This document shows positions 1 to 64,000 of a stretch of DNA of 64,000 nucleotides, piece by piece. The stretch is from assembly GCF_003426945.1 (NCBI RefSeq), contig NZ_QURO01000004.1:930001-994000 (forward strand), given 5' to 3'. This stretch comes from Thermus sediminis (lineage in GTDB: Bacteria; Deinococcota; Deinococci; Deinococcales; Thermaceae). Under the pieces are notes generated by a model. The model saw only the letters and a program-made list of their open reading frames with translations, searched no databases and was not told where the DNA came from. How positions within the stretch are numbered: the first letter of the stretch is position 1; the number at the start of each line of letters is the position of its first letter. A program made the position numbers and the translations under genes.

Positions 1-29
1 CTGGAAGACCCCCTTGCAGGAGGTTTTGG

Positions 30-1421
30 ATGGACAAGCCTAAAGAGGAGTGCGGAGTCCTAGGACTCTACAGCGAGACCCCTTTGGACGTAGCGGGGTT
101 GCTGTACTTAGGCCTTCTCGCCCTCCAGCACCGGGGGCAGGAGGCTGCGGGGATCGCCGTCAGCGACGGCGAGGCCTTCGTGGTGGAGAAGGAGTTGGGC
201 CTGGTGAACCAGATCTTCACCGAGGAGCGCCTCTCCCGCCTCCGCCTTCCCGGAGCCCGCCTGGGGATCGCCCACGCCCGCTACTCCACTACGGGCTCCA
301 ACCTCCGCTTCAACGCCCAGCCCCTCACCGCCCGCACCGCCCACGGGGTCCTGGCCATCGCCCACAACGGCAACTTCGTGAACGCCAAACCCCTCAGGGA
401 CCGCCTCCTCCTGGAGGGGGCCACCTTCCAGAGCACCACGGACACCGAGGTCATGCTCCTCCTCCTGGCCCGTCTGGGCCGCCTGCCCCTACCCCAGGCC
501 GCGGCCGAGGCCATGAAGGCCCTGGAAGGGGGCTACTCCATCCTCCTCATGGACCGGAGGACGCTCCTTGCCCTCCGCGACCCCCACGGGGTGCGCCCCC
601 TGGTCCTCGGGAAGGCCCCCTGGGGCTACGCCTTCGCCTCCGAGCCCCCGGCCCTCAACCTCCTCGGGGCCGAGTACGTGAGAGACGTGCGCCCCGGGGA
701 GGTGGTCTGGGTGGAGGAGGGGAAGCTGAGGAGCCTCCAGGTCCTTCCCCCAGACCCCACCCCTTGCGCCTTTGAGTGGATCTACTTCGCCCGGCCCGAT
801 AGCCTCCTGGACGGCATAGAGGCCTACCAGGCCCGGGTCCGCATGGGCGAGGAGCTCTTCCGGGAGGCCCCGGCGCAGGCGGACATCGTGGTCCCCGTGC
901 CCGACTCCGGCATGGGGGCTGCGGTGGGCTACGCCAGGGCCTCTGGCCTCCCCCTGGAGTACGGCCTCTACAAGAACCCCTACGCCGGGCGCACCTTCAT
1001 CCAGCCCACCCAGGAGCTCAGGGACCTGAAGACCCGCCTCAAGCTCGCCCCCACCTCGGCGGTGAGGGGCAAGCGGGTGGTCCTCATCGACGACTCCATC
1101 GTCCGGGGCACCACCAGCAAGCGCATCGTGGGAATGCTGAGGGAGGCGGGGGCCAAGGAGGTCCACTTCCGCGTCAGTAGCCCCCCCATCCGCTTCCCCT
1201 GCTACTACGGCATAGACACCGCCGCCAGGAAGGAGCTCATCGCCGCGGAGAAGAGCGTGGAGGAGATCCGGGCCTACATCGGGGCCGACTCCTTGGCCTT
1301 CCTCTCCGAGGAAGGGGTCAGGCGGGCCATCAGGGGACCGGTTTGCCTGGCCTGCTTCAACGGCCGCTACCCCGCCGGAGTGCCCGTGGAGGGGGAAAAG
1401 CTCGCCCTAGAGCTGGGCTAG
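30..1421 (+). CDS. purF: Amidophosphoribosyltransferase (glutamine PRPP amidotransferase)
   Basis: Catalyses the first committed step of de novo purine synthesis, PRPP plus glutamine to 5-phosphoribosylamine, in the cytoplasm. The 463-aa protein starts with an Ntn-hydrolase glutaminase domain whose nucleophile is most likely Cys8 in EECGV, so a 7-residue propeptide would have to be removed. The phosphoribosyltransferase half carries the PRPP loop around residues 350-364 (LIDDSIVRGTTS). Cysteines at about 246, 391, 439 and 442 match the four 4Fe-4S ligands of the Bacillus-type enzyme, so this is probably an iron-sulfur form. The ATG at 30 follows a good ribosome binding site (AGGAGG). Its TAG lies in a CTAG shared with the convergent GTPase gene. 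Length is normal for the family. Confidence 0.96.
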   Translation: MDKPKEECGVLGLYSETPLDVAGLLYLGLLALQHRGQEAAGIAVSDGEAFVVEKELGLVNQIFTEERLSRLRLPGARLGIAHARYSTTGSNLRFNAQPLTARTAHGVLAIAHNGNFVNAKPLRDRLLLEGATFQSTTDTEVMLLLLARLGRLPLPQAAAEAMKALEGGYSILLMDRRTLLALRDPHGVRPLVLGKAPWGYAFASEPPALNLLGAEYVRDVRPGEVVWVEEGKLRSLQVLPPDPTPCAFEWIYFARPDSLLDGIEAYQARVRMGEELFREAPAQADIVVPVPDSGMGAAVGYARASGLPLEYGLYKNPYAGRTFIQPTQELRDLKTRLKLAPTSAVRGKRVVLIDDSIVRGTTSKRIVGMLREAGAKEVHFRVSSPPIRFPCYYGIDTAARKELIAAEKSVEEIRAYIGADSLAFLSEEGVRRAIRGPVCLACFNGRYPAGVPVEGEKLALELG

Positions 1422-3019
1422 AGGGCGGAAGCCTCCGCCTCGAGGCGGTCCAGGGCCCCGAGGCGGTCCTCCAGGGCCCGCAGGCGCTGGGCTAGGGCCT
1501 CGCACCGGTCCCGGTAGAGGGCCTGGAAGCGCTCCGCCCCCCGGGCAAGACCCGCCTCCAGGGCCTCCTCGAGGGCCCTCCGCACCGCAAGGAAAGCCTC
1601 CTCCAGCCGTTGGGAAAGGAGCCTCTTGCCCCTTTCCTTCCGCCTGGGCAGGATGGAGAGGGCCAGGAAGGCCACGAAAAAGCCCGCCAGAAGCCCCATC
1701 AGGTCCGCCAGGAGCCCTTTGAGGACCAGGACCAGGGCCGCTCCCAGGCCAAGCCCCCCCGCTCCCCCAGCCAGGGTGCGCACCACGGCTTCCTGGGCCA
1801 GGCCGGAGAGCCTCATGGCCTCCTCCTCGGGGTTGAACCGCCCGAGCGCCTCTTCGAGGGAGGCGAAGAGGGGTTCCTCCCCCCGGGGGAGCGGGCGGGC
1901 CTCCTTGAGATAGGCCAGGGCGTCCAGAAGGAGCTCCTCCTCCCTGCGGGCGAGCCACCGAAGGGCCTCCCCCACCGCCCGCTCCAGCCGGGCGCCCGCG
2001 TCCTGAACCACCTCCCTCTGGAAGGCCTCCCGAAAGGCCTTGGCGTTTAGCAGGTCCGGCAGGCGGGCCAGGCGCACGGTCTCTTCCAGAAAGCGGTGGC
2101 CCCGCCCCTCCACCTCCCGGAACACCTGGGCCACCAGGGCCACCTGTCCGGCGAAGTCGCGCCGCACCCGGGCGGCGTGCCGTTGGAGGAGGTCCTCCAG
2201 GGCCTCGCAGGTGGCGAGGGCTTTCAACAGCTCCTCCCGCTCGGCCCCTAAGGCCCCCTTGCCCTCCTGGAGGAGGCGGGACAGCACCCCTAGGGCCCCC
2301 CCGAGCTTTAGGCGAAGGGCCTTCCCCGCCAGGGTCTTGGCGATGTGGGCCCTCAGGGCCTCCAGGCCTGGGTCCCCGCCCTCCTTGGCCCGGCGGGCGG
2401 AGACGAGGAACAGGGGTACCTCCGCCCCCAGGACCTCCCTAACCCCCTGGGCCACGTAACGGGCCACCGCCTCCTGGTCCCCGGGGGCGAGGAGGTCCAC
2501 CTTGTTCACCACCAGGAGCACCTTCTTCCCCCAAGCCCGGATGAGGTGCAAGACCTCCGCCTCCGAACGGGTGAGGGGGCGGTCAGCGCTGGTGACGAAG
2601 AGCACCAGGTCGGCCCGGGGCAGGAAGCCCTCCGTGAGCACCTGGTGACTTTCCATGAGGGCGTTGGTGCCGGGGGTGTCCACCAGGTTGAGCTCCCGGA
2701 GAAGAGGGTGGGGCCGCCAGAGGCGGAGGAAGCCCTCCCCCCTCTCCTCCCCCCCTTCCCCGTGGGCCAGAAGCTGGATGCGCTCTGTGGTAGGGGTAGG
2801 CCCCTCGGGGAGGAGGTCCTCTCCCAAAAGGGCGTTCACCAGGGTGGATTTACCCGAGTTGAACTCTCCCACCACCACGAGGAGGAAGGGGCCTTCCAGG
2901 TCCAAAAGGGCCTGGCGCAAGGGGCCCGTGTCCACCGGGGTACGGGCCAAAAGCTCGAGCCCCCGGGCCAGCACGGCCCGCACCCCCTCCTTCCTCCGCT
3001 TGGCCTCAGCCTCGAGCAT
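1418..3019 (-). CDS. Dynamin-like GTPase, membrane associated
   Basis: A 533-aa large GTPase. Visible motifs are the P-loop GEFNSGKST (51-59), G3 DTPG (114-117) and G4 NKVD (172-175). After the G domain come long Glu/Arg/Leu-rich helices, then a hydrophobic segment of about 40 residues (roughly 415-455, rich in Gly, Leu and Ala) that could insert in the membrane, then another charged helical tail. This order (G domain, helical bundle, membrane paddle, helical return) is that of bacterial dynamin-like proteins, which bind or remodel membranes. Its start overlaps the end of the small membrane-protein gene by 14 nt, so the two are probably one transcription unit. The exact function is not known from sequence. 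Confidence 0.8.
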   Translation of the reverse strand: MLEAEAKRRKEGVRAVLARGLELLARTPVDTGPLRQALLDLEGPFLLVVVGEFNSGKSTLVNALLGEDLLPEGPTPTTERIQLLAHGEGGEERGEGFLRLWRPHPLLRELNLVDTPGTNALMESHQVLTEGFLPRADLVLFVTSADRPLTRSEAEVLHLIRAWGKKVLLVVNKVDLLAPGDQEAVARYVAQGVREVLGAEVPLFLVSARRAKEGGDPGLEALRAHIAKTLAGKALRLKLGGALGVLSRLLQEGKGALGAEREELLKALATCEALEDLLQRHAARVRRDFAGQVALVAQVFREVEGRGHRFLEETVRLARLPDLLNAKAFREAFQREVVQDAGARLERAVGEALRWLARREEELLLDALAYLKEARPLPRGEEPLFASLEEALGRFNPEEEAMRLSGLAQEAVVRTLAGGAGGLGLGAALVLVLKGLLADLMGLLAGFFVAFLALSILPRRKERGKRLLSQRLEEAFLAVRRALEEALEAGLARGAERFQALYRDRCEALAQRLRALEDRLGALDRLEAEASAL

Positions 3020-3275
3020 GCCGCCTCGGCAAGAGGCTTACGGCCAGGCCGAGAAGGAAACCCACCAGCAAAAAGGCGAGGGCAAAGGCCCCTGTGGAGA
3101 CCAGGTGCCAGCCGAAGAACCAGTAGCTGCACACCGCGTACCGCTCCACCTGGACCCGGACCAGCTCAGGGAGATCACGGCTGGTGGTGAAGTTGATAAG
3201 GATGGTGACGACAAGCAACACCGCTAAGACGAGGATCACGCCCCACTTGAGAAGGTTCCAGACATCGCCCCTCAT
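3006..3275 (-). CDS. Small two-helix membrane protein, partner of the GTPase
   Basis: An 89-aa protein with two predicted membrane helices (about residues 9-28 and 54-83) separated by a short polar loop that holds a Cys, and ending in basic residues (LPRRHARG). This hairpin layout resembles small LapA/DUF1049-like membrane proteins, but I cannot assign a family with confidence. The ATG at 3275 lies 6 nt after a TAAGCT -10 element with an upstream TGA extension, so the mRNA is probably leaderless. The gene runs into the dynamin-like GTPase with a 14-nt overlap, which suggests the two proteins work together at the membrane (inference). Confidence 0.65.
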   Translation of the reverse strand: MRGDVWNLLKWGVILVLAVLLVVTILINFTTSRDLPELVRVQVERYAVCSYWFFGWHLVSTGAFALAFLLVGFLLGLAVSLLPRRHARG

Positions 3276-3281
3276 GTCTCT

Positions 3282-3290
3282 AGCTTATCA
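3282..3290 (-). promoter_or_regulatory. Extended -10 of the small membrane protein/GTPase operon
   Basis: On the minus strand TGA-TAAGCT ends 6 nt before the ATG at 3275. This is an extended -10 with leaderless spacing. It is divergent from the glyA promoter. No clear -35 was seen. Confidence 0.6.
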
Positions 3291-3310
3291 GCCCCTCCCC
3301 CTGGAGGGCC

Positions 3311-3316
3311 TATAAT
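3311..3316 (+). promoter_or_regulatory. Consensus -10 (TATAAT) of glyA
   Basis: A perfect TATAAT with only 6 nt (cgggct) before the glyA ATG. There is no Shine-Dalgarno sequence, so glyA is probably transcribed as a leaderless mRNA. The -35 is not recognisable at 16-18 nt. Confidence 0.75.
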
Positions 3317-3322
3317 CGGGCT

Positions 3323-4546
3323 ATGATCACGACCACCCTAAGGGACGAGGCCCTCTTTAGGCTTATCGCTCTGGAGGAGAAAAGGCAAAGGGAGGGGCTA
3401 GAGCTCATCGCCAGCGAGAACTTCGTCTCCCAAGCGGTGCGGGAGGCGGTGGGCAGCATCCTCACCAACAAGTACGCCGAGGGCTACCCGGGGGCCCGGT
3501 ACTACGGCGGGTGCGAGTTCGTGGACCAGGTGGAGGCCCTGGCCATAGAGCGGGCCAAGGCCCTTTTTGGGGCAGCCTGGGCCAACGTCCAGCCCCACTC
3601 CGGCTCCCAGGCCAACATGGCCGTCTACATGGCCCTCATGGAGCCGGGGGACACCCTGTTGGGCATGGACCTGGCCGCAGGCGGCCACCTCACCCACGGG
3701 GCCAAGGTGAACTTTTCCGGGAAGCTTTACAAGGCGGTCTTCTACGGGGTGAACCCGGAGACGGAGCGGATTGACTTCGAGGAGGTGCGAAGGATCGCCC
3801 TAGAGCACCGCCCCAAGGTCCTCGTGGCGGGGGCCAGCGCCTACCCGAGGGTCTGGGACTTCCAGGCCTTCCGCCAGATCGCCGACGAGGTTGGGGCTTA
3901 CCTGGTGGTGGACATGGCCCACTTCGCCGGGCTGGTGGCGGCGGGCCTCCACCCCAACCCCGTGCCCCACGCCCACGTGGTCACCAGCACCACCCACAAG
4001 ACGCTTCGGGGCCCCCGGGGCGGCCTCATCCTGAGCCAGGACCTGGAGCTCGGCAAGAGGATAGACAAGCTCATCTTCCCCGGCATCCAGGGCGGCCCCC
4101 TGGAGCACGTGATCGCCGGCAAGGCCGTGGCCTTCTTTGAGGCGATGCAGCCTGAGTTCCAGGAGTATAGCCGCCTGGTGGTGCAAAACGCCAAGCGCCT
4201 GGCGGAGGAGCTGGCCCAGCGGGGCTACCGCATCGTCACCGGGGGCACGGACAACCACCTCCTCCTGGTGGACCTCCGCCCCAAGGGCCTCACGGGCAAG
4301 GAGGCGGAGGAGAGGCTGGACCAGGTGGGGATCACCGTCAACAAGAACGCCATCCCCTTTGACCCCAAGCCCCCCAGGGTCACCTCGGGGATCCGCCTCG
4401 GCACCCCGGCCATCACCACCCGGGGCTTCACCCCCGAGGAGATGCCCACGATCGCTGACCTCATAGACCGGGCCCTGACCCAAGGCCCCTCGGAGGCCCT
4501 AAGGGAGGAGGTGCGGCGCCTGGCCCTTGCCCACCCCATGCCCTAG
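3323..4546 (+). CDS. glyA: Serine hydroxymethyltransferase
   Basis: A PLP enzyme that interconverts serine and glycine while loading one-carbon units on tetrahydrofolate, supplying purine and thymidylate synthesis. The 407-aa protein matches the family throughout: the ELIASENF segment near residue 30, the [11 protein letters not shown] segment near 53, and the PLP lysine at K226 in the [15 protein letters not shown] motif. The start is fixed by the consensus -10 just 6 nt upstream. Its stop codon is in a CTAG shared with the convergent PIN gene. Length is typical of bacterial SHMT. Confidence 0.97.
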
Positions 4547-4947
4547 GGTTTTACCCCGCGGATGAAGTCCCCAGGAGTGAGGACCTTTAGGGGCAGGTCC
4601 TCCCGGGCCATGAGGGGGGCGAAGTGGCGCAGGTCTCCCGTGAGGAGGTGGGTGGCCTGGGCAGCCACCGCCGCCGCCAAAACGGGCATGTCCTTCTCCG
4701 GTAAAAGGCCCTCCATCCAAGGCTCGGGTTGGGCCTCGGGAACCAGCCTGATCCACTTCAAGATGGCCCTCAGGGCCTCGCGCCTCTCGGGAACTTTCAG
4801 CTCAACGTTGCGCCACGCCTCAAAGTAGCAGAAGGCACTGGTAAGTAAGCGAAGGCGGCCTCTTTTGGCCACCTCCAGAATGGCGTTAAAAACCGGCCCT
4901 CCAAGGGCCATGGAGAAGAGGGCGTTGGCATCAAGAAACACCCTCAC
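4543..4947 (-). CDS. PIN-domain ribonuclease (VapC-like toxin)
   Basis: A 134-aa PIN-domain protein. From the GTG at 4947 the acidic residues expected for metal binding are Asp6 (FLDAN), Glu43 (CYFEAWRN), Asp86 ([10 protein letters not shown]) and Asp105 (TGDLRHF). The start at 4947 forms a GTGA overlap with the stop of the upstream AbrB-like gene; a GTG at 4959 is also open. Gene order (DNA-binding antitoxin, then PIN) and the overlap are those of VapBC modules, so it is probably an RNA-cleaving toxin held by its partner. Whether it is an active toxin cannot be told from sequence. Confidence 0.8.
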
Positions 4948-5192
4948 TCCAAGCCCCACGCCTTGAGAAAGGCCGTGACCTCCTCCGGAGTGGCCTCGGC
5001 GGCCTTGCGGAACTCCTCCAGCCTTTCCTCACTGTAAACCTCGTAAGTAAGGAGAAGGGCGGGTTCCAGCACGAGCCTACCCTCCTCCACCTTTAGGAGG
5101 AGGACATCCCCGGGCTTTAGGCCCAGCTTCTCCCGGACCTCCTTGGGCAGGGTGATCTGGCCCCGGTAGGAGAGGGAAAGGGGGATCGTCAT
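4944..5192 (-). CDS. AbrB/SpoVT-type antitoxin-like DNA-binding protein
   Basis: An 82-aa protein that begins with a swapped-hairpin AbrB domain (SYRGQITLPKEVREKLGLKPGD) and ends in a charged helix likely to bind the PIN partner. I place the start at ATG 5192, because a TATACT -10 lies just 6 nt upstream; a longer frame to 5219 exists but would include that promoter. It is the first gene of the pair and overlaps the PIN gene by 4 nt. By analogy with VapBC it should both neutralise the nuclease and repress its own promoter. Confidence 0.78.
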   Translation of the reverse strand: MTIPLSLSYRGQITLPKEVREKLGLKPGDVLLLKVEEGRLVLEPALLLTYEVYSEERLEEFRKAAEATPEEVTAFLKAWGLE

Positions 5193-5198
5193 ACCTTC

Positions 5199-5204
5199 AG
5201 TATA
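5199..5204 (-). promoter_or_regulatory. -10 (TATACT) of the AbrB-PIN operon
   Basis: TATACT on the minus strand, 6 nt before the ATG at 5192. A weak TTTGGG sits 17 nt upstream (5222-5227). Leaderless spacing. It is divergent from the recN promoter about 40 bp away, so autoregulation by the AbrB protein could affect recN. Confidence 0.65.
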
Positions 5205-5243
5205 GCGGAAAATCCGCATGTCCCAAAGGGAGCGGGAAGGTCC

Positions 5244-5249
5244 TACAAT
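5244..5249 (+). promoter_or_regulatory. -10 (TACAAT) of recN
   Basis: TACAAT followed by 7 nt and the ATG at 5257. An earlier in-frame ATG at 5248 lies inside this element, so the downstream ATG is preferred. No clear -35. Confidence 0.6.
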
Positions 5250-5256
5250 GAAGGGG

Positions 5257-6825
5257 ATGCTTCAGCGCCTCGAGGTCCAGAACCTGGCCGTGATCCGCGA
5301 GGCGGTCTTGGAGCTTGCCCCGGGCCTCAACGTCCTCACCGGGGAGACGGGGGCGGGGAAGAGCCTCCTGGTGGACGCCTTAGCCCTCCTCCTGGGGGCC
5401 AAGGCGGAGGGGATGGTGGGACCTTTTGGGGACAGCCTCCTGGTCACCGCCTTCTTCCAGGGGCCCGAGCCCAAGGTCCTCTCCAGAAGAGTAGGAGCCC
5501 GCTCTACCCCCCGGATCGACGGGGAGGTGGTGAGCCTAAAGGAGCTTCAGGAGGAAGCGCAAAGGTGGCTCTCCCTCCACGCCCAGCACGCCGCCTTGGT
5601 CCTCCTCTCCCCGAGGAGGCAGCGAGAGGTGCTGGATGCCCTCCTAGACCCCGCCCTCCTCGTCCGCTACGCCGAGGCCTACGCCCGCCACCAGGCCCTC
5701 CTGGAGGAGAGGCGGGCCCTCGAGGCCGCCCTCAGGGAAAAGGAGGCCCGGGAGGACCTCCTCCGCTTCCAGGTCAGGGAGATCGCCGAGGCCAAGGTGC
5801 GGCCCGGGGAGGACCGGGAACTGGAGGAGGAGGCCCGGAGGCTTCGCCACCTGGAGGCCCTAAGGGAGCGGGCAGGGAGGGCCTATGCCCTGCTAGAGGG
5901 AAAGTCCTCCGGGGCTTTGGAGGCCGCCTTTCGGGAGCTAAAGGCCGGAGCCCGGTACGACCGGGCCCTGGAGGCCCTGGCGGGGGACCTGGAGGCCGCC
6001 CTGGAGGGGGTGAGGGCGGTGGTGGCGGAGCTTTCCTCCTACCTGGAGGGCCTCGAGGGGGACCCGCAGCACCTCGCCCACCTGGAGGAGAGGCTTAACC
6101 TCCTGGAGCGCTTGAAGCGCAAGTACGGCCCCACCCTGGAGGAGGTCTTGGCCTACGGGGAGAGGGCCCAGGAGGAGCTCGCTCGGCTAGAGGGGGGCGA
6201 GGCCCGGCTGGAGGAGGTGGGAAGGGAGCTCAAGACGGCCAAGGAGGCCCTCCTCCGGGCCGGGGAGGCCCTGAGCGAGGCCCGGGAAGAGGCGGCCAGG
6301 AGGCTTATGGCGGGCATGGAGGAGGAGCTAAGGGAACTCGGCTTCCCCAAGGCCCGCTTCCTAGTGGACCTGAAGCCCTTGCCGGAGCCCGGGCCCTTTG
6401 GCCTCGAGGAGGTGGCCTTCCGCTTCTCCGCCAACCCCCACCTCCCCCCTGCCCCCCTGGGCGCCATGAGCGGCGGGGAGCTTTCCCGCCTGGCCCTGGC
6501 CCTGGCCCTCCTCACCGGGGCCGAGGCCCCCACCGTGGTCTTTGACGAGGTGGACACGGGGCTCGGGGGGGAGACCGCCTGGAGGGTGGCCGAGCGCCTG
6601 GCCCGCCTGGGGGAAAAGAGGCAGGTCCTGGTGGTCACCCACCTGCCCCAGATCGCCGCCAAGGCCCACCGCCACCTGCGGGTGGTGAAGGAAGGGGAGG
6701 GGGTGGGCCTGGAGGTTTTAGAAGGGGAAGAGCGGGTGCGGGAGCTCGCCCGCCTCCTCTCCGGCCAGTACACGGAGGCCGCCCTTTCCCACGCCCGGCT
6801 GCTCCTCAGCCAAGGAAGCCCATGA
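5257..6825 (+). CDS. recN: DNA repair protein RecN
   Basis: An SMC-like ATPase of recombinational double-strand-break repair. The 522-aa protein (from ATG 5257) starts with MLQRLEVQNLAVI, the usual RecN opening, then Walker A GETGAGKS (29-36), a long Glu/Arg/Leu-rich coiled coil through the middle, the ABC signature MSGGELSRLALAL and Walker B VVFDEVDTGLGG near the C-terminus. It is slightly shorter than E. coli RecN because the coiled coil is shorter. The start was chosen from the TACAAT -10 seven bases upstream. Its 3' end overlaps the convergent marC-like gene by 20 bp. Confidence 0.95.
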   Translation: MLQRLEVQNLAVIREAVLELAPGLNVLTGETGAGKSLLVDALALLLGAKAEGMVGPFGDSLLVTAFFQGPEPKVLSRRVGARSTPRIDGEVVSLKELQEEAQRWLSLHAQHAALVLLSPRRQREVLDALLDPALLVRYAEAYARHQALLEERRALEAALREKEAREDLLRFQVREIAEAKVRPGEDRELEEEARRLRHLEALRERAGRAYALLEGKSSGALEAAFRELKAGARYDRALEALAGDLEAALEGVRAVVAELSSYLEGLEGDPQHLAHLEERLNLLERLKRKYGPTLEEVLAYGERAQEELARLEGGEARLEEVGRELKTAKEALLRAGEALSEAREEAARRLMAGMEEELRELGFPKARFLVDLKPLPEPGPFGLEEVAFRFSANPHLPPAPLGAMSGGELSRLALALALLTGAEAPTVVFDEVDTGLGGETAWRVAERLARLGEKRQVLVVTHLPQIAAKAHRHLRVVKEGEGVGLEVLEGEERVRELARLLSGQYTEAALSHARLLLSQGSP

Positions 6826-7417
6826 CCCCGCCCGCCACGTACTGCACCGCCAGGGCCGCCAGGAGGATGCCGAGGACCCGGGTCACGACGTTGACCCCGG
6901 TGCGCCCCAACGCCCGGCGCACCCCAGCGGCCCCCCGCAGGAAGAGGTAGGCCAGGGCCAGGACCAAAAAGGCCGTGAGGAGGACGGTCCCCACCCCCAA
7001 GGGTGCCCGCCCCGCCTCCGCCCCCAGGACCAGGACGCTGGCCAGGGCCCCAGGCCCGGCGATCAGGGGGATGGCCAGGGGAAAGACAGAGATGTCCGCC
7101 CGCTCCCGGGCCTCTCTGGCCTCCTCCTCCGTCTCCCGCTCGTGGTGGGCGAAGACCATCTCGGTGGCGATGCGGAAGAGGAGGATCCCCCCCGCCACCC
7201 TCAGGGCGTCCAGGCTGATGCCCAAGTAGGCGAGGAGCTCCCGCCCGAAGAAGAAAAAGAAGGTGAGGACCGCCCCCGCCACCAAAACCGCCTTCCTGGC
7301 GATGCGGGCCTGCTCCCGTGGCGGCCGATCCCCGGCCAGGGCCAAGAAGACGGGGACGAGCCCCACCGGGTCCACGACCACGAGGAGGGTGAGGAAGGAC
7401 TTGAGGAAAAGCTCCAC
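6806..7417 (-). CDS. MarC family integral membrane protein
   Basis: A 203-aa protein with about six membrane helices. It opens with [24 protein letters not shown], the typical MarC N-terminus, and has the second internal repeat [17 protein letters not shown] around residues 117-134. Family members are widespread inner-membrane proteins; the old link to multiple antibiotic resistance has not held up and transport substrates are unknown. It lies 4 nt after argR, as the last gene of the gmk-rpoZ-coaBC-argR operon. Its end overlaps recN by 20 bp on the opposite strand. Confidence 0.85.
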
Positions 7418-7421
7418 CGGC

Positions 7422-7898
7422 TTACTTGAGGCGCTTCCCCGCCACCAGAAGCTCCCCGAACTCCTCCTCGAGGGCCCTCGCCCCCTCCTCGGTGCGGGCC
7501 ACCACCAGGATGGTGTCCTCCCCGGCCAGGGTGCCCACGATCTCGTCCCGCCTCAGGCGGTCCATGAGGAGGGCGATGCCGGAGGCGTGCCCCTCGGCGG
7601 TCTTCACCACCAGGACGTTCCCCCCCCGGTCCACGTCCTTGACGAAGAGGTCAAACTGCCTTTTCAGCTCCTCCTGGATGTCCTCGGGAAGCTCCATGGA
7701 GGGCAGGGCGTACTTGTGCCGCCCCTTGCCTAGGGCGATGCGGGCCAGGCGCAGCTCGGCGATGTCCCGGCTCACCGTGGCCTGGGTCACGTCAAAGCCC
7801 AGCTGGCGGAGCCTCTCCACCAGCTCCTTCTGCGTGCCGATCTCTTCCCGGCTCACGATCTCCTGGATGGCGCGGTGCCGCTCCTCCTTGCTGCGCAT
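7422..7898 (-). CDS. argR: Arginine repressor
   Basis: A 158-aa transcription factor of the ArgR/AhrC family. The N-terminal winged helix (about residues 1-70) includes [33 protein letters not shown], which is the family recognition helix region. The C-terminal part has the arginine-binding and hexamerisation segment with [18 protein letters not shown]. It should repress arginine synthesis or control catabolism when arginine is bound. The ATG at 7898 follows a GAGGTG ribosome binding site; the frame stays open further upstream but that part overlaps coaBC. No arginine genes occur nearby, so its targets are elsewhere. It is co-transcribed with coaBC (7-nt gap). Confidence 0.93.
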
Positions 7899-7905
7899 AT
7901 CCACC

Positions 7906-9096
7906 TCAGGGTTTCCAGAACTCCCTGACCAGGTCCAGTATACGGTGGGCCACCCTTTGCTTTTCCATCCGGGGAAGCTCCAGCACCCGCCCGTCCCCCG
8001 TGAGGAGGACCACCTCGTTCTCCGAGGAGCCAAAGCCCACCCCTTCCCGGTTCACCCAGTTCAGGGCGATGAGGTCCAGGTTCTTGCGGCGGAGCTTCTC
8101 CCGGGCCCGCTCCAGGCCGGAAGCGGTCTCCATGGCGAAGCCCACGAGAACCCTCCCCTCCTTCCTCTCCCCAAGCTCCTTGAGGATGTCGGGGTTGGGG
8201 ACGAGGCGGATCGTCCTTTCCACCTCCGCCTTGGGCTCCTTGTCCCTCAGGACCTCGGCCGGGCGGTAGTCGGCCACCGCCGCCGCCATGACCACGGCCT
8301 CCGCCCAGGGGTAGCGGCCCAGGATGGCCTCCCGCATCTCCAGGGCGCTTTCCACCCGCACCACCTCCACCCCCCAGGGGTCTTGGAGAGAGGTGGGGCC
8401 CGTGACCAGGACCACCTCCGCCCCCCGGTTCCGGGCAGCCTCGGCCACAGCGTAGCCCATCCTCCCCGAGGAGGGGTTGGAGAGGAAGCGGACCGGGTCC
8501 AGGTACTCCCGGGTGGGCCCGGCGGAGACCAAAAGCCTCAGCCCCAGGAGGTCCTTGGGGGTGAGGAGGGCCTCGAGGCGCTCCACGAGCTCCTCGGGCT
8601 CCAACATCCGCCCCCACCCCTCCCCCTCCCCCACCGCGGCCAGGGGGCCGTAGCCGGGGCCGAAGAGGGCGTGGCCCAGGGCCTCAAGCCGCTCCGCATG
8701 CCCCTGGGTCTGGGGGGAAAGCCACATGGCCTCGTTCATGGCCGGGGCCCAGGCCACCCGCTTGGCCCCCGCCAGGAGGGTAGCGGAAAGGAGGTCGTCG
8801 GCAAGGCCCAGGGCGGCCTTGGCCATGGCCTCGGCGGTGGCCGGGGCCACCAGGACCACCTCCGCCCAACGGGCCAGGTCTATGTGCAGGGCCCGGCCGT
8901 CGGGGCGGAACCAGGTCTCCTCCGTGGCCACCTCCCCCCCGGCGGCCACGGCCAGGGAGAGGGGGGTGATGAACTCCAGGGCCCGGGGCGTGGCCAGGAC
9001 CCGCACCTCGTGCCCCTTGGCCCTTAGGAGGCGGAGGAGGTGGGGGGCCTTGACCGCGGCCACCCCACCCGTCACCGCCACCAGGACCCGGGCCAC
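7906..9096 (-). CDS. coaBC: Bifunctional phosphopantothenoylcysteine decarboxylase / synthetase
   Basis: Two consecutive steps of coenzyme A synthesis. Residues 1 to about 175 form the FMN-dependent CoaC decarboxylase ([15 protein letters not shown], His in RALHIDLA, and the PAMNEAMW motif). The rest is the CTP-dependent CoaB synthetase ([26 protein letters not shown], and AAAVADYRP). The substrate-clamp region, normally with an invariant Cys before GxGRM, here reads [14 protein letters not shown] and has no cysteine, which is odd because that Cys is the proton donor in the decarboxylase. Its 396-aa length is normal. It begins immediately after the rpoZ stop, inside the gmk operon. Confidence 0.93.
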
Positions 9097-9399
9097 CTAG
9101 GCCCCCTCTTCCCCTACGGGGTAGAGCCTTTCCATCTCCTTCTGCAGCCGGTCCTCGGGCACCAGGTTCTCCCCGAAGACCAGGCGGCCCATGGAGAGCT
9201 CCTTCATGGCCCAGGTGACGGCGTTGGGGTCGTCGTAGAGGCCCTCGAGGGTGCGCATCTTGGGCCTTTCCTCCGGCTCCAAGACGGTGTTCTTGAAGCG
9301 GTGGCGCAGAAGCTGTTGCGCCCTCTTGGCCACCACCACCGTGAGCCGGTACTTGGAGTCCACCATGCCGAAAAGCCCGTCAATGCCCGGTTCCGCCAT
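9097..9399 (-). CDS. rpoZ: RNA polymerase omega subunit
   Basis: The small 100-aa subunit that clamps the beta-prime subunit and aids core RNA polymerase assembly. The sequence beginning [31 protein letters not shown] is typical of Thermus omega. As in many bacteria it follows gmk, here overlapping the gmk end by 20 nt, and abuts coaBC with no gap. This gmk-rpoZ-coaBC order is common across bacteria and supports the call. Confidence 0.95.
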
Positions 9400-10042
9400 A
9401 GTTCCTCCTCAGAATCTCATCCAGGTCCCTCTCCAAAACCTCGTCCCGCTCCAAAGCCCGCTCCAAGGCCCACCCCATGCGCTCCCGGCGGCAGCGCTCC
9501 GCGGTGACGATGGCCAGGAAGTCGGCCACCGCCTCCTCCAGGACGTCGTTCACCACCACGTAGTCAAAGACGTGGGCGTTCCTTATCTCCCACTCCGCCT
9601 GCTTTAGGCGCTTCTCTACCTTCTCGGGCCCGTCGGTGCCCCGGAAGACCAGGCGCTTCTTCAGCTCCGAAAGCGAGGGGGGGAGGAGGAAGATGAGGAC
9701 CGCCTCGGGCACCTTTTCCTTCACCTGTAAGGCCCCCTGGACCTCAATCTCCAAGAGGACGTCCTCCCCCCGCTCCAGGGCCCGCATCACCGGGGTCCTA
9801 GGGGTGCCGTAGAGGTGGCCCACGTACTCCGCGTGCTCCAAAAACCCCCCTTCGTCCAAAAGGGCCTGAAAAGTGGGCCGGTCCACGAAGTAGTAGTCCA
9901 CCCCGTGCCGCTCCCCGGGGCGGGGAGGACGGGTGGTCATGGAGATGGAGTAGAAGAGGCGGGTGCGCTCCAGCACCTTGGCCCGCACCGTGCCCTTCCC
10001 CACCCCGCTGGCCCCGGTCATCACGAAAAGCCGCCCCCCCAT
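9380..10042 (-). CDS. gmk: Guanylate kinase
   Basis: Phosphorylates GMP to GDP with ATP, in nucleotide metabolism. The 220-aa protein starts [18 protein letters not shown], placing the P-loop at about residues 10-18. It contains the GMP-binding segments [18 protein letters not shown] and [15 protein letters not shown], the usual guanylate kinase hallmarks. The ATG at 10042 follows a GGAGGG ribosome binding site and a strong promoter; the longer open frame to 10237 crosses that promoter. First gene of a five-gene operon. Confidence 0.95.
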
Positions 10043-10058
10043 ACCCTCCACCGGGGGA

Positions 10059-10087
10059 AGGATACCAGAGCAGGGCCAAGGGGACAA
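10059..10087 (-). promoter_or_regulatory. Sigma-A promoter of the gmk operon
   Basis: On the minus strand, TTGTCC (10087-10082), a 17-nt spacer ending in TGG, then TATCCT (10064-10059). The start site should be about 10052, giving a leader of about 10 nt with a GGAGGG ribosome binding site. Divergent from the amylase promoter. Confidence 0.8.
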
Positions 10088-10118
10088 GGATTTTTGTGAT
10101 CCAAGCACCTTTTCCCTG

Positions 10119-10127
10119 TGGTACACT
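10119..10127 (+). promoter_or_regulatory. Extended -10 of the amylase-family gene
   Basis: TGG-TACACT followed by 7 nt and the ATG at 10135. An extended -10 with leaderless spacing; no good -35. Confidence 0.65.
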
Positions 10128-10134
10128 GCCCTCC

Positions 10135-11562
10135 ATGGCTTGGTATGAGGGCGCCTTCTTCTATCAGATTTTTCCCGACCGCTTCTTCCGGGCGGGCCCC
10201 CCGGGCAGGCCGGCTCCCGCGGGGCCCTTTGAGCCATGGGACGCCCCCCCCACCCTACGGGGCTTCAAGGGCGGGACCCTCTTTGGCATCGCAGAAAAGG
10301 TCCCCTACCTTGTGGACCTGGGGGTGGAGGCCCTCTACCTGAACCCCATCTTCGCCTCCACCGCCAACCACCGCTACCACACCACGGACTACTTCCAGGT
10401 GGACCCCATCCTGGGGGGGAACGCCGCCCTTAGGCACCTCCTGGAGGTGGCCCACGCCCACGGGATCCGGGTGATCCTAGACGGGGTCTTCAACCACACG
10501 GGCCGGGGCTTCTTCGCCTTCCAGCACCTCCTGGAAAACGGCCCGGAAAGCCCCTACCGGGACTGGTACTACGTGAAGGACTTCCCCTTGAAGGCCTACA
10601 GCCAAAACCCCAACTACGAGGCCTGGTGGGGCAACCCCGAGCTCCCCAAGCTGAAGGTGGCGACCCCGGCGGTGCGGGAGTACCTCCTCGGCGTAGCGGA
10701 GCACTGGATCCGCTTCGGCGTGGACGGGTGGCGCCTGGACGTGCCCAACGAGATCCAAGACCCCGAGTTTTGGCGGGCCTTCCGCCGCAGGGTGAAGGGG
10801 GCCGACCTCAAGGCCTACATCGTGGGTGAGATCTGGGAGGAAGCGGACTCCTGGCTCCAGGGGGACATGTTTGACGCCACCATGAACTACCCCCTCGCCC
10901 GGGCCATCCTGGGCTTCGTGGGGGGGGAGGCCCTGGACCGAGGGCTGGCGGCGAAGACGGGCCTGGGACACATAGAGTCCCTCCAGGCCCTGGCCTTCAG
11001 CCACCGGCTGGAGAACCTCTTCACCCGCTACCGCCCGGAGGTGGTGCGGGCCCAGATGAACCTCCTCACCTCCCACGACACCCCCAGGCTCCTCACCCTT
11101 CTCAAGGGGGAGGTGGCCCGGGCTAGGCTAGCCCTCTCCCTCCTCTTCCTCCTGCCGGGAAACCCCACGGTCTACTACGGGGAGGAGATCGGCATGGAGG
11201 GGGGGCACGACCCGGAGAACCGGGGGGGGATGGTCTGGGAGGAAGGGCGCTGGCGGAAGGAGATTCGGGAGGCCGTAAAGCGCTTGGCCCACCTGCGTAA
11301 GGAGCACCCCGAGCTCCGAACCGCTCCCTACGGACGGGTTTATGCGGTAGACGGCCACCTGGCCTTTACCCGTGGGCGGTACCTGGTGGTGGTGAACGCC
11401 ACTTCCCTTCCCTTCCGCCAGGACTTTCCCCTGCACGGGGCCCTGCCCCGGGGATCCCAGGCGGTGGACCTCCTCTCCGGGGCGGTCTGCACCCCCATGG
11501 GGGGGCGGCTTTCCGGCCCCGAGCTCCCCCCCTTCTCCGTGGCTGTCTGGGTGGAGGCCTAA
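10135..11562 (+). CDS. Alpha-amylase family (GH13) glycoside hydrolase
   Basis: A 475-aa intracellular glycosidase of family GH13, acting on alpha-glucan oligosaccharides. No signal peptide: it starts MAWYEGAFFYQIFPDRF. A beta-alpha barrel is indicated by GVFNHTGRGF near residue 120 and the catalytic residues Asp202 (DGWRLDVPNE), Glu232 (VGEIWEE) and Asp315 (TSHDTPR). The C-terminal 90 residues look like the usual beta-sandwich domain. The FYQIFPDRF opening and compact size suggest neopullulanase, cyclomaltodextrinase or alpha-glucosidase-like specificity rather than secreted amylase, but the substrate cannot be fixed from sequence. The start is set by the TACACT -10 seven bases upstream. Confidence 0.88.
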   Translation: MAWYEGAFFYQIFPDRFFRAGPPGRPAPAGPFEPWDAPPTLRGFKGGTLFGIAEKVPYLVDLGVEALYLNPIFASTANHRYHTTDYFQVDPILGGNAALRHLLEVAHAHGIRVILDGVFNHTGRGFFAFQHLLENGPESPYRDWYYVKDFPLKAYSQNPNYEAWWGNPELPKLKVATPAVREYLLGVAEHWIRFGVDGWRLDVPNEIQDPEFWRAFRRRVKGADLKAYIVGEIWEEADSWLQGDMFDATMNYPLARAILGFVGGEALDRGLAAKTGLGHIESLQALAFSHRLENLFTRYRPEVVRAQMNLLTSHDTPRLLTLLKGEVARARLALSLLFLLPGNPTVYYGEEIGMEGGHDPENRGGMVWEEGRWRKEIREAVKRLAHLRKEHPELRTAPYGRVYAVDGHLAFTRGRYLVVVNATSLPFRQDFPLHGALPRGSQAVDLLSGAVCTPMGGRLSGPELPPFSVAVWVEA

Positions 11563-11584
11563 CGAGAAGGCTGCTAAGCGGCCG

Positions 11585-11598
11585 AACCCCAGTGGGTT
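11585..11598. terminator. Small hairpin between convergent genes
   Basis: AACCC-CAGT-GGGTT, a 5-bp stem in the 34-bp gap between the amylase gene and the convergent alkyltransferase-like gene, overlapping the latter's stop. It is weak and could be chance. Confidence 0.25.
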
Positions 11599-12040
11599 AA
11601 AGGGCCCCTTCAAAGCGGAGGAGCCAGAGCTTGAGCCCCTCCCGCCCGGCGAACCCCCCAAGCCGCCCATCGGCGTAGATCACCCGGTGGGCGGGGACCA
11701 AGAGGAAGAAAGGGCAGGTGCGGAGGGCCATCCCCACCGCCCGCGCGGGGAGGCCAGCGGCCTCCCCTACGGCGCTGTAGCTGGTGCTCCTTCCATAGGG
11801 GACGCGCCGGGTGGCCTCATACACCCCGACCCGCCAGAGGCCCAGGCCCGAATAGTCCAGAGGTATGTCCAGGAAGCTCGGCCTCTCCCCGCGGAAGTAC
11901 CGGTCCAAGGCCTCTGCCACCTGCTCCACCAAAGGGCCCGCCGCCTCCTTTCCACGAGGAAAGAGAGCGGGTTCCAGACGCCTCACCCCCCTTGCGGAAA
12001 CCTCCAGCCAAAGGGGGCCGATGGGGGTGGGAAGAAGCAT
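11597..12040 (-). CDS. Alkyltransferase-like protein (ATL), Ala in place of the catalytic Cys
   Basis: A 147-aa homologue of O6-alkylguanine-DNA alkyltransferase. The DNA-binding helix region with RAVGMALRTCPFFLLVPAHRVI is clear, but the catalytic PCHR motif reads PAHR (Ala117). It therefore cannot accept alkyl groups and belongs with the ATL proteins, which bind O6-alkylguanine and hand the lesion to nucleotide excision repair. An Ala-type ATL (TTHA1564) has been described in T. thermophilus, and this looks like its orthologue. The ATG at 12040 is chosen because the family starts at MLLPTPIGPLWLEV; the longer frame upstream is not family-like. Confidence 0.9.
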   Translation of the reverse strand: MLLPTPIGPLWLEVSARGVRRLEPALFPRGKEAAGPLVEQVAEALDRYFRGERPSFLDIPLDYSGLGLWRVGVYEATRRVPYGRSTSYSAVGEAAGLPARAVGMALRTCPFFLLVPAHRVIYADGRLGGFAGREGLKLWLLRFEGAL

Positions 12041-12134
12041 GGCTAAGTGCCCTGCTGCGGCTGGGGCCTCAGAAGGGGCCGCATTTCCCGCCCGAGGGGG
12101 ATAGGGGATTCGGCATGTGGTCCCCAGGGGGGTC

Positions 12135-13190
12135 TCAGCGCAGAGCCAAGGCGGGGGCAGAGGCCTGGCCGATGAGGAGGTCGGAGAGGAAAGTGCCGGG
12201 GAAGTAGTGGCCCAGGATCTCCCGATAGCCGAAGCCCGCCTCGGCCATCCCCCTAGCTCCCCACTGGGAGAGGCCCACCCCGTGCCCCGCCCCCTGGCCC
12301 ACCGCCTCAAAGCCCTGGAAGTCCACCAGGGCTGAGGGCAGACCCATGAGGCGGAGGAGGCGCTGGGCCTCAGGTCCCCGCACCTCTACCCCCAGGAGGC
12401 GCACCCTAGAGGCCCGGCCCGAGGGGCTCCGCTCCAACACCTGGGGAGGGTCCTGACCCCTAGGGGCAAGGCCCAAGGAGAGGAGGGCCCTCTGGGCTTG
12501 GGTGGGGCTTACCAGGAGGCGCCAAGGTTGCATCCGGGTGTAGGGGTCAGGCCGGGGGCGCAGGTAGGGAAGGGCCCTCTGGAAGACCTCCTCGCTCCCT
12601 GCGGTCATGCCCCCCGAGTCCGCGTGGTAGAGGGCGGAGATGGCCTGGCCCCCAAAGCTTAGCACCTGCCCCCGGGTGGCGGCCACCGCCTCCTGGTGCC
12701 TGGGCCTCTCGGCGGAAAGCCCCTGGTAAACCTGGCAGTGCACGTCCGGACAAAGGTCGTAGGGGGCCCTGGGGTTCAGGCGGTACACCGCAAAGGTGCG
12801 GGCGGCCACGGCCTGGGCTTTGAGAGCCTCCATGGGAAAGCCCTCGGGCATCTCCCCAGGCAGGACCCCAAGGAGGTAGTCCTCCAGGAGGACCAGGTTC
12901 ACCACGAGGAGCCTGCCCTCTTGGGTGAAGAGGCGGACCCCGCCCCGATAGGCACGGCCCCCAAGGGCGAAGTGGGGAACGTTGAGGTCCAGATAGGGGT
13001 AAACCCTACCGTCCACCACCACCCCCTCCCCGCCCGCCCGGGCCCGCACCTCCCCCTCAGGGGTCTTGAGGACCACCTCCTCTCCCGGAGGCACCTCCCT
13101 GAGGAGGACCCTAAGGAGGAGGTCCTTCTCCTGGCTCCGAGCGGAAAGGAGGGACAAAAGGACCAAGGGGAGAAAGGCCAGGCGCTTCAT
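12135..13190 (-). CDS. SpoIID/LytB-domain protein, exported
   Basis: A 351-aa protein with an N-terminal signal peptide (KRLAFLPLVLLSLLSARSQ). The SpoIID domain is recognised by LLEDYLLGVLPGEMPEGFPMEALKAQAVAARTFAV (about 105-140) and the C-terminal GHGVGLSQWGARGMAEAGFGYREILGHYFPG. In sporulating Firmicutes SpoIID is a lytic transglycosylase that acts on denuded glycan strands; homologues in non-sporulating bacteria are thought to remodel peptidoglycan. The start at 13190 follows a GGAGC ribosome binding site and an extended -10 placed in the last codons of bshC. Confidence 0.88.
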   Translation of the reverse strand: MKRLAFLPLVLLSLLSARSQEKDLLLRVLLREVPPGEEVVLKTPEGEVRARAGGEGVVVDGRVYPYLDLNVPHFALGGRAYRGGVRLFTQEGRLLVVNLVLLEDYLLGVLPGEMPEGFPMEALKAQAVAARTFAVYRLNPRAPYDLCPDVHCQVYQGLSAERPRHQEAVAATRGQVLSFGGQAISALYHADSGGMTAGSEEVFQRALPYLRPRPDPYTRMQPWRLLVSPTQAQRALLSLGLAPRGQDPPQVLERSPSGRASRVRLLGVEVRGPEAQRLLRLMGLPSALVDFQGFEAVGQGAGHGVGLSQWGARGMAEAGFGYREILGHYFPGTFLSDLLIGQASAPALALR

Positions 13191-13210
13191 AGCTCCAGAT
13201 CCAGAACCAT

Positions 13211-13219
13211 GTTATAGCA
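13211..13219 (-). promoter_or_regulatory. Extended -10 of the SpoIID-domain gene
   Basis: TGC-TATAAC on the minus strand, overlapping the stop codon of bshC (TAA is part of TATAAC). The predicted start is about 13204, giving a short leader with a GGAGC site before ATG 13190. Confidence 0.55.
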
Positions 13220-14699
13220 CCAGCACCGCCCGCCCCTCCAGAGGGGCCTCCCGCAGCCTCTCAAGGGCGTCCCTATGGCGAAGGACGTACATGGCGAAGG
13301 GATAGACCCGCTCCTGGGGGAGGCCGAAGGGCTGGAGGTGGCGCCTCAGGCGCTCCAGGTGGTGGAGGAGGGCGGCGTCCTTGCTTAGCCTCGCCCGGAG
13401 GACCTTCCTTAAAAGCCTCTCTCCTTCCCCGGAAAGCCTGGCCCGAAAGCGGCGGAAGGGGCGCTCCAGGGTGGGCTCCAGGGCCGCGGCCCTTTCCGCC
13501 AGGGCCTGCACTTCTTCCAGGATCCGGGCCACTTCCCCCTCCACCTCCTGGAAGCCCTCCATCACCCCCCTTGCGGCCCCCAAAAAGGCCTCCTCCCCTC
13601 GGTCCACGAAGGCCCAGGGGTCCAGGCGGTACCTTTCGAGGATGCGCCTGGTGGGGGGCTCCAGGACCACCCCCTGCATCCTCAGGAAAAGGGCGGGCAC
13701 GGGGAGACCATAGAGGGCGTAGACCCCGGGGAGCTCGGCCACGTAGCGGAACTCGTTGGGCCCCACCACGAGGCCCGCCGTGGGCAGGACGAGGTCCTGA
13801 AAAACGGGCCTCAGGCCCGCCGCCGGGGTGAGGCGGGCGGGATCGGCCTTTAGGATCTGCAAGAGTTCCCTTTTGCTATAGCGCCTTACCCCGTCGCTAA
13901 AGCCCCCCTCCCAGTAGAAGAGGAGCCTGCGGGCGTCGGTTTCCAAAAACAGGTTGGTGGCCCCGGGCTTGCGCCCCAAGGGGGGCTTCCCCCCTAGGGC
14001 CCGGATGCGGGCCGCCTCCCGGTTGATGGCCTCGGCGCTGGCCAAGGGGTCGGAAAGCTCCCGCTCCAGGGCCTCCTGGAAGAGGGGGGAAAGCTCCTCC
14101 GCCATGGGGTCAAAGGGGATAAGCCCCCGCTCCCCCAAGAAGGCCAAGAGGAGGCGGGCGAAGAACTCGGAGAGGGTGGCCCCCTCGAGGGCGTAGGCTA
14201 CCCGGGCCTCCCCCGCCCAAGGCCCCAGGAAGCCCGCCAGGGCCTCCCGGTAAGGGGCCAGGGGGATGCGGCCAGAGGGCAAGGGAGGTAGGGGAAGGGA
14301 GAGGGTGCGGATCTCCTCCTCCAGCAGGAGATGGAGGTGGCGTACCTCCTCCACGTCGTGGTCTTGGGAGGCCACCCAGAAGACCCCCGCCGCCCCCACC
14401 CTCTCGGCCAGGCCCAAGGCGGTGTGGGCCTTGTAAAACGTGAGGGCGGGGCCACCGAGTAGCCCCGCCTGTTGGCCCGCCACCACCGCTCCCTTGCGGA
14501 GGCGCTCCAGAGCCACCAGGACCTCCGGGGGAGCGGAAAGGCGCTTGAGGTAGGCGGAAAGGGCCTGAAAAAGCCTTGGGTGCCCCTCCCGGCCCAGGCG
14601 GGCCCTTAGGGCCTCCTCCCCCTGGGGGAGGTCCAGGAGCCGGGCCAGGGCGGTGGGCTCCACGCTCCCAAGCCTAAAGGGCCTCGCCCAGCCGGACAA
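13212..14699 (-). CDS. bshC: Putative cysteine ligase BshC (bacillithiol synthesis)
   Basis: The last enzyme of bacillithiol synthesis, adding cysteine to glucosaminyl-malate. A protein of up to 495 aa with the family motifs GQQAGLLGGPALTFYKA (75-91) and WVASQDHDVEEVRHL (108-122), and a helical coiled-coil region around 375-450 rich in Glu, Arg and Leu. It overlaps the end of the upstream crp-like gene by 26 nt if the TTG at 14699 is used; a GTG at 14663 after GGGAGC is a good alternative. The other bacillithiol genes (bshA, bshB) are not in the window. Confidence 0.88.
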   Translation of the reverse strand: MSGWARPFRLGSVEPTALARLLDLPQGEEALRARLGREGHPRLFQALSAYLKRLSAPPEVLVALERLRKGAVVAGQQAGLLGGPALTFYKAHTALGLAERVGAAGVFWVASQDHDVEEVRHLHLLLEEEIRTLSLPLPPLPSGRIPLAPYREALAGFLGPWAGEARVAYALEGATLSEFFARLLLAFLGERGLIPFDPMAEELSPLFQEALERELSDPLASAEAINREAARIRALGGKPPLGRKPGATNLFLETDARRLLFYWEGGFSDGVRRYSKRELLQILKADPARLTPAAGLRPVFQDLVLPTAGLVVGPNEFRYVAELPGVYALYGLPVPALFLRMQGVVLEPPTRRILERYRLDPWAFVDRGEEAFLGAARGVMEGFQEVEGEVARILEEVQALAERAAALEPTLERPFRRFRARLSGEGERLLRKVLRARLSKDAALLHHLERLRRHLQPFGLPQERVYPFAMYVLRHRDALERLREAPLEGRAVLVL

Positions 14700-15294
14700 G
14701 GGCCTTGGGATCCCGGACCTCCACCCGGCGGTAGCCCAGGTCCACCACCCCTTGGAGGGCCCAATCCCCCAGGAGCTTGGTCACCGTCTCCCGGGTGGCC
14801 CCCACCATGCGGGCCAGGTCCTGGTGGGAAAGCCCTACCTCCCCCGCCCCCCGCAGCTCCAAGAGGAGGCGGGCTAGGCGCTGGGCCACGGGGAGGTGGC
14901 GCATTTCCCAAAGCCGCCGCTCCGCCGCCTTGAGGCGGGCGTAAAGGGCTTTTAGGAAGAAGCCCTGGGCCTCGGGAAAGCCCTCCAGAAGGGCCAGGAG
15001 ACCCTCCTTAGGAGCGAAGAGGAGCTCGGCGTAGGTAAGGGCCGTGGCCCCGGAGGTGCGCCCCCTTTCCCCCACCAGGACCTCCTCCCCCAGTAACCCC
15101 CCCGGGCCCACCACCCCCAAGGTGGCGGGCTCAGCGCCGGCTGAACGCTCCAGCCATACCAGCCCCTCCCGCACCAGGTAGAGCCCATCCGCCCCGTCCC
15201 CCTCCCGGTAGAGGGCGCTCCCCCGGCGCACCCGAAGGGGCTGGAAGGCCCGGGCGGCCGCCTGGCGGGCCTTGGGGCTCAGTTCCTGGAACAT
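14674..15294 (-). CDS. Crp/Fnr family transcriptional regulator
   Basis: A 206-aa regulator. Residues 1 to about 115 are a cyclic-nucleotide-binding fold with GGLLGEEVLVGERGRTSGATAL (65-86), which keeps the Glu and Arg-Thr-Ser typical of cAMP-type phosphate binding. A dimerisation helix follows, then a winged helix with LSHQDLARMVGATRETVTKLLGDWALQG (155-182), the Crp/Fnr recognition pattern. No N-terminal Cys cluster is present, so it is not an oxygen-sensing Fnr. Its own leaderless promoter uses the mqnD stop codon as part of the -10. It is transcribed into bshC, which suggests that it shares a transcript with bacillithiol synthesis; its regulon is unknown. Confidence 0.88.
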   Translation of the reverse strand: MFQELSPKARQAAARAFQPLRVRRGSALYREGDGADGLYLVREGLVWLERSAGAEPATLGVVGPGGLLGEEVLVGERGRTSGATALTYAELLFAPKEGLLALLEGFPEAQGFFLKALYARLKAAERRLWEMRHLPVAQRLARLLLELRGAGEVGLSHQDLARMVGATRETVTKLLGDWALQGVVDLGYRRVEVRDPKALVRLGEAL

Positions 15295-15300
15295 ACCCTG

Positions 15301-15306
15301 AGTCTA
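15301..15306 (-). promoter_or_regulatory. -10 (TAGACT) of the Crp-like regulator
   Basis: The mqnD stop codon TAG forms the first half of TAGACT, followed by 6 nt and the ATG at 15294. Leaderless spacing. Confidence 0.55.
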
Positions 15307-16121
15307 CAGAAAGAGGGGCTGGGAAGAAGGGGGAAGGAGCCCCCGGGCCTCGGCTTCGGCCAAGAGCCTTTCCACCGCCCTTTGCCCTTCCTCCCCCACG
15401 TCCAGGGAGTAGGCGTTCACGTAGGTGCGCACGTGGGCCCAGATCACCTCCTCCGAGAGCTCCTGGGCGTGGGCCTTGAGGTAGGGCAGGACCTCCTCGG
15501 GGTGGGCGTGAGCGTACTCCAGGCTGGCCCGAACCGCCTGGTCCAAGGCCCGGATCAGCTCCTCTCCCAGGTCCCGCCGGGCCAGGATGGCCCCCAGGGG
15601 CAGGGGGAGGCCCGTCTCCCCTTCCCACCACTCCCCCAGGTCCAGGAGCTTCACCAGGCCGTACTGGGGGTAGGTGAAGCGGCTTTCGTGGATGATGAGC
15701 CCCGCCTCCACCTCCCCCCGGGCTACCAGGGGCAGGATCCGGTCGTAGCGCACCTCCACGGGTTCAAACCCCTCCCCGTATAGGGAGAGGAGCAAGAAGG
15801 CGGTGGTGTTCCGCCCAGGGATGGCCACCCGCGCCCCCCGGAGGTCCTTTAGGGGCTCCCGGGCCACCAGGAGGGGCCCCACCCCCCGGCCCAGGGCCCC
15901 CCGCTCCGCAGGGCCACGTATCCCTCCCGCACCCGGCCATAGGCGGCGTAGGAGAGCTTGGTGAGGGGAAGCCTGCCCTCTATGGCCCAGCGGTTCAGGG
16001 TCTCCACATCCTCCAAAACCGCCTCCACGGGGCGGGGGGTTTCCACCAGGCCGTGGGCCAAGGCGTAGAAGATGAAGGTGTCGTTGGGACAGGGGGAGTA
16101 GCCTAGCTTCAAGGCCTCCAT
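15304..16121 (-). pseudogene. mqnD: 1,4-dihydroxy-6-naphthoate synthase MqnD, apparent single-base frameshift
   Basis: MqnD of the futalosine (alternative menaquinone) pathway, converting cyclic de-hypoxanthine futalosine to 1,4-dihydroxy-6-naphthoate. The N-terminal part (MEALKLGYSPCPNDTFIFYAL through YVALRSGG) is open from ATG 16121 but then leaves frame. The C-terminal part, VGPLLVAREPLKDL through RGLLPPSSQPLFL, is in another frame ending at 15304. Adding one G to the 6-base G run at 15897-15902 restores a continuous 272-aa protein reading ALGRGVGPLLVAR, the length and sequence expected for Thermus MqnD. A second G run at 15882-15887 is an alternative site. It may be a sequencing error, a true null mutation, or a slippery site. 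Both halves are well conserved, which argues against old decay. Confidence 0.85.
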
Positions 16122-16126
16122 AGGCC

Positions 16127-18895
16127 CTACTGTACCCCCTTGAGGGCCTTCTTGAAGATCTCCGGGGCGAAGGCCTTGAGGGCCCGCAGGAAACCCGTGC
16201 TCCCCCGGGCCCGCCCGGGGATCACGTGGACCGGGACCCCTAGGCGCTCGGCCTCGAGGCGCACCGGCTCGGAGAGGTCGTGCCCCACGTAGCTGGAGAG
16301 GATCATGAGGCCGTGGGCCTTCTCCAGTCGCCCCAGGATGCGCCGCAAGGCCTCCTTCCCCACCCCGGCGGTGTCGGCATCGTACCAGTCCACCTTGAGG
16401 CCCCGGGCCTCCAAAAAGGGGGTGAGGCGGCTTCGGAGCTGGGTGTGCCCCCCCACCACCAGGAGGTGCTCCCCGTGGAAGCGGGGCAGGGCCTCCTCCA
16501 AAAGCTCCTCCTTGCCCTCGGGGAGCGCGGGAGCCTCCTCCCCCAGGGCCCTGAGCCCCCGCCCGATTCCCTTGAGCTCCTCCAGGTAGAGGGCCAGGCT
16601 CTCGTCGTGGGGCCTCAGGAAGAGGAGGTTCCTCAGGATTTCCCGGGAAAGCTCCAGGTCCTTCTCCCGGTAGAGGGCCACCTCCAAGGCCTTCTGCCAG
16701 AACTCCGCCGCCTTCCTCCACTCCCCCTTGGCCTCGTGGTGCTCCGCCAGGTCAAAGAGGACCTCCAGGGCCTGGGGGTGCTCCTGGTGCTCGGCAAGGA
16801 GGGTCCTTTCCGCCTCCTCCACCCGACCCGCCCCGTAGAGGGCTGCCAGGTACTGGCCCCGCACCGCCTCCGCCTCGGGGCTTTCCCGGAAGGAGCGGGA
16901 GAGGCGGTAGGCCAGGGAAAGAAGCTCCAGAGGGGGGCTTGGCGTGTGGGCTAGGGCCTGGTAGAGGACGCCGAAGGCAGCCCAGGGACCCTCGAGGCGC
17001 TCCAGTAGGGAAAGAAGCCCCGTAAGGTCCTCCTCCGCCACCTCCGTTAGCCCCGCGTCCCGGGCCCGGGAGAGGAGCTCGCGGGCCAGGACCTCCTCGC
17101 CCCCCCTCAGGGCCTCCTGGGCCAAGCGGAAGAGGTAGGGAGCGGGGTAGGCCCTGAGGGCGTGGGCCCTTTTGTGGTCGCCCAAGACCTCCTTCAGGGG
17201 CCGCCTCAGGGCCCGCTTGGTCTCCGCCAGATGGTGGAAGGCTAGGCCAGCCACCTCCCCGGCCCCGTGCCGGGAGGCCCTTTCCAGGAGGCGCAAGGCC
17301 TCATGGAAGCGCCCCTCCCGCTGGCGAAGCACCCCGAGGAGCAAAAGGGCCTCGGGGATCTCCTCCCTGGCCAGAGCCTCGGTGAGGTAGGGCTCCACCC
17401 CCTTTAGGTCCTCCTTGGCCGTCCCCCGGTAGTCCAAGGGGGATCGCAGGCGCAGGTGGGTCAGGGCCAACCCCAAAAACCCCTCCGCCTCGTCCAGGTC
17501 GGCAAGCCTCCGGGCATACCGCTCCGCCCGGGCGAAAAGCCCCTGGAGGAGGGCCGCCTTTAGCCCAAGCCGGAGCATCTCCCGGGTGAGAAGGCCCGGG
17601 GAGAGGTCCTCCACGAACTCCGCCCGGCGGCTCACCTCGGCCCACTCCCCCTCCCGGGCGAAGCGGCGCATACGCTCCTGGATGCGCTCCAAGGCCTCCC
17701 GGACGTAGGCCTCCGCCTCGGGAAGTCCCGACTCCACGAACTGCCTCAGGGCGTCCGCATACCTTCCCTCCGCCAGGTACACCCGGCCCAAGGCCAGGCG
17801 GTACCGCCCGCCCCGGGCGGCCAGGCCCTCGAGGCGGCGCCTGGCCCTCTCGTACTCCCCAAGCTCCACCAAGACCATGGCCCTTAGGTCTTCGGCCTCC
17901 TCGGAGAAGGCCCGCCTAAGGGCCTCCTCGGCCTCGGCGAAGCGGGAGAGGGCGTAAAGGGCCCGCCCCCGGAGGTAGGCCGCCTCCCCTTCCGCCTCCT
18001 CGGGAACGCGGGAGAGGACCTCCTTGTAGGCCCCTCTCTCCAGAAGGGCCCGAACCTCCTCCAGGTCCACCCCCTGGGCCACAAGGGGGGCGGGCTCGGC
18101 CAAGAGGTCGGCCAAGGCCTCCTCCTCCAGAAAGACCGCCCTCAGGGCCTCGGGCTTCCGGGCCAGGACCAGGAAGTACTCCCCCTCCCCTACCCGCTCC
18201 ACCCCATGGAAGCCCAAGCGCCTGAGCCCCTCCTCCACCCCTTCCGGGCTCTTCCCCAAAAAGGGGCCGTGGCCGTAGACGAGAAGCCCCCCGGGCTTGA
18301 GGAGCCGGGCGAACTGGGGCAGGCGCTCAAAGAAGGCGAAGGCCCGGAAGAAGGCCTCGGGCCCGAGGCGGCTTTCCAGGCCCTGGTCCACCAGGCCCTC
18401 GGGGAAGACGGAGAGGAGGAGGAGGGTGTCAAAGGGGGGAAGGTCCACCTCCTCCGCCCAACCCAGGTGCCAGGCCACCTCCGGCACCCGCCCTCTCCCC
18501 ACCGCCACCGCCTCCTCCACCCCGTCCAAGGCGTGAAAGGCAAGCTCCGGGCGCCTGGATTTTAGGTAGCCCACCAGGGCACCGGTGAAGGCCCCCACCT
18601 CCAGGACCTGGCCCTCCAGCCTTGGGGGCACCTCCTTGGCGTAGAACTCCAGGAAGGGGAGGTGCATGCCGTAGGCTAGGGCCTCCCCCTTGGGGATCCT
18701 CAGCACCTCCCGGTAGAAACTTCGCACCGCCTCCCTTCCCCCCCCAAGGAGGTAGGCCCGCCAGGCCTTGAGGAGGGGCTCCCTTTTGGCGGGGCTCCCC
18801 ACCCTCTTGGCCACCTCGGCCTCAAAGCGCCCCGGGGATACGGGCCCCGAAACGCCGAAGCGCTCCTTCAGGTAAGCCTTCAGCTCGTCGGGCAT
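16127..18895 (-). CDS. Methyltransferase-TPR-DUF2325-like fusion protein
   Basis: A 922-aa cytoplasmic protein from ATG 18895. Residues about 80-230 look like a class I SAM methyltransferase (VLEVGAFTGALVGYL, then LLLLSVFPEG and LLKPGGLLVYGHGPF). From about 280 to 790 there are many TPR-like helical repeats rich in Ala, Leu, Arg and Glu. The final 120 residues (LLVVGGHTQLRSRLTPFLEARGL and GLMILSSYVGHDL) resemble DUF2325, a domain found in small bacterial proteins with Rossmann-like topology. I know of no function for this combination. The start is chosen because a promoter ends 8 nt upstream of it; the longer frame to 18937 includes that promoter. Confidence 0.72.
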   Translation of the reverse strand: MPDELKAYLKERFGVSGPVSPGRFEAEVAKRVGSPAKREPLLKAWRAYLLGGGREAVRSFYREVLRIPKGEALAYGMHLPFLEFYAKEVPPRLEGQVLEVGAFTGALVGYLKSRRPELAFHALDGVEEAVAVGRGRVPEVAWHLGWAEEVDLPPFDTLLLLSVFPEGLVDQGLESRLGPEAFFRAFAFFERLPQFARLLKPGGLLVYGHGPFLGKSPEGVEEGLRRLGFHGVERVGEGEYFLVLARKPEALRAVFLEEEALADLLAEPAPLVAQGVDLEEVRALLERGAYKEVLSRVPEEAEGEAAYLRGRALYALSRFAEAEEALRRAFSEEAEDLRAMVLVELGEYERARRRLEGLAARGGRYRLALGRVYLAEGRYADALRQFVESGLPEAEAYVREALERIQERMRRFAREGEWAEVSRRAEFVEDLSPGLLTREMLRLGLKAALLQGLFARAERYARRLADLDEAEGFLGLALTHLRLRSPLDYRGTAKEDLKGVEPYLTEALAREEIPEALLLLGVLRQREGRFHEALRLLERASRHGAGEVAGLAFHHLAETKRALRRPLKEVLGDHKRAHALRAYPAPYLFRLAQEALRGGEEVLARELLSRARDAGLTEVAEEDLTGLLSLLERLEGPWAAFGVLYQALAHTPSPPLELLSLAYRLSRSFRESPEAEAVRGQYLAALYGAGRVEEAERTLLAEHQEHPQALEVLFDLAEHHEAKGEWRKAAEFWQKALEVALYREKDLELSREILRNLLFLRPHDESLALYLEELKGIGRGLRALGEEAPALPEGKEELLEEALPRFHGEHLLVVGGHTQLRSRLTPFLEARGLKVDWYDADTAGVGKEALRRILGRLEKAHGLMILSSYVGHDLSEPVRLEAERLGVPVHVIPGRARGSTGFLRALKAFAPEIFKKALKGVQ
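16129..16134 (-). promoter_or_regulatory. Possible -10 (TACAGT) of mqnD
   Basis: TACAGT overlaps the stop of the upstream TPR gene and lies 7 nt before the mqnD ATG. It fits the leaderless pattern but is a weaker match. Confidence 0.4.
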
Positions 18896-18903
18896 TTGCC
18901 GGG

Positions 18904-18932
18904 AGTCTACCAAAAAACCGGGGGGCGGTAAA
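18904..18932 (-). promoter_or_regulatory. Sigma-A promoter of the methyltransferase-TPR gene
   Basis: On the minus strand TTTACC (18932-18927), a 17-nt spacer ending in TGG, then TAGACT (18909-18904). The ATG at 18895 is 8 nt further on, so the mRNA should be leaderless or nearly so. Confidence 0.7.
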
Positions 18933-18963
18933 GCCACCCCCCTTATTCAAGGGGCTACCGGGG

Positions 18964-18991
18964 CCCCGTCCTGGCGTAAGCCAGGACGGGG
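18964..18991 (-). terminator. Strong hairpin after the deoxyhypusine-synthase-like gene
   Basis: A perfect 12-bp stem (CCCCGTCCTGGC with its complement) closing a 4-nt loop, starting 5 nt after the TAA of the gene on the minus strand. There is no U-run, which is common for Thermus terminators. A second small hairpin (18939-18954, CCCCTT/AAGGGG) follows before the next promoter. Confidence 0.65.
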
Positions 18992-18996
18992 CGGTG

Positions 18997-20019
18997 TTAT
19001 GCGGGAACTTCCGACCGGAAGAGGTCGGCGTAGCGGCGCTTGGCCCGCGCGGGAGCCCGGTGCCAGACGTAGGAGGCCAGGAGGGGGAAGGCCAGGGTGG
19101 CCTCGGCGAAGACCATCTGGGAGAGGGCCGCATCCACCTTGCCCCAGCTCTGGGCCTCGGAGAGGGTGGAGCCGGAAAGCCCCCCGTCCCTTTCGTCGGC
19201 CACGGTGATCTGGATGGCGTACTTGTGCATCTCCACCCGGTGGCCCAGGACCTCGGCGGCCACCACGATGTCCTGGGCGAAGTTCTTGGGCACCCCGCCC
19301 CCCAGCATCACCAGGCCCGTGGTGCCCGCCTTGAGCTTGATCTCGGTGAGCTCGCGGAAGTCGGCCACGGAATCTATGGTGACGTGGGCCTTGGGGTTCT
19401 TGGCCTGGTGGTAGACGAGGCCGAAGCCCGCCGAGGAGTCGGAGAAGGCGGGGACGAAGATGGGCACCCCCTCTTCGTAGGCCGCCCGGACGATGCTCCT
19501 CTCCCCCAGACCCCTTTGGGCCAGGTAGCGGCCCATGTGCCAGAGGAACTCCCGACTGGAGTAGGGGCGGGGCTCCAGGGCATCGGCGATCTCGGCGATG
19601 GTGTAGTCCGTGTGCCGGAGCTCCTCCTCGTCGATGTAGGTGTCGTAGATGCGGTCAATCCAAAGCCGCCTCAAGGCCTCGTCGTCGGCCTTGGGGTCCC
19701 CCTGGTAGTGGCGGTGGCCCAGGGCCTCGAAGAAGTCCTGGTCCACGATGTTGGCCCCCGTGGCCACGATGGCGTCCACCAGGCCCTTCCTTATGAGGTC
19801 GTGGACGATGAGGCCCTGCCCGGCGGAAACCAGGCTCCCCGCCAGGGTGAGGATGACCGCGGCGTCGTCCTCCAGCATCCTGAGGTAGATCTCCGCCGCC
19901 CGGTGGAGGTTTCTGGCCTGGAAGGCGGTCTTGCCCATGGCCTCGAGGATGGGCCCGGCGTCAAAGGCCTTGATGTCTATGGGGACCACGGGCGTAGAGA
20001 GGAGGTCCTTCTTCTGCAT
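18997..20019 (-). CDS. Deoxyhypusine synthase-like protein
   Basis: A 340-aa Rossmann-type protein of the deoxyhypusine synthase family, which in eukaryotes and archaea transfers the aminobutyl group of spermidine to eIF5A using NAD. The active-site Lys is kept: Lys294 in SEAQSWGKVDA, in the same context as the eukaryotic EAVSWGKI. The glycine-rich VMLGGGVPKNFAQD is also present. Bacteria lack eIF5A hypusination, so the substrate here is probably another amine, as in bacterial homospermidine synthase-like homologues, or it contributes to the unusual polyamines of thermophiles (inference). The start at 20019 follows AAAGGAG. It is 11 nt below the MoaD-like gene. Confidence 0.85.
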   Translation of the reverse strand: MQKKDLLSTPVVPIDIKAFDAGPILEAMGKTAFQARNLHRAAEIYLRMLEDDAAVILTLAGSLVSAGQGLIVHDLIRKGLVDAIVATGANIVDQDFFEALGHRHYQGDPKADDEALRRLWIDRIYDTYIDEEELRHTDYTIAEIADALEPRPYSSREFLWHMGRYLAQRGLGERSIVRAAYEEGVPIFVPAFSDSSAGFGLVYHQAKNPKAHVTIDSVADFRELTEIKLKAGTTGLVMLGGGVPKNFAQDIVVAAEVLGHRVEMHKYAIQITVADERDGGLSGSTLSEAQSWGKVDAALSQMVFAEATLAFPLLASYVWHRAPARAKRRYADLFRSEVPA

Positions 20020-20030
20020 CGTTCTCCTTT

Positions 20031-20303
20031 CTACGCGGGGTGGGCGTAGGGCGGCTCCCCCCCTTTGGCGCCCCCTGCCCCATGCGGCAGGACCCTGAGT
20101 ATACCACCCCCGGCGATGGGGGGAAAGACCTCCAGGGGGCCTTCCACCTCCTCGTCCAGGCCCACCATCCGCTCTCCCACCGCCAGAAGCCAGGCCTCCT
20201 CCAAGGGGATGCAAAGCTTCTCCAGGGCCTCCTTGGGGGTCTTGGCCTCCACCTCCAGGCGCTCCCCAAAGCGCCTTAAGTCCCCGTGGAGGATGACCAC
20301 CAT
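20031..20303 (-). CDS. MoaD/ThiS-like ubiquitin-fold protein with C-terminal tail
   Basis: A 90-aa protein. Residues 1-66 fit a MoaD-like beta-grasp protein, ending in LEVFPPIAGG where sulfur carriers normally stop. Here translation continues for about 23 residues (rich in Gly and Pro) before the stop at 20031. Exposing the GG for adenylation and thiocarboxylation would need proteolysis; otherwise this is not a sulfur carrier. It overlaps the end of the 2-hydroxyacid dehydrogenase gene by 1 nt (TGATG) and precedes the deoxyhypusine synthase-like gene by 11 nt. Function unknown; it could be a carrier, a protein modifier or a tail-assembly-like beta-grasp domain. Confidence 0.7.
   Translation of the reverse strand: MVVILHGDLRRFGERLEVEAKTPKEALEKLCIPLEEAWLLAVGERMVGLDEEVEGPLEVFPPIAGGGILRVLPHGAGGAKGGEPPYAHPA
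20098..20106 (-). promoter_or_regulatory. Possible internal promoter (extended -10) before the DHS-like gene
   Basis: TGG-TATACT on the minus strand, within the MoaD-like gene directly after its GG codons. It would give a leader of about 70 nt before ATG 20019. The match is strong but it lies in coding sequence. Confidence 0.4.
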
Positions 20304-21193
20304 CAGTACCCCTCCCGCACCACGTTGAGGAGGGGCTCTCCACGCAAATACCGCTCCGCCTGCTCCCGGAGGAAGCGGGCCGCCCGCCGGGAAAACCCCT
20401 CGGAAAGCCCCGCCACGTGGGGGGTGAGGAGGAGGCCCGGGGCCCGCCAGAGGGGGTGGTCCCCGGGCAGGGGCTCGGGGTCGGTGACGTCCAAGGCGGC
20501 GCGGATCCTGCCCGCTTTCAGGGCCTCCAAGAGGGCCCCGGTGTCCACCAGCCCTCCCCGCCCGGCGTTCACCAGGAGGGCCCCAGGCTTCATGGCCCCG
20601 AGGAAGTCCCGGTCCACGATCCCCCGGGTCTCGGGGGTGAGGGGGAGGAGGAGGACCAAGGCGTCCGCCCGGGGCAGGAGGTGGGGCAGGTCCTCCCGGG
20701 TGTAGACCCCGGGCTTAGGGTGCTTGGCCACGGGGAGGACCTCCACCCCAAAGGGCCTAAGCCTCGCCTCCACCGCCCGCCCGATGGCGCCGTAGCCCAG
20801 GAGGAGAACCGCCTTGCCCTCGAGGTCCAGAAGGCGCCTCGGGGCCCAGCGCCCTTCCCTTTGGGCCTCCCAAAAGCCCGGGAGGTCCTTGAGGAGGGCG
20901 AGGAGGGCCATCACGGTCCACTCGGCCACGGGGGCGTCGTGGATCCCTGAGCCGTCGCAGAGGACCACCCCTTCCGGGATGAGGGGCAGGATCCAGTCCA
21001 CCCCCGCGGAGAGGGTCTGGACCACCCTGACCTCCACCTCCTCCAGGACCCGCCGCACCACCTCTTCCTGGCCAAAGGGGGGGAGGAAGAGGTCCGCCGC
21101 CTGGGGCCAAGGCCCGTCCAGGAAGGCCACCTCTACCCCCTCGGGGAGGAGGGCGAAGACCTCTTCCCTAAGCCTCGGGGCCAAAATCCTCAC
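20303..21193 (-). CDS. D-2-hydroxyacid dehydrogenase family protein
   Basis: A 296-aa NAD(P)-dependent oxidoreductase related to phosphoglycerate dehydrogenase. It has the dinucleotide motif LGYGAIGRAVEARL (about 133-146) and the catalytic triad region: Arg in VNAGRGGLVDT, Glu in DVTDPEPLPGDHPL and His in LLTPHVAGLSE. Shorter than SerA and without an ACT domain, so substrate and direction (2-oxoacid reduction or hydroxyacid oxidation) are unknown. The GTG start at 21193 overlaps the upstream GNAT gene by 26 nt. The neighbouring gdhA-gdhB genes suggest 2-oxoacid or amino-acid metabolism (inference). Confidence 0.85.
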   Translation of the reverse strand: MRILAPRLREEVFALLPEGVEVAFLDGPWPQAADLFLPPFGQEEVVRRVLEEVEVRVVQTLSAGVDWILPLIPEGVVLCDGSGIHDAPVAEWTVMALLALLKDLPGFWEAQREGRWAPRRLLDLEGKAVLLLGYGAIGRAVEARLRPFGVEVLPVAKHPKPGVYTREDLPHLLPRADALVLLLPLTPETRGIVDRDFLGAMKPGALLVNAGRGGLVDTGALLEALKAGRIRAALDVTDPEPLPGDHPLWRAPGLLLTPHVAGLSEGFSRRAARFLREQAERYLRGEPLLNVVREGY

Positions 21194-21701
21194 GGCACAC
21201 CTCCATGTACACGTCCTCCTTGCCCTTGGGCCCAGGGCCCACGCGGATCTCCCGAAACCCCGCCTTTAGGAAGGCCCTGCGCGCCCTCAGGTTGTGGGCA
21301 AAGGTGCGGAGCCTCACCCGCTTTAGCCCTAAGGGGCCAAAGGCGTAGGCCAAGGCGGCCCGCACCGCCTCGGTGCCGTAGCCCTGCCCCCAACGGTCCC
21401 TCCTGAGGAGGATGCCAAGGGTGGCCTCCCCCTCTACCCCCGCAGTGAGGTCGTAAAGCTCCAATGTCCCCAGGTACTCGCCCCTCTCATCCAGAATGAC
21501 GAAGGCCAGGCGATCTTTGCGTTTCGCCTCTGCCAGGACTAGGCGCTTGAAGAGCCAAAAGGGGGAGCGCAGGGGGCTTGAGCCGTTCCACTCGGCGACC
21601 TCGGGGTCGCGGAAGGTCTCGTAAAGCCCCTTCCACTCCTCCTCGGAGAGCCCCGCGGAGAAGGGCTTCAGCACCACGCGGCCAAAGCAGGGCCAGTCCA
21701 C
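21168..21701 (-). CDS. GNAT family N-acetyltransferase (RimJ/RimL-like)
   Basis: About 177 aa. The acetyl-CoA-binding motif GILLRRDRWGQGYGTEAVRAALAYAF (about 103-128) and the later NLRARRAFLKAGF segment are typical of the RimJ/RimL branch, which acetylates N-termini of ribosomal or other proteins; the substrate here is not evident. There is no ATG: I suggest GTG 21701 (TTG 21704 adjoins it), starting just after the gdhB stop at 21712 and probably relying on translational coupling. Last part overlaps the hydroxyacid dehydrogenase gene by 26 nt. Confidence 0.75.
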   Translation of the reverse strand: MDWPCFGRVVLKPFSAGLSEEEWKGLYETFRDPEVAEWNGSSPLRSPFWLFKRLVLAEAKRKDRLAFVILDERGEYLGTLELYDLTAGVEGEATLGILLRRDRWGQGYGTEAVRAALAYAFGPLGLKRVRLRTFAHNLRARRAFLKAGFREIRVGPGPKGKEDVYMEVCREDFGPEA

Positions 21702-21711
21702 CAAGAAAAGC

Positions 21712-22986
21712 TTAAGGGTAGAGGCCCCGGAGGGCGCGGGCCTCGAGGACCCGGGTGGCCGCCACCACGTAGGCGGCGGTGCGCAAGGGGATTCGCTTCT
21801 CCTCCGCCACCTGCCACACCGCCTCCAGGGCGTTCCTGAGGACCCGCTCCAGGCGGGCGTTGATCTCCTCCTCGGTCCAGAAGTAGGAGTTGAAGTCCTG
21901 GACCCACTCAAAGTAGCTCACGGTCACGCCCCCGGCGTTGGCGATCACGTCGGGCACCACCAAGACCCCCTTCTCCTGAAGGATGTCGTCGGCGGCGGGG
22001 GTGGTGGGGCCGTTGGCCCCCTCGGCCACGATCCGGGCCTGGATGCGCCAGGCGTTGTGCTCCGTGATCTGCTTCTCCAAGGCAGCGGGGATGAGGAACT
22101 CCGTGGGGATGGCCCAGAACTCGGCGCCCGGCAAGGGCTCCGCCTTGGGGTAGCCCCGCACCCCCCCCATCTCCGCCACGTAGCGCGAGAGGTCATAAGG
22201 GTCTATGCCCGCCTCATGGTAGATGGTCCCCGTGTGGTCCTGGACGGCGATGACCCGGGCCCCGTGGTCGTGGAAGGCCCGGGCGGCGGCGCTGCCCACG
22301 TTGCCGAAGCCCTGGAGGATGACCCGGCTCCCCTCCACGGGAAGGCCCATCTTGGCGGCGGCGGCGGCGGCGGTGACGAAGACCCCCCTTCCTGTGGCCT
22401 CCCTCCGGCCCAGGGACCCCCCCAGGGCGATGGGCTTCCCCGTCACCACCCCGGGGACGGTGCGGCCCACGTTCATGGAGAAGGTGTCCATCATCCAGGC
22501 CATCTCCCTCTCCCCGGTGTTCACGTCGGGGGCGGGGATGTCCCGGTCCGGCCCCAGAAGGGTGCCGATCTCCGAGGTGTAGCGCCTCGTGAGGCGCTCC
22601 AGCTCGTTCCGGGAGAGCTTCTTGGGGTCCACCCGGATGCCTCCCTTGCCCCCGCCATAGGGCAGGCCCACGGCGGCGTTCTTAATGGTCATCCAGGCAG
22701 CCAGGGCCATAACCTCGGAGAGGGTCACCTCGGGGTGGTAGCGCACCCCCCCCTTGGCCGGTCCCCGGGCGGTGTTGTGGTGCACCCGGTAGCCCTCAAA
22801 GTAGGCCACGGTGCCGTCATCCAGGTGGATGGGCACATCCACGATGAGGATGCGCTTGGGCCTCTTGAGGCCCTCGGCCAAAGGGGCGAGCCGCCCCAGG
22901 TAGGGGATAACCCGGTCCACCTGCTCGGTGAAGATCCCCCAAGGCCCGCCGTCCCTGCCCAGGTAGGAAAGGGGTTCGCCCTTCAT
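21712..22986 (-). CDS. gdhB: Glutamate dehydrogenase, catalytic subunit GdhB
   Basis: Oxidative deamination of glutamate to 2-oxoglutarate, or the reverse. The 424-aa protein has the substrate-binding Lys78 (ARGPAKGG) and Lys102 and the catalytic Lys114 in LPYGGGKGG, then a Rossmann domain with [14 protein letters not shown]. In T. thermophilus GdhB is the catalytic subunit of a hetero-hexamer with GdhA. The start at 22986 follows GGAGCG; it lies 11 nt after the gdhA stop. The pair is expected to be allosterically activated by leucine, as known for the genus. Confidence 0.93.
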
Positions 22987-22997
22987 ACGCGCTCCGT

Positions 22998-24257
22998 TTA
23001 GGGGTAAACGCCGCGAAGCCGCGTGGCCTCGTTGAGCCTCTCCAAGGCCAGGACCAGGGCCCCGGTGCGGAGGTCCCCCTTTAGGGCCTCCGCCTTGGCG
23101 CACACCTCGGCCACCGCCTTGGCCACGCTCTTGGAAAAGCTCTGCCGCACCTCCTCCTCGCTCCAGAAGAACATGTTAAGGTCCTGCACCCACTCCAGGT
23201 AGTTAGCGAGAAGCCCCCCGCCCCCGGTGAGGAGGTCGGGCACCACCAGGACCCCCTTGCCCAGGAGGTGGGCCTCCCCTTCCGGAGTGAGGCCGAAGTT
23301 GGCGGCCTCGAGGACCGCCTGGGCCCGCACCGCCTTGGCCCCCTCTTCGTCCAGGGCCCCCTCGAGGGCCGCCAGGACCAGGTAGTCCACGGGTAGGGCG
23401 AAAAGCTCCTCTGGGGGGAGGTTGTACCGGGGAAGCTCCCCGGTGGCCTCGTAGTGGCGGAGCACCGCCTCCACGGGAAGCCCCTCCTCCCGGTACATGG
23501 CCCCCCGGGAGGTGGAAACCGCCACCACTTTAAGCCCTAAGGCCGCCGCGTGGAGGGCGAAGGTCCCCCCCACCTGGCCAAAGCCCTGCACCGCCACCCT
23601 GGCCCCCTCCAAGGGCAACCCCCGCCTCCGGGCGAGCTCCAAGAGGACGCGGGCCACCCCGTACCCCGCGGCGTCATCCCGCCCCGCCGTGCCCCCCAGG
23701 GCGTGGGGCTTCCCCGTGACCACCCCGGGCACCGTGGAGCCCACGGTCATGGAGTAGGTGTCCATGATCCAGGCCATGACCTGCTGGTCCGTGCCCACGT
23801 CCGGTCCCAGGATGTCTATGTCGGGGCCGATCAGGTTGACCAGCTCGGCGGTGTAGCGGCGCACCAGGCGCTCCAGCTCCCGCTTGGAGAGGAGCTTGGG
23901 GTCCACGGCCACCCCCCCCGCCGCGCCGCCAAAGGGCAGGTCATAGACAGCGGCCTTCAGGGTCATCCAGGCGGCCAGGCCCGCCGTCTGCCCCAGGGTC
24001 ACCGAGGGATGGAGGCGCACCCCCCCCTTGGCCGGCCCCCGGGCGATGTCGTGGACCACCCGAAACCCCTGGAAAACCCGCACCTTGCCGTCGTCCATGA
24101 CCACGGGCAGGGAAACGGTAACGAGCCTTTTGGGGTGGGCCAGGTACTCCACCGTGGTGGGGTGGATCTCCGCCACCTTTAGGGTCTTCTCCAGCCGCTC
24201 CAGGAAAGCGTTCCAGAGGCCCGGGTCCTCCGGGGGGCGGTATGCCGGTATCGCCAT
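22998..24257 (-). CDS. gdhA: Glutamate dehydrogenase, regulatory subunit GdhA (catalytic Lys replaced)
   Basis: A 419-aa paralogue of gdhB, 11 nt upstream of it. It keeps the family fold ([18 protein letters not shown] and the Rossmann motif [14 protein letters not shown]) but the catalytic motif reads LPFGGAAGG: residue 113 is Ala where GdhB has Lys114. This agrees with reports that Thermus GdhA is catalytically poor and acts as a regulatory subunit. Transcription starts from a consensus TATAAT 15 nt upstream. Gene order gdhA-gdhB fits a duplicated and sub-functionalised pair. Confidence 0.92.
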
Positions 24258-24272
24258 GCTCTCACCGAGGGG

Positions 24273-24278
24273 ATTATA
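24273..24278 (-). promoter_or_regulatory. Consensus -10 (TATAAT) of gdhAB
   Basis: TATAAT on the minus strand, 15 nt before ATG 24257. It gives a short leader of about 9 nt. No obvious -35. Confidence 0.65.
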
Positions 24279-24281
24279 CCC

Positions 24282-25229
24282 CTAGGCGAGCCTCTTCCCC
24301 TCCGCTAAAGCCAGCTCCTTCAGGGCTTCCTTGTAAGGGGAATCGGGGAGGGGGTCCAAGGCCTCCGCCGCCTGGAGGGCCCTCTCGCGGATTTGGGCCT
24401 CCACCGCCTTGGCCACCCCGCTTTTCCACGCTAGGTCCCTCAACCGCTCCAGGTCCCCCGCCTCGCGGCCCCTCCGCTTCAGGATGGCCCTCACCTCGGG
24501 AAAGCGCTCCATGAGGAGAAGGGTGAGGAGGGTGGCCTTCCCCTCCCGCACGTCCCCGCCCACGGGCTTGCCCAGGACCTCGGGGCTTCCCATGAGGTCC
24601 AGGTAGTCGTCCCGCATCTGGAAGGCCTGGCCGTAGAGGAGGCCAAAGCGCCTCAGGGCCTCCCGCCATGGCCCCCCCACGCCCTTCAGGAGGGCGGGCC
24701 CCTCCGTGGCCAGGGCCATGAGGGCCGCGGTCTTGGCGGTGATGATCCTTTCGTAGTTTTCCAGGGAGTGGTCCTCGAGGGCCGCCACCTGGAACTGCAG
24801 GACCTCCCCCTCGGCCAGGACCCGGGCCGTCTCGGCGAAGGCCTCCACCAGCTCCAGGCTTCCCGTCTTGGCGATCACGTGGAGGAGGCGGGAGAGGAGG
24901 AAGTCCCCGGAGAGGACGCTCACCGCGTTGCCGTAGCGGCGGTAGGCAGCCTCCTTTCCCCGCCTGAGCTCCGCCTCGTCAATGAGGTCGTCGTGGAGGA
25001 GGGTGGCGGAGTGGAGGAGCTCCACCCCCAGGGCCAGCTCCAGCTCAAAGGGGGCTCCCCCGATGGCCCCTGAGGCCAGGAAGACCAGCCTGGGCCGGAT
25101 CCGCTTTCCCCCAGCGGTCACCAGCTCCCGGTGGATGAGCTGGACGAAGAGCACCTCGGAGCGCACCAGCTCCGAGAGGGCCTTTTCAAAGGCGGCGAGC
25201 TTGGCCTCGAGGGGTAGGGGCTTGACCAC
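24282..25229 (-). CDS. Polyprenyl (geranylgeranyl-type) diphosphate synthase
   Basis: A 315-aa trans-isoprenyl diphosphate synthase making long-chain isoprenoids, probably the menaquinone side chain or carotenoid precursors. First Asp-rich motif DDLIDEAELRRG near residue 79, second DDYLDLMG near 206, both with Mg-binding aspartates. The start is GTG 25229, six bases after a TATACT -10. It is transcribed away from the Ig-repeat gene, and the chain length cannot be fixed from sequence. Confidence 0.88.
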   Translation of the reverse strand: MVKPLPLEAKLAAFEKALSELVRSEVLFVQLIHRELVTAGGKRIRPRLVFLASGAIGGAPFELELALGVELLHSATLLHDDLIDEAELRRGKEAAYRRYGNAVSVLSGDFLLSRLLHVIAKTGSLELVEAFAETARVLAEGEVLQFQVAALEDHSLENYERIITAKTAALMALATEGPALLKGVGGPWREALRRFGLLYGQAFQMRDDYLDLMGSPEVLGKPVGGDVREGKATLLTLLLMERFPEVRAILKRRGREAGDLERLRDLAWKSGVAKAVEAQIRERALQAAEALDPLPDSPYKEALKELALAEGKRLA

Positions 25230-25235
25230 CCTCTG

Positions 25236-25241
25236 AGTATA
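25236..25241 (-). promoter_or_regulatory. -10 (TATACT) of the polyprenyl synthase gene
   Basis: TATACT followed by exactly 6 nt and GTG 25229. Leaderless spacing. Confidence 0.65.
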
Positions 25242-25286
25242 AGGCTAGGGGCACCGATTCTCTCGGGGCCCCACTACAAGCCTTTG

Positions 25287-27116
25287 CTAAGGCAAGTACA
25301 GAACCCTTACGCCATTCGTGAAGGTATCTCCACCCGTGTAGTATACCCGTGCCGTGATGACCCTATCTCCAGGAGCATTGGGATCATGGCCAAGTGAAGG
25401 AATCTGCGTATCCCAGGAAAACACATAGACCTCAGAGCCGTCGCCCGCCGTTTGCCTTACCGCAGTTCCCACCAGATAGCCATTGATGTAGACCTCTACT
25501 TGGGTTATGGAAACCCCAGGAGGCAAGGTCCCCCTCACGCCAACCGTTACCGCTACGATAGTGCGGTTTGCACCGGGGCCCACTTGATCTCCGTCAGAAG
25601 GGCTGTCCAGGACAAAAGCCGAACCCACCTGTACTGGGATCACCGCCTCATCCCGCGCCCCGGCCACATCAATCACCACGGCCTTCAGGAAGTAAACCCC
25701 AGGGGTAACCCGAAGAACATCCCACGCCAAGCTATAGAGAGAACCACTAACAGTAGGCGTGCCCGGTATCTTACTAAGGCTATCCAGGTTAGACCCGAAG
25801 TAAAACTCTACCGTATCCACATTCCGAACAGCCCGCACCTCCGCCTCAAGGCGCACAAAACCCGCCACCAGCTCATTCGCTACCGGGTTCACCCAGTAAA
25901 TTTCCGGGGCATTCGCCACCACCACCCGCAACGCGGCCTCCGCGCTGTTCCCCGAACCGTCCACCGCCCGGGCCCTCAGGGTCACCTCCCCATCCGGGTA
26001 AGCCGTGGTGTCCCAGCTAAAGGTGTAGGGCGCCGAGAGGACCTCCCCAAGCTTCGTGGACCCAGCGAAGAACTCCACCTTCGCCACACCCACGTTGTCC
26101 GTGGCCTCCACCTCTAGCGTCACCGTGCCAGACACCTGCGCCCCGTCCGCAGGCCGCCGCCACACCACCACGGGCGCCTGCCGGTCCCGGTTCGCCACCA
26201 CCACCCGCAACGCGGCCTCCGCGCTGTTCCCCGAACCGTCCACCGCCCGGGCCCTCAGGGTCACCTCCCCATCCGGGTAAGCCGTGGTGTCCCAGCTAAA
26301 GGTGTAGGGCGCCGAGAGGACCTCCCCAAGCTTCGTGGACCCAGCGAAGAACTCCACCTTCGCCACACCCACGTTGTCCGTGGCCTCCACCTCCAGCGTC
26401 ACCGTGCCAGACACCTGCGCCCCGTCCGCAGGCCGCCGCCACACCACCACGGGCGCCTGCCGGTCCACCACAAGGTTTAAGGGCTCACGCTTCTCATTCC
26501 CCGCCCGGTCCTTGGCAACCACATAGAAAGGAACCCGCTCTCGCAAGGTGCTGACATCAAAGGTCAGGCTGTATTCATTAGCGGCAGTAAGGGTTCCCGT
26601 AGCAACTACATCGTTTCCTTGCAGAAGAAGAACCTCTTGAATCCCAGATAATCTATCGGTCGCCCTTATACGTATAGAAGCCGAACCCTGAGCCAGAAGG
26701 GATGGAAGAGGCTCTAGTATGGCGACTTCAGGAGGTTCACGGTCCAAGGTAAAGGTGACCTCCGGGCTACTAATCTCCGTCCCACTCCCCTGCAACCTGG
26801 TTTGGGCTTTCAGCGTGTATTGCCCTGAGGGCAGGGTGGTGGGCAACTGCCCAACCCAAACACCGCGCTCGGGAGCAAGTGTCAGGGATCCACTGCTTGC
26901 TCCTCTATATGTCAAGCTGACCTGAGTTACAGTAGTTCCCGTAGCCGAAGCTTTGACCTCAACGCGCAGGTCATTGGTAAACACCCCTTGCGCAGGACGG
27001 TTGATCCCCAAGGAAACACGAGCGTTGGCATCCGAGGACGAAGCTCCCTGCCAGTTGCAGCCGAAAAGAAGCCCCAAAAGGCCTAACAGGAATCCCTGCT
27101 GAAACCATTTCGGCAT
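25287..27116 (-). CDS. Lipoprotein with tandem Ig-like domains
   Basis: A 609-aa secreted protein with a lipobox (LLFGC, Cys20). It is built of Ig-like/cadherin-like beta domains with the recurring VTLEVEATDNVGVAKVEFFAG pattern (Bacterial Ig-like, as in many surface adhesins or glycan-binding proteins). Two successive domains are identical at the protein level and nearly so in DNA (see the repeat entry). The rest of the gene is clearly less GC-rich than its neighbours, with codons unlike the surrounding genes, suggesting recent acquisition. It starts 13 nt below the 27.1-27.7 kb lipoprotein, so the two are one operon. Likely an envelope surface protein; ligand unknown. Confidence 0.8.
   Translation of the reverse strand: MPKWFQQGFLLGLLGLLFGCNWQGASSSDANARVSLGINRPAQGVFTNDLRVEVKASATGTTVTQVSLTYRGASSGSLTLAPERGVWVGQLPTTLPSGQYTLKAQTRLQGSGTEISSPEVTFTLDREPPEVAILEPLPSLLAQGSASIRIRATDRLSGIQEVLLLQGNDVVATGTLTAANEYSLTFDVSTLRERVPFYVVAKDRAGNEKREPLNLVVDRQAPVVVWRRPADGAQVSGTVTLEVEATDNVGVAKVEFFAGSTKLGEVLSAPYTFSWDTTAYPDGEVTLRARAVDGSGNSAEAALRVVVANRDRQAPVVVWRRPADGAQVSGTVTLEVEATDNVGVAKVEFFAGSTKLGEVLSAPYTFSWDTTAYPDGEVTLRARAVDGSGNSAEAALRVVVANAPEIYWVNPVANELVAGFVRLEAEVRAVRNVDTVEFYFGSNLDSLSKIPGTPTVSGSLYSLAWDVLRVTPGVYFLKAVVIDVAGARDEAVIPVQVGSAFVLDSPSDGDQVGPGANRTIVAVTVGVRGTLPPGVSITQVEVYINGYLVGTAVRQTAGDGSEVYVFSWDTQIPSLGHDPNAPGDRVITARVYYTGGDTFTNGVRVLYLP
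25912..26466 (-). repeat. Tandem 276-bp duplication (period 279) in the Ig-repeat gene
   Basis: Copies 25912-26187 and 26191-26466 differ at a single base that I can see (a T for C in the CCTCCACCTCTAGCG segment). The period of 279 bp keeps frame, adding exactly one 93-residue domain. Such identity implies very recent duplication or ongoing conversion. Confidence 0.92.
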
Positions 27117-27129
27117 CTCGCCCTCCCTG

Positions 27130-27651
27130 TTACTTCAAGGGAAACTTGATCTGGTACTCCTGGGTCCAGGACCGCTCTTCCCCGTTTGTGAGTCGGGCAT
27201 ACCAGGTAACCCGGGCACGCCAGTTAAGGGGTGCTCCCTGGCTCAAATGCTCGGCAGCTACAGAGCCATCCAGGGAGAAGCGGAAGGGCTCAGAGCGGTT
27301 CCACCTATACCGCACCTGCCCGTCCACTTCCTCCCGCCCTGGGGGAAAAGGGAACCCCACCGAGCCGCTTCCCAAGGAAGCTCCTGGAAGAATCTCGTTC
27401 CCGCTGTCATCCAGGTAAACGTACTCGTAGCGCTCCAATACCCCCTCTGGAGCACCGGGGGCCACCTCCACTACCGCATTGTTGCCTACAACGACAATCC
27501 GCCCTTGATCGTCTACTTCGTAGCCCAACTGCGGGGGATCTAGGCGAACCCGATAAGGCTCGGGATTGAAAAAAACCTGTCCACATCCAGCCAGAAAAAC
27601 CATCAGGGCACCAAATATAAAGGCCATTTTACGCATACGCTCCCCCTTCAT
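27130..27651 (-). CDS. Small lipoprotein, companion of the Ig-repeat lipoprotein
   Basis: A 173-aa protein with a clean lipobox (FLAGC, Cys23 from ATG 27651). No recognised domain; the sequence is polar with many beta-prone stretches and an Arg/Tyr-rich tail. Base composition is lower in GC than neighbours, like the following gene. ATG 27651 overlaps the rex stop in an ATGA; ATG 27636 after GGGGGAG is an alternative. It sits between rex and the Ig-repeat gene, and the function is not known. Confidence 0.6.
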   Translation of the reverse strand: MKGERMRKMAFIFGALMVFLAGCGQVFFNPEPYRVRLDPPQLGYEVDDQGRIVVVGNNAVVEVAPGAPEGVLERYEYVYLDDSGNEILPGASLGSGSVGFPFPPGREEVDGQVRYRWNRSEPFRFSLDGSVAAEHLSQGAPLNWRARVTWYARLTNGEERSWTQEYQIKFPLK

Positions 27652-28283
27652 CCCATCATCTCCTCTCCCCACTTGGGGTTCAGTATAAAGAAGGCCAGCC
27701 GGGTAAGTCCAGCCAGGAAGTCCACGTTCTCCACCGCCACCCCCTTGGGCACCTCGAGGACCACCGGGGCGAAGTTCAGAATGCCTTTGATCCCGGCCTG
27801 CACCAGCTGGTCCGCCGCCTCCTGGGCGGCTTCCCTAGGCACGGCGAGGAGGGCGACCTCTATCCGCCCCGGGACCCTCTGGGGCAGGGCCTCCATGGGC
27901 TCAATCACCCCGCCCCTCACGGGCTTGCCGATCTTCTCCGGGTCCACGTCAAAGAAACCCCGGAGCTCAAAGGTGGCCCCAAAGCCGGGGTAGTCGGCCA
28001 GGGCGCTCCCCAAGCGGCCCATGCCCACGATGCCGAGGCCCCACCTGCGGTTTAAGCCCAGGATGTGGCGCAGTTCCCGCTTGAGCACAGGCACCGTGTA
28101 CCCCACCCCCCGGGTGCCGTAGGAGCCAAAGTAGGAGAGGTCCTTGCGCACCTGGAAGGCGGTCACCTGGGCCTCCTCGGCCAACTGCTCCGAGCTCGTG
28201 CGGTGGACCCCTTTGGTCTCAAGCTCCTCCAGGATGCGCAGGTAGGTGATGAGGCGGCTAATGGCGGCGCTGGGAACCTTCAT
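27648..28283 (-). CDS. rex: Redox-sensing transcriptional repressor Rex
   Basis: A 211-aa repressor that senses NADH/NAD+ ratio. The N-terminal winged helix contains TSSEQLAEEAQVTAFQVRKDLSYFGSYGTRGVGY (about 29-63), and the Rossmann domain begins LGIVGMGRLGSALADYPGF. It matches the well-studied Thermus Rex in length. It overlaps the SPOR-domain gene upstream (ATGA) and the lipoprotein gene downstream (ATGA), so all three are co-transcribed. Its targets (respiratory genes elsewhere) are not visible in the window. Confidence 0.95.
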   Translation of the reverse strand: MKVPSAAISRLITYLRILEELETKGVHRTSSEQLAEEAQVTAFQVRKDLSYFGSYGTRGVGYTVPVLKRELRHILGLNRRWGLGIVGMGRLGSALADYPGFGATFELRGFFDVDPEKIGKPVRGGVIEPMEALPQRVPGRIEVALLAVPREAAQEAADQLVQAGIKGILNFAPVVLEVPKGVAVENVDFLAGLTRLAFFILNPKWGEEMMG

Positions 28284-29035
28284 GGCACCTCCAAGGCCGT
28301 AAGGCCCAAAGCGGCTAAGCGGGCCTCCACCGACTCCCTTTCCTCGGGGGAAACGGGACCCACCCGCACCCGGTAGAACCCGTCCCTCGCCAGGACCACC
28401 GGAAGCCCCATCTCCCTAAGCCTGCCCGCCAGGGCCAGGGCGTTCTCCTCCCTTTGGAAGGCCCCCACCTGGAGGTACAGGCTTCCCCCAGCAGGAGGGG
28501 GGGGGCCCTGCCCCCGGTAGACCTGGGCCCCGTAGGCCTGGAGGGCCTCGGCCACCTGCCGAGCCTCGGGCTCGCTGGCGTAAGGGCCCACCACCACCCG
28601 GGTGAGGTTGCCAGCGGCCTCGAGGCGCACCGGATACCCTTTCTGGGAGAGCTCCCGGGAAAGCCGCAGGGCGTTTTCCGGGTTGGCGAAGGCCCCCACG
28701 GCCACCCGGTAGCTCCCGCCGGACCTGGGCGTCATGGGAGGGGCCTCGGCCCGTGGCCTAGCGGGGGAGACCTCTTGGGGCCTGGGCTCCGGTGGGGCCT
28801 CCTGAGGCCTCTCCAGAGGGGCCTGGGGCAGGGGGATGACGGTGACCACGGGCTCGGGAGGCCTAGCCTCCTGGGGGGGGACAGGGAGGGGTTGGGACGC
28901 CGGAGGAGGGGGCGGGGCCGCCTGGGGGCGGGCGAAGGGGTTGATGCCGATCAGGTAAAGGACGATGCCCGCGGCCACCAGGGCGATGAGGAGGAAGATG
29001 AGGGCGTCCAGCCAGTTCTCCCTAAACCAGCGCAT
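28280..29035 (-). CDS. SPOR-domain membrane protein
   Basis: A 251-aa protein with one N-terminal membrane helix (about 9-30), a Pro/Glu-rich linker (35-105) and two SPOR domains (about 108-176 and 184-250, each starting YRVAVGAF or LYLQVGAF). SPOR domains bind denuded peptidoglycan, so this protein is probably a cell-division or envelope factor anchored in the inner membrane. It overlaps rex by 4 nt and follows the TPR gene with a 1-nt gap, suggesting one operon. Confidence 0.82.
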   Translation of the reverse strand: MRWFRENWLDALIFLLIALVAAGIVLYLIGINPFARPQAAPPPPPASQPLPVPPQEARPPEPVVTVIPLPQAPLERPQEAPPEPRPQEVSPARPRAEAPPMTPRSGGSYRVAVGAFANPENALRLSRELSQKGYPVRLEAAGNLTRVVVGPYASEPEARQVAEALQAYGAQVYRGQGPPPPAGGSLYLQVGAFQREENALALAGRLREMGLPVVLARDGFYRVRVGPVSPEERESVEARLAALGLTALEVP

Positions 29036-29036
29036 C

Positions 29037-30380
29037 CTACCTCCTGAGAAGGGCCTGGGCCTCCTTGGAGCCCAAGGCGGCCGCCTGCCTGAGGGCCCGC
29101 TCCGCCTCCCCTTCCCGCCCCAAGGCCTTCAGGGCCAGACCCAGGTTGTACCAGGCCGCGGCCTCCCGGGGGGTACGCCCCAGGACCTCCCGCAGGAGGA
29201 TCTCGGCCTCGCCGTAACGCCTCAGGACCAGAAGGCCCGCCGCCAGGTTGGCTCCCACCCCCGGGTCCCGTCCCACCTCGTAGACGGGGCGAAGGAGGGC
29301 CACCGCTTCCTCCGCCCGACCCAGCTCCAGGAGGATGGCCCCCCGGAGGGCCTGGGCCTCGAGGGCCCCGTTCCCATCCAAAAGCCTGAGGGCATCCTCC
29401 CTGGCCCCCAAGGCGTAAGCCGCCTGGGCCTTGAGGAAGACCCCGGGGGGGCCGGCCTCCTCCGCGTAGCGGTGGGCGTTTCTGTAGTCCCCAAGCCGCA
29501 GGTAGGCCCCGGCCAGGGCCAGGGCCACCTGGGGCTCAGAGCTCCTTCGGTAGGCGGGAAGTAGGTAGAAGAGGGCCCCCCTGGCGTCTCCCGCGCGCAG
29601 GTGGGCCTGCCCCAGGAGGAAGGCGGCCTCCCAGAGGGTGGGGTCCAGGGCGTAGGCCTCCCTTAGGAGGGGCTCGGGGCTATCGGAGAGAAGGGCCTTG
29701 CGCAAAAGAAGCCTGGCCTTTCCTTTGCCCTCCACCTGAGCCAAACCCCGGTCCAGCTCCCTCAAAGCCCTCCCCTTGAGGCCCTCCTCCGCCAGGATGC
29801 GGGCCAGAAGCTCCCAGGCCTCGGCCCCCTTCGGGTCCTGGTTCAGGAGGCCGTAGAGGAGGGGGACCGCCTCAGCGCGGCTCCCCGCACTGTAGAGGGC
29901 CTGGGCCAGGGCCAGGCGGTAGGCGGGGCTCCGCTCCGGGGCGAGGCCCTTCTTCAGGGCCTCCGCCGCCTCCTTGGCCCTCCCCGCCTGGGCCAGGGCC
30001 GCAGCCAGGCCCAAGTAGGCCTCCTCGGTGGGCTCGAGGGCCACCGCCTTCTGGAAGGCCTCCGCCGCCTCCCCTGGCTTCCCCATGCGCAGGTGGACCT
30101 GCCCCAGGTTGAAATGTCCCTCGTAGCGGTCGGGGAAGACCCGGGTCATCTGGTCAAAGGCAAAGCGGGCCTCCTCGAGGCGCCCCAACCGGAAGAGGGC
30201 CACCCCCAGGCCCAAATGGGCCTCAAAGCGCCCGTAGTCCTGGGCGAGGACCCCCTCGTAGGCCAGGGCGGCCCGGGCGTAATCCCCGGACCTGAAGAAA
30301 GCCTCGGCCTCCTCCAGAGAGGGGGCGGCCAGGCTCAAGCCCAGGAGGAGGGGCAGGAACTTCGGCAAGCGTCTCATCAT
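29037..30380 (-). CDS. Exported TPR-repeat protein
   Basis: A protein of about 447 aa with an N-terminal signal-like segment (PKFLPLLLGLSLAAPS) followed by at least ten TPR-like helical repeats (for example AYEGVLAQDYGRFEAHLGLGVALFRLGRL and GHFNLGQVHLRMGKPGEA). It is probably a periplasmic scaffold. Start is ATG 30380 (or 30377), preceded by GGAGGC and an extended -10. First gene of the cluster with the SPOR protein, Rex and the lipoproteins. Confidence 0.78.
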   Translation of the reverse strand: MMRRLPKFLPLLLGLSLAAPSLEEAEAFFRSGDYARAALAYEGVLAQDYGRFEAHLGLGVALFRLGRLEEARFAFDQMTRVFPDRYEGHFNLGQVHLRMGKPGEAAEAFQKAVALEPTEEAYLGLAAALAQAGRAKEAAEALKKGLAPERSPAYRLALAQALYSAGSRAEAVPLLYGLLNQDPKGAEAWELLARILAEEGLKGRALRELDRGLAQVEGKGKARLLLRKALLSDSPEPLLREAYALDPTLWEAAFLLGQAHLRAGDARGALFYLLPAYRRSSEPQVALALAGAYLRLGDYRNAHRYAEEAGPPGVFLKAQAAYALGAREDALRLLDGNGALEAQALRGAILLELGRAEEAVALLRPVYEVGRDPGVGANLAAGLLVLRRYGEAEILLREVLGRTPREAAAWYNLGLALKALGREGEAERALRQAAALGSKEAQALLRR

Positions 30381-30407
30381 AGAGCCTCCGAACCCGTCGT
30401 TGGCCAC

Positions 30408-30416
30408 AGCATAGCA
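30408..30416 (-). promoter_or_regulatory. Extended -10 of the TPR-SPOR-rex operon
   Basis: TGC-TATGCT on the minus strand, with ATG 30380 about 27 nt downstream behind a GGAGGC ribosome binding site. Divergent from the HNH promoter 21 bp away. Confidence 0.6.
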
Positions 30417-30436
30417 CAGCTCCAGGGGAACCGTTC

Positions 30437-30445
30437 TGGTATCCT
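30437..30445 (+). promoter_or_regulatory. Extended -10 of the HNH gene
   Basis: TGG-TATCCT followed by 6 nt and GTG 30452. Leaderless spacing. Confidence 0.65.
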
Positions 30446-30451
30446 AGGGGC

Positions 30452-30988
30452 GTGGGGCTAGCGGAGGAAAAGCCCCTAAACCTAGACGCCCCCCGGGTGC
30501 TGGTGCTAAACGCGGGGTACGAGGTCCTGGGCCTTGCCAGCGTAAAGCGGAGCGTCCTCCTGGTCCTCTCAGGGGGTGCGGAGATGCTTGCGGAAAGCGG
30601 GCGCTTCCTGCACACCCCTTCCACCCTAATCCCCGTCCCCAGCGTTATCCGGTTGAAGCGCTTTGTGCGGCGGGGGCCAAGCCGCATTCCCCTAAACCGC
30701 CGCAACGTCCTCAGGCGCGACCGCTACACCTGCCAGTACTGCGGCCGCCAGGGGGGGGAGCTCACCGTGGACCACGTCCTCCCCAGAAGCCGGGGGGGCC
30801 GGAGCGCCTGGGAAAACCTGGTGGCCGCCTGCCGGGCCTGCAACCTGAGGAAGGGGGACAGGACCCCCGAGGAGGCGGGGATGCGCCTCCTAAGGCCTCC
30901 CAAACCCCCCCGCATCCCCCTTTTCCTCTCCGACCTCAAGGAGATCCCCGAGGCCTGGCGGTGCTACCTCGAGGCCCTCTTGCGGTAG
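30452..30988 (+). CDS. HNH endonuclease
   Basis: A 178-aa protein with an HNH nuclease domain in residues about 85-140. The zinc-binding CxxC pairs are CQYCGR and CRACNL, and the catalytic segment is TVDHVLPRSRGGRSAWENLVAAC (HNH: His, Asn and a downstream Asn/His). The N-terminal 80 residues (VLVLNAGYEVLGLASVKRSV) are typical of the chromosomal McrA-like HNH family found in many bacteria and not linked to a mobile element. It could act in DNA repair, defence or restriction; no partner is present. GTG start set by the upstream -10. Confidence 0.82.
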   Translation: MGLAEEKPLNLDAPRVLVLNAGYEVLGLASVKRSVLLVLSGGAEMLAESGRFLHTPSTLIPVPSVIRLKRFVRRGPSRIPLNRRNVLRRDRYTCQYCGRQGGELTVDHVLPRSRGGRSAWENLVAACRACNLRKGDRTPEEAGMRLLRPPKPPRIPLFLSDLKEIPEAWRCYLEALLR

Positions 30989-31003
30989 CGAGTCCCAAAG
31001 AGC

Positions 31004-31837
31004 CTACCGCCGCACGCTGAGCAAGACGGCGATGAGGACCAGCCCCGCCCCCAGGTAGCCCAGCGGGGAGAGGACCTCCCGAAAGAGGAGAAAGGCAAAG
31101 AGGTTGGCCACCACGGGTTCAAGGGTGGCCAAGACGCTCGCCCGGGTGGCGGGAAGCCTTCTAAGCCCCGCGTAGTAGGCCAGGTAGGCCCCGTAAGTGG
31201 AAAAGGCTCCTAGGAAGAGGAGGGCGAGGAGGGCCTGGGGGCTCAAGGGGGCAAACTCCACGAAGGGAACAAGCCCCACGGCCCCCACGGGGAGGGCATA
31301 GAGGAAAAGGGTGGGGGTGGCGTACCGGGGTAGGTAGAGCTTGCCAAAGATGTAGTAGAGGGCGTAGGTGAAGCCGGAGAGGAGGCCGAAGAAGAAGGCG
31401 GGCAGCGGGGCCTTCACCCCGCTTCCCCCGCCCAGACCCATGAGGCCCACCCCCAAGAGGGTGAGGGCCACGGCGAGGAGACCGAGGGAGTCTAGGCGCT
31501 CCCCCAGCACCAAGCGGGAGAGAAGGGCCACCCAGGCCGGAGCGGTGTAGAGGAGGACCGAGGCCAGGGCCGCCCCCCCTTGTTCCACCGCCAGCTGGTA
31601 GGCCCCGTAGAAGAGGGAAACCCCCACCAGGCCGAAGAGGAAGAGGGCAGGGAGGTCCCGGGGAAGGAGGCGCACCTGGCGTAGGAGAAGGGCGTGGAGG
31701 GCGAAGAGGGCCCAGGCGATGACCGCCCGGAACAAGGCCACCGAAAGGGGGGAAAGCCCTTCCTGGAAGGCCAATCGGCTCACCGGGCCGATGAGTCCCC
31801 AAAGGAAGGCCGCCAGGAGGAGGTACAGGTAGCCCAT
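31004..31837 (-). CDS. EamA/DMT family transporter
   Basis: A 277-aa integral membrane protein with ten hydrophobic helices in two repeats, the drug/metabolite transporter layout (YLYLLLAAFLWGLIGPVSRLAF at the start and GAFSTYGAYLAYYAGLRRLPATRASVLATLEPVVANLFAFLLF in the second repeat). Substrate unknown. The start at 31837 follows the symmetric -10 by 9 nt. Convergent with the HNH gene (15-bp gap). Confidence 0.85.
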   Translation of the reverse strand: MGYLYLLLAAFLWGLIGPVSRLAFQEGLSPLSVALFRAVIAWALFALHALLLRQVRLLPRDLPALFLFGLVGVSLFYGAYQLAVEQGGAALASVLLYTAPAWVALLSRLVLGERLDSLGLLAVALTLLGVGLMGLGGGSGVKAPLPAFFFGLLSGFTYALYYIFGKLYLPRYATPTLFLYALPVGAVGLVPFVEFAPLSPQALLALLFLGAFSTYGAYLAYYAGLRRLPATRASVLATLEPVVANLFAFLLFREVLSPLGYLGAGLVLIAVLLSVRR

Positions 31838-31846
31838 GGGGCCTAG

Positions 31847-31854
31847 AGTATAAT
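31847..31854. promoter_or_regulatory. Symmetric bidirectional -10 (EamA and small membrane protein)
   Basis: AGTATAAT reads TATAAT on the plus strand (31849-31854) and TATACT on the minus strand (31852-31847). The same core can serve divergent transcription to ATG 31837 (9 nt away) and ATG 31884. This is the known symmetric type of bacterial bidirectional promoter. Confidence 0.6.
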
Positions 31855-31883
31855 GCCCCCGGTGTCCTTATGGAGGCTAAGCA

Positions 31884-32369
31884 ATGAGCGGCCGCACCTT
31901 TTTCGCCCTGCTCTTCTTGCTCCTCCTCTTTCTCTTCGCCTGGCTCAACTGGGGGGAGATCGCCAAGCCTACCCCCCTCTCCCTGGGCCTTACCCGGGTG
32001 GAGGCCCCCTTGGGGCTGGTGCTAGTCGTGGCCCTGGCCGTGGTCTCCCTCCTCTACCTGATCTTCACCATCGGTCTGGAGACCGCCGCCCTCCTGGAGG
32101 TCAGGCGGTACGCCCGGGAGCTCCTCCACTACAAGAAGCTGGCGGAGGACGCGGAGCAGAGCCGTTACACGGAGCTAAGGCGCTTTTTGGAAGCGGAGCT
32201 AGGGCGGCTGGCGGAGTCGGAGAAGGAGGAGATCCGGGCCTTGGAGGCCCAGCTGGAGGAAATGCTGGAGAAACACAGCAACACCCTGGCCGCCTACATC
32301 GGCGAGCTGGAGGACCAGATCCTGAGGCTTTTCAGGTCCGAGGAGCAAAAAGGCGGGGGGGCGGGCTAA
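31884..32369 (+). CDS. LapA-like membrane protein with a C-terminal coiled coil
   Basis: A 161-aa protein. Two membrane helices (about 5-24 and 45-70) with an extracytoplasmic loop starting WLNWGEI, then a long Glu/Leu/Ala-rich coiled coil (about 80-150) ending in a basic tail. The two-helix start resembles LapA/DUF1049 small proteins. A good GGAGG ribosome binding site precedes ATG 31884. Function not known. Confidence 0.6.
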   Translation: MSGRTFFALLFLLLLFLFAWLNWGEIAKPTPLSLGLTRVEAPLGLVLVVALAVVSLLYLIFTIGLETAALLEVRRYARELLHYKKLAEDAEQSRYTELRRFLEAELGRLAESEKEEIRALEAQLEEMLEKHSNTLAAYIGELEDQILRLFRSEEQKGGGAG

Positions 32370-32374
32370 AACCT

Positions 32375-32397
32375 CCTTCCCTCCGGGCAAGCCGGGA
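32375..32397. terminator. Possible hairpin after rplQ
   Basis: An imperfect GC stem (CTCC ... GGAG) in the 30-bp gap between rplQ and the convergent membrane-protein gene. It is at the end of the ribosomal cluster but lacks a U-run; low support. Confidence 0.3.
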
Positions 32398-32399
32398 GA

Positions 32400-32756
32400 T
32401 CACTCCACCAGCTCCACCAAGGCCAAAGGAGCCCCGTCCCCCCGGCGGCGCTCTGCCAGCTTGAGGACCCGGGTGTACCCCCCGGGGCGGTCCTGGTACC
32501 TAGGGGCGATCTCGTCAAAGAGCTTGCGCACCAGCCTCACGTCCTGCAGTTCACGCAGGACCAGCCTCCGGGCGTGGAGATCCCCCCGCTTGGCCAGGTG
32601 GATGAGATGGTCCACGAAGCCGGTGAGTTCCTTGGCCTTGGGTACGGTGGTGGTGATGCGCCCACGGGCGAGGAGGCTCTTGGCCTGGTTGCGGAAGAGG
32701 GCCAGACGGTGGGAAGAGTGGCGGTTCAGTTTCCTTCCAGACTTCAGGTGGCGCAT
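32400..32756 (-). CDS. rplQ: 50S ribosomal protein L17
   Basis: 118 aa, beginning [20 protein letters not shown], the invariant L17 start. Last gene of the alpha-operon part, 4 nt after rpoA. Sits at the peptide exit tunnel rim of the 50S subunit. Confidence 0.97.
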
Positions 32757-32760
32757 GGTC

Positions 32761-33696
32761 TCACTCCTTTAGGGCGAGGCCCCGCTTGGCTAGGGCCTCG
32801 CGGATCTCCTCCAGGCTCCGCTCCCCGATGCCGGGGATGTTCCTCAGGTCCTTGAGGTTGAGGGCCAGAAGGGCGCGCACGGACTCAATCCCCTCCTCCT
32901 TGAGGCTGTGGAGGACCCGGGTGGAGAGGCCGAGCTCCTCCAGGGGCAGATCCAGCTCCTCCTCCTTCTTCTCCCCTTTGGGAGGCTCGGGGATGGACAG
33001 GACCGAGGTCTCGGGATGGCCGAAGTAGGAGAGGTGCTCCTTGAGGATCTCCACGGCCTGGTTCAGGGCCTCGAGGGGGGTGACGGAGCCGTCCGTCCAG
33101 ATCCTCAGGGTGAGCTTGTCCAGGTCCGTGCGCTGGCCCAAGCGGGTGTCCTCCACCTGAAAGGCCACCCGGCGCACGGGGGAGAAGACGGCGTCCACGG
33201 GGATGGCGTTGATGCGGTCCTTAATGCCGTGGCGCTCGGCGGGCACATACCCCACCCCCCGGTCCACCCGCACCTCCATGTAGAGCCTCCCGCCCTCCTC
33301 CAGGGTGGCGATGTGGAGGTCGGGGTTCAGGATCTCCACGTCGGCGGAAGGGGTAAAGTCCGCCGCCCTCACTTCCTTGGGGCCCTCCGCCTTCAGAACC
33401 AGGGTGGTGGTCTGCATCTTGGGGTCCAGGAAGCGCACCACCAGCTCCTTCAGGTTGAGGACGATCTCCACCACGTCCTCCTTCACCCCGGGGATGGTGG
33501 AGAACTCGTGGAGGACGTCCTCAATGTAGACGCTGGTGACCGCGGTCCCGGGAATGGAGGAAAGGAGGATGCGGCGGAGGGGGTTCCCCAGGGTAACGCC
33601 AAACCCCCTTTCCAGGGGCTCGAGGACGAACTCTCCGTACTCGCGCCCCTGGGTGCGCGCCGTGAAGACTGGGGCTTTCAGCTTGCTCTCTAGCAT
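32761..33696 (-). CDS. rpoA: RNA polymerase alpha subunit
   Basis: 311 aa. The N-terminal domain ([20 protein letters not shown]) dimerises and assembles the polymerase; the C-terminal domain ([20 protein letters not shown] ... [17 protein letters not shown]) binds UP elements and activators. Start ATG 33696 ([11 protein letters not shown]) is the family start; upstream in-frame sequence is intergenic. Lies 28 nt after rpsD. Confidence 0.97.
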
Positions 33697-33724
33697 AGGC
33701 CTCCTTCGGGGCCAATCTCCCAGA

Positions 33725-34354
33725 TCACCTGGAGTAGAACTCAATCACCAGCTGCTCGTTGACGGGAAGGGCCAGGTCCTCCCGGTCGGGGAGGCGCAGG
33801 AACTTGCCCTTCATGCCCTCTACGTCCAGGGAGAGCCAGGGGCCCACCTTGCGGCCCTTCATGGCCTCGAGGTTCTCGCGGACGAAGGCCAGGTCGCGGC
33901 TCCCCTCGGCGATGGCGATCTCGTCCCCCGGCTTCACCCGGTAGGCGGGGAGGTCCACCCGGCGCCCGTTCACGAGGATGTGGCCGTGGCGCACCATCTG
34001 CCGGGCCTGGCGGCGGCTAGCGGCGAAGCCCAGGCGGTAGACCACGTTGTCCAAGCGGGACTCCAGGAGGCCCAGGAAGACGGTGCCCGTGACCCCCTTC
34101 TTGCGGCTCGCCTCCTCAAAGAGGTTCCGGAACTGGGCTTCGGAGATCCCGTAGATGCGGCGGAGCTTCTGCTTCTCCCTAAGGCGCACCGCGTAGTCGG
34201 AGGGGCGGCGCGCCCGCCGCTGGCCGTGCTGGCCAGGGGGGTAGGGCCGGCGCTCCATGGCGCACTTGGGGCTGTAGCACCGCTCCCCCTTCAGGTAAAG
34301 CTTCACGCCTTCCCGGCGGCAAAGACGGCAGACTGGTCCGATGTAACGACCCAT
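33725..34354 (-). CDS. rpsD: 30S ribosomal protein S4
   Basis: 209 aa, a primary 16S-binding assembly protein. The N-terminus holds a zinc finger of Cys9, Cys12, Cys26 and Cys31, as known in Thermus S4, followed by the S4 domain ([23 protein letters not shown]). Order S11-S4-rpoA is canonical. Confidence 0.97.
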
Positions 34355-34364
34355 CTCTTACTCC

Positions 34365-34754
34365 TTACGAGGCCTTGCGGAACTTCTTCTTGGGCCGGCA
34401 GCCGTTGTGGGGCACAGGGGTGTCGTCCACAATGGACTTCACCTGGAGGCCGGAGGCCTGGAGAGCCCTTATGGCCTGCTCCCGCCCCGCTCCCGTGCCC
34501 CGCACGATCACGTCCACGCTCTGCATGCCGTAGGCCATGGCCTTCTTGGCCGCGTCCATGGCGGCGAGCTGGGCGGCGTAGGGGGTGCCCTTCCGGCTCC
34601 CCTTGTAGCCGATGACCCCGCCCGAGGACCAGATGACGGGGTTGCCGTCCGGGTCCGTGATGGTGACGATGGTGTTGTTGTAGGAGGCGTGGATGTACGC
34701 CTTCCCGCTAGCCACCTGCCGCTTAGCCTTTTTCTTTGTTGCTTTTCTGGCCAT
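34365..34754 (-). CDS. rpsK: 30S ribosomal protein S11
   Basis: 129 aa, with the signature segments [17 protein letters not shown] and GRDQAIRAL-like [16 protein letters not shown]. Platform protein of the 30S subunit. Precedes rpsD by 10 nt. Confidence 0.97.
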
Positions 34755-34800
34755 ACTCTCCCTCTCGGAGTATCCACTGGCCCTAGGTCATGTTCAGGGC

Positions 34801-35181
34801 CTACTTCCTGGGGGCCTTCTTCTTGCCCGCCACGGTCTTCCTAGGCCCTTTGCGGGTACGGGCGTTGGTGCGGGTGCGCTGGCCCCGCACGGGAAGGCCC
34901 CTACGGTGCCTTAGGCCCCGGTAGCAACCGATGTCCATGAGGCGCTTGATGTTGGCTGCCACCTCTGCCTTTAGCTCCCCTTCCAGCTTCCAGGTGTTCT
35001 CCACGTACTCACGGAGGCGCACCACCTCGGCCTCGGTGAGGTCCTTGACCCGGGTGGCCGGGTTGATGCCCGTCTTCTCCAAGGCCTCCTTGGCCCGGGC
35101 CGGCCCGATGCCGTAGATGTAGGTGAGGGCCACGTCCACCCGCTTGTTCCTGGGAATCTCCACACCTGCAATCCTCGCCAC
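34801..35181 (-). CDS. rpsM: 30S ribosomal protein S13
   Basis: 126 aa starting [22 protein letters not shown], with the C-terminal tail [25 protein letters not shown] that reaches the tRNAs. Head protein of the 30S. Followed by rpsK after 46 nt. Confidence 0.97.
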
Positions 35182-35190
35182 GTTTCCTCC

Positions 35191-35304
35191 TCAGCCCTGG
35201 CGCTGCTTGTGCTTGGGGTTCTCGCAGATCACGTACACCCGGCCGTGCCGGCGCACCACCTTGCACTTGTCGCACATCTTCTTCACCGACGCCTGCACCT
35301 TCAT
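35191..35304 (-). CDS. rpmJ: 50S ribosomal protein L36
   Basis: A 37-aa protein, [19 protein letters not shown] and so on, with the zinc ligands Cys11, Cys14, Cys27 and His32 that mark the zinc-binding form of L36. It sits between infA and rpsM, the canonical position. Too short for a general ORF screen. Confidence 0.95.
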
Positions 35305-35312
35305 TGCGCCTC

Positions 35313-35531
35313 CTACTTTCTGTAGACGATGCGGCCCCGCGTGGGGTCGTAGGGGGTAATCTCCACCACCACCCGGTCCCCGGGAAGGATGCGGATGTAG
35401 TGCATGCGCATCTTGCCCGAGATGTAGGCCAGGATCTCCGGACCCGAGTCCAGCTTCACCCGAAAGGTGGTGTTGGGCAAAGCCTCGGTGACCACGCCCT
35501 CCGCCCGAATGGTGTCCTTCTCCTTCGCCAT
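35313..35531 (-). CDS. infA: Translation initiation factor IF-1
   Basis: 72 aa, an OB-fold protein: [19 protein letters not shown] and [19 protein letters not shown] are the hallmark segments. It blocks the A site during initiation. Located between map and rpmJ as in many spc operons. Confidence 0.97.
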
Positions 35532-35538
35532 ACCCCTC

Positions 35539-36306
35539 CTACCGGGCCCGCACCAGAGGAACCCCGGTGAGAAGCTCCGGGCCCTCCTCCGTCACCAAAA
35601 CGGTGTTCTCGTAGTGGGCGGCGAGGTTGCCCTTGCCGGCGCTCGCCGTCCAGCCATCTTCCAATATTACCACAGGGGCCGGGCGAAGGGTAACCATGGG
35701 CTCGAGGGCCAGGGTCATCCCCGGGCGGATCTTGGGCCCAGTGCCCGGCTTGCCGAAGTTGGGGAGCTGCGGGTCCTCGTGGATCTCCCGCCCCACCCCG
35801 TGGCCCACGAACTCCCGCACCACCCCGTAGCCCCGGCTCTCCAGGAAGGTCTGCACCGCATGGGCCACGTCCCCGATGCGGTAGCCGGGCCTCAGGTACT
35901 TCAGGCCCTGCCAAAAGGCGGCCTCGGTGTCCCTTATGAGCCTCTCCGCCTCGGGGGAAACCCGGCCCACAGGGAAGGTCCGGGCCATGTCGGCGGCGAA
36001 GCCCCCGTAGATGAGGCCCACGTCTATGGAGAGGATGTCCCCCTCCTTCAGGGGCTCCTCCGAGGGGATGCCATGGACCACCACCTCGTTCACCGAGGTG
36101 CAGAGGGCAGCGGGGAAGCCGTAGAGGCCCAGGAAAGCGGGCTTGGCCTTGCGCTTTCTTATGGCCTCGTAGGCGATCCGGTCCAGCTCCTTGGTGGTGA
36201 CGCCGGGCTCCACGTGGCGGCCCACCTCCTCCACCACCTCGGTGAGGAGAGCCCCCGCCTCCCGCATGCGCTCAATCTCCCAGGGGCTTTTGAGCTTGAT
36301 GGCCAT
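35539..36306 (-). CDS. map: Methionine aminopeptidase, type I
   Basis: 255 aa, removes N-terminal Met from nascent proteins. Metal ligands lie in [18 protein letters not shown] (Asp) and [18 protein letters not shown] (His), plus Glu in LALEPMVT. Begins in a TGATG overlap with the adk stop, so it is translated from the same message. Length normal. Confidence 0.97.
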
Positions 36307-36860
36307 CAGATTCCCAGGGCAGCCCGGATGCGGGCGTAGACCTCGTCCGGGGTGCCGAGACCGTCCACGCGCCTAAGGGCGCCCGCTTTCTCATAGTACT
36401 GGACGAGGGGCTCGGTCTTCTCCCGGTAGACCTGGAGGCGCCGCCTTATGGTCTCCTCGTTGTCGTCGGAGCGGCCCTCTAGCTCCGCCCGCCTCAACAT
36501 GCGCCGGAGGAGCTCCTCCTCGGAAACCTCCACCAGCACCACCCCAAGAAGCCTGGTCCCCGTCTCCTCCAGGAGGCGGTCCAGGGCCTCCGCCTGGGGT
36601 AGGGTGCGGGGAAAGCCGTCAAAGATGACCCTATCGGAAAGCTCCTCCCGGATCAAGGCCAGGATCAGCCCGTCCGGCACCAGGTCCCCCCGGTCCATGA
36701 TGGGCTTGACCTGCTGCCCTAGGGCCGTGCCCCGGCCCACGTGGTCCCGCAGGATGTCCCCGGTGGAGAGCTTTTTGAAGGAAAACTCCTCCGCAAGCCG
36801 CGCCGCCTGGGTGCCCTTGCCCGCCCCCGGCGGGCCCAAGAAGATCACCGCTTCCCCCAT
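36306..36860 (-). CDS. adk: Adenylate kinase
   Basis: 184 aa, converts AMP plus ATP to two ADP. P-loop GPPGAGKGTQAARLAEEF near the start, and FDGFPRTLPQAEALD. It has the short lid without a zinc finger. Overlaps map by 1 nt and follows secY by 8 nt. Confidence 0.97.
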   Translation of the reverse strand: MGEAVIFLGPPGAGKGTQAARLAEEFSFKKLSTGDILRDHVGRGTALGQQVKPIMDRGDLVPDGLILALIREELSDRVIFDGFPRTLPQAEALDRLLEETGTRLLGVVLVEVSEEELLRRMLRRAELEGRSDDNEETIRRRLQVYREKTEPLVQYYEKAGALRRVDGLGTPDEVYARIRAALGI

Positions 36861-36868
36861 GCCTCCTC

Positions 36869-38185
36869 CTAGCGCGTGCGGCCGCGGATGCGGCCCTTGG
36901 AGAGAAACCCCTCGTAGTTCCTCAGCATGAGCTGGCTCTCGATCTGCCTCAGGGTGTCCAGGGTCACCCCCACCACGATGAGGAGGCCGATCCCCGAGAA
37001 GGCGATGCTCTGCACCCCGGTGAGGTTCTGGATGATCTGGGGCAAGGCAGCCACCAACCCCAGGAAGAGGGCTCCCCAGAGGGTGAGGCGGGAGACGATG
37101 TGCTCCAGGAACTTCACCGTGGGCTCCCCCGGGCGGATGCCGGGGATGAAGCCCCCGTACTCCCGGAGGCTTTCCGAGATGCGCCTGGGGTCAAACTGCA
37201 CCGCGGTGTAGACGTAGGTGAAGAGGATGATCAGGATGACCTCAATGAGAAGGCCGGAAGCCCGCGTGGGGTCGAAGAAGTTGGCGATGGCCTGGAGAAT
37301 GGCGTTGTCCTGGAAGGGCGCGGTGAGGAAGATGGGGATCTGCAGGATGGCCGCAGCGAAGATGATGGGGATCACCCCGGCGGCGTTCAGCTTGATGGGG
37401 ATGTAGGTGGCCTGCCCCCCGTAGACCCTCCGCCCCACCACCTTGCGGGCGTACTGCACGGGGATGCGGCGTTCGGACTGCTGCACCGCCGCCATACCGG
37501 CAAAGGCCAAGAGGATGAAGGCCAGGAAGAAGAGGAAGGCCACCAGGTTGACCTCCCCCGTGCGGATGAGGCCGGCGGTGCGCACCAGCTGGGGCAGCCA
37601 CTCCACCACGATCCCGGCGAAGATGATCATGCTGGTGCCGTTGCCGATGCCGTACTCGGTGATGCGCTCCGCCATCCAGAGGAGGAGGGCGATGCCCGCC
37701 ACCTGGGTGACCACCACCACCAGCCAGAAGAAGGGCCCCGGGGACCAGCCGGGGAGGAGGAACCTGCCCCCCTCCGCCCCCAGGAAGGCCGTGGCCAGGA
37801 AGAAGCCCTGGAAGGCCCCCAGAGCGATGCCGCCGATGCGGGTGTACTGGGTGATGATGCGGCGGCCCTCCTCCCCTTCCTTGGAGAGCTTCTCCAAGGC
37901 CGGCACGATGTTGACCAAAAGCTGCATGACGATGGCCGCGGTGATGTAGGGCATGATCCCTAGGGCAAAGATGGAGAAGCGCTCGAAGTTACCCCCAGAG
38001 AAGAGGTTGATGATGCCGAAAACCCCCCCTTGGGCGGTGCGCAGGAACTCCTGGATCTTGTCCAGGTCTACCCCGGGGGTGGGGATGAAGGCCCCCAGGC
38101 GGTAGGCAGCCAGGACCAGGAGGGTGAAGAGGATACGCTGGCGCAGCTCGGGGATCTGGAGGGCGCTCCAGAAGGCCTTCAGCAT
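36869..38185 (-). CDS. secY: Protein translocase subunit SecY
   Basis: 438 aa, ten membrane helices, the channel of the Sec translocon. Typical sequence: ITQYTRIGGIALGAFQGFFLA and the cytoplasmic loops ending in TLWGALFLGLVA. Gene order L15-secY-adk is canonical. The stop is 1 nt before the L15 start on the strand. Confidence 0.97.
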   Translation of the reverse strand: MLKAFWSALQIPELRQRILFTLLVLAAYRLGAFIPTPGVDLDKIQEFLRTAQGGVFGIINLFSGGNFERFSIFALGIMPYITAAIVMQLLVNIVPALEKLSKEGEEGRRIITQYTRIGGIALGAFQGFFLATAFLGAEGGRFLLPGWSPGPFFWLVVVVTQVAGIALLLWMAERITEYGIGNGTSMIIFAGIVVEWLPQLVRTAGLIRTGEVNLVAFLFFLAFILLAFAGMAAVQQSERRIPVQYARKVVGRRVYGGQATYIPIKLNAAGVIPIIFAAAILQIPIFLTAPFQDNAILQAIANFFDPTRASGLLIEVILIILFTYVYTAVQFDPRRISESLREYGGFIPGIRPGEPTVKFLEHIVSRLTLWGALFLGLVAALPQIIQNLTGVQSIAFSGIGLLIVVGVTLDTLRQIESQLMLRNYEGFLSKGRIRGRTR

Positions 38186-38186
38186 C

Positions 38187-38639
38187 TCAGGCCTCCAGAA
38201 GGACGGCCTCGCCGCCCGCGGCCTTGAGCTTCTCTAAGGCGCTTTTGGAGAAGGCGTGGGCCACCACCCTGAGGGGCCTAGCCTCCCCCTCCCCCAGGAT
38301 CTTCAGGCGGTAGCCCTTCTTGAGGAGGCCCGCCTGGACCAGAAGCTCGGGGTTCACCTCCCCCTCAAACCGGGCCAGGGCTTTAAGGTTCACCCCCTGG
38401 TACCTGGGCCGCTTGATCTCCCCGGGAACCTGGCCCTGCATCCCCCGCTTGGGCAGGCGCATGAGGGTGGTGGAGCGCCCGCCCTCAAAGCGCCGAGGGT
38501 CCTTGACCCCCCCGGAGCGGGACTTCTGGCCCTTGTGGCCCCGGGTAGCCGTCTTGCCGTGGCCGGACCCGGGGCCCCGGCCCACCCGCTTGCGCCGCCT
38601 GTTGGCCCCTGGATTGGGCTTCAGGTCAGAGAGTTTCAT
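38187..38639 (-). CDS. rplO: 50S ribosomal protein L15
   Basis: 150 aa. Begins [38 protein letters not shown], the very basic L15 N-terminal extension. Overlaps the L30 end by 4 nt; precedes secY by 1 nt. Confidence 0.97.
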
Positions 38640-38818
38640 TCCACCACCTCCACCTGGAGAAGGTGGGTCACCTTGCGGAGGTTGCCGCGGATGGCCGGGG
38701 TGTCCTCAAGCACCTTCTCCCTCCCTAGCTTCGTAAGCCCCAAGGCCTTCAGGGCCGCCTTCTGGTCCTTGGGGTAGCCGATGGGGCTCTTTACCAGCTT
38801 CACCTTGAGCCGGGCCAT
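38636..38818 (-). CDS. rpmD: 50S ribosomal protein L30
   Basis: 60 aa ([19 protein letters not shown]). Start is ATG 38818 in the TGATG overlap with the rpsE stop; ATG 38821 is also possible. Surface protein of the 50S. Confidence 0.95.
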
Positions 38819-39291
38819 CATCCCTCCCCGCCTTTCCTGAGGCGCTTCACGTCCTCCTTCGTCTCTAGCTGGCGCAGGGCCTCCATGGTGGCGTAGGCGA
38901 TGTTGATGGCGTTACGGCTTCCCAACTCCTTGGTGAGGATGTCGGTGATCCCTGCGAGCTCGAGGATGGCCCGGGGCACCGCCCCGGCGATCACGCCCGT
39001 GCCGGGGGCGGCGGGCTTCAGGAGGATCTTGGAAGCCCCGTACTCCACCTCGATCTCGTGGGGGATGGTGCCGTTTTGGATGGGCACCTCCACCATGTTG
39101 CGGCGGGCGTAGTACCCCGCCTTCTGCACCGCCAGGGGCACCTCCTTGGCCTTGCCTAGGCCTAGGCCCACCCGCCCCTGGCGGTCCCCCACCACCACCA
39201 AGGCCCCGAAGCGAAAGCGGCGGCCCCCCTGGTAGGTCTTGGCGGTACGCCGCACCAGGATCATCTTCTCCTCGAAATCGGTCTCGGGCAT
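38818..39291 (-). CDS. rpsE: 30S ribosomal protein S5
   Basis: 157 aa. Contains the dsRNA-binding-like S5 domain ([25 protein letters not shown]) and the [17 protein letters not shown] start. Helps decoding fidelity at the mRNA entry side. Slightly shorter at the C-terminus than the T. thermophilus form. Confidence 0.96.
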
Positions 39292-39299
39292 GGTTCCCC

Positions 39300-39638
39300 C
39301 TAGAACTCTAAGCCCCCCTCCCGGGCCCCCTCGGCCAGGGCCTTAACCCGGCCGTGGTACTTGTAGGGGCCCCGGTCAAAGGCCACCTGTTTAATCCCCT
39401 TAGCCAAAGCCTTTTCCGCCAAGGCCAGGCCCACCTTCCGGGCCACCTCGGTCTTCCTGCCCTTCAGCTTCAGGGCCAGGCTGGACTCGGCCACCAGGGT
39501 CTCCCCCTTGTCGTCGTCGATGATCTGGGCGTAGATGTGGTTGAGGCTCCGGAAGACCGAGAGGCGGAGCCTCCCCGTCCTCTTGACCCGGTTGCGCACC
39601 CGGAACTTGCGGCGCTCGTAAGCGGTTAGCCGTGCCAT
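39300..39638 (-). CDS. rplR: 50S ribosomal protein L18
   Basis: 112 aa, binds 5S rRNA. Sequence [20 protein letters not shown] and [28 protein letters not shown] are diagnostic. Follows L6 by 8 nt and precedes S5. Confidence 0.97.
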
Positions 39639-39646
39639 GCTTCCCC

Positions 39647-40189
39647 CTACTTCTTGGCCCCGGCCTTGCCGGGCTTGAGGCGGACGGGCTCGCCAGCGTA
39701 GTAGATGCCCTTCTCGTGGTAGGCGCTGGGCTTCTTGATGGCCCGGATGTCCGCCGCCACCTGCCCCACCTTCTGCTTGTCAATGCCCAGGACCCGGATC
39801 CTGGTGGGCTCGGGCACCTCAAAGGCGATGCCCTCGGGGGGCTCCACCACCACGGGGTGGCTAAAGCCCACGGTGAGCTCAATGGACCGGCCCGCCAGCC
39901 GCGCCCGGTAGCCGATGCCCTTGATGAGGAGCTCCTTCGCGTACCCCTCGGACACCCCCTTGATGGCGTTGGCGATCAGGGTGCGGGTGAGCCCGTGGAG
40001 GCTCTTTTGGCGGCGATCGTCGGAAGGGCGCTCCACACGGACCACCCCCTCCGCCACCGCCACCTTGAGCTCCGGGGAGATGGGCACCTCCAGCTCCCCC
40101 TTGGGGCCCTTCACCCTCACAAGCCCTGGGGCAACCTCCACCTGAACCCCCTTGGGCACGGAAATGGGAAGCCTACCGATCCTGGACAT
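39647..40189 (-). CDS. rplF: 50S ribosomal protein L6
   Basis: 180 aa from ATG 40189 ([19 protein letters not shown]), overlapping the S8 stop by 1 nt; upstream in-frame Met codons add two residues only. Binds 23S rRNA near the factor-binding region. Confidence 0.97.
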
Positions 40190-40605
40190 CACCACACCTC
40201 GCAGATGAGCTCCCCGCCCACGCCCAGCTTCCGGGCCTCCCGGTCGGTGAGCACCCCCTTGGGCGTGGAGAGGATGGCGATCCCCAGGCCCCGGCGCACC
40301 CGGGGGATCTCCTTGACCCCCACGTAAACCCGGCGCCCGGGCCGGCTGATGCGGCGGATGTGCTTGATGACCTGCTCGGGGCGGGGGTCAGGCCCTTGCC
40401 GCCTGGGGCCGTACTTGAGGTGGATGCGCAAGTACGGCTTGCCGTCCACCTCCACCCGCTCATACCCCTTGATGAACCCTTCCCGCACCAAGATCTTTAG
40501 GATCTCCTCCTTGAAGCGCGAGGCGGGCACCTCGGTGCTCCCCTTGTAGACCCGGGTAGCGTTCCGGATCCGGGTCAGCATGTCGGCGATGGGGTCCGTC
40601 AGCAT
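40189..40605 (-). CDS. rpsH: 30S ribosomal protein S8
   Basis: 138 aa, primary 16S-binding protein. MLTDPIADMLTRIRNATRVYKGSTEVPASRFKEEILKIL is the standard start. In other bacteria S8 represses the spc operon; a matching mRNA site is not evident here. Confidence 0.97.
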   Translation of the reverse strand: MLTDPIADMLTRIRNATRVYKGSTEVPASRFKEEILKILVREGFIKGYERVEVDGKPYLRIHLKYGPRRQGPDPRPEQVIKHIRRISRPGRRVYVGVKEIPRVRRGLGIAILSTPKGVLTDREARKLGVGGELICEVW

Positions 40606-40674
40606 TGCCTCTCTCCTTTTACCTCAACTCCTGGACCATGCGGTCTCGAGGGAACCCCCCCGACCGGCCACGGC

Positions 40675-40860
40675 TCACCAGCTGGCCTTCTTAACCCCGG
40701 GGAGTTGCCCCTTGTGGGCTAGCTCCCTGAGGCAAAGCCGGCAGAGGCCAAAGTAGCGGTAGACGCTCCTGGCCCTCCCGCAGCGCAGGCAACGGGTGTA
40801 GGCCTGCACCTTGAACTTGGGGGTCCGCTTGGCCTTCTCGATCAGCGCTTTTCTCGCCAT
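40675..40860 (-). CDS. rpsZ: 30S ribosomal protein S14, zinc-binding type
   Basis: 61 aa, short S14 with zinc ligands Cys24, Cys27, Cys40 and Cys43, as in Thermus. Start is ATG 40860 ([16 protein letters not shown]). The gap to rpsH is 69 nt, one of the larger spacings in the cluster. Confidence 0.96.
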
Positions 40861-40867
40861 GCTCACC

Positions 40868-41416
40868 TCACTTGCGGAAGGGGAAGCCCAAAAGCTCCAG
40901 GAGCGCCCTGGCCTCCTCGTCGGTCTTGGCGGTGGTCACCACCGCGATGTCCATGCCCCGGATGGCGTCCACCAGGTCGTAGGTGATCTCCGGGAAGACG
41001 AGCTGCTCCCTGAGGCCCAGGTTGTAGTTGCCCCGGCCGTCAAAGCTGTTGGGGTTCACACCGCGGAAGTCGCGGATGCGGGGAAGGGCCACGGAGAGGA
41101 GCTTCTCCAGGAAGATCCACATCCTATCCCCCCGGAGGGTGACCCTAAGGCCGATGGCCATGCCCTTGCGGAGCTTGAAGTTGGAGATGGACTTCTTGGC
41201 CCGGGTGATGGCGGGCTTTTGCCCGGTGATGAGGGAGAGCTCCTTGGAAGCCTTTTCCAGGATGCGGGCGTCCTCCTTGGCCTCGCCCAGGCCCTGGTTG
41301 ATGACCACCTTGGAAAGCCTCGGCACCTCCCAGATGTTCCCGTAGCCAAAGCGGCGGATGAGCTCGGGCCGGACCTCTTCGTAGTACTTCCTCTTCAGGG
41401 CCACGTCCAGGGGCAT
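40868..41416 (-). CDS. rplE: 50S ribosomal protein L5
   Basis: 182 aa, binds 5S rRNA. Diagnostic sequences [20 protein letters not shown] and [25 protein letters not shown]. Precedes S14 by 7 nt. Confidence 0.97.
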
Positions 41417-41417
41417 C

Positions 41418-41750
41418 TCACTCCTCCACGTCCAAAGGCCCGCCGCACTTGGCGCAGGCCCGGATCTTGCGTCCGTCTTCCAAGAACTTCTTGCGCACCC
41501 GGGTGGGCTTGCCGCAGGTGGGGCAGATGGGCCGCACCTTGGAGGCGTGCAGGGGGGCCTCCTGCTCCACGAAGCCGCCCTGGGGGTGCTTGGGGCTAGG
41601 GCGCACCGCCTTCTTGACGAGGTTCACCCCCTCCACGATCACGGCCATCTTCTTGGGCAGCACGGCCTTCACCTTGCCCACCCGGCCCCTATGCTTACCG
41701 GAGGCCACCAACACGGTGTCCCCCTTCTTCACGTGCACCTTGGCCTCCAT
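41418..41750 (-). CDS. rplX: 50S ribosomal protein L24
   Basis: 110 aa. KOW motif [19 protein letters not shown] and a C-terminal [13 protein letters not shown] ... CAKCGGPL segment, the zinc-ribbon-like extension seen in Thermus L24. Overlaps the L14 stop by 1 nt. Confidence 0.97.
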
Positions 41751-42118
41751 TAGAGCACCTCCGGCGCCAGGGAGACGATCTTCATGAAGCCCCTTTCGCG
41801 AAGCTCGCGGGCCACCGGGCCGAAGACGCGGGTGCCGCGGGGCTCCAGCTGGTTGTTGATGATGACGGCGGCGTTGTCGTCAAAGCGGATGGCGGAGCCG
41901 TCGGGGCGCTTGACCTCCTTCTTGGTGCGCACCACCACCGCCTTGACCACGTCCCCCTCCTTCACCGCCCCGCGGGGGATGGCCTCCTTCACGCTGGCCA
42001 CGATCACGTCCCCCACCGTGGCGTACTTGGCGTTGGAGCCCTTGAGAACCCGGATGCACATGATCTTGCGGGCCCCGGTGTTGTCGGCCACCTCCAGGTA
42101 GGTCTGGGGCTGGATCAT
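41750..42118 (-). CDS. rplN: 50S ribosomal protein L14
   Basis: 122 aa, [37 protein letters not shown] is unmistakable. Faces the 30S subunit at bridge B8. Overlaps rpsQ by 4 nt. Confidence 0.97.
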
Positions 42119-42432
42119 GCCTTACCTCCCCGCTTGGAAAGGCTAGCGTAGTTCTGGCGCCGGACCAGATACTTCTCCACCAGGTCCAGGCGGCCACTCT
42201 CCACCAGGCGCACCACCCTAAAGCGCTTGCGCTTGGAGATGGGGCGGGCCTCCTGGATCTCCACCACGTCCCCCACCTTGTACCGCTCCTCGGGGTCGTG
42301 GGCCAGGTACTTCTTGGAGCGCTTGATGACCTTGCCGTAGAGGGGGTGGGGGAACTGGCGCTCCACCAGGACCGCCACGGTCTTCTGCATCCTGTCGCTC
42401 ACCACCACCCCGGTCAGCGCCTTCCTAGGCAT
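42115..42432 (-). CDS. rpsQ: 30S ribosomal protein S17
   Basis: 105 aa from ATG 42432 ([22 protein letters not shown]), which includes the C-terminal extension found in Thermus S17 ([18 protein letters not shown]). Upstream in-frame sequence is shadow of L29. Confidence 0.96.
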
Positions 42433-42643
42433 GCCGCCTCCTCTTCTCGTTCCAGACCGTGAGGAGACGGGCGATGGCGCGCTTCGTCTCCTGGATCCTA
42501 TGGTTCTGGGAGAGCTGCCCGATGGAGGCCTGGAAGCGGAGTTCCATGAGCTCCCGCTTCTTCTTCTGGATGAGCTTCTCCAGCTCCACGGGGGAGAGCT
42601 TGCGGGCTTGCTCCAGCTCCTTTTGGATCTCACTGCGCTTCAT
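42425..42643 (-). CDS. rpmC: 50S ribosomal protein L29
   Basis: 72 aa from ATG 42643 ([24 protein letters not shown]). Overlaps S17 by 8 nt and L16 by 14 nt. Exit-tunnel protein and chaperone docking site together with L23. Confidence 0.95.
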
Positions 42644-43055
42644 CGTAGGCGTCCCTCCGCACGATCTTGGTCTTGATGGGGAGCTTGTGGCCGGCGATGC
42701 GCAGGGCCTCGAGGGCCTGCTCCTCCGTAACCCCCGCCACCTCAAACATCACCCGGCCCGGCCTCACCACGGCCACGTACCCCTCCACGTTGCCCTTGCC
42801 CTTACCCATCCGCACCTCGAGGGGCTTCTTGGTGTAGGGCTTGTCGGGGAAGATGCGGATGAAGATCTTCCCCCCGCGGCGGAAGTGGCGCACCATGGCC
42901 ACACGGGCGGCCTCGATCTGCTTTGAGGTGATCCAGGCGGGCTCCATGGCCACCAGGCCGAAGTCCCCGAAGGCCACGTAATCCCCTCCCTTAGCCGCCC
43001 CCCTCATGCGGCCCCGGTGCTGCTTCCGGTACTTCATGCGCCTGGGCATCAGCAT
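42630..43055 (-). CDS. rplP: 50S ribosomal protein L16
   Basis: 141 aa. [33 protein letters not shown] and the conserved [26 protein letters not shown] support the call. Near the peptidyl-transferase centre. Confidence 0.97.
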
Positions 43056-43058
43056 GGC

Positions 43059-43775
43059 CTACTCCTCCTTCTTCACGCGCACGGCCGGGCGACGGCGGCG
43101 GGGGCGCTCCTCAGCCTTGGGGGCCTCGGGGCGCTTGACCTTTTGAGCGCCGATCACCTCGCCCAGGAACACGTACGCCTTGACCCCTAGCACCCCGTAG
43201 GTGGTGCGGGCCAGGGCGAAGCCATAGTCTATGTTAGCACGTAGGGTCTGAAGGGGCACCCGGCCATCGGCTGCCCACTCGGTGCGGGCCTGCTCCGCCC
43301 CGCCGATGCGCCCAGAGACGATGACCTTGGCCCCCTTGGCCCCCGATTCCATGACCCTTTGCACCGCCTGCTTGATGGCCCGGCGCACGGCGAAGCGCCG
43401 CTCGATCTGCTCCGCCACCCGCTGGGCCACCAGGGGGGCGGAGAGGTTGGGGTTGTGGATCTCCTGGACGTTCAGGGCCACGTTCTTGCCGGTCATCTTG
43501 GCGAGGGCGTCCCTCAAGACCTTGATCTTCTCCCCGCCCCGGCCGATGACCACGCCCGGCTTGGCCACGTGGACGCTCACGGCCACGTTGTCCGCCGCCC
43601 GCTCGATGTCCACGCGGGCCAGACCGGCGGGGTAGAGCTCCTTGGTCAGGTAGTCGCGGATCTGCTGGTCCTCCAGAAGGAGCTGCCGGTACTGCTTCTT
43701 GCCCGCATACCAGCGGGACTCCCAGTCCCGGGTGATGCCAAGCCGGAACCCGATGGGGTGGATCTTATTTCCCAT
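43059..43775 (-). CDS. rpsC: 30S ribosomal protein S3
   Basis: 238 aa. KH-type RNA-binding domain ([22 protein letters not shown]) and a basic C-terminal tail. Helps mRNA entry. Start ATG 43775 overlaps L22 by 11 nt. Confidence 0.97.
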
Positions 43776-44106
43776 GCTTCTCCCCCAAGATCACCGTGAT
43801 GTGGCTGGTCTTCTTCTTGATGATGTCCGCCCGGCCCCGGGCCCGGGGAAGCACCCGCTTCAGGGCAGGCCCCTCGTCCACGAAGGCCGCCTTCACGAAG
43901 AGCCGGTCCTCTAGCATGTCGTGGTTGTTGACCGCGTTGGCGGCGGCGGACTCCAGGACCTTGGCCACGTAATAGGCCCCCCGCTTGGGGGTGTAGCGCA
44001 GGAGGGCGCGGGCCTCCTCGAGGCTCTTTCCCCGGATCAGGTCCACCACTAGGCGGACCTTCCTGGGGGCGATGCGCACATAACGGGCAATGGCTTTCGC
44101 TTCCAT
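43765..44106 (-). CDS. rplV: 50S ribosomal protein L22
   Basis: 113 aa. [35 protein letters not shown] is typical. Its hairpin lines the exit tunnel. Gap of 2 nt after S19. Confidence 0.97.
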
Positions 44107-44108
44107 GG

Positions 44109-44393
<285 letters not shown>

Positions 44394-44398
44394 TCATC

Positions 44399-45229
44399 TC
44401 ACCCCTTCCGCCGGGCGATGATGAAGCGGCTGGAAGGTTTCCGCCGCTTCCTGGTCTTCAGGCCCTTGGTCTGCCAGCCCCAGGGGGAGGCCGGGGGACG
44501 GCCCCGGGGCGCCCGGCCCTCGCCGCCGCCGTGGGGGTGGTCCACCGGGTTCATGGCGGCGCCGCGCACGTGGGGCTTCCGGCCCAGCCACCGGGTGCGG
44601 CCCGCCTTGCCGAGGACGATGTTCTTGTGGTCGGCGTTGCCCACGGCCCCGATGGCGGCGTAGCACTCCCCGTGCACCTTCCTCAGCTCCCCCGAGGGCA
44701 GGCGCAGGATCACGTAGTCCCCTTCCCGGCCCTGGATCTGGGTGCTGGTCCCCGCGGAGCGGGCCAGCTTGGCCCCCTTCTTGGGCTCCAGCTCCACTGC
44801 ATGCACCACGGTACCCACGGGGATGAAGCGCAGGGGCAGGGCGTTGCCCACGCTTATGGGGGCGTCGGGCCCCGCCACCACCTGCTGCCCCACCTGAAGG
44901 CCCTCGGGGGCGATGATGTAGCGCTTCTCCCCGTCGGCGTAGTGGAGGAGGGCGATGCGGGCGGAGCGGTTGGGGTCGTACTCGATGGCCGCCACCTTGG
45001 CGGGGATGCCCGCCTTGTCCCAGCGCTTGAAGTCAAGGATGCGGTAGAGGCGCTTGTGGCCGCCTCCGCGGAAGCGCGCGGTGATGCGGCCCTGGTTGTT
45101 GCGCCCCCCCGTCTTCTTGAGGGGCTTGACCAAGGACTTCTCCGGCTCGGTCTTGGTGATCTCGGAGAAGTCCGCCACCGTCATGAAGCGGCGGCTTGGG
45201 GTGTAGGGTTTGAACTTCTTGACCGGCAT
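44399..45229 (-). CDS. rplB: 50S ribosomal protein L2
   Basis: 276 aa. Contains the conserved [25 protein letters not shown]-like region near residue 40 and the [13 protein letters not shown] loop with the conserved histidine important for the peptidyl-transferase region. Follows L23 after 51 nt. Confidence 0.97.
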
Positions 45230-45280
45230 TCCTCTTTCCTCCCTTACCGGATCAGGGCCGGGCTCCCTCTCCCGGGGGGT

Positions 45281-45571
45281 CTAGATGAGGCCCTCCAGGG
45301 CCTCGATTTTCTGCCCGGGGGCCACCTGCACGATAGCCTTCTTACGGTCGGGGCGCCTGCCCAGGTAGCGGCCCAGGCGTTTCCCCTTGCCCCGGACCCT
45401 CATGGTGTTGACCCCCACCACCTTGACCTTGAAGGCCGCCTCCACGGCGTTCTTGATCTCGGTCTTGGTGGCCTTGGGGTGGACCCAGAAGGCGTACTTG
45501 CCCTCGGCGAAGCCGGCGTAGGCCTTCTCCGAAAGCACGGGGGCCAGGATGACATCGTACGCGGTCTTCAT
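45281..45571 (-). CDS. rplW: 50S ribosomal protein L23
   Basis: 96 aa, [57 protein letters not shown]. Exit-site protein contacted by trigger factor and SRP. Overlaps L4 by 4 nt. Confidence 0.97.
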
Positions 45572-46209
45572 GCCTCACCTCCCAGGCGCCCCCGGAAGAC
45601 CTCCCAGGCCTTGAGGTCCATGACCAGGCGCCCGGTGCGCAGGATGTCGTAGACGTTGAGGCCCTCGGGGGCCAGGGTGACCACCCAGGGCAGGTTGCGG
45701 GCGGCCCGGCGCACGGCCTCGCTTTCCGTGACCAGGAGAACCGTCTCGGAGCCGTCCAGACCAGCCTCCTTGGCCCAGGCCAGGAACTCCTTGGTCTTGC
45801 CCTCTACCCCGGAGAAGGCCTCCACGAGAAGGAGCTTCCCCTCCCTAGCCCGGTCGGCCACGGCCATGGCTAGGCCCGCCCTCCTAACCTTTTTGGGCAG
45901 GGTGTAGCTGTAGTCGCGGGGTTTGGGACCGAAGGCCGTTCCACCCCCTACGAAGATGGGGGCTCCGATGTCCCCGTGGCGGGCGCGGCCCGTGTGCTTC
46001 TGGGGGTAGATCTTCCGGCCCGAATAGGCCACCTCGCCCCGGGTCTTGGTGCTGGCGGTGCCCCGGCGGCGGCTAGAGAGCTGCCAGCGCACCACCTCCC
46101 AAAGGAGATGAGGGTTGATCTCTCCCGGGAGGTCTGCAGCGAGCTCCCGTCTGCCGGAAGGGGAGAGAACGGGAATCTGGTACACGGCTTCCACCTTAGC
46201 CTCCTTCAC
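45568..46209 (-). CDS. rplD: 50S ribosomal protein L4
   Basis: 213 aa. The extended loop [23 protein letters not shown] is diagnostic. In E. coli L4 represses its operon; no clear leader for that exists here because S10 is internal to a larger cluster. Overlaps L3 by 4 nt. Confidence 0.97.
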
Positions 46210-46826
46210 TTGGCCGCCCTCTTGGTTCCCCGCACCACGAGGAGGCCCCCGTTGGGCCCCGGTACGGCGCCCTTGACCAGGAGGAGGTTCTCCTCCGGGA
46301 TGACCTCCACCACCTCGAGGTTCACCACCGTGACCCGCTCCGCCCCATAGCGGCCCGCCATCTTCTTGCCCTTGTAGACGCGACCTGGGGTCTTACGGTT
46401 GCCGATGGAGCCCGGGTGGCGGTGGATCTTGTGGGCCCCGTGGGAGTCGGGGCCGCCCGCGAAGTTCCAGCGCTTCATGACCCCGGCGGTGCCCCGGCCC
46501 TTGGAGGTGCCGGTCACGTCCACCCGCTCCCCAGGACGGAAGATCTCCACGGTGACCACGTCGGACTCAGGGTTGAAGTCCCGGATCTCCTTCAGGATAC
46601 GCACCGGTTGGACCCCGGCCTTGGCGAAGTAGCCCTTCATGGGCCGGTTCACTCGCCCTGGCTTCTGGGCCAGGAAGCCCAGCTGCACCGCAGCGTAGCC
46701 GTCCTTCTCCGGGGTGCGGCGCTGGACCACAGGACAAGGCCCGGCCAGGATCACGGTGACGGGGACGGCCCGGTCGTCCCGGTAGATCCGGGTCATGCCC
46801 ACTTTTGTGCCCAGGATGCCCTTCAC
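46206..46826 (-). CDS. rplC: 50S ribosomal protein L3
   Basis: 206 aa. [26 protein letters not shown] and the loop [37 protein letters not shown] reach the peptidyl-transferase region. Overlaps S10 by 4 nt. Confidence 0.97.
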
Positions 46827-47140
46827 TTGCCACCTCCCACGGTCTTGATCTCGATCTCCACCCCGGTGGGGAGGTCCAGGGACATGAGGCTCTCGATGGT
46901 CTTGCGGTTGGGGTTTAGGATGTCCACCAGGCGGTTATGGGTGCGAAGCTCAAAGTGCTCCCGGGAGTCCTTGTGCTTGAAGGGACCCCGGATCACGGTG
47001 AAGCGGCGCACCCGGGTGGGTAGGGGAACGGGGCCGGAGACCTGGGCCCCGGAGCGCCTGGCAGCCTCCACGATCTTCTGGGCTGAGGCGTCCAGGGTCT
47101 TATGGTCAAAGCCCCGGAGCTTGATCCGGATCTTGGGCAT
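46823..47140 (-). CDS. rpsJ: 30S ribosomal protein S10
   Basis: 105 aa from ATG 47140 ([21 protein letters not shown]). It also takes part in transcription antitermination with NusB in other bacteria. Starts 8 nt after the tuf stop, so S10 is joined to the str cluster rather than heading its own operon. Confidence 0.96.
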
Positions 47141-47148
47141 AGCCCCCC

Positions 47149-48369
<1,221 letters not shown>

Positions 48370-48394
48370 CTCTGTTCTCCTTTCCGCGAAGCAA

Positions 48395-48418
48395 GGGCGG
48401 GCCCTAAGAGGCCCACCC
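48395..48418 (-). terminator. Hairpin between fusA and tuf
   Basis: GGGTGGGCC/GGCCCGCCC on the minus strand (8 GC pairs plus one G-U) with a 6-nt loop, in the 60-bp gap. There is no U-run, so it may be an attenuator, an RNA-processing site or an mRNA end stabiliser rather than a full terminator. Confidence 0.45.
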
Positions 48419-48429
48419 TCAAAGCCTTC

Positions 48430-50505
<2,076 letters not shown>

Positions 50506-50508
50506 GGC

Positions 50509-50976
50509 TTACCACCGGTAGTGGGCGTAGGCCCGGTTGGCCTCGGCCATGCGCTCCACGTCCTCTTTCTTCTTGACCGCCCCGCCCTTGCCCTCGGCGG
50601 CGTCCATGAGCTCATGGGCGATGCGGACCGCTGCCCCGCGCTCGGAGCGGGCGTTGGCCGCCTGGACCAGCCAGCGGAGGGCCAGGGACTGCTGCCTACG
50701 GGGGGAAACCTCCATGGGCACCTGGTAGTTGGCCCCACCCACGCGGCGGGAGCGCACCTCCATCCTGGGCTTCACGTTCTCCACCGCCTGCTTGAAGACC
50801 TTGAGGGGCTCCTGGCCCGTCTTCTCCTGGATGATGCGGCAGGCCTCGTAGAAGATACGGGCGGCCAGGTTCTTCTTGCCTTCCCGCATGATTTTGTTGA
50901 TGAAAGCCGAGACCACCCCATCCCCGTAGACCAGGTCGGGCTGGAGCTGGCGCACCTCTGCTCTTCTCCTGCGCAT
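50509..50976 (-). CDS. rpsG: 30S ribosomal protein S7
   Basis: 155 aa, primary 16S-binding head protein. [45 protein letters not shown] is typical. 7 nt after rpsL. Confidence 0.97.
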
Positions 50977-50983
50977 ACTTCAC

Positions 50984-51397
50984 CTACTTCTTCTTGGCGG
51001 GAGCCGCACCCTTGGCCTCTTTGGGCCGCTTGGTGCCGTACTTGGAGCGGCTCTTTTTGCGATCCTTCACCCCCTGGGTGTCGTACACACCGCGAACGAT
51101 GTGGTAGCGCACGCCCGGAAGGTCCTTCACCCGGCCGCCCCGGATCAGGACCACGGAGTGCTCCTGGAGGTTGTGCCCCTCGCCTGGGATATAGGCGGTC
51201 ACCTCGTACCCGGAGGTGAGGCGCACCTTGGCCACCTTGCGCAGGGCGGAGTTGGGCTTCTTAGGCGTCACGGTGCGCACTACGGTGCACACTCCCCGGC
51301 GGAAGGGTGAGCCCTTCAAGGCCGGGACCTTGCTCTTCTTCTGGACCTTCTCGCGGCCCCTTCGTACCAGCTGGCTGATCGTTGGCAGTGCCACCAC
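50984..51397 (-). CDS. rpsL: 30S ribosomal protein S12
   Basis: 137 aa from GTG 51397 ([23 protein letters not shown]), preceded by AAGGGAG. The decoding-site region [11 protein letters not shown] is wild type (both Lys retained), so no streptomycin-resistance change is seen. First gene of the ribosomal supercluster, about 120 nt downstream of the promoter start. Confidence 0.97.
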
Positions 51398-51524
51398 TCC
51401 CTTCCTCTTGGACTTGCCCCCGCGTTCTCAAGATCCGCCCGGGGAAAGGAACCCCCCCCGTTTTGCCCACACAGGGCGACACCTCCAAGACCAGGGGCTG
51501 GTCCTGAAGGCCCTCAACTTGCCT

Positions 51525-51553
51525 AGTGTACAGGACCAAGCCCCTTTTGGCAA
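51525..51553 (-). promoter_or_regulatory. Sigma-A promoter of the str-S10-spc-alpha cluster
   Basis: On the minus strand TTGCCA (51553-51548), exactly 17 nt, then TACACT (51530-51525). The transcript would start near 51518, leaving a leader of about 120 nt before rpsL. The -35 lies just downstream of the tRNA-Thr terminator. This is the only strong promoter that I see for the whole 19-kb cluster. Confidence 0.8.
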
Positions 51554-51563
51554 GACAGGGAAA

Positions 51564-51590
51564 CCCCGCCCAGGGAAAACCCAGGCGGGG
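51564..51590 (-). terminator. Hairpin terminator of tRNA-Thr
   Basis: A 7-bp GC stem (CCCCGCC with GGCGGGG) with a smaller inner stem, starting a few bases after the tRNA CCA end and followed by GTTTC on the minus strand. Confidence 0.6.
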
Positions 51591-51594
51591 GGTC

Positions 51595-51669
51595 TGGAGC
51601 CGGTGGCCGGATTCGAACCGGCGGCCTACCGCTTACGAGGCGGTTGCTCTACCGCTGAGCTACACCGGC
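51595..51669 (-). tRNA. tRNA-Thr (anticodon CGT)
   Basis: 75 nt including an encoded CCA. The acceptor stem GCCGGTG/CACCGGC, the D arm with TAGCTCAGCGGTAGAGCA, the anticodon loop CTCGTAA between ACCGC and GCGGT, and the GGTTCGAATCC T arm all form. The discriminator base is U. Reads ACG codons. Located between the permease gene and the ribosomal cluster. Confidence 0.93.
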
Positions 51670-51709
51670 CCGCCTTCCAAAGTCTAGGGCAGGAGGCCCC
51701 TTTGCGCAA

Positions 51710-52825
51710 CTAGCGCAGGACTACCCCGGGCCGCACCTTGAGGGCGCGGGCCAGGGGGAGGAGGGAGGCGAGGAAGGTAGCCAAGAGGCTGGCCGTGCTT
51801 ACCCAGAGGAAGTCGGCAAGGCGCATCTCCACGGGAAGGTGGGTGAGGAAGTAGAGTTCCCCTGGCAAGCCCACAGGCCTCAAGGCCAAGTAGAGGCAGA
51901 GGAGGTAGCCCAACAGGTTGCCCAAGGCTACCCCGCCCAGACCCAGAACCGCCCCCTCGAGGGCGAAGACCAGGCCCACGGTGAGCCTCGAGGCCCCCAT
52001 CGCCTGAAGGAGGGCGATCTCCGGGGTCTTCTCCACCACCTTGAGCACCAGGAGGTTGGCCACCCCCAGGGCGGCTACGGCCACGATCAGAAAGATGAGG
52101 ATACCCAGAACCTGCTTCTGCAGGGAAAGCTGTTCCAGAAGGGTGCGTTGGGTGTCCTGCCAAGCCTGGGGGAAGAAGCGGGTGCCCGCCAGGACCTGGC
52201 CCACCTCCTTGGCCCGCCAGGGGTCCTTGAGGCGCACCTGGTAGCCCTGGGCCCGGATGCCGGAAAGGGCCTCTATGGTCTTGAGGTCTACAAAGGCGTA
52301 GCCGGAGTCCAGGAGGAAGTTCCCCGTGCGAAAGGAGCCCAGCACCCGAAGCCCCACCCGCTCCTGGGTGGCGGACATGGCGAATAGGGTCTCACCCCGA
52401 TAGACCCCCAGGGTCTGCACCAGGGCCGAGCCCAGGTAGATCCCCCCTGCCTCCAACCCCAGGCCCAGCTCGGGGTAGAGGGCTTCCCCCCCTTCCCCCA
52501 GGCCCACCAGGGTGGCGAAGTCCACCCCAGCCCCCCGGGCCCCCTCGGCGGGGCGCACCAAGAGGGCCTTGGTGGCGGCGAAGGGGGCGCTGGCCACGAC
52601 CTCGGGATGGGAAGGCATAGGGGGAAGCTCCTCGCTAAAGCTAAAAAGCACCAGGTGGGGGTAGGCTTTGAGCGTGGCCCGCACCAGCCCGCTGGTGAAA
52701 CCGTTGACCAGGGAGAGGGCCGCCAGGAGCACAGCCACCCCCACCCCGATGCCCAGGAGGGCCAAGCCCGTTTGCAGAGGGCGCCGCCTCAGGTGGGCCA
52801 GGGCCAGAAACAGGGCGAAGCGCAC
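51710..52825 (-). CDS. ABC transporter permease, FtsX/LolCE/MacB type
   Basis: A 371-aa protein with four membrane helices: one after the N-terminus (LQTGLALLGIGVGVAVLLAALSLV) and three in the last third, around a long extracytoplasmic domain, the FtsX/MacB layout. Starts from GTG 52825 six bases after a TATCCT -10. No ATPase is adjacent, so the partner ABC protein is elsewhere. It could export lipoproteins or drugs. Confidence 0.8.
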   Translation of the reverse strand: MRFALFLALAHLRRRPLQTGLALLGIGVGVAVLLAALSLVNGFTSGLVRATLKAYPHLVLFSFSEELPPMPSHPEVVASAPFAATKALLVRPAEGARGAGVDFATLVGLGEGGEALYPELGLGLEAGGIYLGSALVQTLGVYRGETLFAMSATQERVGLRVLGSFRTGNFLLDSGYAFVDLKTIEALSGIRAQGYQVRLKDPWRAKEVGQVLAGTRFFPQAWQDTQRTLLEQLSLQKQVLGILIFLIVAVAALGVANLLVLKVVEKTPEIALLQAMGASRLTVGLVFALEGAVLGLGGVALGNLLGYLLCLYLALRPVGLPGELYFLTHLPVEMRLADFLWVSTASLLATFLASLLPLARALKVRPGVVLR

Positions 52826-52831
52826 GCCCTA

Positions 52832-52837
52832 AGGATA
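52832..52837 (-). promoter_or_regulatory. -10 (TATCCT) of the permease gene
   Basis: TATCCT, then 6 nt, then GTG 52825. Leaderless spacing. Confidence 0.55.
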
Positions 52838-52840
52838 CGC

Positions 52841-53263
52841 TTAGCGCCTAGGATACTCCACCACTTCCAGCTCCACCAGCCGGAGGCCAAAGCGCAAGGC
52901 GGTGGCCCGGTCGGGGAGCCAGACGTCCACCCGCTGGCGCCACCTGCGGTTCATGAGGTCAGCTACCACGAAGAGGCGGCCCTCAAAGAGGTAGTTGAAC
53001 TCCCCCTTGCCCCGGCCGTGGACGGTGCCCAGGTCCCTAAGGCGCACCTTGGTGCCAAAAGGGAGTGCCGGGAAGAGATCCCGGCTTACCGCCAAAACCC
53101 CAAGCCGGGTGCGCATCCCGGAAGCGGTCACAAAAGGGTCTCCCACGGTCTCATACACGCTAGAAGTGTAGGCGGTGGCCTGAAGGATGAGCCTCTTCTG
53201 GCCGGCTTGGGCAAACGCCCCTGCCATGGCGAACAAAAAGAGGACAAGGAGGCAGCCCCGCAT
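52841..53263 (-). CDS. 3D-domain exported protein
   Basis: A 140-aa protein from ATG 53263 with a signal peptide (MRGCLLVLFLFAMAGAFAQA) and a 3D domain: ATAYTSS near 30, then TASGMRTRLGVLAVSRDLFP and VVADLMNRRWRQRVDVWLPDRATALRFG, where Asp residues form the domain signature. Such domains are found in lytic transglycosylase-like cell-wall proteins (MltA, YabE). Starts further upstream are open but do not look like a signal peptide. Confidence 0.72.
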   Translation of the reverse strand: MRGCLLVLFLFAMAGAFAQAGQKRLILQATAYTSSVYETVGDPFVTASGMRTRLGVLAVSRDLFPALPFGTKVRLRDLGTVHGRGKGEFNYLFEGRLFVVADLMNRRWRQRVDVWLPDRATALRFGLRLVELEVVEYPRR

Positions 53264-53461
53264 AGCGCCCTTGAGTATGGACAGGAAACCACGAGGAACC
53301 TGAGAATCGTGAGGCCTCCCCCTCATCCTAAGGGCCCTGGGCTTGTATTGGATTCATTCTAAGAGATTAGGAAGTCCGCTGCATAGGGGGTTCCTTCGGC
53401 AGATCGGAATGAAAAAAGTGTTAGTGTCCTTTAGCTTGGTTTAATCTGGCTCAAAGGGAGG
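53264..53461. other. Intergenic region, AT-richer than its surroundings
   Basis: A 198-bp gap. It holds no convincing ORF or RNA. It is visibly more AT-rich than flanks, with a TAGAAT (53361-53356, minus) and an A-run at 53411-53416, but no good promoter pair. Nothing else was seen. Confidence 0.5.
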
Positions 53462-54262
53462 TCAGGGGCAGGTGTTGGAGATCTCCAGGGTGTACCGGCC
53501 GCTTCCTGGCTCATCAAACCCAGCCCGGGCCAGGCCCCGGTCCCGGACCACCAGGAGGATGGCGGGGGAGATGGGGGCACAGTTCACCACAGGGTCCAGC
53601 ACCCGAGGGTTGGGGTCGTCTGGGGCATTGTAAAGAAGGGCCACCAGGTCCAGGGGGCCGGTGTAGGCGAAGCGCAGGTACCCGGTAGCGGAGGCCACGT
53701 TGTAGCGATCAAACTCCCCCACGAACTCTATGGCCCCCACCCTGGTCCCGGAGGAAAAAACCTCGGGAACCAACCCTTGGCCCCTAGGGTTAGGGGTGAA
53801 GGGATCGGCGTAGAGGGCGACCCGGTCCTCGCTCAAGGCGTAGTTCTCCACCCTGAGGTAGAAGACCTGCCCCGCCTGGCCCCGGAAGTTGAGGCGGAGG
53901 CCGGGATCGGCGGTGATCTGGGGCCTTAGGCCCAAGGGGGTGAGCTCCGGCCGGGCCGCAAACCAGTTCCGGGCCACGCTCACCGCCTGGACCACGCCCC
54001 GGTCATCCAGGAGGACCAGGCGGAGGCGAGCCGTGAGCTGGAGATCTGCGGAAACCGCCGAAATCCGCACAGCCCCGTCCGAGACCAGGGGAATCCGATA
54101 GACGACCATCCCCGGCCGAAGCTCGCCCCCAGGAGCCCCCTGGGCCGGGGGCAAGACGGCCACCTGGTTTCCTCCCACGGGTAGATCCCCGCCCACAGGC
54201 GGGCCTCCCCCCAGGTTGCAAGCAACGAGGAATAGGGCGATAGGCCAAAGTCTCCAGCGCAT
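53462..54262 (-). CDS. Putative lipoprotein of unknown function
   Basis: A 266-aa protein with a lipobox (LVAC, Cys15). After a Gly/Pro-rich linker there is a beta-rich region (about 45-260) with no family I recognise. ATG 54262 follows GGGGAG and a TATGCT -10. It stands alone between the fakA and 3D genes. Confidence 0.62.
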   Translation of the reverse strand: MRWRLWPIALFLVACNLGGGPPVGGDLPVGGNQVAVLPPAQGAPGGELRPGMVVYRIPLVSDGAVRISAVSADLQLTARLRLVLLDDRGVVQAVSVARNWFAARPELTPLGLRPQITADPGLRLNFRGQAGQVFYLRVENYALSEDRVALYADPFTPNPRGQGLVPEVFSSGTRVGAIEFVGEFDRYNVASATGYLRFAYTGPLDLVALLYNAPDDPNPRVLDPVVNCAPISPAILLVVRDRGLARAGFDEPGSGRYTLEISNTCP

Positions 54263-54280
54263 AAGAACTCCCCAGGGACC

Positions 54281-54286
54281 AGCATA
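54281..54286 (-). promoter_or_regulatory. -10 (TATGCT) of the lipoprotein gene
   Basis: TATGCT on the minus strand, about 18 nt before ATG 54262, with a GGGGAG ribosome binding site between. Confidence 0.5.
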
Positions 54287-54324
54287 ACCCCAAGGAGGGT
54301 GCTAGGGCTTGGGCTTTCCTTTAG

Positions 54325-55890
54325 CTACTCCAGCACCCCCAGGTAGGCGTAGAGGTCGGGCCCCCCCGGGAGGATCTCCACCGCTAGCCCAGGGAACCTT
54401 TGCGCCAGGGCCTCTACGGCCTCCTTGGGGGTGTTGGGCCCCAGGAAGAGCGTGAGGACCTCCTTGCCCTCCTGGCCCAGGTGGATGAGGCCCTCCAGGA
54501 CCTCCTCCGGGGTCTCCCCCACCAGGACCAGCCTGCCGTCCAGGAGGCCGATGGGCTTGTCCTTGAGGATCTTGAGGCCTTCCACCTCGGCGTCGCGGCT
54601 GGCCCAGGTGACCTCGAGGGTCACCGCCCCCCGCATGGCCTCCTCCATCTCGGGAAGGAGTTCCTCAGGCTCCCGCTCAGGGGCATAGCGCACCGCTGCT
54701 GCCAGGCCCTGGCCCAGGGTACAGGTCCTGAGCACATGCACCTCCTTGCCCGCCTCCTTGGCCAACCTGGCCGCCTCCTCCGCCCCTAAGAAGACGTTGG
54801 GGTTGTTGGGCAGGAGGATCGCCTTGGGGTTAGGTAAGCTCCTAACAGCCGAGAGGAGGTCCTCCACGCTGGGGTTCTGGGTCTGCCCCCCGGCCACCAC
54901 CCGGGCCCCCAGGCTGCGGAAGACCCGGGCCACCCCGTGCCCCGGGGCCACAGCCACCAGGCCCGTGGGGGGTGGGGTTTCCTGCAAAAGCCCCGCCATG
55001 GCCAGGATCTCCGTGTGCTGCTCGGTCATGTCCTCCACCTTGGTCCGCACCATGCGGCCAAAGCGGGCCACGGCGGAAAGAAGCCCGTCGGGATCGTCCG
55101 TGTGGATGTGCCCCTTCACGCAGCCCTCGGCCCCCACCACCAGGAGGGAGTCCCCAAAAGGGGCCACGGCCTCCCGGATCTTCTCTATGGGCACCTCCAC
55201 CCCCTCCAGGAGGAACTCCGTGCAGTAGCCGAACTCCTCGGTGGCGAAGGCGGTCTGGGCGTAGCGCTCCACCCTTGGGGGCTCAGGGAGGGGTAGCCCT
55301 AGGGCGTAGCCCCGGATCCCCTCCAGGAGGCGCACGTACCCCGCGCCCCCCGCATCCACCACCCCGGCCTGCTTGAGGACGGGAAGGAGCTCTGGGGTCT
55401 TCGCCAAGGCCTCCTGGGCTGCCTTCAGAGCGTTCTCCAAAACGGCCTCCAGGGTGTCCCCCCTCGCCCCCTCCCCTGCCCTCCGGGCCACGGTGAGGAT
55501 GGTCCCCTCCACGGGGCGCATGACCGCCCGGTAGCCAGCTTCCGCCCCCAGGCGCAGGGCCTCGGCCAGGGTTTGCGCGTCCAAAGCCCCCTTCTTGCGG
55601 ATGGCCTGGGAGAAGCCCTTGAGGATCTGGGAGAGGATGACCCCGCTGTTCCCCCGGGCCCCGAGGAGGCTCCCGTAGGCGATGGCCCGGGCCACCTCGG
55701 CCATCCTCGAGGTGTCGGCCAGGTCCAGCTCCCGGCGGAGGGACTCTAGGGTAAGGTGCATGTTGGTTCCCGTGTCCCCGTCGGGCACGGGGTAGACGTT
55801 TAGGGCGTTCAGCTCCTCCACGTAGACGGCGAACCAGTCCGTGGCGTAGCGGAAGGCTTCGGCCAGCTCCCCGGGCCCCCAGCTAGCCAC
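54325..55890 (-). CDS. DhaL/DAK2-domain kinase, FakA-like
   Basis: 521 aa. An N-terminal DhaL domain with the nucleotide/Mg motif VPDGDTGTNMHLTLESL (about 36-52) and a C-terminal domain of the FakA/YloV family. FakA phosphorylates fatty acids bound to FakB/DegV proteins. No DegV gene is present here, so this is an inference from the family. Start is GTG 55890, overlapping asp23 by 8 nt. The asp23-fakA pairing is common in Firmicutes. Confidence 0.85.
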   Translation of the reverse strand: MASWGPGELAEAFRYATDWFAVYVEELNALNVYPVPDGDTGTNMHLTLESLRRELDLADTSRMAEVARAIAYGSLLGARGNSGVILSQILKGFSQAIRKKGALDAQTLAEALRLGAEAGYRAVMRPVEGTILTVARRAGEGARGDTLEAVLENALKAAQEALAKTPELLPVLKQAGVVDAGGAGYVRLLEGIRGYALGLPLPEPPRVERYAQTAFATEEFGYCTEFLLEGVEVPIEKIREAVAPFGDSLLVVGAEGCVKGHIHTDDPDGLLSAVARFGRMVRTKVEDMTEQHTEILAMAGLLQETPPPTGLVAVAPGHGVARVFRSLGARVVAGGQTQNPSVEDLLSAVRSLPNPKAILLPNNPNVFLGAEEAARLAKEAGKEVHVLRTCTLGQGLAAAVRYAPEREPEELLPEMEEAMRGAVTLEVTWASRDAEVEGLKILKDKPIGLLDGRLVLVGETPEEVLEGLIHLGQEGKEVLTLFLGPNTPKEAVEALAQRFPGLAVEILPGGPDLYAYLGVLE

Positions 55891-56224
55891 GCCCCACCCC
55901 CACCACGTGCACCCGCACCTGGGAGAGCTCCACCCCCGCCAACCTCTCCGCGGCGAAGGCCGCCCGCTCCGCCAAGGACTCCACCACCGTAGGGATGCGG
56001 ACCCCCACGGCCACCACCACGTAAAAGTCCGCCTGGTACTTCCCGGGGGCGGTGGGGTCCGGGCGGACCACCACCCCCTCGCTGGCCTCCTGCCGCCCCA
56101 GGATGCGCACCACCTGGTCCTTGAGGCCCGCCGGGGCCATGCCCACCACCCCCGGCACCTCGTGGGCCGCCAGGGCCAGGAGGGCTGCCAGGGCGTTCTC
56201 CGTTACGGTCACGCGTCCTGTCAT
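55883..56224 (-). CDS. Asp23/Gls24 family protein
   Basis: 113 aa. MTGRVTVTENALAALLALAAHEVPGVVGM and the later VVVAVGVRIPTVVESLAERAAFAAERLAGV are typical of the family. Its role is linked to envelope stress in Firmicutes. A GAGGAGG ribosome binding site precedes ATG 56224. The gene is followed directly by fakA. Confidence 0.82.
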   Translation of the reverse strand: MTGRVTVTENALAALLALAAHEVPGVVGMAPAGLKDQVVRILGRQEASEGVVVRPDPTAPGKYQADFYVVVAVGVRIPTVVESLAERAAFAAERLAGVELSQVRVHVVGVGRG

Positions 56225-56225
56225 C

Positions 56226-57335
56226 CTACCTCCTCAGGGCTTCCTCAGGGGGAGTATAGGCCAGGCCAAAGGCCTCGGCCACCCCGGGGTGGGTGAGGAG
56301 GCCCCTATGGGTGTTCAGGCCCTTGAGGAGGGCCTCATCCTCCAAAAGGGCCCCCAAGCCCTTCTCCGCCAGCTTGAGCACGTAGGGTAGGGTCTGGTTG
56401 GTAAGGGCGAAGGTGGACGTCCTGGGCACGGCCCCGGGCATGTTGGCCACCCCGTAGTGGACCACCCCGTCCACCACATAGGTGGGCTCGGCGTGGGTGG
56501 TGGGGCGGATGGTCTCCACACACCCTCCCTGGTCCACGGCCACGTCCACGATCACCGCCCCCTCTTTCATGAGGGGGAGCATCTCCCGGGTCACCAGCTT
56601 GGGGGCCTTGGCCCCCGGGACCAGGACCGCCCCGATGAGGAGGTCGGCGTGCCCAATGCTCTTCTTGATGTTGGCCTCCGTGGCGGTGAGGGTCACCACC
56701 CGCCCCCCGAAGATGTCGTCCAGGTACTGGAGGCGCTTGTGGTTCACGTCCAGGATGGTGACCTGGGCCCCCATGCCCAGGGCGATCTTGGCGGCGTTGG
56801 TGCCCACAGTGCCGCCCCCCAGGATGACCACGCTGGCCGGGGCCACCCCCGGTACCCCCCCGAGGAGGATCCCCCGGCCCCCATGGGGCTTCTCCAGGAA
56901 CTGGGCCCCCACCTGGGGGGCCATGCGCCCGGCCACCTCGCTCATGGGGATGAGGAGGGGAAGGGAGCCGTCAGCGAGCTGCACGGTCTCGTAGGCGATG
57001 CCGGTGACCCCGCTTTGCAACATGGCCTTGGTGAGGGTCCGGTCGGCGGCCAGGTGGAGGTAGGTGAAGAGGATCAGGCCCTCCCGCAGGAAGGGGTACT
57101 CCTCGGGCAGGGGCTCCTTCACCTTCACCACCATCTCCGCCTTCCAGGCCTCCTCCTGGCGCACCAGGATGGCCCCCGCCCGCTCGTACTCCACGTCGCT
57201 TAGGCCCGAACCTAGGCCCGCCCCCCGCTCCACCAAGACGGTGTGGCCCCGGCGGACCAGGCTCTCCACGCCCCCGGGGGTAAGGGCCACCCGGTTCTCC
57301 AGGGTCTTGGTCTCCTTGGGCACGCCGATCACCAT
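56226..57335 (-). CDS. ald: Alanine dehydrogenase
   Basis: 369 aa, NAD-dependent interconversion of alanine with pyruvate and ammonia. [26 protein letters not shown] and the later [29 protein letters not shown] (Rossmann) are diagnostic. Stop is 1 nt from the asp23 start, and it starts 1 nt after truB, so the four genes form an operon. Confidence 0.93.
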
Positions 57336-57336
57336 G

Positions 57337-58275
57337 CTAGGCCTCCTTCACGAACACCCTCTTGATCTTCAGCTTGAACCCATCGCCCTCGGCGATGGCC
57401 AAAAGCCGCCTGCGGGAGTCTACCAGGGTCACGTAGCCCAGGGCGGGGATGGGGAGGGGTACCCCCTCCAAGACGCGCCTGGCCTCGGTGTGGGAGAGCT
57501 CCACCACGGGGAAGGGCAGGACGTCCACCTCGGGGATGGCCTTGTCCGGGGAAAGCTCGGAGAGCCTCACCGCCCGCTCCAGCCCCACTTTGCCGATGCG
57601 GGTGCGCACCAGGCCGGAGAGGAAGGCCTTGGTCTTCAGCCTTTCCCCCAGGTCCCGGGCAAAAGCGCGCACATAGGTGCCGGGGCCCACCACCAGGCGG
57701 ATCACCGCGGTGGGGTAAGGCCCTGGGGGCTTGGGCAGCTCTACCCTCCTCCCCCCTTTTTCCGCCAGGCGCCAGCCCTTGGCGGAAGGGGCGATGGGGT
57801 GGGGGGTTGGCTCTGGATCTAGGGCCAGGAGTTCCACCTCCAGGTACCTCACCGGCCTAGGGCCAAGCTCCAGGGGCTTCCCCTCCCGAGCGGCCTCATA
57901 GGCCCGCTTCCCCCCCACCTTGATGGCCGAGTACAAGGGGGGCACCTGCTCCTTGACGTCCAGGAAGCTCGGGAGGAGGCTTTCCAAGTCCTTCCGGTCC
58001 AAGCGCACCGGGGCCTCCTCGCTGACGGGGCCCTCTGCGTCCAGGGTGGGGGTGGTGGCCCCAAAGGAGACCCAGGCGAGGTACTCCTTCTCCTCCCCCG
58101 AGAGGAAGGGGACCAGCTTGGTGCTCTCCTCGGAAACCAGAAGGAGAAGCCCCGTGGCCAGGGGGTCCAGCGTCCCCGTGTGCCCTACCCGGCGGGTGTT
58201 GAGGCGCTTTCTGGCCTCATCCACCGCATCGTGGGAGGTGAGGTGGAGGGGCTTGTCCACCGCGTAGAGGGCCAT
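57337..58275 (-). CDS. truB: tRNA pseudouridine-55 synthase
   Basis: 312 aa, makes pseudouridine 55 in the T loop of tRNAs. Catalytic Asp in [16 protein letters not shown] (about residue 36). A C-terminal PUA-like region follows (about 240-312). First gene of truB-ald-asp23-fakA. Its -10 (TAGAAT, 9 nt before the ATG) lies back to back with the promoter of the divergent ech gene. Confidence 0.94.
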
Positions 58276-58284
58276 GCCTAGGGG

Positions 58285-58305
58285 ATTCTATCACCCCCCT
58301 AGAAT
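58285..58305. promoter_or_regulatory. Divergent back-to-back -10 elements, truB and ech
   Basis: TAGAAT on the minus strand (58290-58285, with a TGA extension) serves truB, and TAGAAT on the plus strand (58300-58305) serves ech with a 6-nt gap to GTG 58312. The two elements are 9 bp apart, so polymerase binding should be mutually exclusive. Confidence 0.6.
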
Positions 58306-58311
58306 GAAGGG

Positions 58312-59100
58312 GTGGAGCTCCAAAGCCATTACCCTAGCCTGGGCTTCGCCTGGCCTCGGCCCGGGGTGCTGGAGGTCACCTTTAGGGGGGAAAGGCTGAA
58401 CGCCATGAGCCCCGAGACCCACCGGGCCCTTTCCCAGGTGTGGCGGGACCTCGAGGAGGTGGAGGGGGTCCGGGCCGTGCTCCTCCGGGGAGAGGGCGGG
58501 GTCTTCTCCGCTGGAGGCTCCTTCGCCCTCATCGAGGAGATGCGCGCCTCCCCCGAGGCCTTGATGCGGGTCTACCGGGAGGCCCGGGACCTGGTCCTTA
58601 GGCCCTTAGACTTCCCCCGGCCCATCGTGGCCGCAGTGGAAGGGGTGGCGGTGGGCGCGGGGCTCGCCTTAGCCCTGGCGGCGGATGTGGCCGTGGTGGG
58701 CAAGGGGGCCAGGCTCCTGGACGGGCACCTGCGCCTGGGGGTGGCGGCGGGGGACCACGCCGTCCTCCTCTGGCCCCTCCTGGTGGGCATGGCCAAGGCC
58801 AAGTACCACCTCCTCCTCAATGAGCCCCTCACGGGGGAGGAGGCGGAGCGGCTGGGCCTGGTGGCCCTGGCGGTGGAGGACGGGGAGGTGTACGGGAGGG
58901 CCCTCGAGGTGGCGGAAAGGCTGGCCCAAGGCCCCAAAGAGGCCCTGGAGCACACCAAGCGGGCCCTGAACCACTGGTTCCGCGCCTTCCTTCCCCACTT
59001 TGAGCTCTCCTTGGCCCTGGAGTTCCTGGGCTTCTTTGGCAAGGAGCTGGAGGAAGGGCTAAAGGCCCTAAAGGAAAAGCGCCCCCCCGACTTTCCATGA
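58312..59100 (+). CDS. Enoyl-CoA hydratase/isomerase family protein
   Basis: A 262-aa crotonase. The oxyanion-hole region is GEGGVFSAGGSFALIEEM (about 62-79), and LRLGVAAGDHAVLLWPLLVGMAKAKYHLL matches one branch of bacterial crotonases. It should act in fatty-acid or aromatic CoA degradation; exact substrate unclear, and the usual second catalytic Glu cannot be placed with confidence. GTG start after a -10 six bases upstream. First of five genes joined by ATGA overlaps. Confidence 0.82.
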   Translation: MELQSHYPSLGFAWPRPGVLEVTFRGERLNAMSPETHRALSQVWRDLEEVEGVRAVLLRGEGGVFSAGGSFALIEEMRASPEALMRVYREARDLVLRPLDFPRPIVAAVEGVAVGAGLALALAADVAVVGKGARLLDGHLRLGVAAGDHAVLLWPLLVGMAKAKYHLLLNEPLTGEEAERLGLVALAVEDGEVYGRALEVAERLAQGPKEALEHTKRALNHWFRAFLPHFELSLALEFLGFFGKELEEGLKALKEKRPPDFP

Positions 59101-59807
59101 AGGAGACCATGCGCCTACAAGCCTTCCTGGCCCGGGCCGGGGTGGCGAGCCGACGCAAGGCGGAGGAGCTGATCCTCAAGGGCCTGGTGCGGGTGAACGG
59201 GGAAGTGGCCCGCCTGGGGCAGAAGGTGGGGCCAGCCCACGTGGTGGAGGTGGCGGGGAAGCGGGTGGAGCTTCCCCAAGAACGGGTGGTCCTGGCCCTC
59301 CATAAGCCCAGAGGGTACACCACCACCCGCTCCGATCCCCACGCCAGGAGAACCGTCTATGAGCTCCTCCCGGAAATCCCCAGCCTCCAGGCGGTGGGGA
59401 GGCTAGACCGGGACTCCGAGGGCCTCCTCCTCTTTAGCAACGACGGGGAGCTCACCTTCCGCCTCACCCACCCCCGGTACGGGGTCAAGAAGGTCTACCG
59501 GGTCTGGACGGAAAGGGGAACCCTGCCCGAGGCGCTGTGCCGGAGGCTTTTGGGGGGGGTGGCCCTCGAGGACGGTCCCGCCCGGGCCCTGGCCTGCCGG
59601 CCCGCCCCTGGGGGGGCCCTCCTCACCCTGGGGGAGGGAAGGAAGCGGGAGGTGCGCAGGATGCTCAAGGCCTTGGGCTACCCGGTGAAGCGGCTAGTGC
59701 GCCTCCAGATAGGGCCCATCCGCCTGGGAAGCCTGCCCCCGGGAAGGTGGCGCAGGCTTTCCCCAGAGGAGGTTCAGGCCCTCCTCGAGGAAGTGGGGCT
59801 AGAATGA
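59097..59807 (+). CDS. 23S rRNA pseudouridine synthase, RluB/RsuA family
   Basis: 236 aa. N-terminal S4 domain (MRLQAFLARAGVASRRKAEELILKG) then the catalytic domain with LHKPRGYTTTRSDPHARRTVYELL and the Asp of GRLDRDSEGLLLF. The TRSDPHARRTV insert is characteristic of RluB rather than RsuA. ATG 59097 overlaps the ech stop; ATG 59109 is an alternative. Confidence 0.88.
   Translation: MKETMRLQAFLARAGVASRRKAEELILKGLVRVNGEVARLGQKVGPAHVVEVAGKRVELPQERVVLALHKPRGYTTTRSDPHARRTVYELLPEIPSLQAVGRLDRDSEGLLLFSNDGELTFRLTHPRYGVKKVYRVWTERGTLPEALCRRLLGGVALEDGPARALACRPAPGGALLTLGEGRKREVRRMLKALGYPVKRLVRLQIGPIRLGSLPPGRWRRLSPEEVQALLEEVGLE
59800..59805 (+). promoter_or_regulatory. Possible internal -10 (TAGAAT) for hpt
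   Basis: TAGAAT at the very end of rluB, followed by 7 nt and an in-frame ATG at 59813 in hpt. It could give hpt its own leaderless message within the operon, if not chance. Confidence 0.4.
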
Positions 59808-60349
59808 GGGGCATGTTCACCGCGGGAAACGGTCCCGTGCAGATCAGCGCCGAGGCCATCCAAAGGAGGGTGGCCGAGCTAGGGGAGGCTATCGCCCGGG
59901 ACTACCAGGGGAAGACCCCCCACCTGGTCTGCGTCCTGAACGGGGCCTTCATCTTCATGGCCGACCTGGTGCGGGCCATCCCCCTCCCCCTCACCCTGGA
60001 CTTCATCGCCATCAGCTCCTACGGGAACGCCTTTAGGTCCAGCGGGGAGGTGGAGCTTCTCAAGGACCTGCGCCTCCCCATCCACGGGCGGGACGTGATC
60101 GTGGTGGAGGACATCGTGGACACGGGCCTCACCCTCTCCTACCTCCTGGACTACCTGGAGGCCAGGAGGCCCGCCTCCATAAGGGTGGCTGCCCTTCTTT
60201 CCAAGCCCGCCCGGCGCCAGGTGGAGGTCCCCATCCACTACCTGGGCTTCGAGATCGCGGACGCCTACGTCTACGGCTACGGCCTGGACCGGGCCCAGTT
60301 TGACCGGAACCTTCCCTTCGTCACCTCCATCCGCCCGGAGGAAGAATGA
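59804..60349 (+). CDS. hpt: Hypoxanthine(-guanine) phosphoribosyltransferase
   Basis: 181 aa, purine salvage with PRPP. The PRPP motif is VVVEDIVDTGLTLS (about 102-115) and the flap region is VLNGAFIFMADLVRAI. ATG 59804 forms an ATGA overlap with rluB; ATG 59813 is the alternative supported by a -10. Adjacent genes are not in purine metabolism except purA further on. Confidence 0.93.
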   Translation: MRGMFTAGNGPVQISAEAIQRRVAELGEAIARDYQGKTPHLVCVLNGAFIFMADLVRAIPLPLTLDFIAISSYGNAFRSSGEVELLKDLRLPIHGRDVIVVEDIVDTGLTLSYLLDYLEARRPASIRVAALLSKPARRQVEVPIHYLGFEIADAYVYGYGLDRAQFDRNLPFVTSIRPEEE

Positions 60350-61014
60350 AGCACCTGGACCTCATCACCGCCCTCTTCGCCACCGTCCTCCTGGTCTCCA
60401 ACGTGGCCTCCACCAAGCTGGTGGTCCTGGGGCCCTTCACCTTTGACGGGGGCACCCTCCTCTTTCCCCTGGCCTACATCTTTGGGGACATCCTCACCGA
60501 GGTCTACGGCTACCGGCGGAGCCGGAGGGTCATCTGGATCGGCTTCCTCGCCCTCCTCCTCGCCACCCTCACCTTCCAAGGGGTGGCCGCCCTCCCCCCT
60601 CCCCAGGACCCAGAAAGCCGCCGCTTCGCCGAGGCCTTCGGCCTCCTCCTGGGCCTCACCCCCAGGATCGTCCTGGGAAGCCTCCTGGCCTACCTGGTGG
60701 GGGAGTTCGCCAACGCCTACGTCCTGGCCCGGCTCAAGGTGCGCACCGAGGGGCGCTTCTTCTGGCTTAGGGCCCTGGCCTCCACCCTGGTGGGCCAGGG
60801 ACTGGACACCGCCATCTTCCTCCTCGTGGCCTTCTACGGGGTCTTCCCCAATGAGGTCCTCCTCCTGGTCTTCCTCTCCAACTACGCCTTCAAGGTAGGG
60901 GTGGAGGTCCTGATGCTCCCCGCCACCTATGGGGTGGTGGGCTTCCTGAAACGGACCGAGGGCGTGGACGCCTACGACCGGGATACCGACTTCAATCCCT
61001 TCCGGCTGGCATGA
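60346..61014 (+). CDS. Queuosine precursor transporter (YhhQ/DUF165 family)
   Basis: 222 aa, six hydrophobic helices. STKLVVLGPFTFDGGTLLFPLAYIFGDILTEVYGYRRSRRVIWIGF is the family signature. Members take up queuosine precursors such as preQ0 or preQ1. ATGA overlap with hpt. Confidence 0.85.
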   Translation: MKHLDLITALFATVLLVSNVASTKLVVLGPFTFDGGTLLFPLAYIFGDILTEVYGYRRSRRVIWIGFLALLLATLTFQGVAALPPPQDPESRRFAEAFGLLLGLTPRIVLGSLLAYLVGEFANAYVLARLKVRTEGRFFWLRALASTLVGQGLDTAIFLLVAFYGVFPNEVLLLVFLSNYAFKVGVEVLMLPATYGVVGFLKRTEGVDAYDRDTDFNPFRLA

Positions 61015-61910
61015 GGCAAAGCGGCATGAACCCCCTTTTCTCCCACACCATGGGCCTCGGCACCTGGGCCTGGGGGGACCGCCTTTTTTGGGGCTACGGC
61101 CGGGAGTACGGGGAGGAGGACCTCAGGAGGGCCTTCGCGGCGAGCCTACAAGCGGGGATCCGCCTCCTGGACACCGCGGAGTTCTACGGCTTTGGCCTTG
61201 CCGAGGAGCTTCTGGGGCGCTTCATGGCGGAAACGGGGCAGAGGCCCTACCTGGTGAGCAAGTTCTTCCCCTACCCCTGGCGGCTTTCCCGGAGGAGCCT
61301 GGTGGGGGCCCTCAAGGGGAGCCTGAAGCGGCTTGGGGTGGAGGCCCTGGACCTCTACCTCCTCCACTGGCCCTGGCCCCCCGTGCCCCTTAGGGTCTGG
61401 GCCGAGGCCCTGGCGGAGGCCTACGAGCGGGGCCTCGCCCGGGGGGTGGGGTTCTCCAACCTGAGCCTGGCCCAGCTGGAGGAGGCCAAGGGGGTGCTGG
61501 ACCGCCACCGAGTTCCCCTCCTTACCCTGCAGGTGGAGTATAGCCTCCTGGTGCGGGACTGGGAGGCCCACCTCCCTGCTTTGCGCCGGGAGGGGATCGC
61601 CCTCATGGCCTATAGCCCCTTGGCCATGGGCTGGCTTTCCGGCAAGCTGGACCCGGAGAAGCCCCCCGGGGGCTACCGGGGGAGGAAGTACCGCCCCCTC
61701 CTCCCCAGGGTGAAGGCCCTCCTCCCCGTCCTAAAGGAGCTCGCCCAGGCCAAGGGCACCACCCCCGCCGCCCTCGCCCTCCGCTACCTGGTGGAGAAGG
61801 GAGCCCTCCCCATCCCCGGGGCCAAGAACGAGGCCCAGGTGCGGCAAAACGCCCTGGCCCTCGCCCTCCGCCTCACCCCGGAGGAGGTGGCCCGCCTCGA
61901 GGCGGCGTAA
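61011..61910 (+). CDS. Aldo/keto reductase
   Basis: 299 aa, TIM-barrel NADPH-dependent oxidoreductase. The tetrad can be placed: Asp in LLDTAEFYG, Tyr in the same segment, Lys in LVSKFFPYPW and His in LYLLHWPWPP. The NADPH site is LALRYLVEKGALPIPGAKNEAQVRQN. Substrate unknown. ATG 61011 overlaps yhhQ; ATG 61026 is an alternative. Confidence 0.87.
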   Translation: MRQSGMNPLFSHTMGLGTWAWGDRLFWGYGREYGEEDLRRAFAASLQAGIRLLDTAEFYGFGLAEELLGRFMAETGQRPYLVSKFFPYPWRLSRRSLVGALKGSLKRLGVEALDLYLLHWPWPPVPLRVWAEALAEAYERGLARGVGFSNLSLAQLEEAKGVLDRHRVPLLTLQVEYSLLVRDWEAHLPALRREGIALMAYSPLAMGWLSGKLDPEKPPGGYRGRKYRPLLPRVKALLPVLKELAQAKGTTPAALALRYLVEKGALPIPGAKNEAQVRQNALALALRLTPEEVARLEAA

Positions 61911-61913
61911 GCT
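61908..61913 (+). promoter_or_regulatory. Possible -10 (TAAGCT) of purA
   Basis: The aldo/keto reductase stop TAA is the start of TAAGCT, followed by 7 nt and the purA ATG. Leaderless spacing, though the gap also contains a GGGG run that could be a ribosome binding site. Confidence 0.4.
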
Positions 61914-61920
61914 TAGGGGG

Positions 61921-63147
61921 ATGCCGGGAGTCGCCATCATCGGAGCGCAGTGGGGAGACGAGGGCAAGGGCAAGGTGGTGGACGCCCTGGCCCGGGAGGC
62001 GGACTACGTGGTCCGCTACCAGGGCGGGGCCAACGCCGGGCACACCGTGGTGGCCGAGGGGCGGGTCTTCAAGCTGAACCTCCTCCCCTCCGGGGTCATC
62101 CACCCCCACGCGGTGAACGTCCTGGCGGACGGGATGGTCCTTGACCCCTTCCGCTTCCAGGAGGAGCTGGAATCCCTGAAGAGGGAGGGCTTCCACCCCC
62201 AGGTCCTGGTCTCCGAGAGGGCCCACCTGGTCCTCCCCCACCACAAGCACGTGGAAAGCCGCCACAACTTCGTGGGCACCACGGGGAGGGGGATCGGCCC
62301 CGCCTACTCCGACCGGGCGAGAAGGGTGGGGATCCGGGCCGGGGACCTCCTGGACGAGGAGGTCCTGAGGGAGAGGGTGCGCCGCCTCCTCTTTGAGAAG
62401 CCTAACTCCACGAAGGAGGCGGGCTGGGACACGGAGGAGAAGGCCCTGGAGGACCTGGGGCGGATGCGGGCCATCCTCGAGCCCTACATCGCCGACACGG
62501 GAAGCCTCCTCCGGGAGGCGGTGAGGAAGGGGAAGCGCCTCCTCTTTGAGGGGGCCCAGGCCACCCTCCTGGACCTCAACTACGGCACCTACCCCTACGT
62601 GACCAGCTCCCATCCCACCGTGGGGGGCATCCTGGTGGGCACGGGGCTTTCCCACAAGGCCCTCACCAAGGTCTACGGGGTGACCAAGGCCTACGCCACC
62701 CGGGTGGGGGAAGGCCCCTTCCCCACGGAGCTCCACGGCCCCCTGGCCCACCACCTGCGTGAAAGGGGCGGGGAGTATGGGACCACCACGGGCAGGCCCC
62801 GCCGGGTGGGCTGGCTGGACCTGGTGGCCCTCCGGTATGCCTGCGAGGTGAACGGGTTTGACGGCCTCATCCTCACCAAGCTGGACGTGCTTTCCGGCCT
62901 GGAGAAGGTGAGGGTGGCCGTGGAGTACCTGGACGGGAGCCGCCCCGGGGAGGCCAGACCGGAGGCGGTGCGCTACCTGGAGCTCCCGGGCTGGGGGGAC
63001 CTCGCCGGGGTGCGAAGGCGGGAGGACCTGCCGGAAAGCCTCCTCCGCTACCTGGAGCTGGTTGAGGAGCACACGGGCGTCCCCGTGGTGCTCTTCTCCA
63101 CCAGCCCCAGGCGGGAGGACACCTTTGGGGCGGTAAGCTGGGTTTAG
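61921..63147 (+). CDS. purA: Adenylosuccinate synthetase
   Basis: 408 aa, first step from IMP to AMP. GTP-binding loop QWGDEGKGKVVD (about 9-20), GGANAGHTVV and KLNLLPSGVIH. The KLDVLSGLEKVRVAV segment near the C-terminus and GTTGRGIGPAYSDRARR are typical. Complete length. Confidence 0.96.
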   Translation: MPGVAIIGAQWGDEGKGKVVDALAREADYVVRYQGGANAGHTVVAEGRVFKLNLLPSGVIHPHAVNVLADGMVLDPFRFQEELESLKREGFHPQVLVSERAHLVLPHHKHVESRHNFVGTTGRGIGPAYSDRARRVGIRAGDLLDEEVLRERVRRLLFEKPNSTKEAGWDTEEKALEDLGRMRAILEPYIADTGSLLREAVRKGKRLLFEGAQATLLDLNYGTYPYVTSSHPTVGGILVGTGLSHKALTKVYGVTKAYATRVGEGPFPTELHGPLAHHLRERGGEYGTTTGRPRRVGWLDLVALRYACEVNGFDGLILTKLDVLSGLEKVRVAVEYLDGSRPGEARPEAVRYLELPGWGDLAGVRRREDLPESLLRYLELVEEHTGVPVVLFSTSPRREDTFGAVSWV

Positions 63148-63150
63148 ACT
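63145..63150 (+). promoter_or_regulatory. -10 (TAGACT) of the Uma2 gene
   Basis: The purA stop TAG forms the first half of TAGACT, followed by 6 nt and the ATG at 63157. Leaderless spacing. Confidence 0.55.
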
Positions 63151-63156
63151 AGGGCT

Positions 63157-63708
63157 ATGGCCCGGAAAGCCCCCCTCTATCAGGCCAGCTTTGAGGAGTT
63201 TTTGGCCCTCGAGGCCACCTCCCCCGAGCGCCACGAGTTCGTGGAGGGCCTGGTCTTCGCCATGGCCGGGGGAACGGACTACCACAACCGCCTGGTGGCC
63301 CGCATCCTCCTCGCCCTCCTGCCGGCGGCGGAAAGGGCAGGGTGTGAAGCCTTCGCCGAGGGCATGCTCCTCAAGGTGGAGGACGCGGCCTATTACCCGG
63401 ATGTGTTCGTCACCTGCGAGGAGCCCTTAGAGGGGGCCCGGTACAAGAGGACCGCCTGCCTGGTGGTGGAGGTCCTCTCCCAGGGAACGGAGGCCATAGA
63501 CCGAGGAGAGAAGCTCCACCGCTACCGCAAGCTCCCCGGGCTTCAGGCCTACGTCCTGGTCTCCCAGGAAGCCAAGCGGGTGGAGGTCTACCGCCGCCTG
63601 CCCGACGGTAGCTTTCGCTACGAGGTGGTGGAGGAGGGCCAGGTACCCCTTCCCTGTGTGGAAGCCTCCTTGGACCTGGAGGCCCTCTACCAGGGGCTTC
63701 CCGTCTAG
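63157..63708 (+). CDS. Uma2 family (DUF820) endonuclease-like protein
   Basis: 183 aa. PD-(D/E)XK-like core: YYPDVFVTCEE and the acidic LVVEVLSQGTEAIDRGEKLHRYRKLPGLQAYVLV pattern. Family members are widespread and multiply in cyanobacteria and Thermus; the function is unsettled, and links to transposons or DNA repair have been suggested. Its stop codon lies in the CTAG shared with trpD. Confidence 0.82.
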   Translation: MARKAPLYQASFEEFLALEATSPERHEFVEGLVFAMAGGTDYHNRLVARILLALLPAAERAGCEAFAEGMLLKVEDAAYYPDVFVTCEEPLEGARYKRTACLVVEVLSQGTEAIDRGEKLHRYRKLPGLQAYVLVSQEAKRVEVYRRLPDGSFRYEVVEEGQVPLPCVEASLDLEALYQGLPV

Positions 63709-64000
63709 CCCTTGAGGAAGGCCACGTACCGCTCCAGGAGGAGGTAGGCCTCCCCCGAGGCCAGAACCTCCAGGGCCAGGCGCACCCCCTCCTCCAGGGT
63801 GGGGACTTTCCCCGCGGCGTAAAACCCCGCCCCCGCCGCCAGGGCCACGGCCCCCCCTAGGGGCCCCTTCTCCCTCCCCTTGAGGACCCTTCGGGCAAGC
63901 TCGGCGTTCTCCTCGGGGGAGCCCCCCCTTAGGGCCTCGAGGGGGGCCCGCCCCAAGCCCACCGCCTCCGGGGTGAGGGCGTAAGCCCCCTTCCCCACCT
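63705..64000 (-). CDS. trpD: Anthranilate phosphoribosyltransferase, C-terminal part (truncated by window)
   Basis: The last 97 or so residues of TrpD, which joins anthranilate and PRPP in tryptophan synthesis. The TPEAVGLGRAPLEALRGGSPEENAELARRVL and GVRLALEVLASGEAYLLLERYV segments match the C-terminal domain. The start is outside the window. Thymidine phosphorylase-like members of the same fold are a less likely alternative. Confidence 0.82.
   Translation of the reverse strand, partial: VGKGAYALTPEAVGLGRAPLEALRGGSPEENAELARRVLKGREKGPLGGAVALAAGAGFYAAGKVPTLEEGVRLALEVLASGEAYLLLERYVAFLKG

Follow-up and report, generated by a model that had tools for sequence, protein, structure and literature searches.

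A MoaD-like gene of Thermus probably ends on the promoter and 5' leader of cdmS

A small open reading frame on the reverse strand of Thermus sediminis DNA (20031-20303 of the window, the whole stretch of 64,000 nucleotides that we analysed) encodes a MoaD-like protein whose C-terminal part reads ...LEVFPPIAGG-GILRVLPHGAGGAKGGEPPYAHPA, and this raises the question of why the frame runs on past a GG at which sulfur carriers would end. The frame picked out by an earlier sequence-only reading is real, with 90 codons, the GG at residues 65-66 and a TAG stop, and the tail that was counted there as 23 residues has 24. That reading took the tail for a possible precursor sequence cut by a JAMM-like protease, in a system that would include the deoxyhypusine synthase (DHS)-like gene downstream. 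We consider it probable, on grounds that are partly observed and partly inferred, that the 3' end of the MoaD-like gene overlaps the promoter and 5' leader of that downstream gene, cdmS, and that the leader controls initiation.

The MoaD-like body and its tail

Nucleotide differences were counted by codon position in 25 sequences, leaving out L012 (frame break), L027 (no MoaD-like gene) and L070 (absent from that alignment). In codons 2-66 the mean pairwise difference at first, second and third positions was 0.126/0.101/0.285, third positions differing two to three times as often as first or second positions, and because third-position variation dominates, the body of the frame (codons 1-66, 20106..20303, reverse strand, ending ...FPPIAGG) is a genuine gene. 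Codons 67-90 gave 0.133/0.063/0.112 with no third-position excess. The tail (24 codons and the stop, 20031..20105, reverse strand) runs in frame through a -10 box and the cdmS leader, and its length varied among the 27 genomes with the frame (26 Thermus and one of a sister genus). Three residues followed the GG in seven genomes, 7 residues in fourteen, 24 residues in three including T. sediminis, 42 residues in one and 47 residues in one, and the remaining genome was frame-broken before the GG. This was L012 (G020, a 65% complete draft), in which the break lies in a C-run and cdmS is broken too. A 1-nt insertion at codons 65-66 was present in 7/25 sequences, and this one base more in the G-run decides between GGWYT and GGGIL. 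Other indels of 1-2 nt, at codons 73-84, sat in the loop of leader helix P1 (described below) and in an A-run. Length, frame and sequence of the tail all vary across Thermus, and the tail is not conserved as a peptide. A precursor with a conserved tail was rejected for the 24-residue tail, the length, frame and codon pattern of which are unconserved. Since the DNA there is kept for cdmS, the odd tail is most likely a by-product of reading into the cdmS promoter and leader; tail length may tune coupling to cdmS even if the peptide does nothing.

The fold of the body was predicted with AF2 from 23 orthologues. The model was of moderate confidence (mean pLDDT 67), with block means of 72-87 over residues 1-60 and values below 50 for residues 64-90. 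Foldseek placed TtuB first among PDB structures (5ztb/5gha, E 5.8e-4, TM (target) 0.75) with MoaD and SAMP1 lower down the list, and hhalign matched the family to the four other ThiS-family proteins of the genome at a probability of 90. Judged by the model and these comparisons, the body is predicted to be a small beta-grasp protein like TtuB and MoaD, and it shares with the TtuB, MoaD and ThiS carriers (PF02597) the ...PPIAGG motif and the profile match to ThiS-family proteins. It differs from these carriers in that PF02597 (ThiS) listed 0/23 family members at E <= 1, in that the protein never ends at GG (26 frame-intact orthologues) and in that no known partner gene stands alongside. The four PF02597 matches in the genome did not include the frame and the NCBIfam MoaD models did not match the family. 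A SAMP1 model matched 1/23 members weakly (E 0.0088), Ub-Mut7C (PF14451) matched 20/23 weakly (best E 6.2e-05), and the N-terminus weakly matched models of phage tail assembly protein I. Unlike the Ub-Mut7C and phage tail protein I domains, the MoaD-like protein is small and stand-alone, with no Mut7-C or phage tail context. The resemblance to the ubiquitin-like domain of the phage protein (PHROG 4244 and 32) lies at 20205-20303 of the window (LHGDLRRFG...TPKEALEKL), and PDB 8iyk matched the family profile at E 0.0014. A Foldseek search of the model against viral structures returned nothing at E <= 0.001.

Possible uses of an internal GG

A check for orthologues without the GG found A64, G65 and G66 invariant in 23/23 aligned orthologues (alignment A2 was made without L006, L009, L012 and L022). 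The frame stopped directly at the GG in 0/27 genomes and the GG was internal in 26/26 frame-intact orthologues. Given this, the protein either has a short tail removed or carries a GG that does not serve as that of TtuB does. A non-canonical beta-grasp protein, in which the GG would be a structural remnant and the full-length protein a binding partner rather than a sulfur carrier or modifier, is possible, and we hold this idea tentatively. It fits the lack of a free GG in all 26 frame-intact orthologues, the Ub-Mut7C matches of 20 of the 23 members and the likeness of the N-terminus to phage tail assembly protein I, but AGG is invariant though the third position of codon 64 varies, suggesting selection on the residues.

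It is unlikely, in our estimate, that the tail, short or long, masks the GG and is removed by a JAMM-like protease so that an E1 can activate the protein, an arrangement with a precedent in QbsE/QbsD, where a tail masking the GG is removed by a protease. The invariant AGG, the absence of any orthologue ending at GG, a predicted fold closest to TtuB and the presence in the genome of one JAMM and one E1-like gene all favour such a precursor; against it, the sequence, length and frame of the tail are unconserved, and the constraint on the DNA explains the tail without processing. The only Prok-JAB match in the genome lies about 41 kb from the frame, no protease gene is linked to the frame, and no conserved tail or cleavage context follows the GG. 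Of the earlier proposal, the sulfur-carrier-like body is supported, and a JAMM and an E1-like gene, which it suggested looking for, are present; the JAMM-precursor reading of the 24-residue tail, whose DNA is that of the cdmS promoter and leader, is not supported, and the JAMM gene is a distant one. As every frame-intact orthologue continues past the GG, a tail as short as WYT or GILxxLP may be processed in all species.

The E1-like gene (ThiF family) lies at about 1441-2249 of L113 (G000:C4:1626564-1627285), apparently in two frames and split in a G-rich stretch, through either an assembly error or a real break. Cleavage of a MoaD-MoaE fusion by the Deinococcus JAMM (DRJAMM) is described in PMC8832034, which counts in favour of a precursor and also gives the Thermus JAMM an obvious other candidate substrate. 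Of the four other ThiS-family proteins in the genome, two end at GG and two are fused to MoaE or DUF1952, and these fusions could be substrates in place of the MoaD-like protein. The MoaD-MoaE fusion (1489-2160 of L072, G000:C4 near 1167360), with ThiS and MoaE domains and the sequence ...PPVSGGQDS..., has the same layout as the Deinococcus fusion. The other (1492-2004 of L073, G000:C4 near 1374024) is a MoaD-related protein in which the GG is followed by the DUF1952 domain.

The conserved leader of cdmS

The neighbours of the frame were found as the sequence-only reading had named them, with a 2-hydroxyacid dehydrogenase gene upstream (20303..21193, reverse strand; PF02826 E 6.5e-50), the stop of which overlaps the MoaD-like start (TGATG), and a DHS-family gene downstream (18997..20019, reverse strand; PF01916 E 3.5e-97). 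The downstream gene is assigned as cdmS, for caldomycin synthase, by model NF002699, which it matched at 542.4 bits against a cut-off of 500. By the same model it is of one kind with T. thermophilus cdmS (TTHA1570), the product of which converts two agmatines to caldomycin en route to homospermidine according to PMC10981699. The words promoter, operon, riboswitch and MoaD do not occur in the main text of that paper. Among 22 other genomes of the family, 21 had nothing closer than a distant homologue of DHS (about 28-32% identical) and the other had no match. The dehydrogenase gene was upstream in 28/28 loci, some with a gap and some ending inside the gene, and roughly 130-690 extra bases separate it from the MoaD-like gene in L002-L006, L011, L014, L023 and L024. 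In L027 (G014) the MoaD-like gene is missing between the dehydrogenase and the cdmS leader (1507-1530).

A -10 element right after the GG codons had been noted earlier and was confirmed. The extended -10 TGGTATACT (20098..20106, read from 20106 to 20098 on the reverse strand) shares its first base with the end of the second GG codon and, like TGNTATACT, has one match in the window against 0.06 expected. Its TATACT was present in 28/28 loci, including L027 with no MoaD-like gene. Neither a -35 of the scanned kind upstream of TGGTATACT nor an intrinsic terminator was found. We propose that TGGTATACT serves as the cdmS promoter, with a predicted start site and use; given where the element lies, transcription should begin at about P1.

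In the loci TATACT is followed by five variable bases, a near-invariant stretch through the Shine-Dalgarno, a variable start-codon region and then cdmS codons 6-11. Helix P1 (CCUGCC/GGCAGG, 20074..20091, reverse strand) lies close to where the cdmS mRNA is expected to begin, and in 24 distinct sequences its loop varied in length and sequence while 6/6 pairs stayed invariant. The P2 helices (GGGCG/CGCCC around a small G-tract/C-tract hairpin, 20042..20073, reverse strand) belong to a predicted fold and are near-invariant. TATACT, the leader and its arm in the coding sequence were found together in 28/28 loci, including L027, where the dehydrogenase gene is followed directly by the -10 and the leader. 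A dedicated system of the MoaD-like and DHS-like genes, as suggested earlier, would be hypothetical, since cdmS keeps its leader even when the MoaD-like gene is missing. A covariance model of the 24 distinct leaders, searched against 111 genomes, found the leader in 27/27 Thermus genomes and in one genome of a sister genus (E <= 2.7e-25), with the strong copy always at cdmS. No second copy rose above background in the T. sediminis genome (next match E 1.25). Elsewhere there were 11 weak matches (E 6e-4 to 0.08). Three further genomes among the 111 had weak matches only (E 0.0018 to 0.08), and no cdmS-like gene was seen beside the two weak matches inspected (L111 and L112). The leader is conserved and tied to cdmS.

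A known riboswitch or other Rfam RNA was rejected, Rfam having returned no relevant match at E <= 10 for the window stretch or at E <= 1 for five loci, and the leader was not described in the titles and abstract openings of the papers retrieved. The fold of the window leader lay 1.06 sd below shuffles. Pairs changed on both sides numbered 0/28 because the near-invariant helices hardly vary, which makes covariation uninformative. With a weak fold score, no two-sided changes and a Shine-Dalgarno occlusion that is not rare in the window, the importance of the leader rests on its conservation and its tie to cdmS and not on fold energy. We propose that it is a cis-regulatory leader of cdmS that is absent from Rfam.

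A predicted hairpin over the cdmS start

The Shine-Dalgarno of cdmS lies in GCGUAGAAAGGAG (20024..20036, reverse strand), the 5' arm of a third predicted helix, P3, which also holds the TAG of the long MoaD-like frame. This arm can pair at 12/13 positions with the 3' arm CUCCUCUCUACGC (19992..20004, reverse strand), which covers cdmS codons 6-9 and the first base of codon 10. In 24 distinct sequences 92.3% of the cells of the 13-position P3 were paired, and in L026 and L070 two coding-arm bases are changed with the pairing kept, one change repairing the single A-C mismatch. Codon use was counted in 27 cdmS sequences, without G020 (same frame break). Codon 8 was TCT in 27/27 genomes, a codon otherwise rare in cdmS, and showed the largest departure from background codon use in the gene (5.1 bits), and codons 6-11 formed the top six-codon window of 334 by a background-corrected measure. 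Windows of plain synonymous entropy did not single out the start region because the whole gene is strongly codon-biased. When cdmS was resampled synonymously the observed complementarity was reached in 142/20,000 draws. Codons 6-9 of cdmS are under constraint at the nucleotide level.

Folding predictions kept the Shine-Dalgarno core largely paired up to about 75 C. In these predictions P3 stays closed from 37 to 70 C and is roughly half open at 85-90 C, so that the predicted melting lies above the usual growth range of Thermus. The duplex between Shine-Dalgarno and coding sequence was near the top among window genes, with two of 44 stronger. The cdmS Shine-Dalgarno had a mean unpaired value of 0.227 at 65 C, and at least 8 of 44 other window genes, with approximate start calls, were lower; the cdmS value was computed separately, as the start finder did not keep the cdmS start in its gene list. 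Occlusion of the Shine-Dalgarno at cdmS is not exceptional within the window. The leader can, folded as modelled, hide the cdmS Shine-Dalgarno in a hairpin with codons 6-10.

In the arrangement we propose, the MoaD-like frame would read on until its first stop, which lies shortly behind TATACT, within the loop of P1 or, in T. sediminis, in the P3 stem, and the transcript started at about P1 would fold into P1, P2 and P3. P3 would pair the Shine-Dalgarno with codons 6-10 and leave the start codon in its loop, and initiation would stay low until P3 opens. One candidate opener is a signal, such as a polyamine, that acts on P1/P2, and another is ribosomes coming from the upstream gene on a read-through transcript. 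In T. sediminis a read-through ribosome would stop 11 bases upstream of the cdmS start codon, at the TAG within the P3 arm, and could open P3; in most relatives the stop would come earlier, in the P1 loop or ahead of it. The parts of this scheme that we infer are promoter use, RNA fold, regulation and trigger. Riboswitches and ROSE-like thermometers are translational leaders that sequester the Shine-Dalgarno, and the cdmS leader resembles them in having the Shine-Dalgarno in a hairpin, a structured upstream part and a position at a biosynthetic gene. It differs from them in having no Rfam match, in placing the anti-Shine-Dalgarno inside the coding sequence and in being a predicted leader with a hypothetical ligand or response.

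A more specific proposal, speculative and of low probability to our minds, is that the leader is a Thermus riboswitch for a polyamine or guanidino precursor (agmatine, caldomycin, homospermidine, or a long or branched polyamine), recognised via the invariant G- and C-tracts of P1/P2. The conserved AGGGGGGAG of P2 can form 9 pairs with the anti-Shine-Dalgarno CUCCUCUCU, and in such a riboswitch this pairing would be the alternative state that frees the Shine-Dalgarno. We likewise doubt that the conserved DNA is the binding site of a protein regulator, or a protein-bound mRNA leader, and not an RNA switch. Near-total invariance with no covariation would be expected of a bound sequence just as of a fold, and a protein-binding site in DNA or RNA would account for much of the conservation, but the constraint extends to cdmS codons 6-9, where it falls on bases that are complementary to the Shine-Dalgarno arm, and the coding-arm changes in L026 and L070 keep the pairing. 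A heat-opened RNA thermometer on cdmS would fit the predicted opening of P3, but besides that high predicted melting it is disfavoured, to the point of being very improbable, by the homospermidine trend stated in PMC10981699 (higher at 60 C, minor at 70 C), which is the opposite of heat activation.

A conserved promoter and RNA leader can masquerade as a protein tail, and conservation of frame and codon position provides a simple test that separates a protein tail from promoter and leader DNA. For Thermus, the leader of cdmS is a candidate control element, not mentioned in the main text of PMC10981699, for the entry step of homospermidine synthesis, at a gene whose enzyme makes an unusual polyamine found in these thermophiles. 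If the leader does sense a polyamine, it would give a thermophilic model organism, with a cdmS knockout already available, a natural RNA that responds to polyamines.
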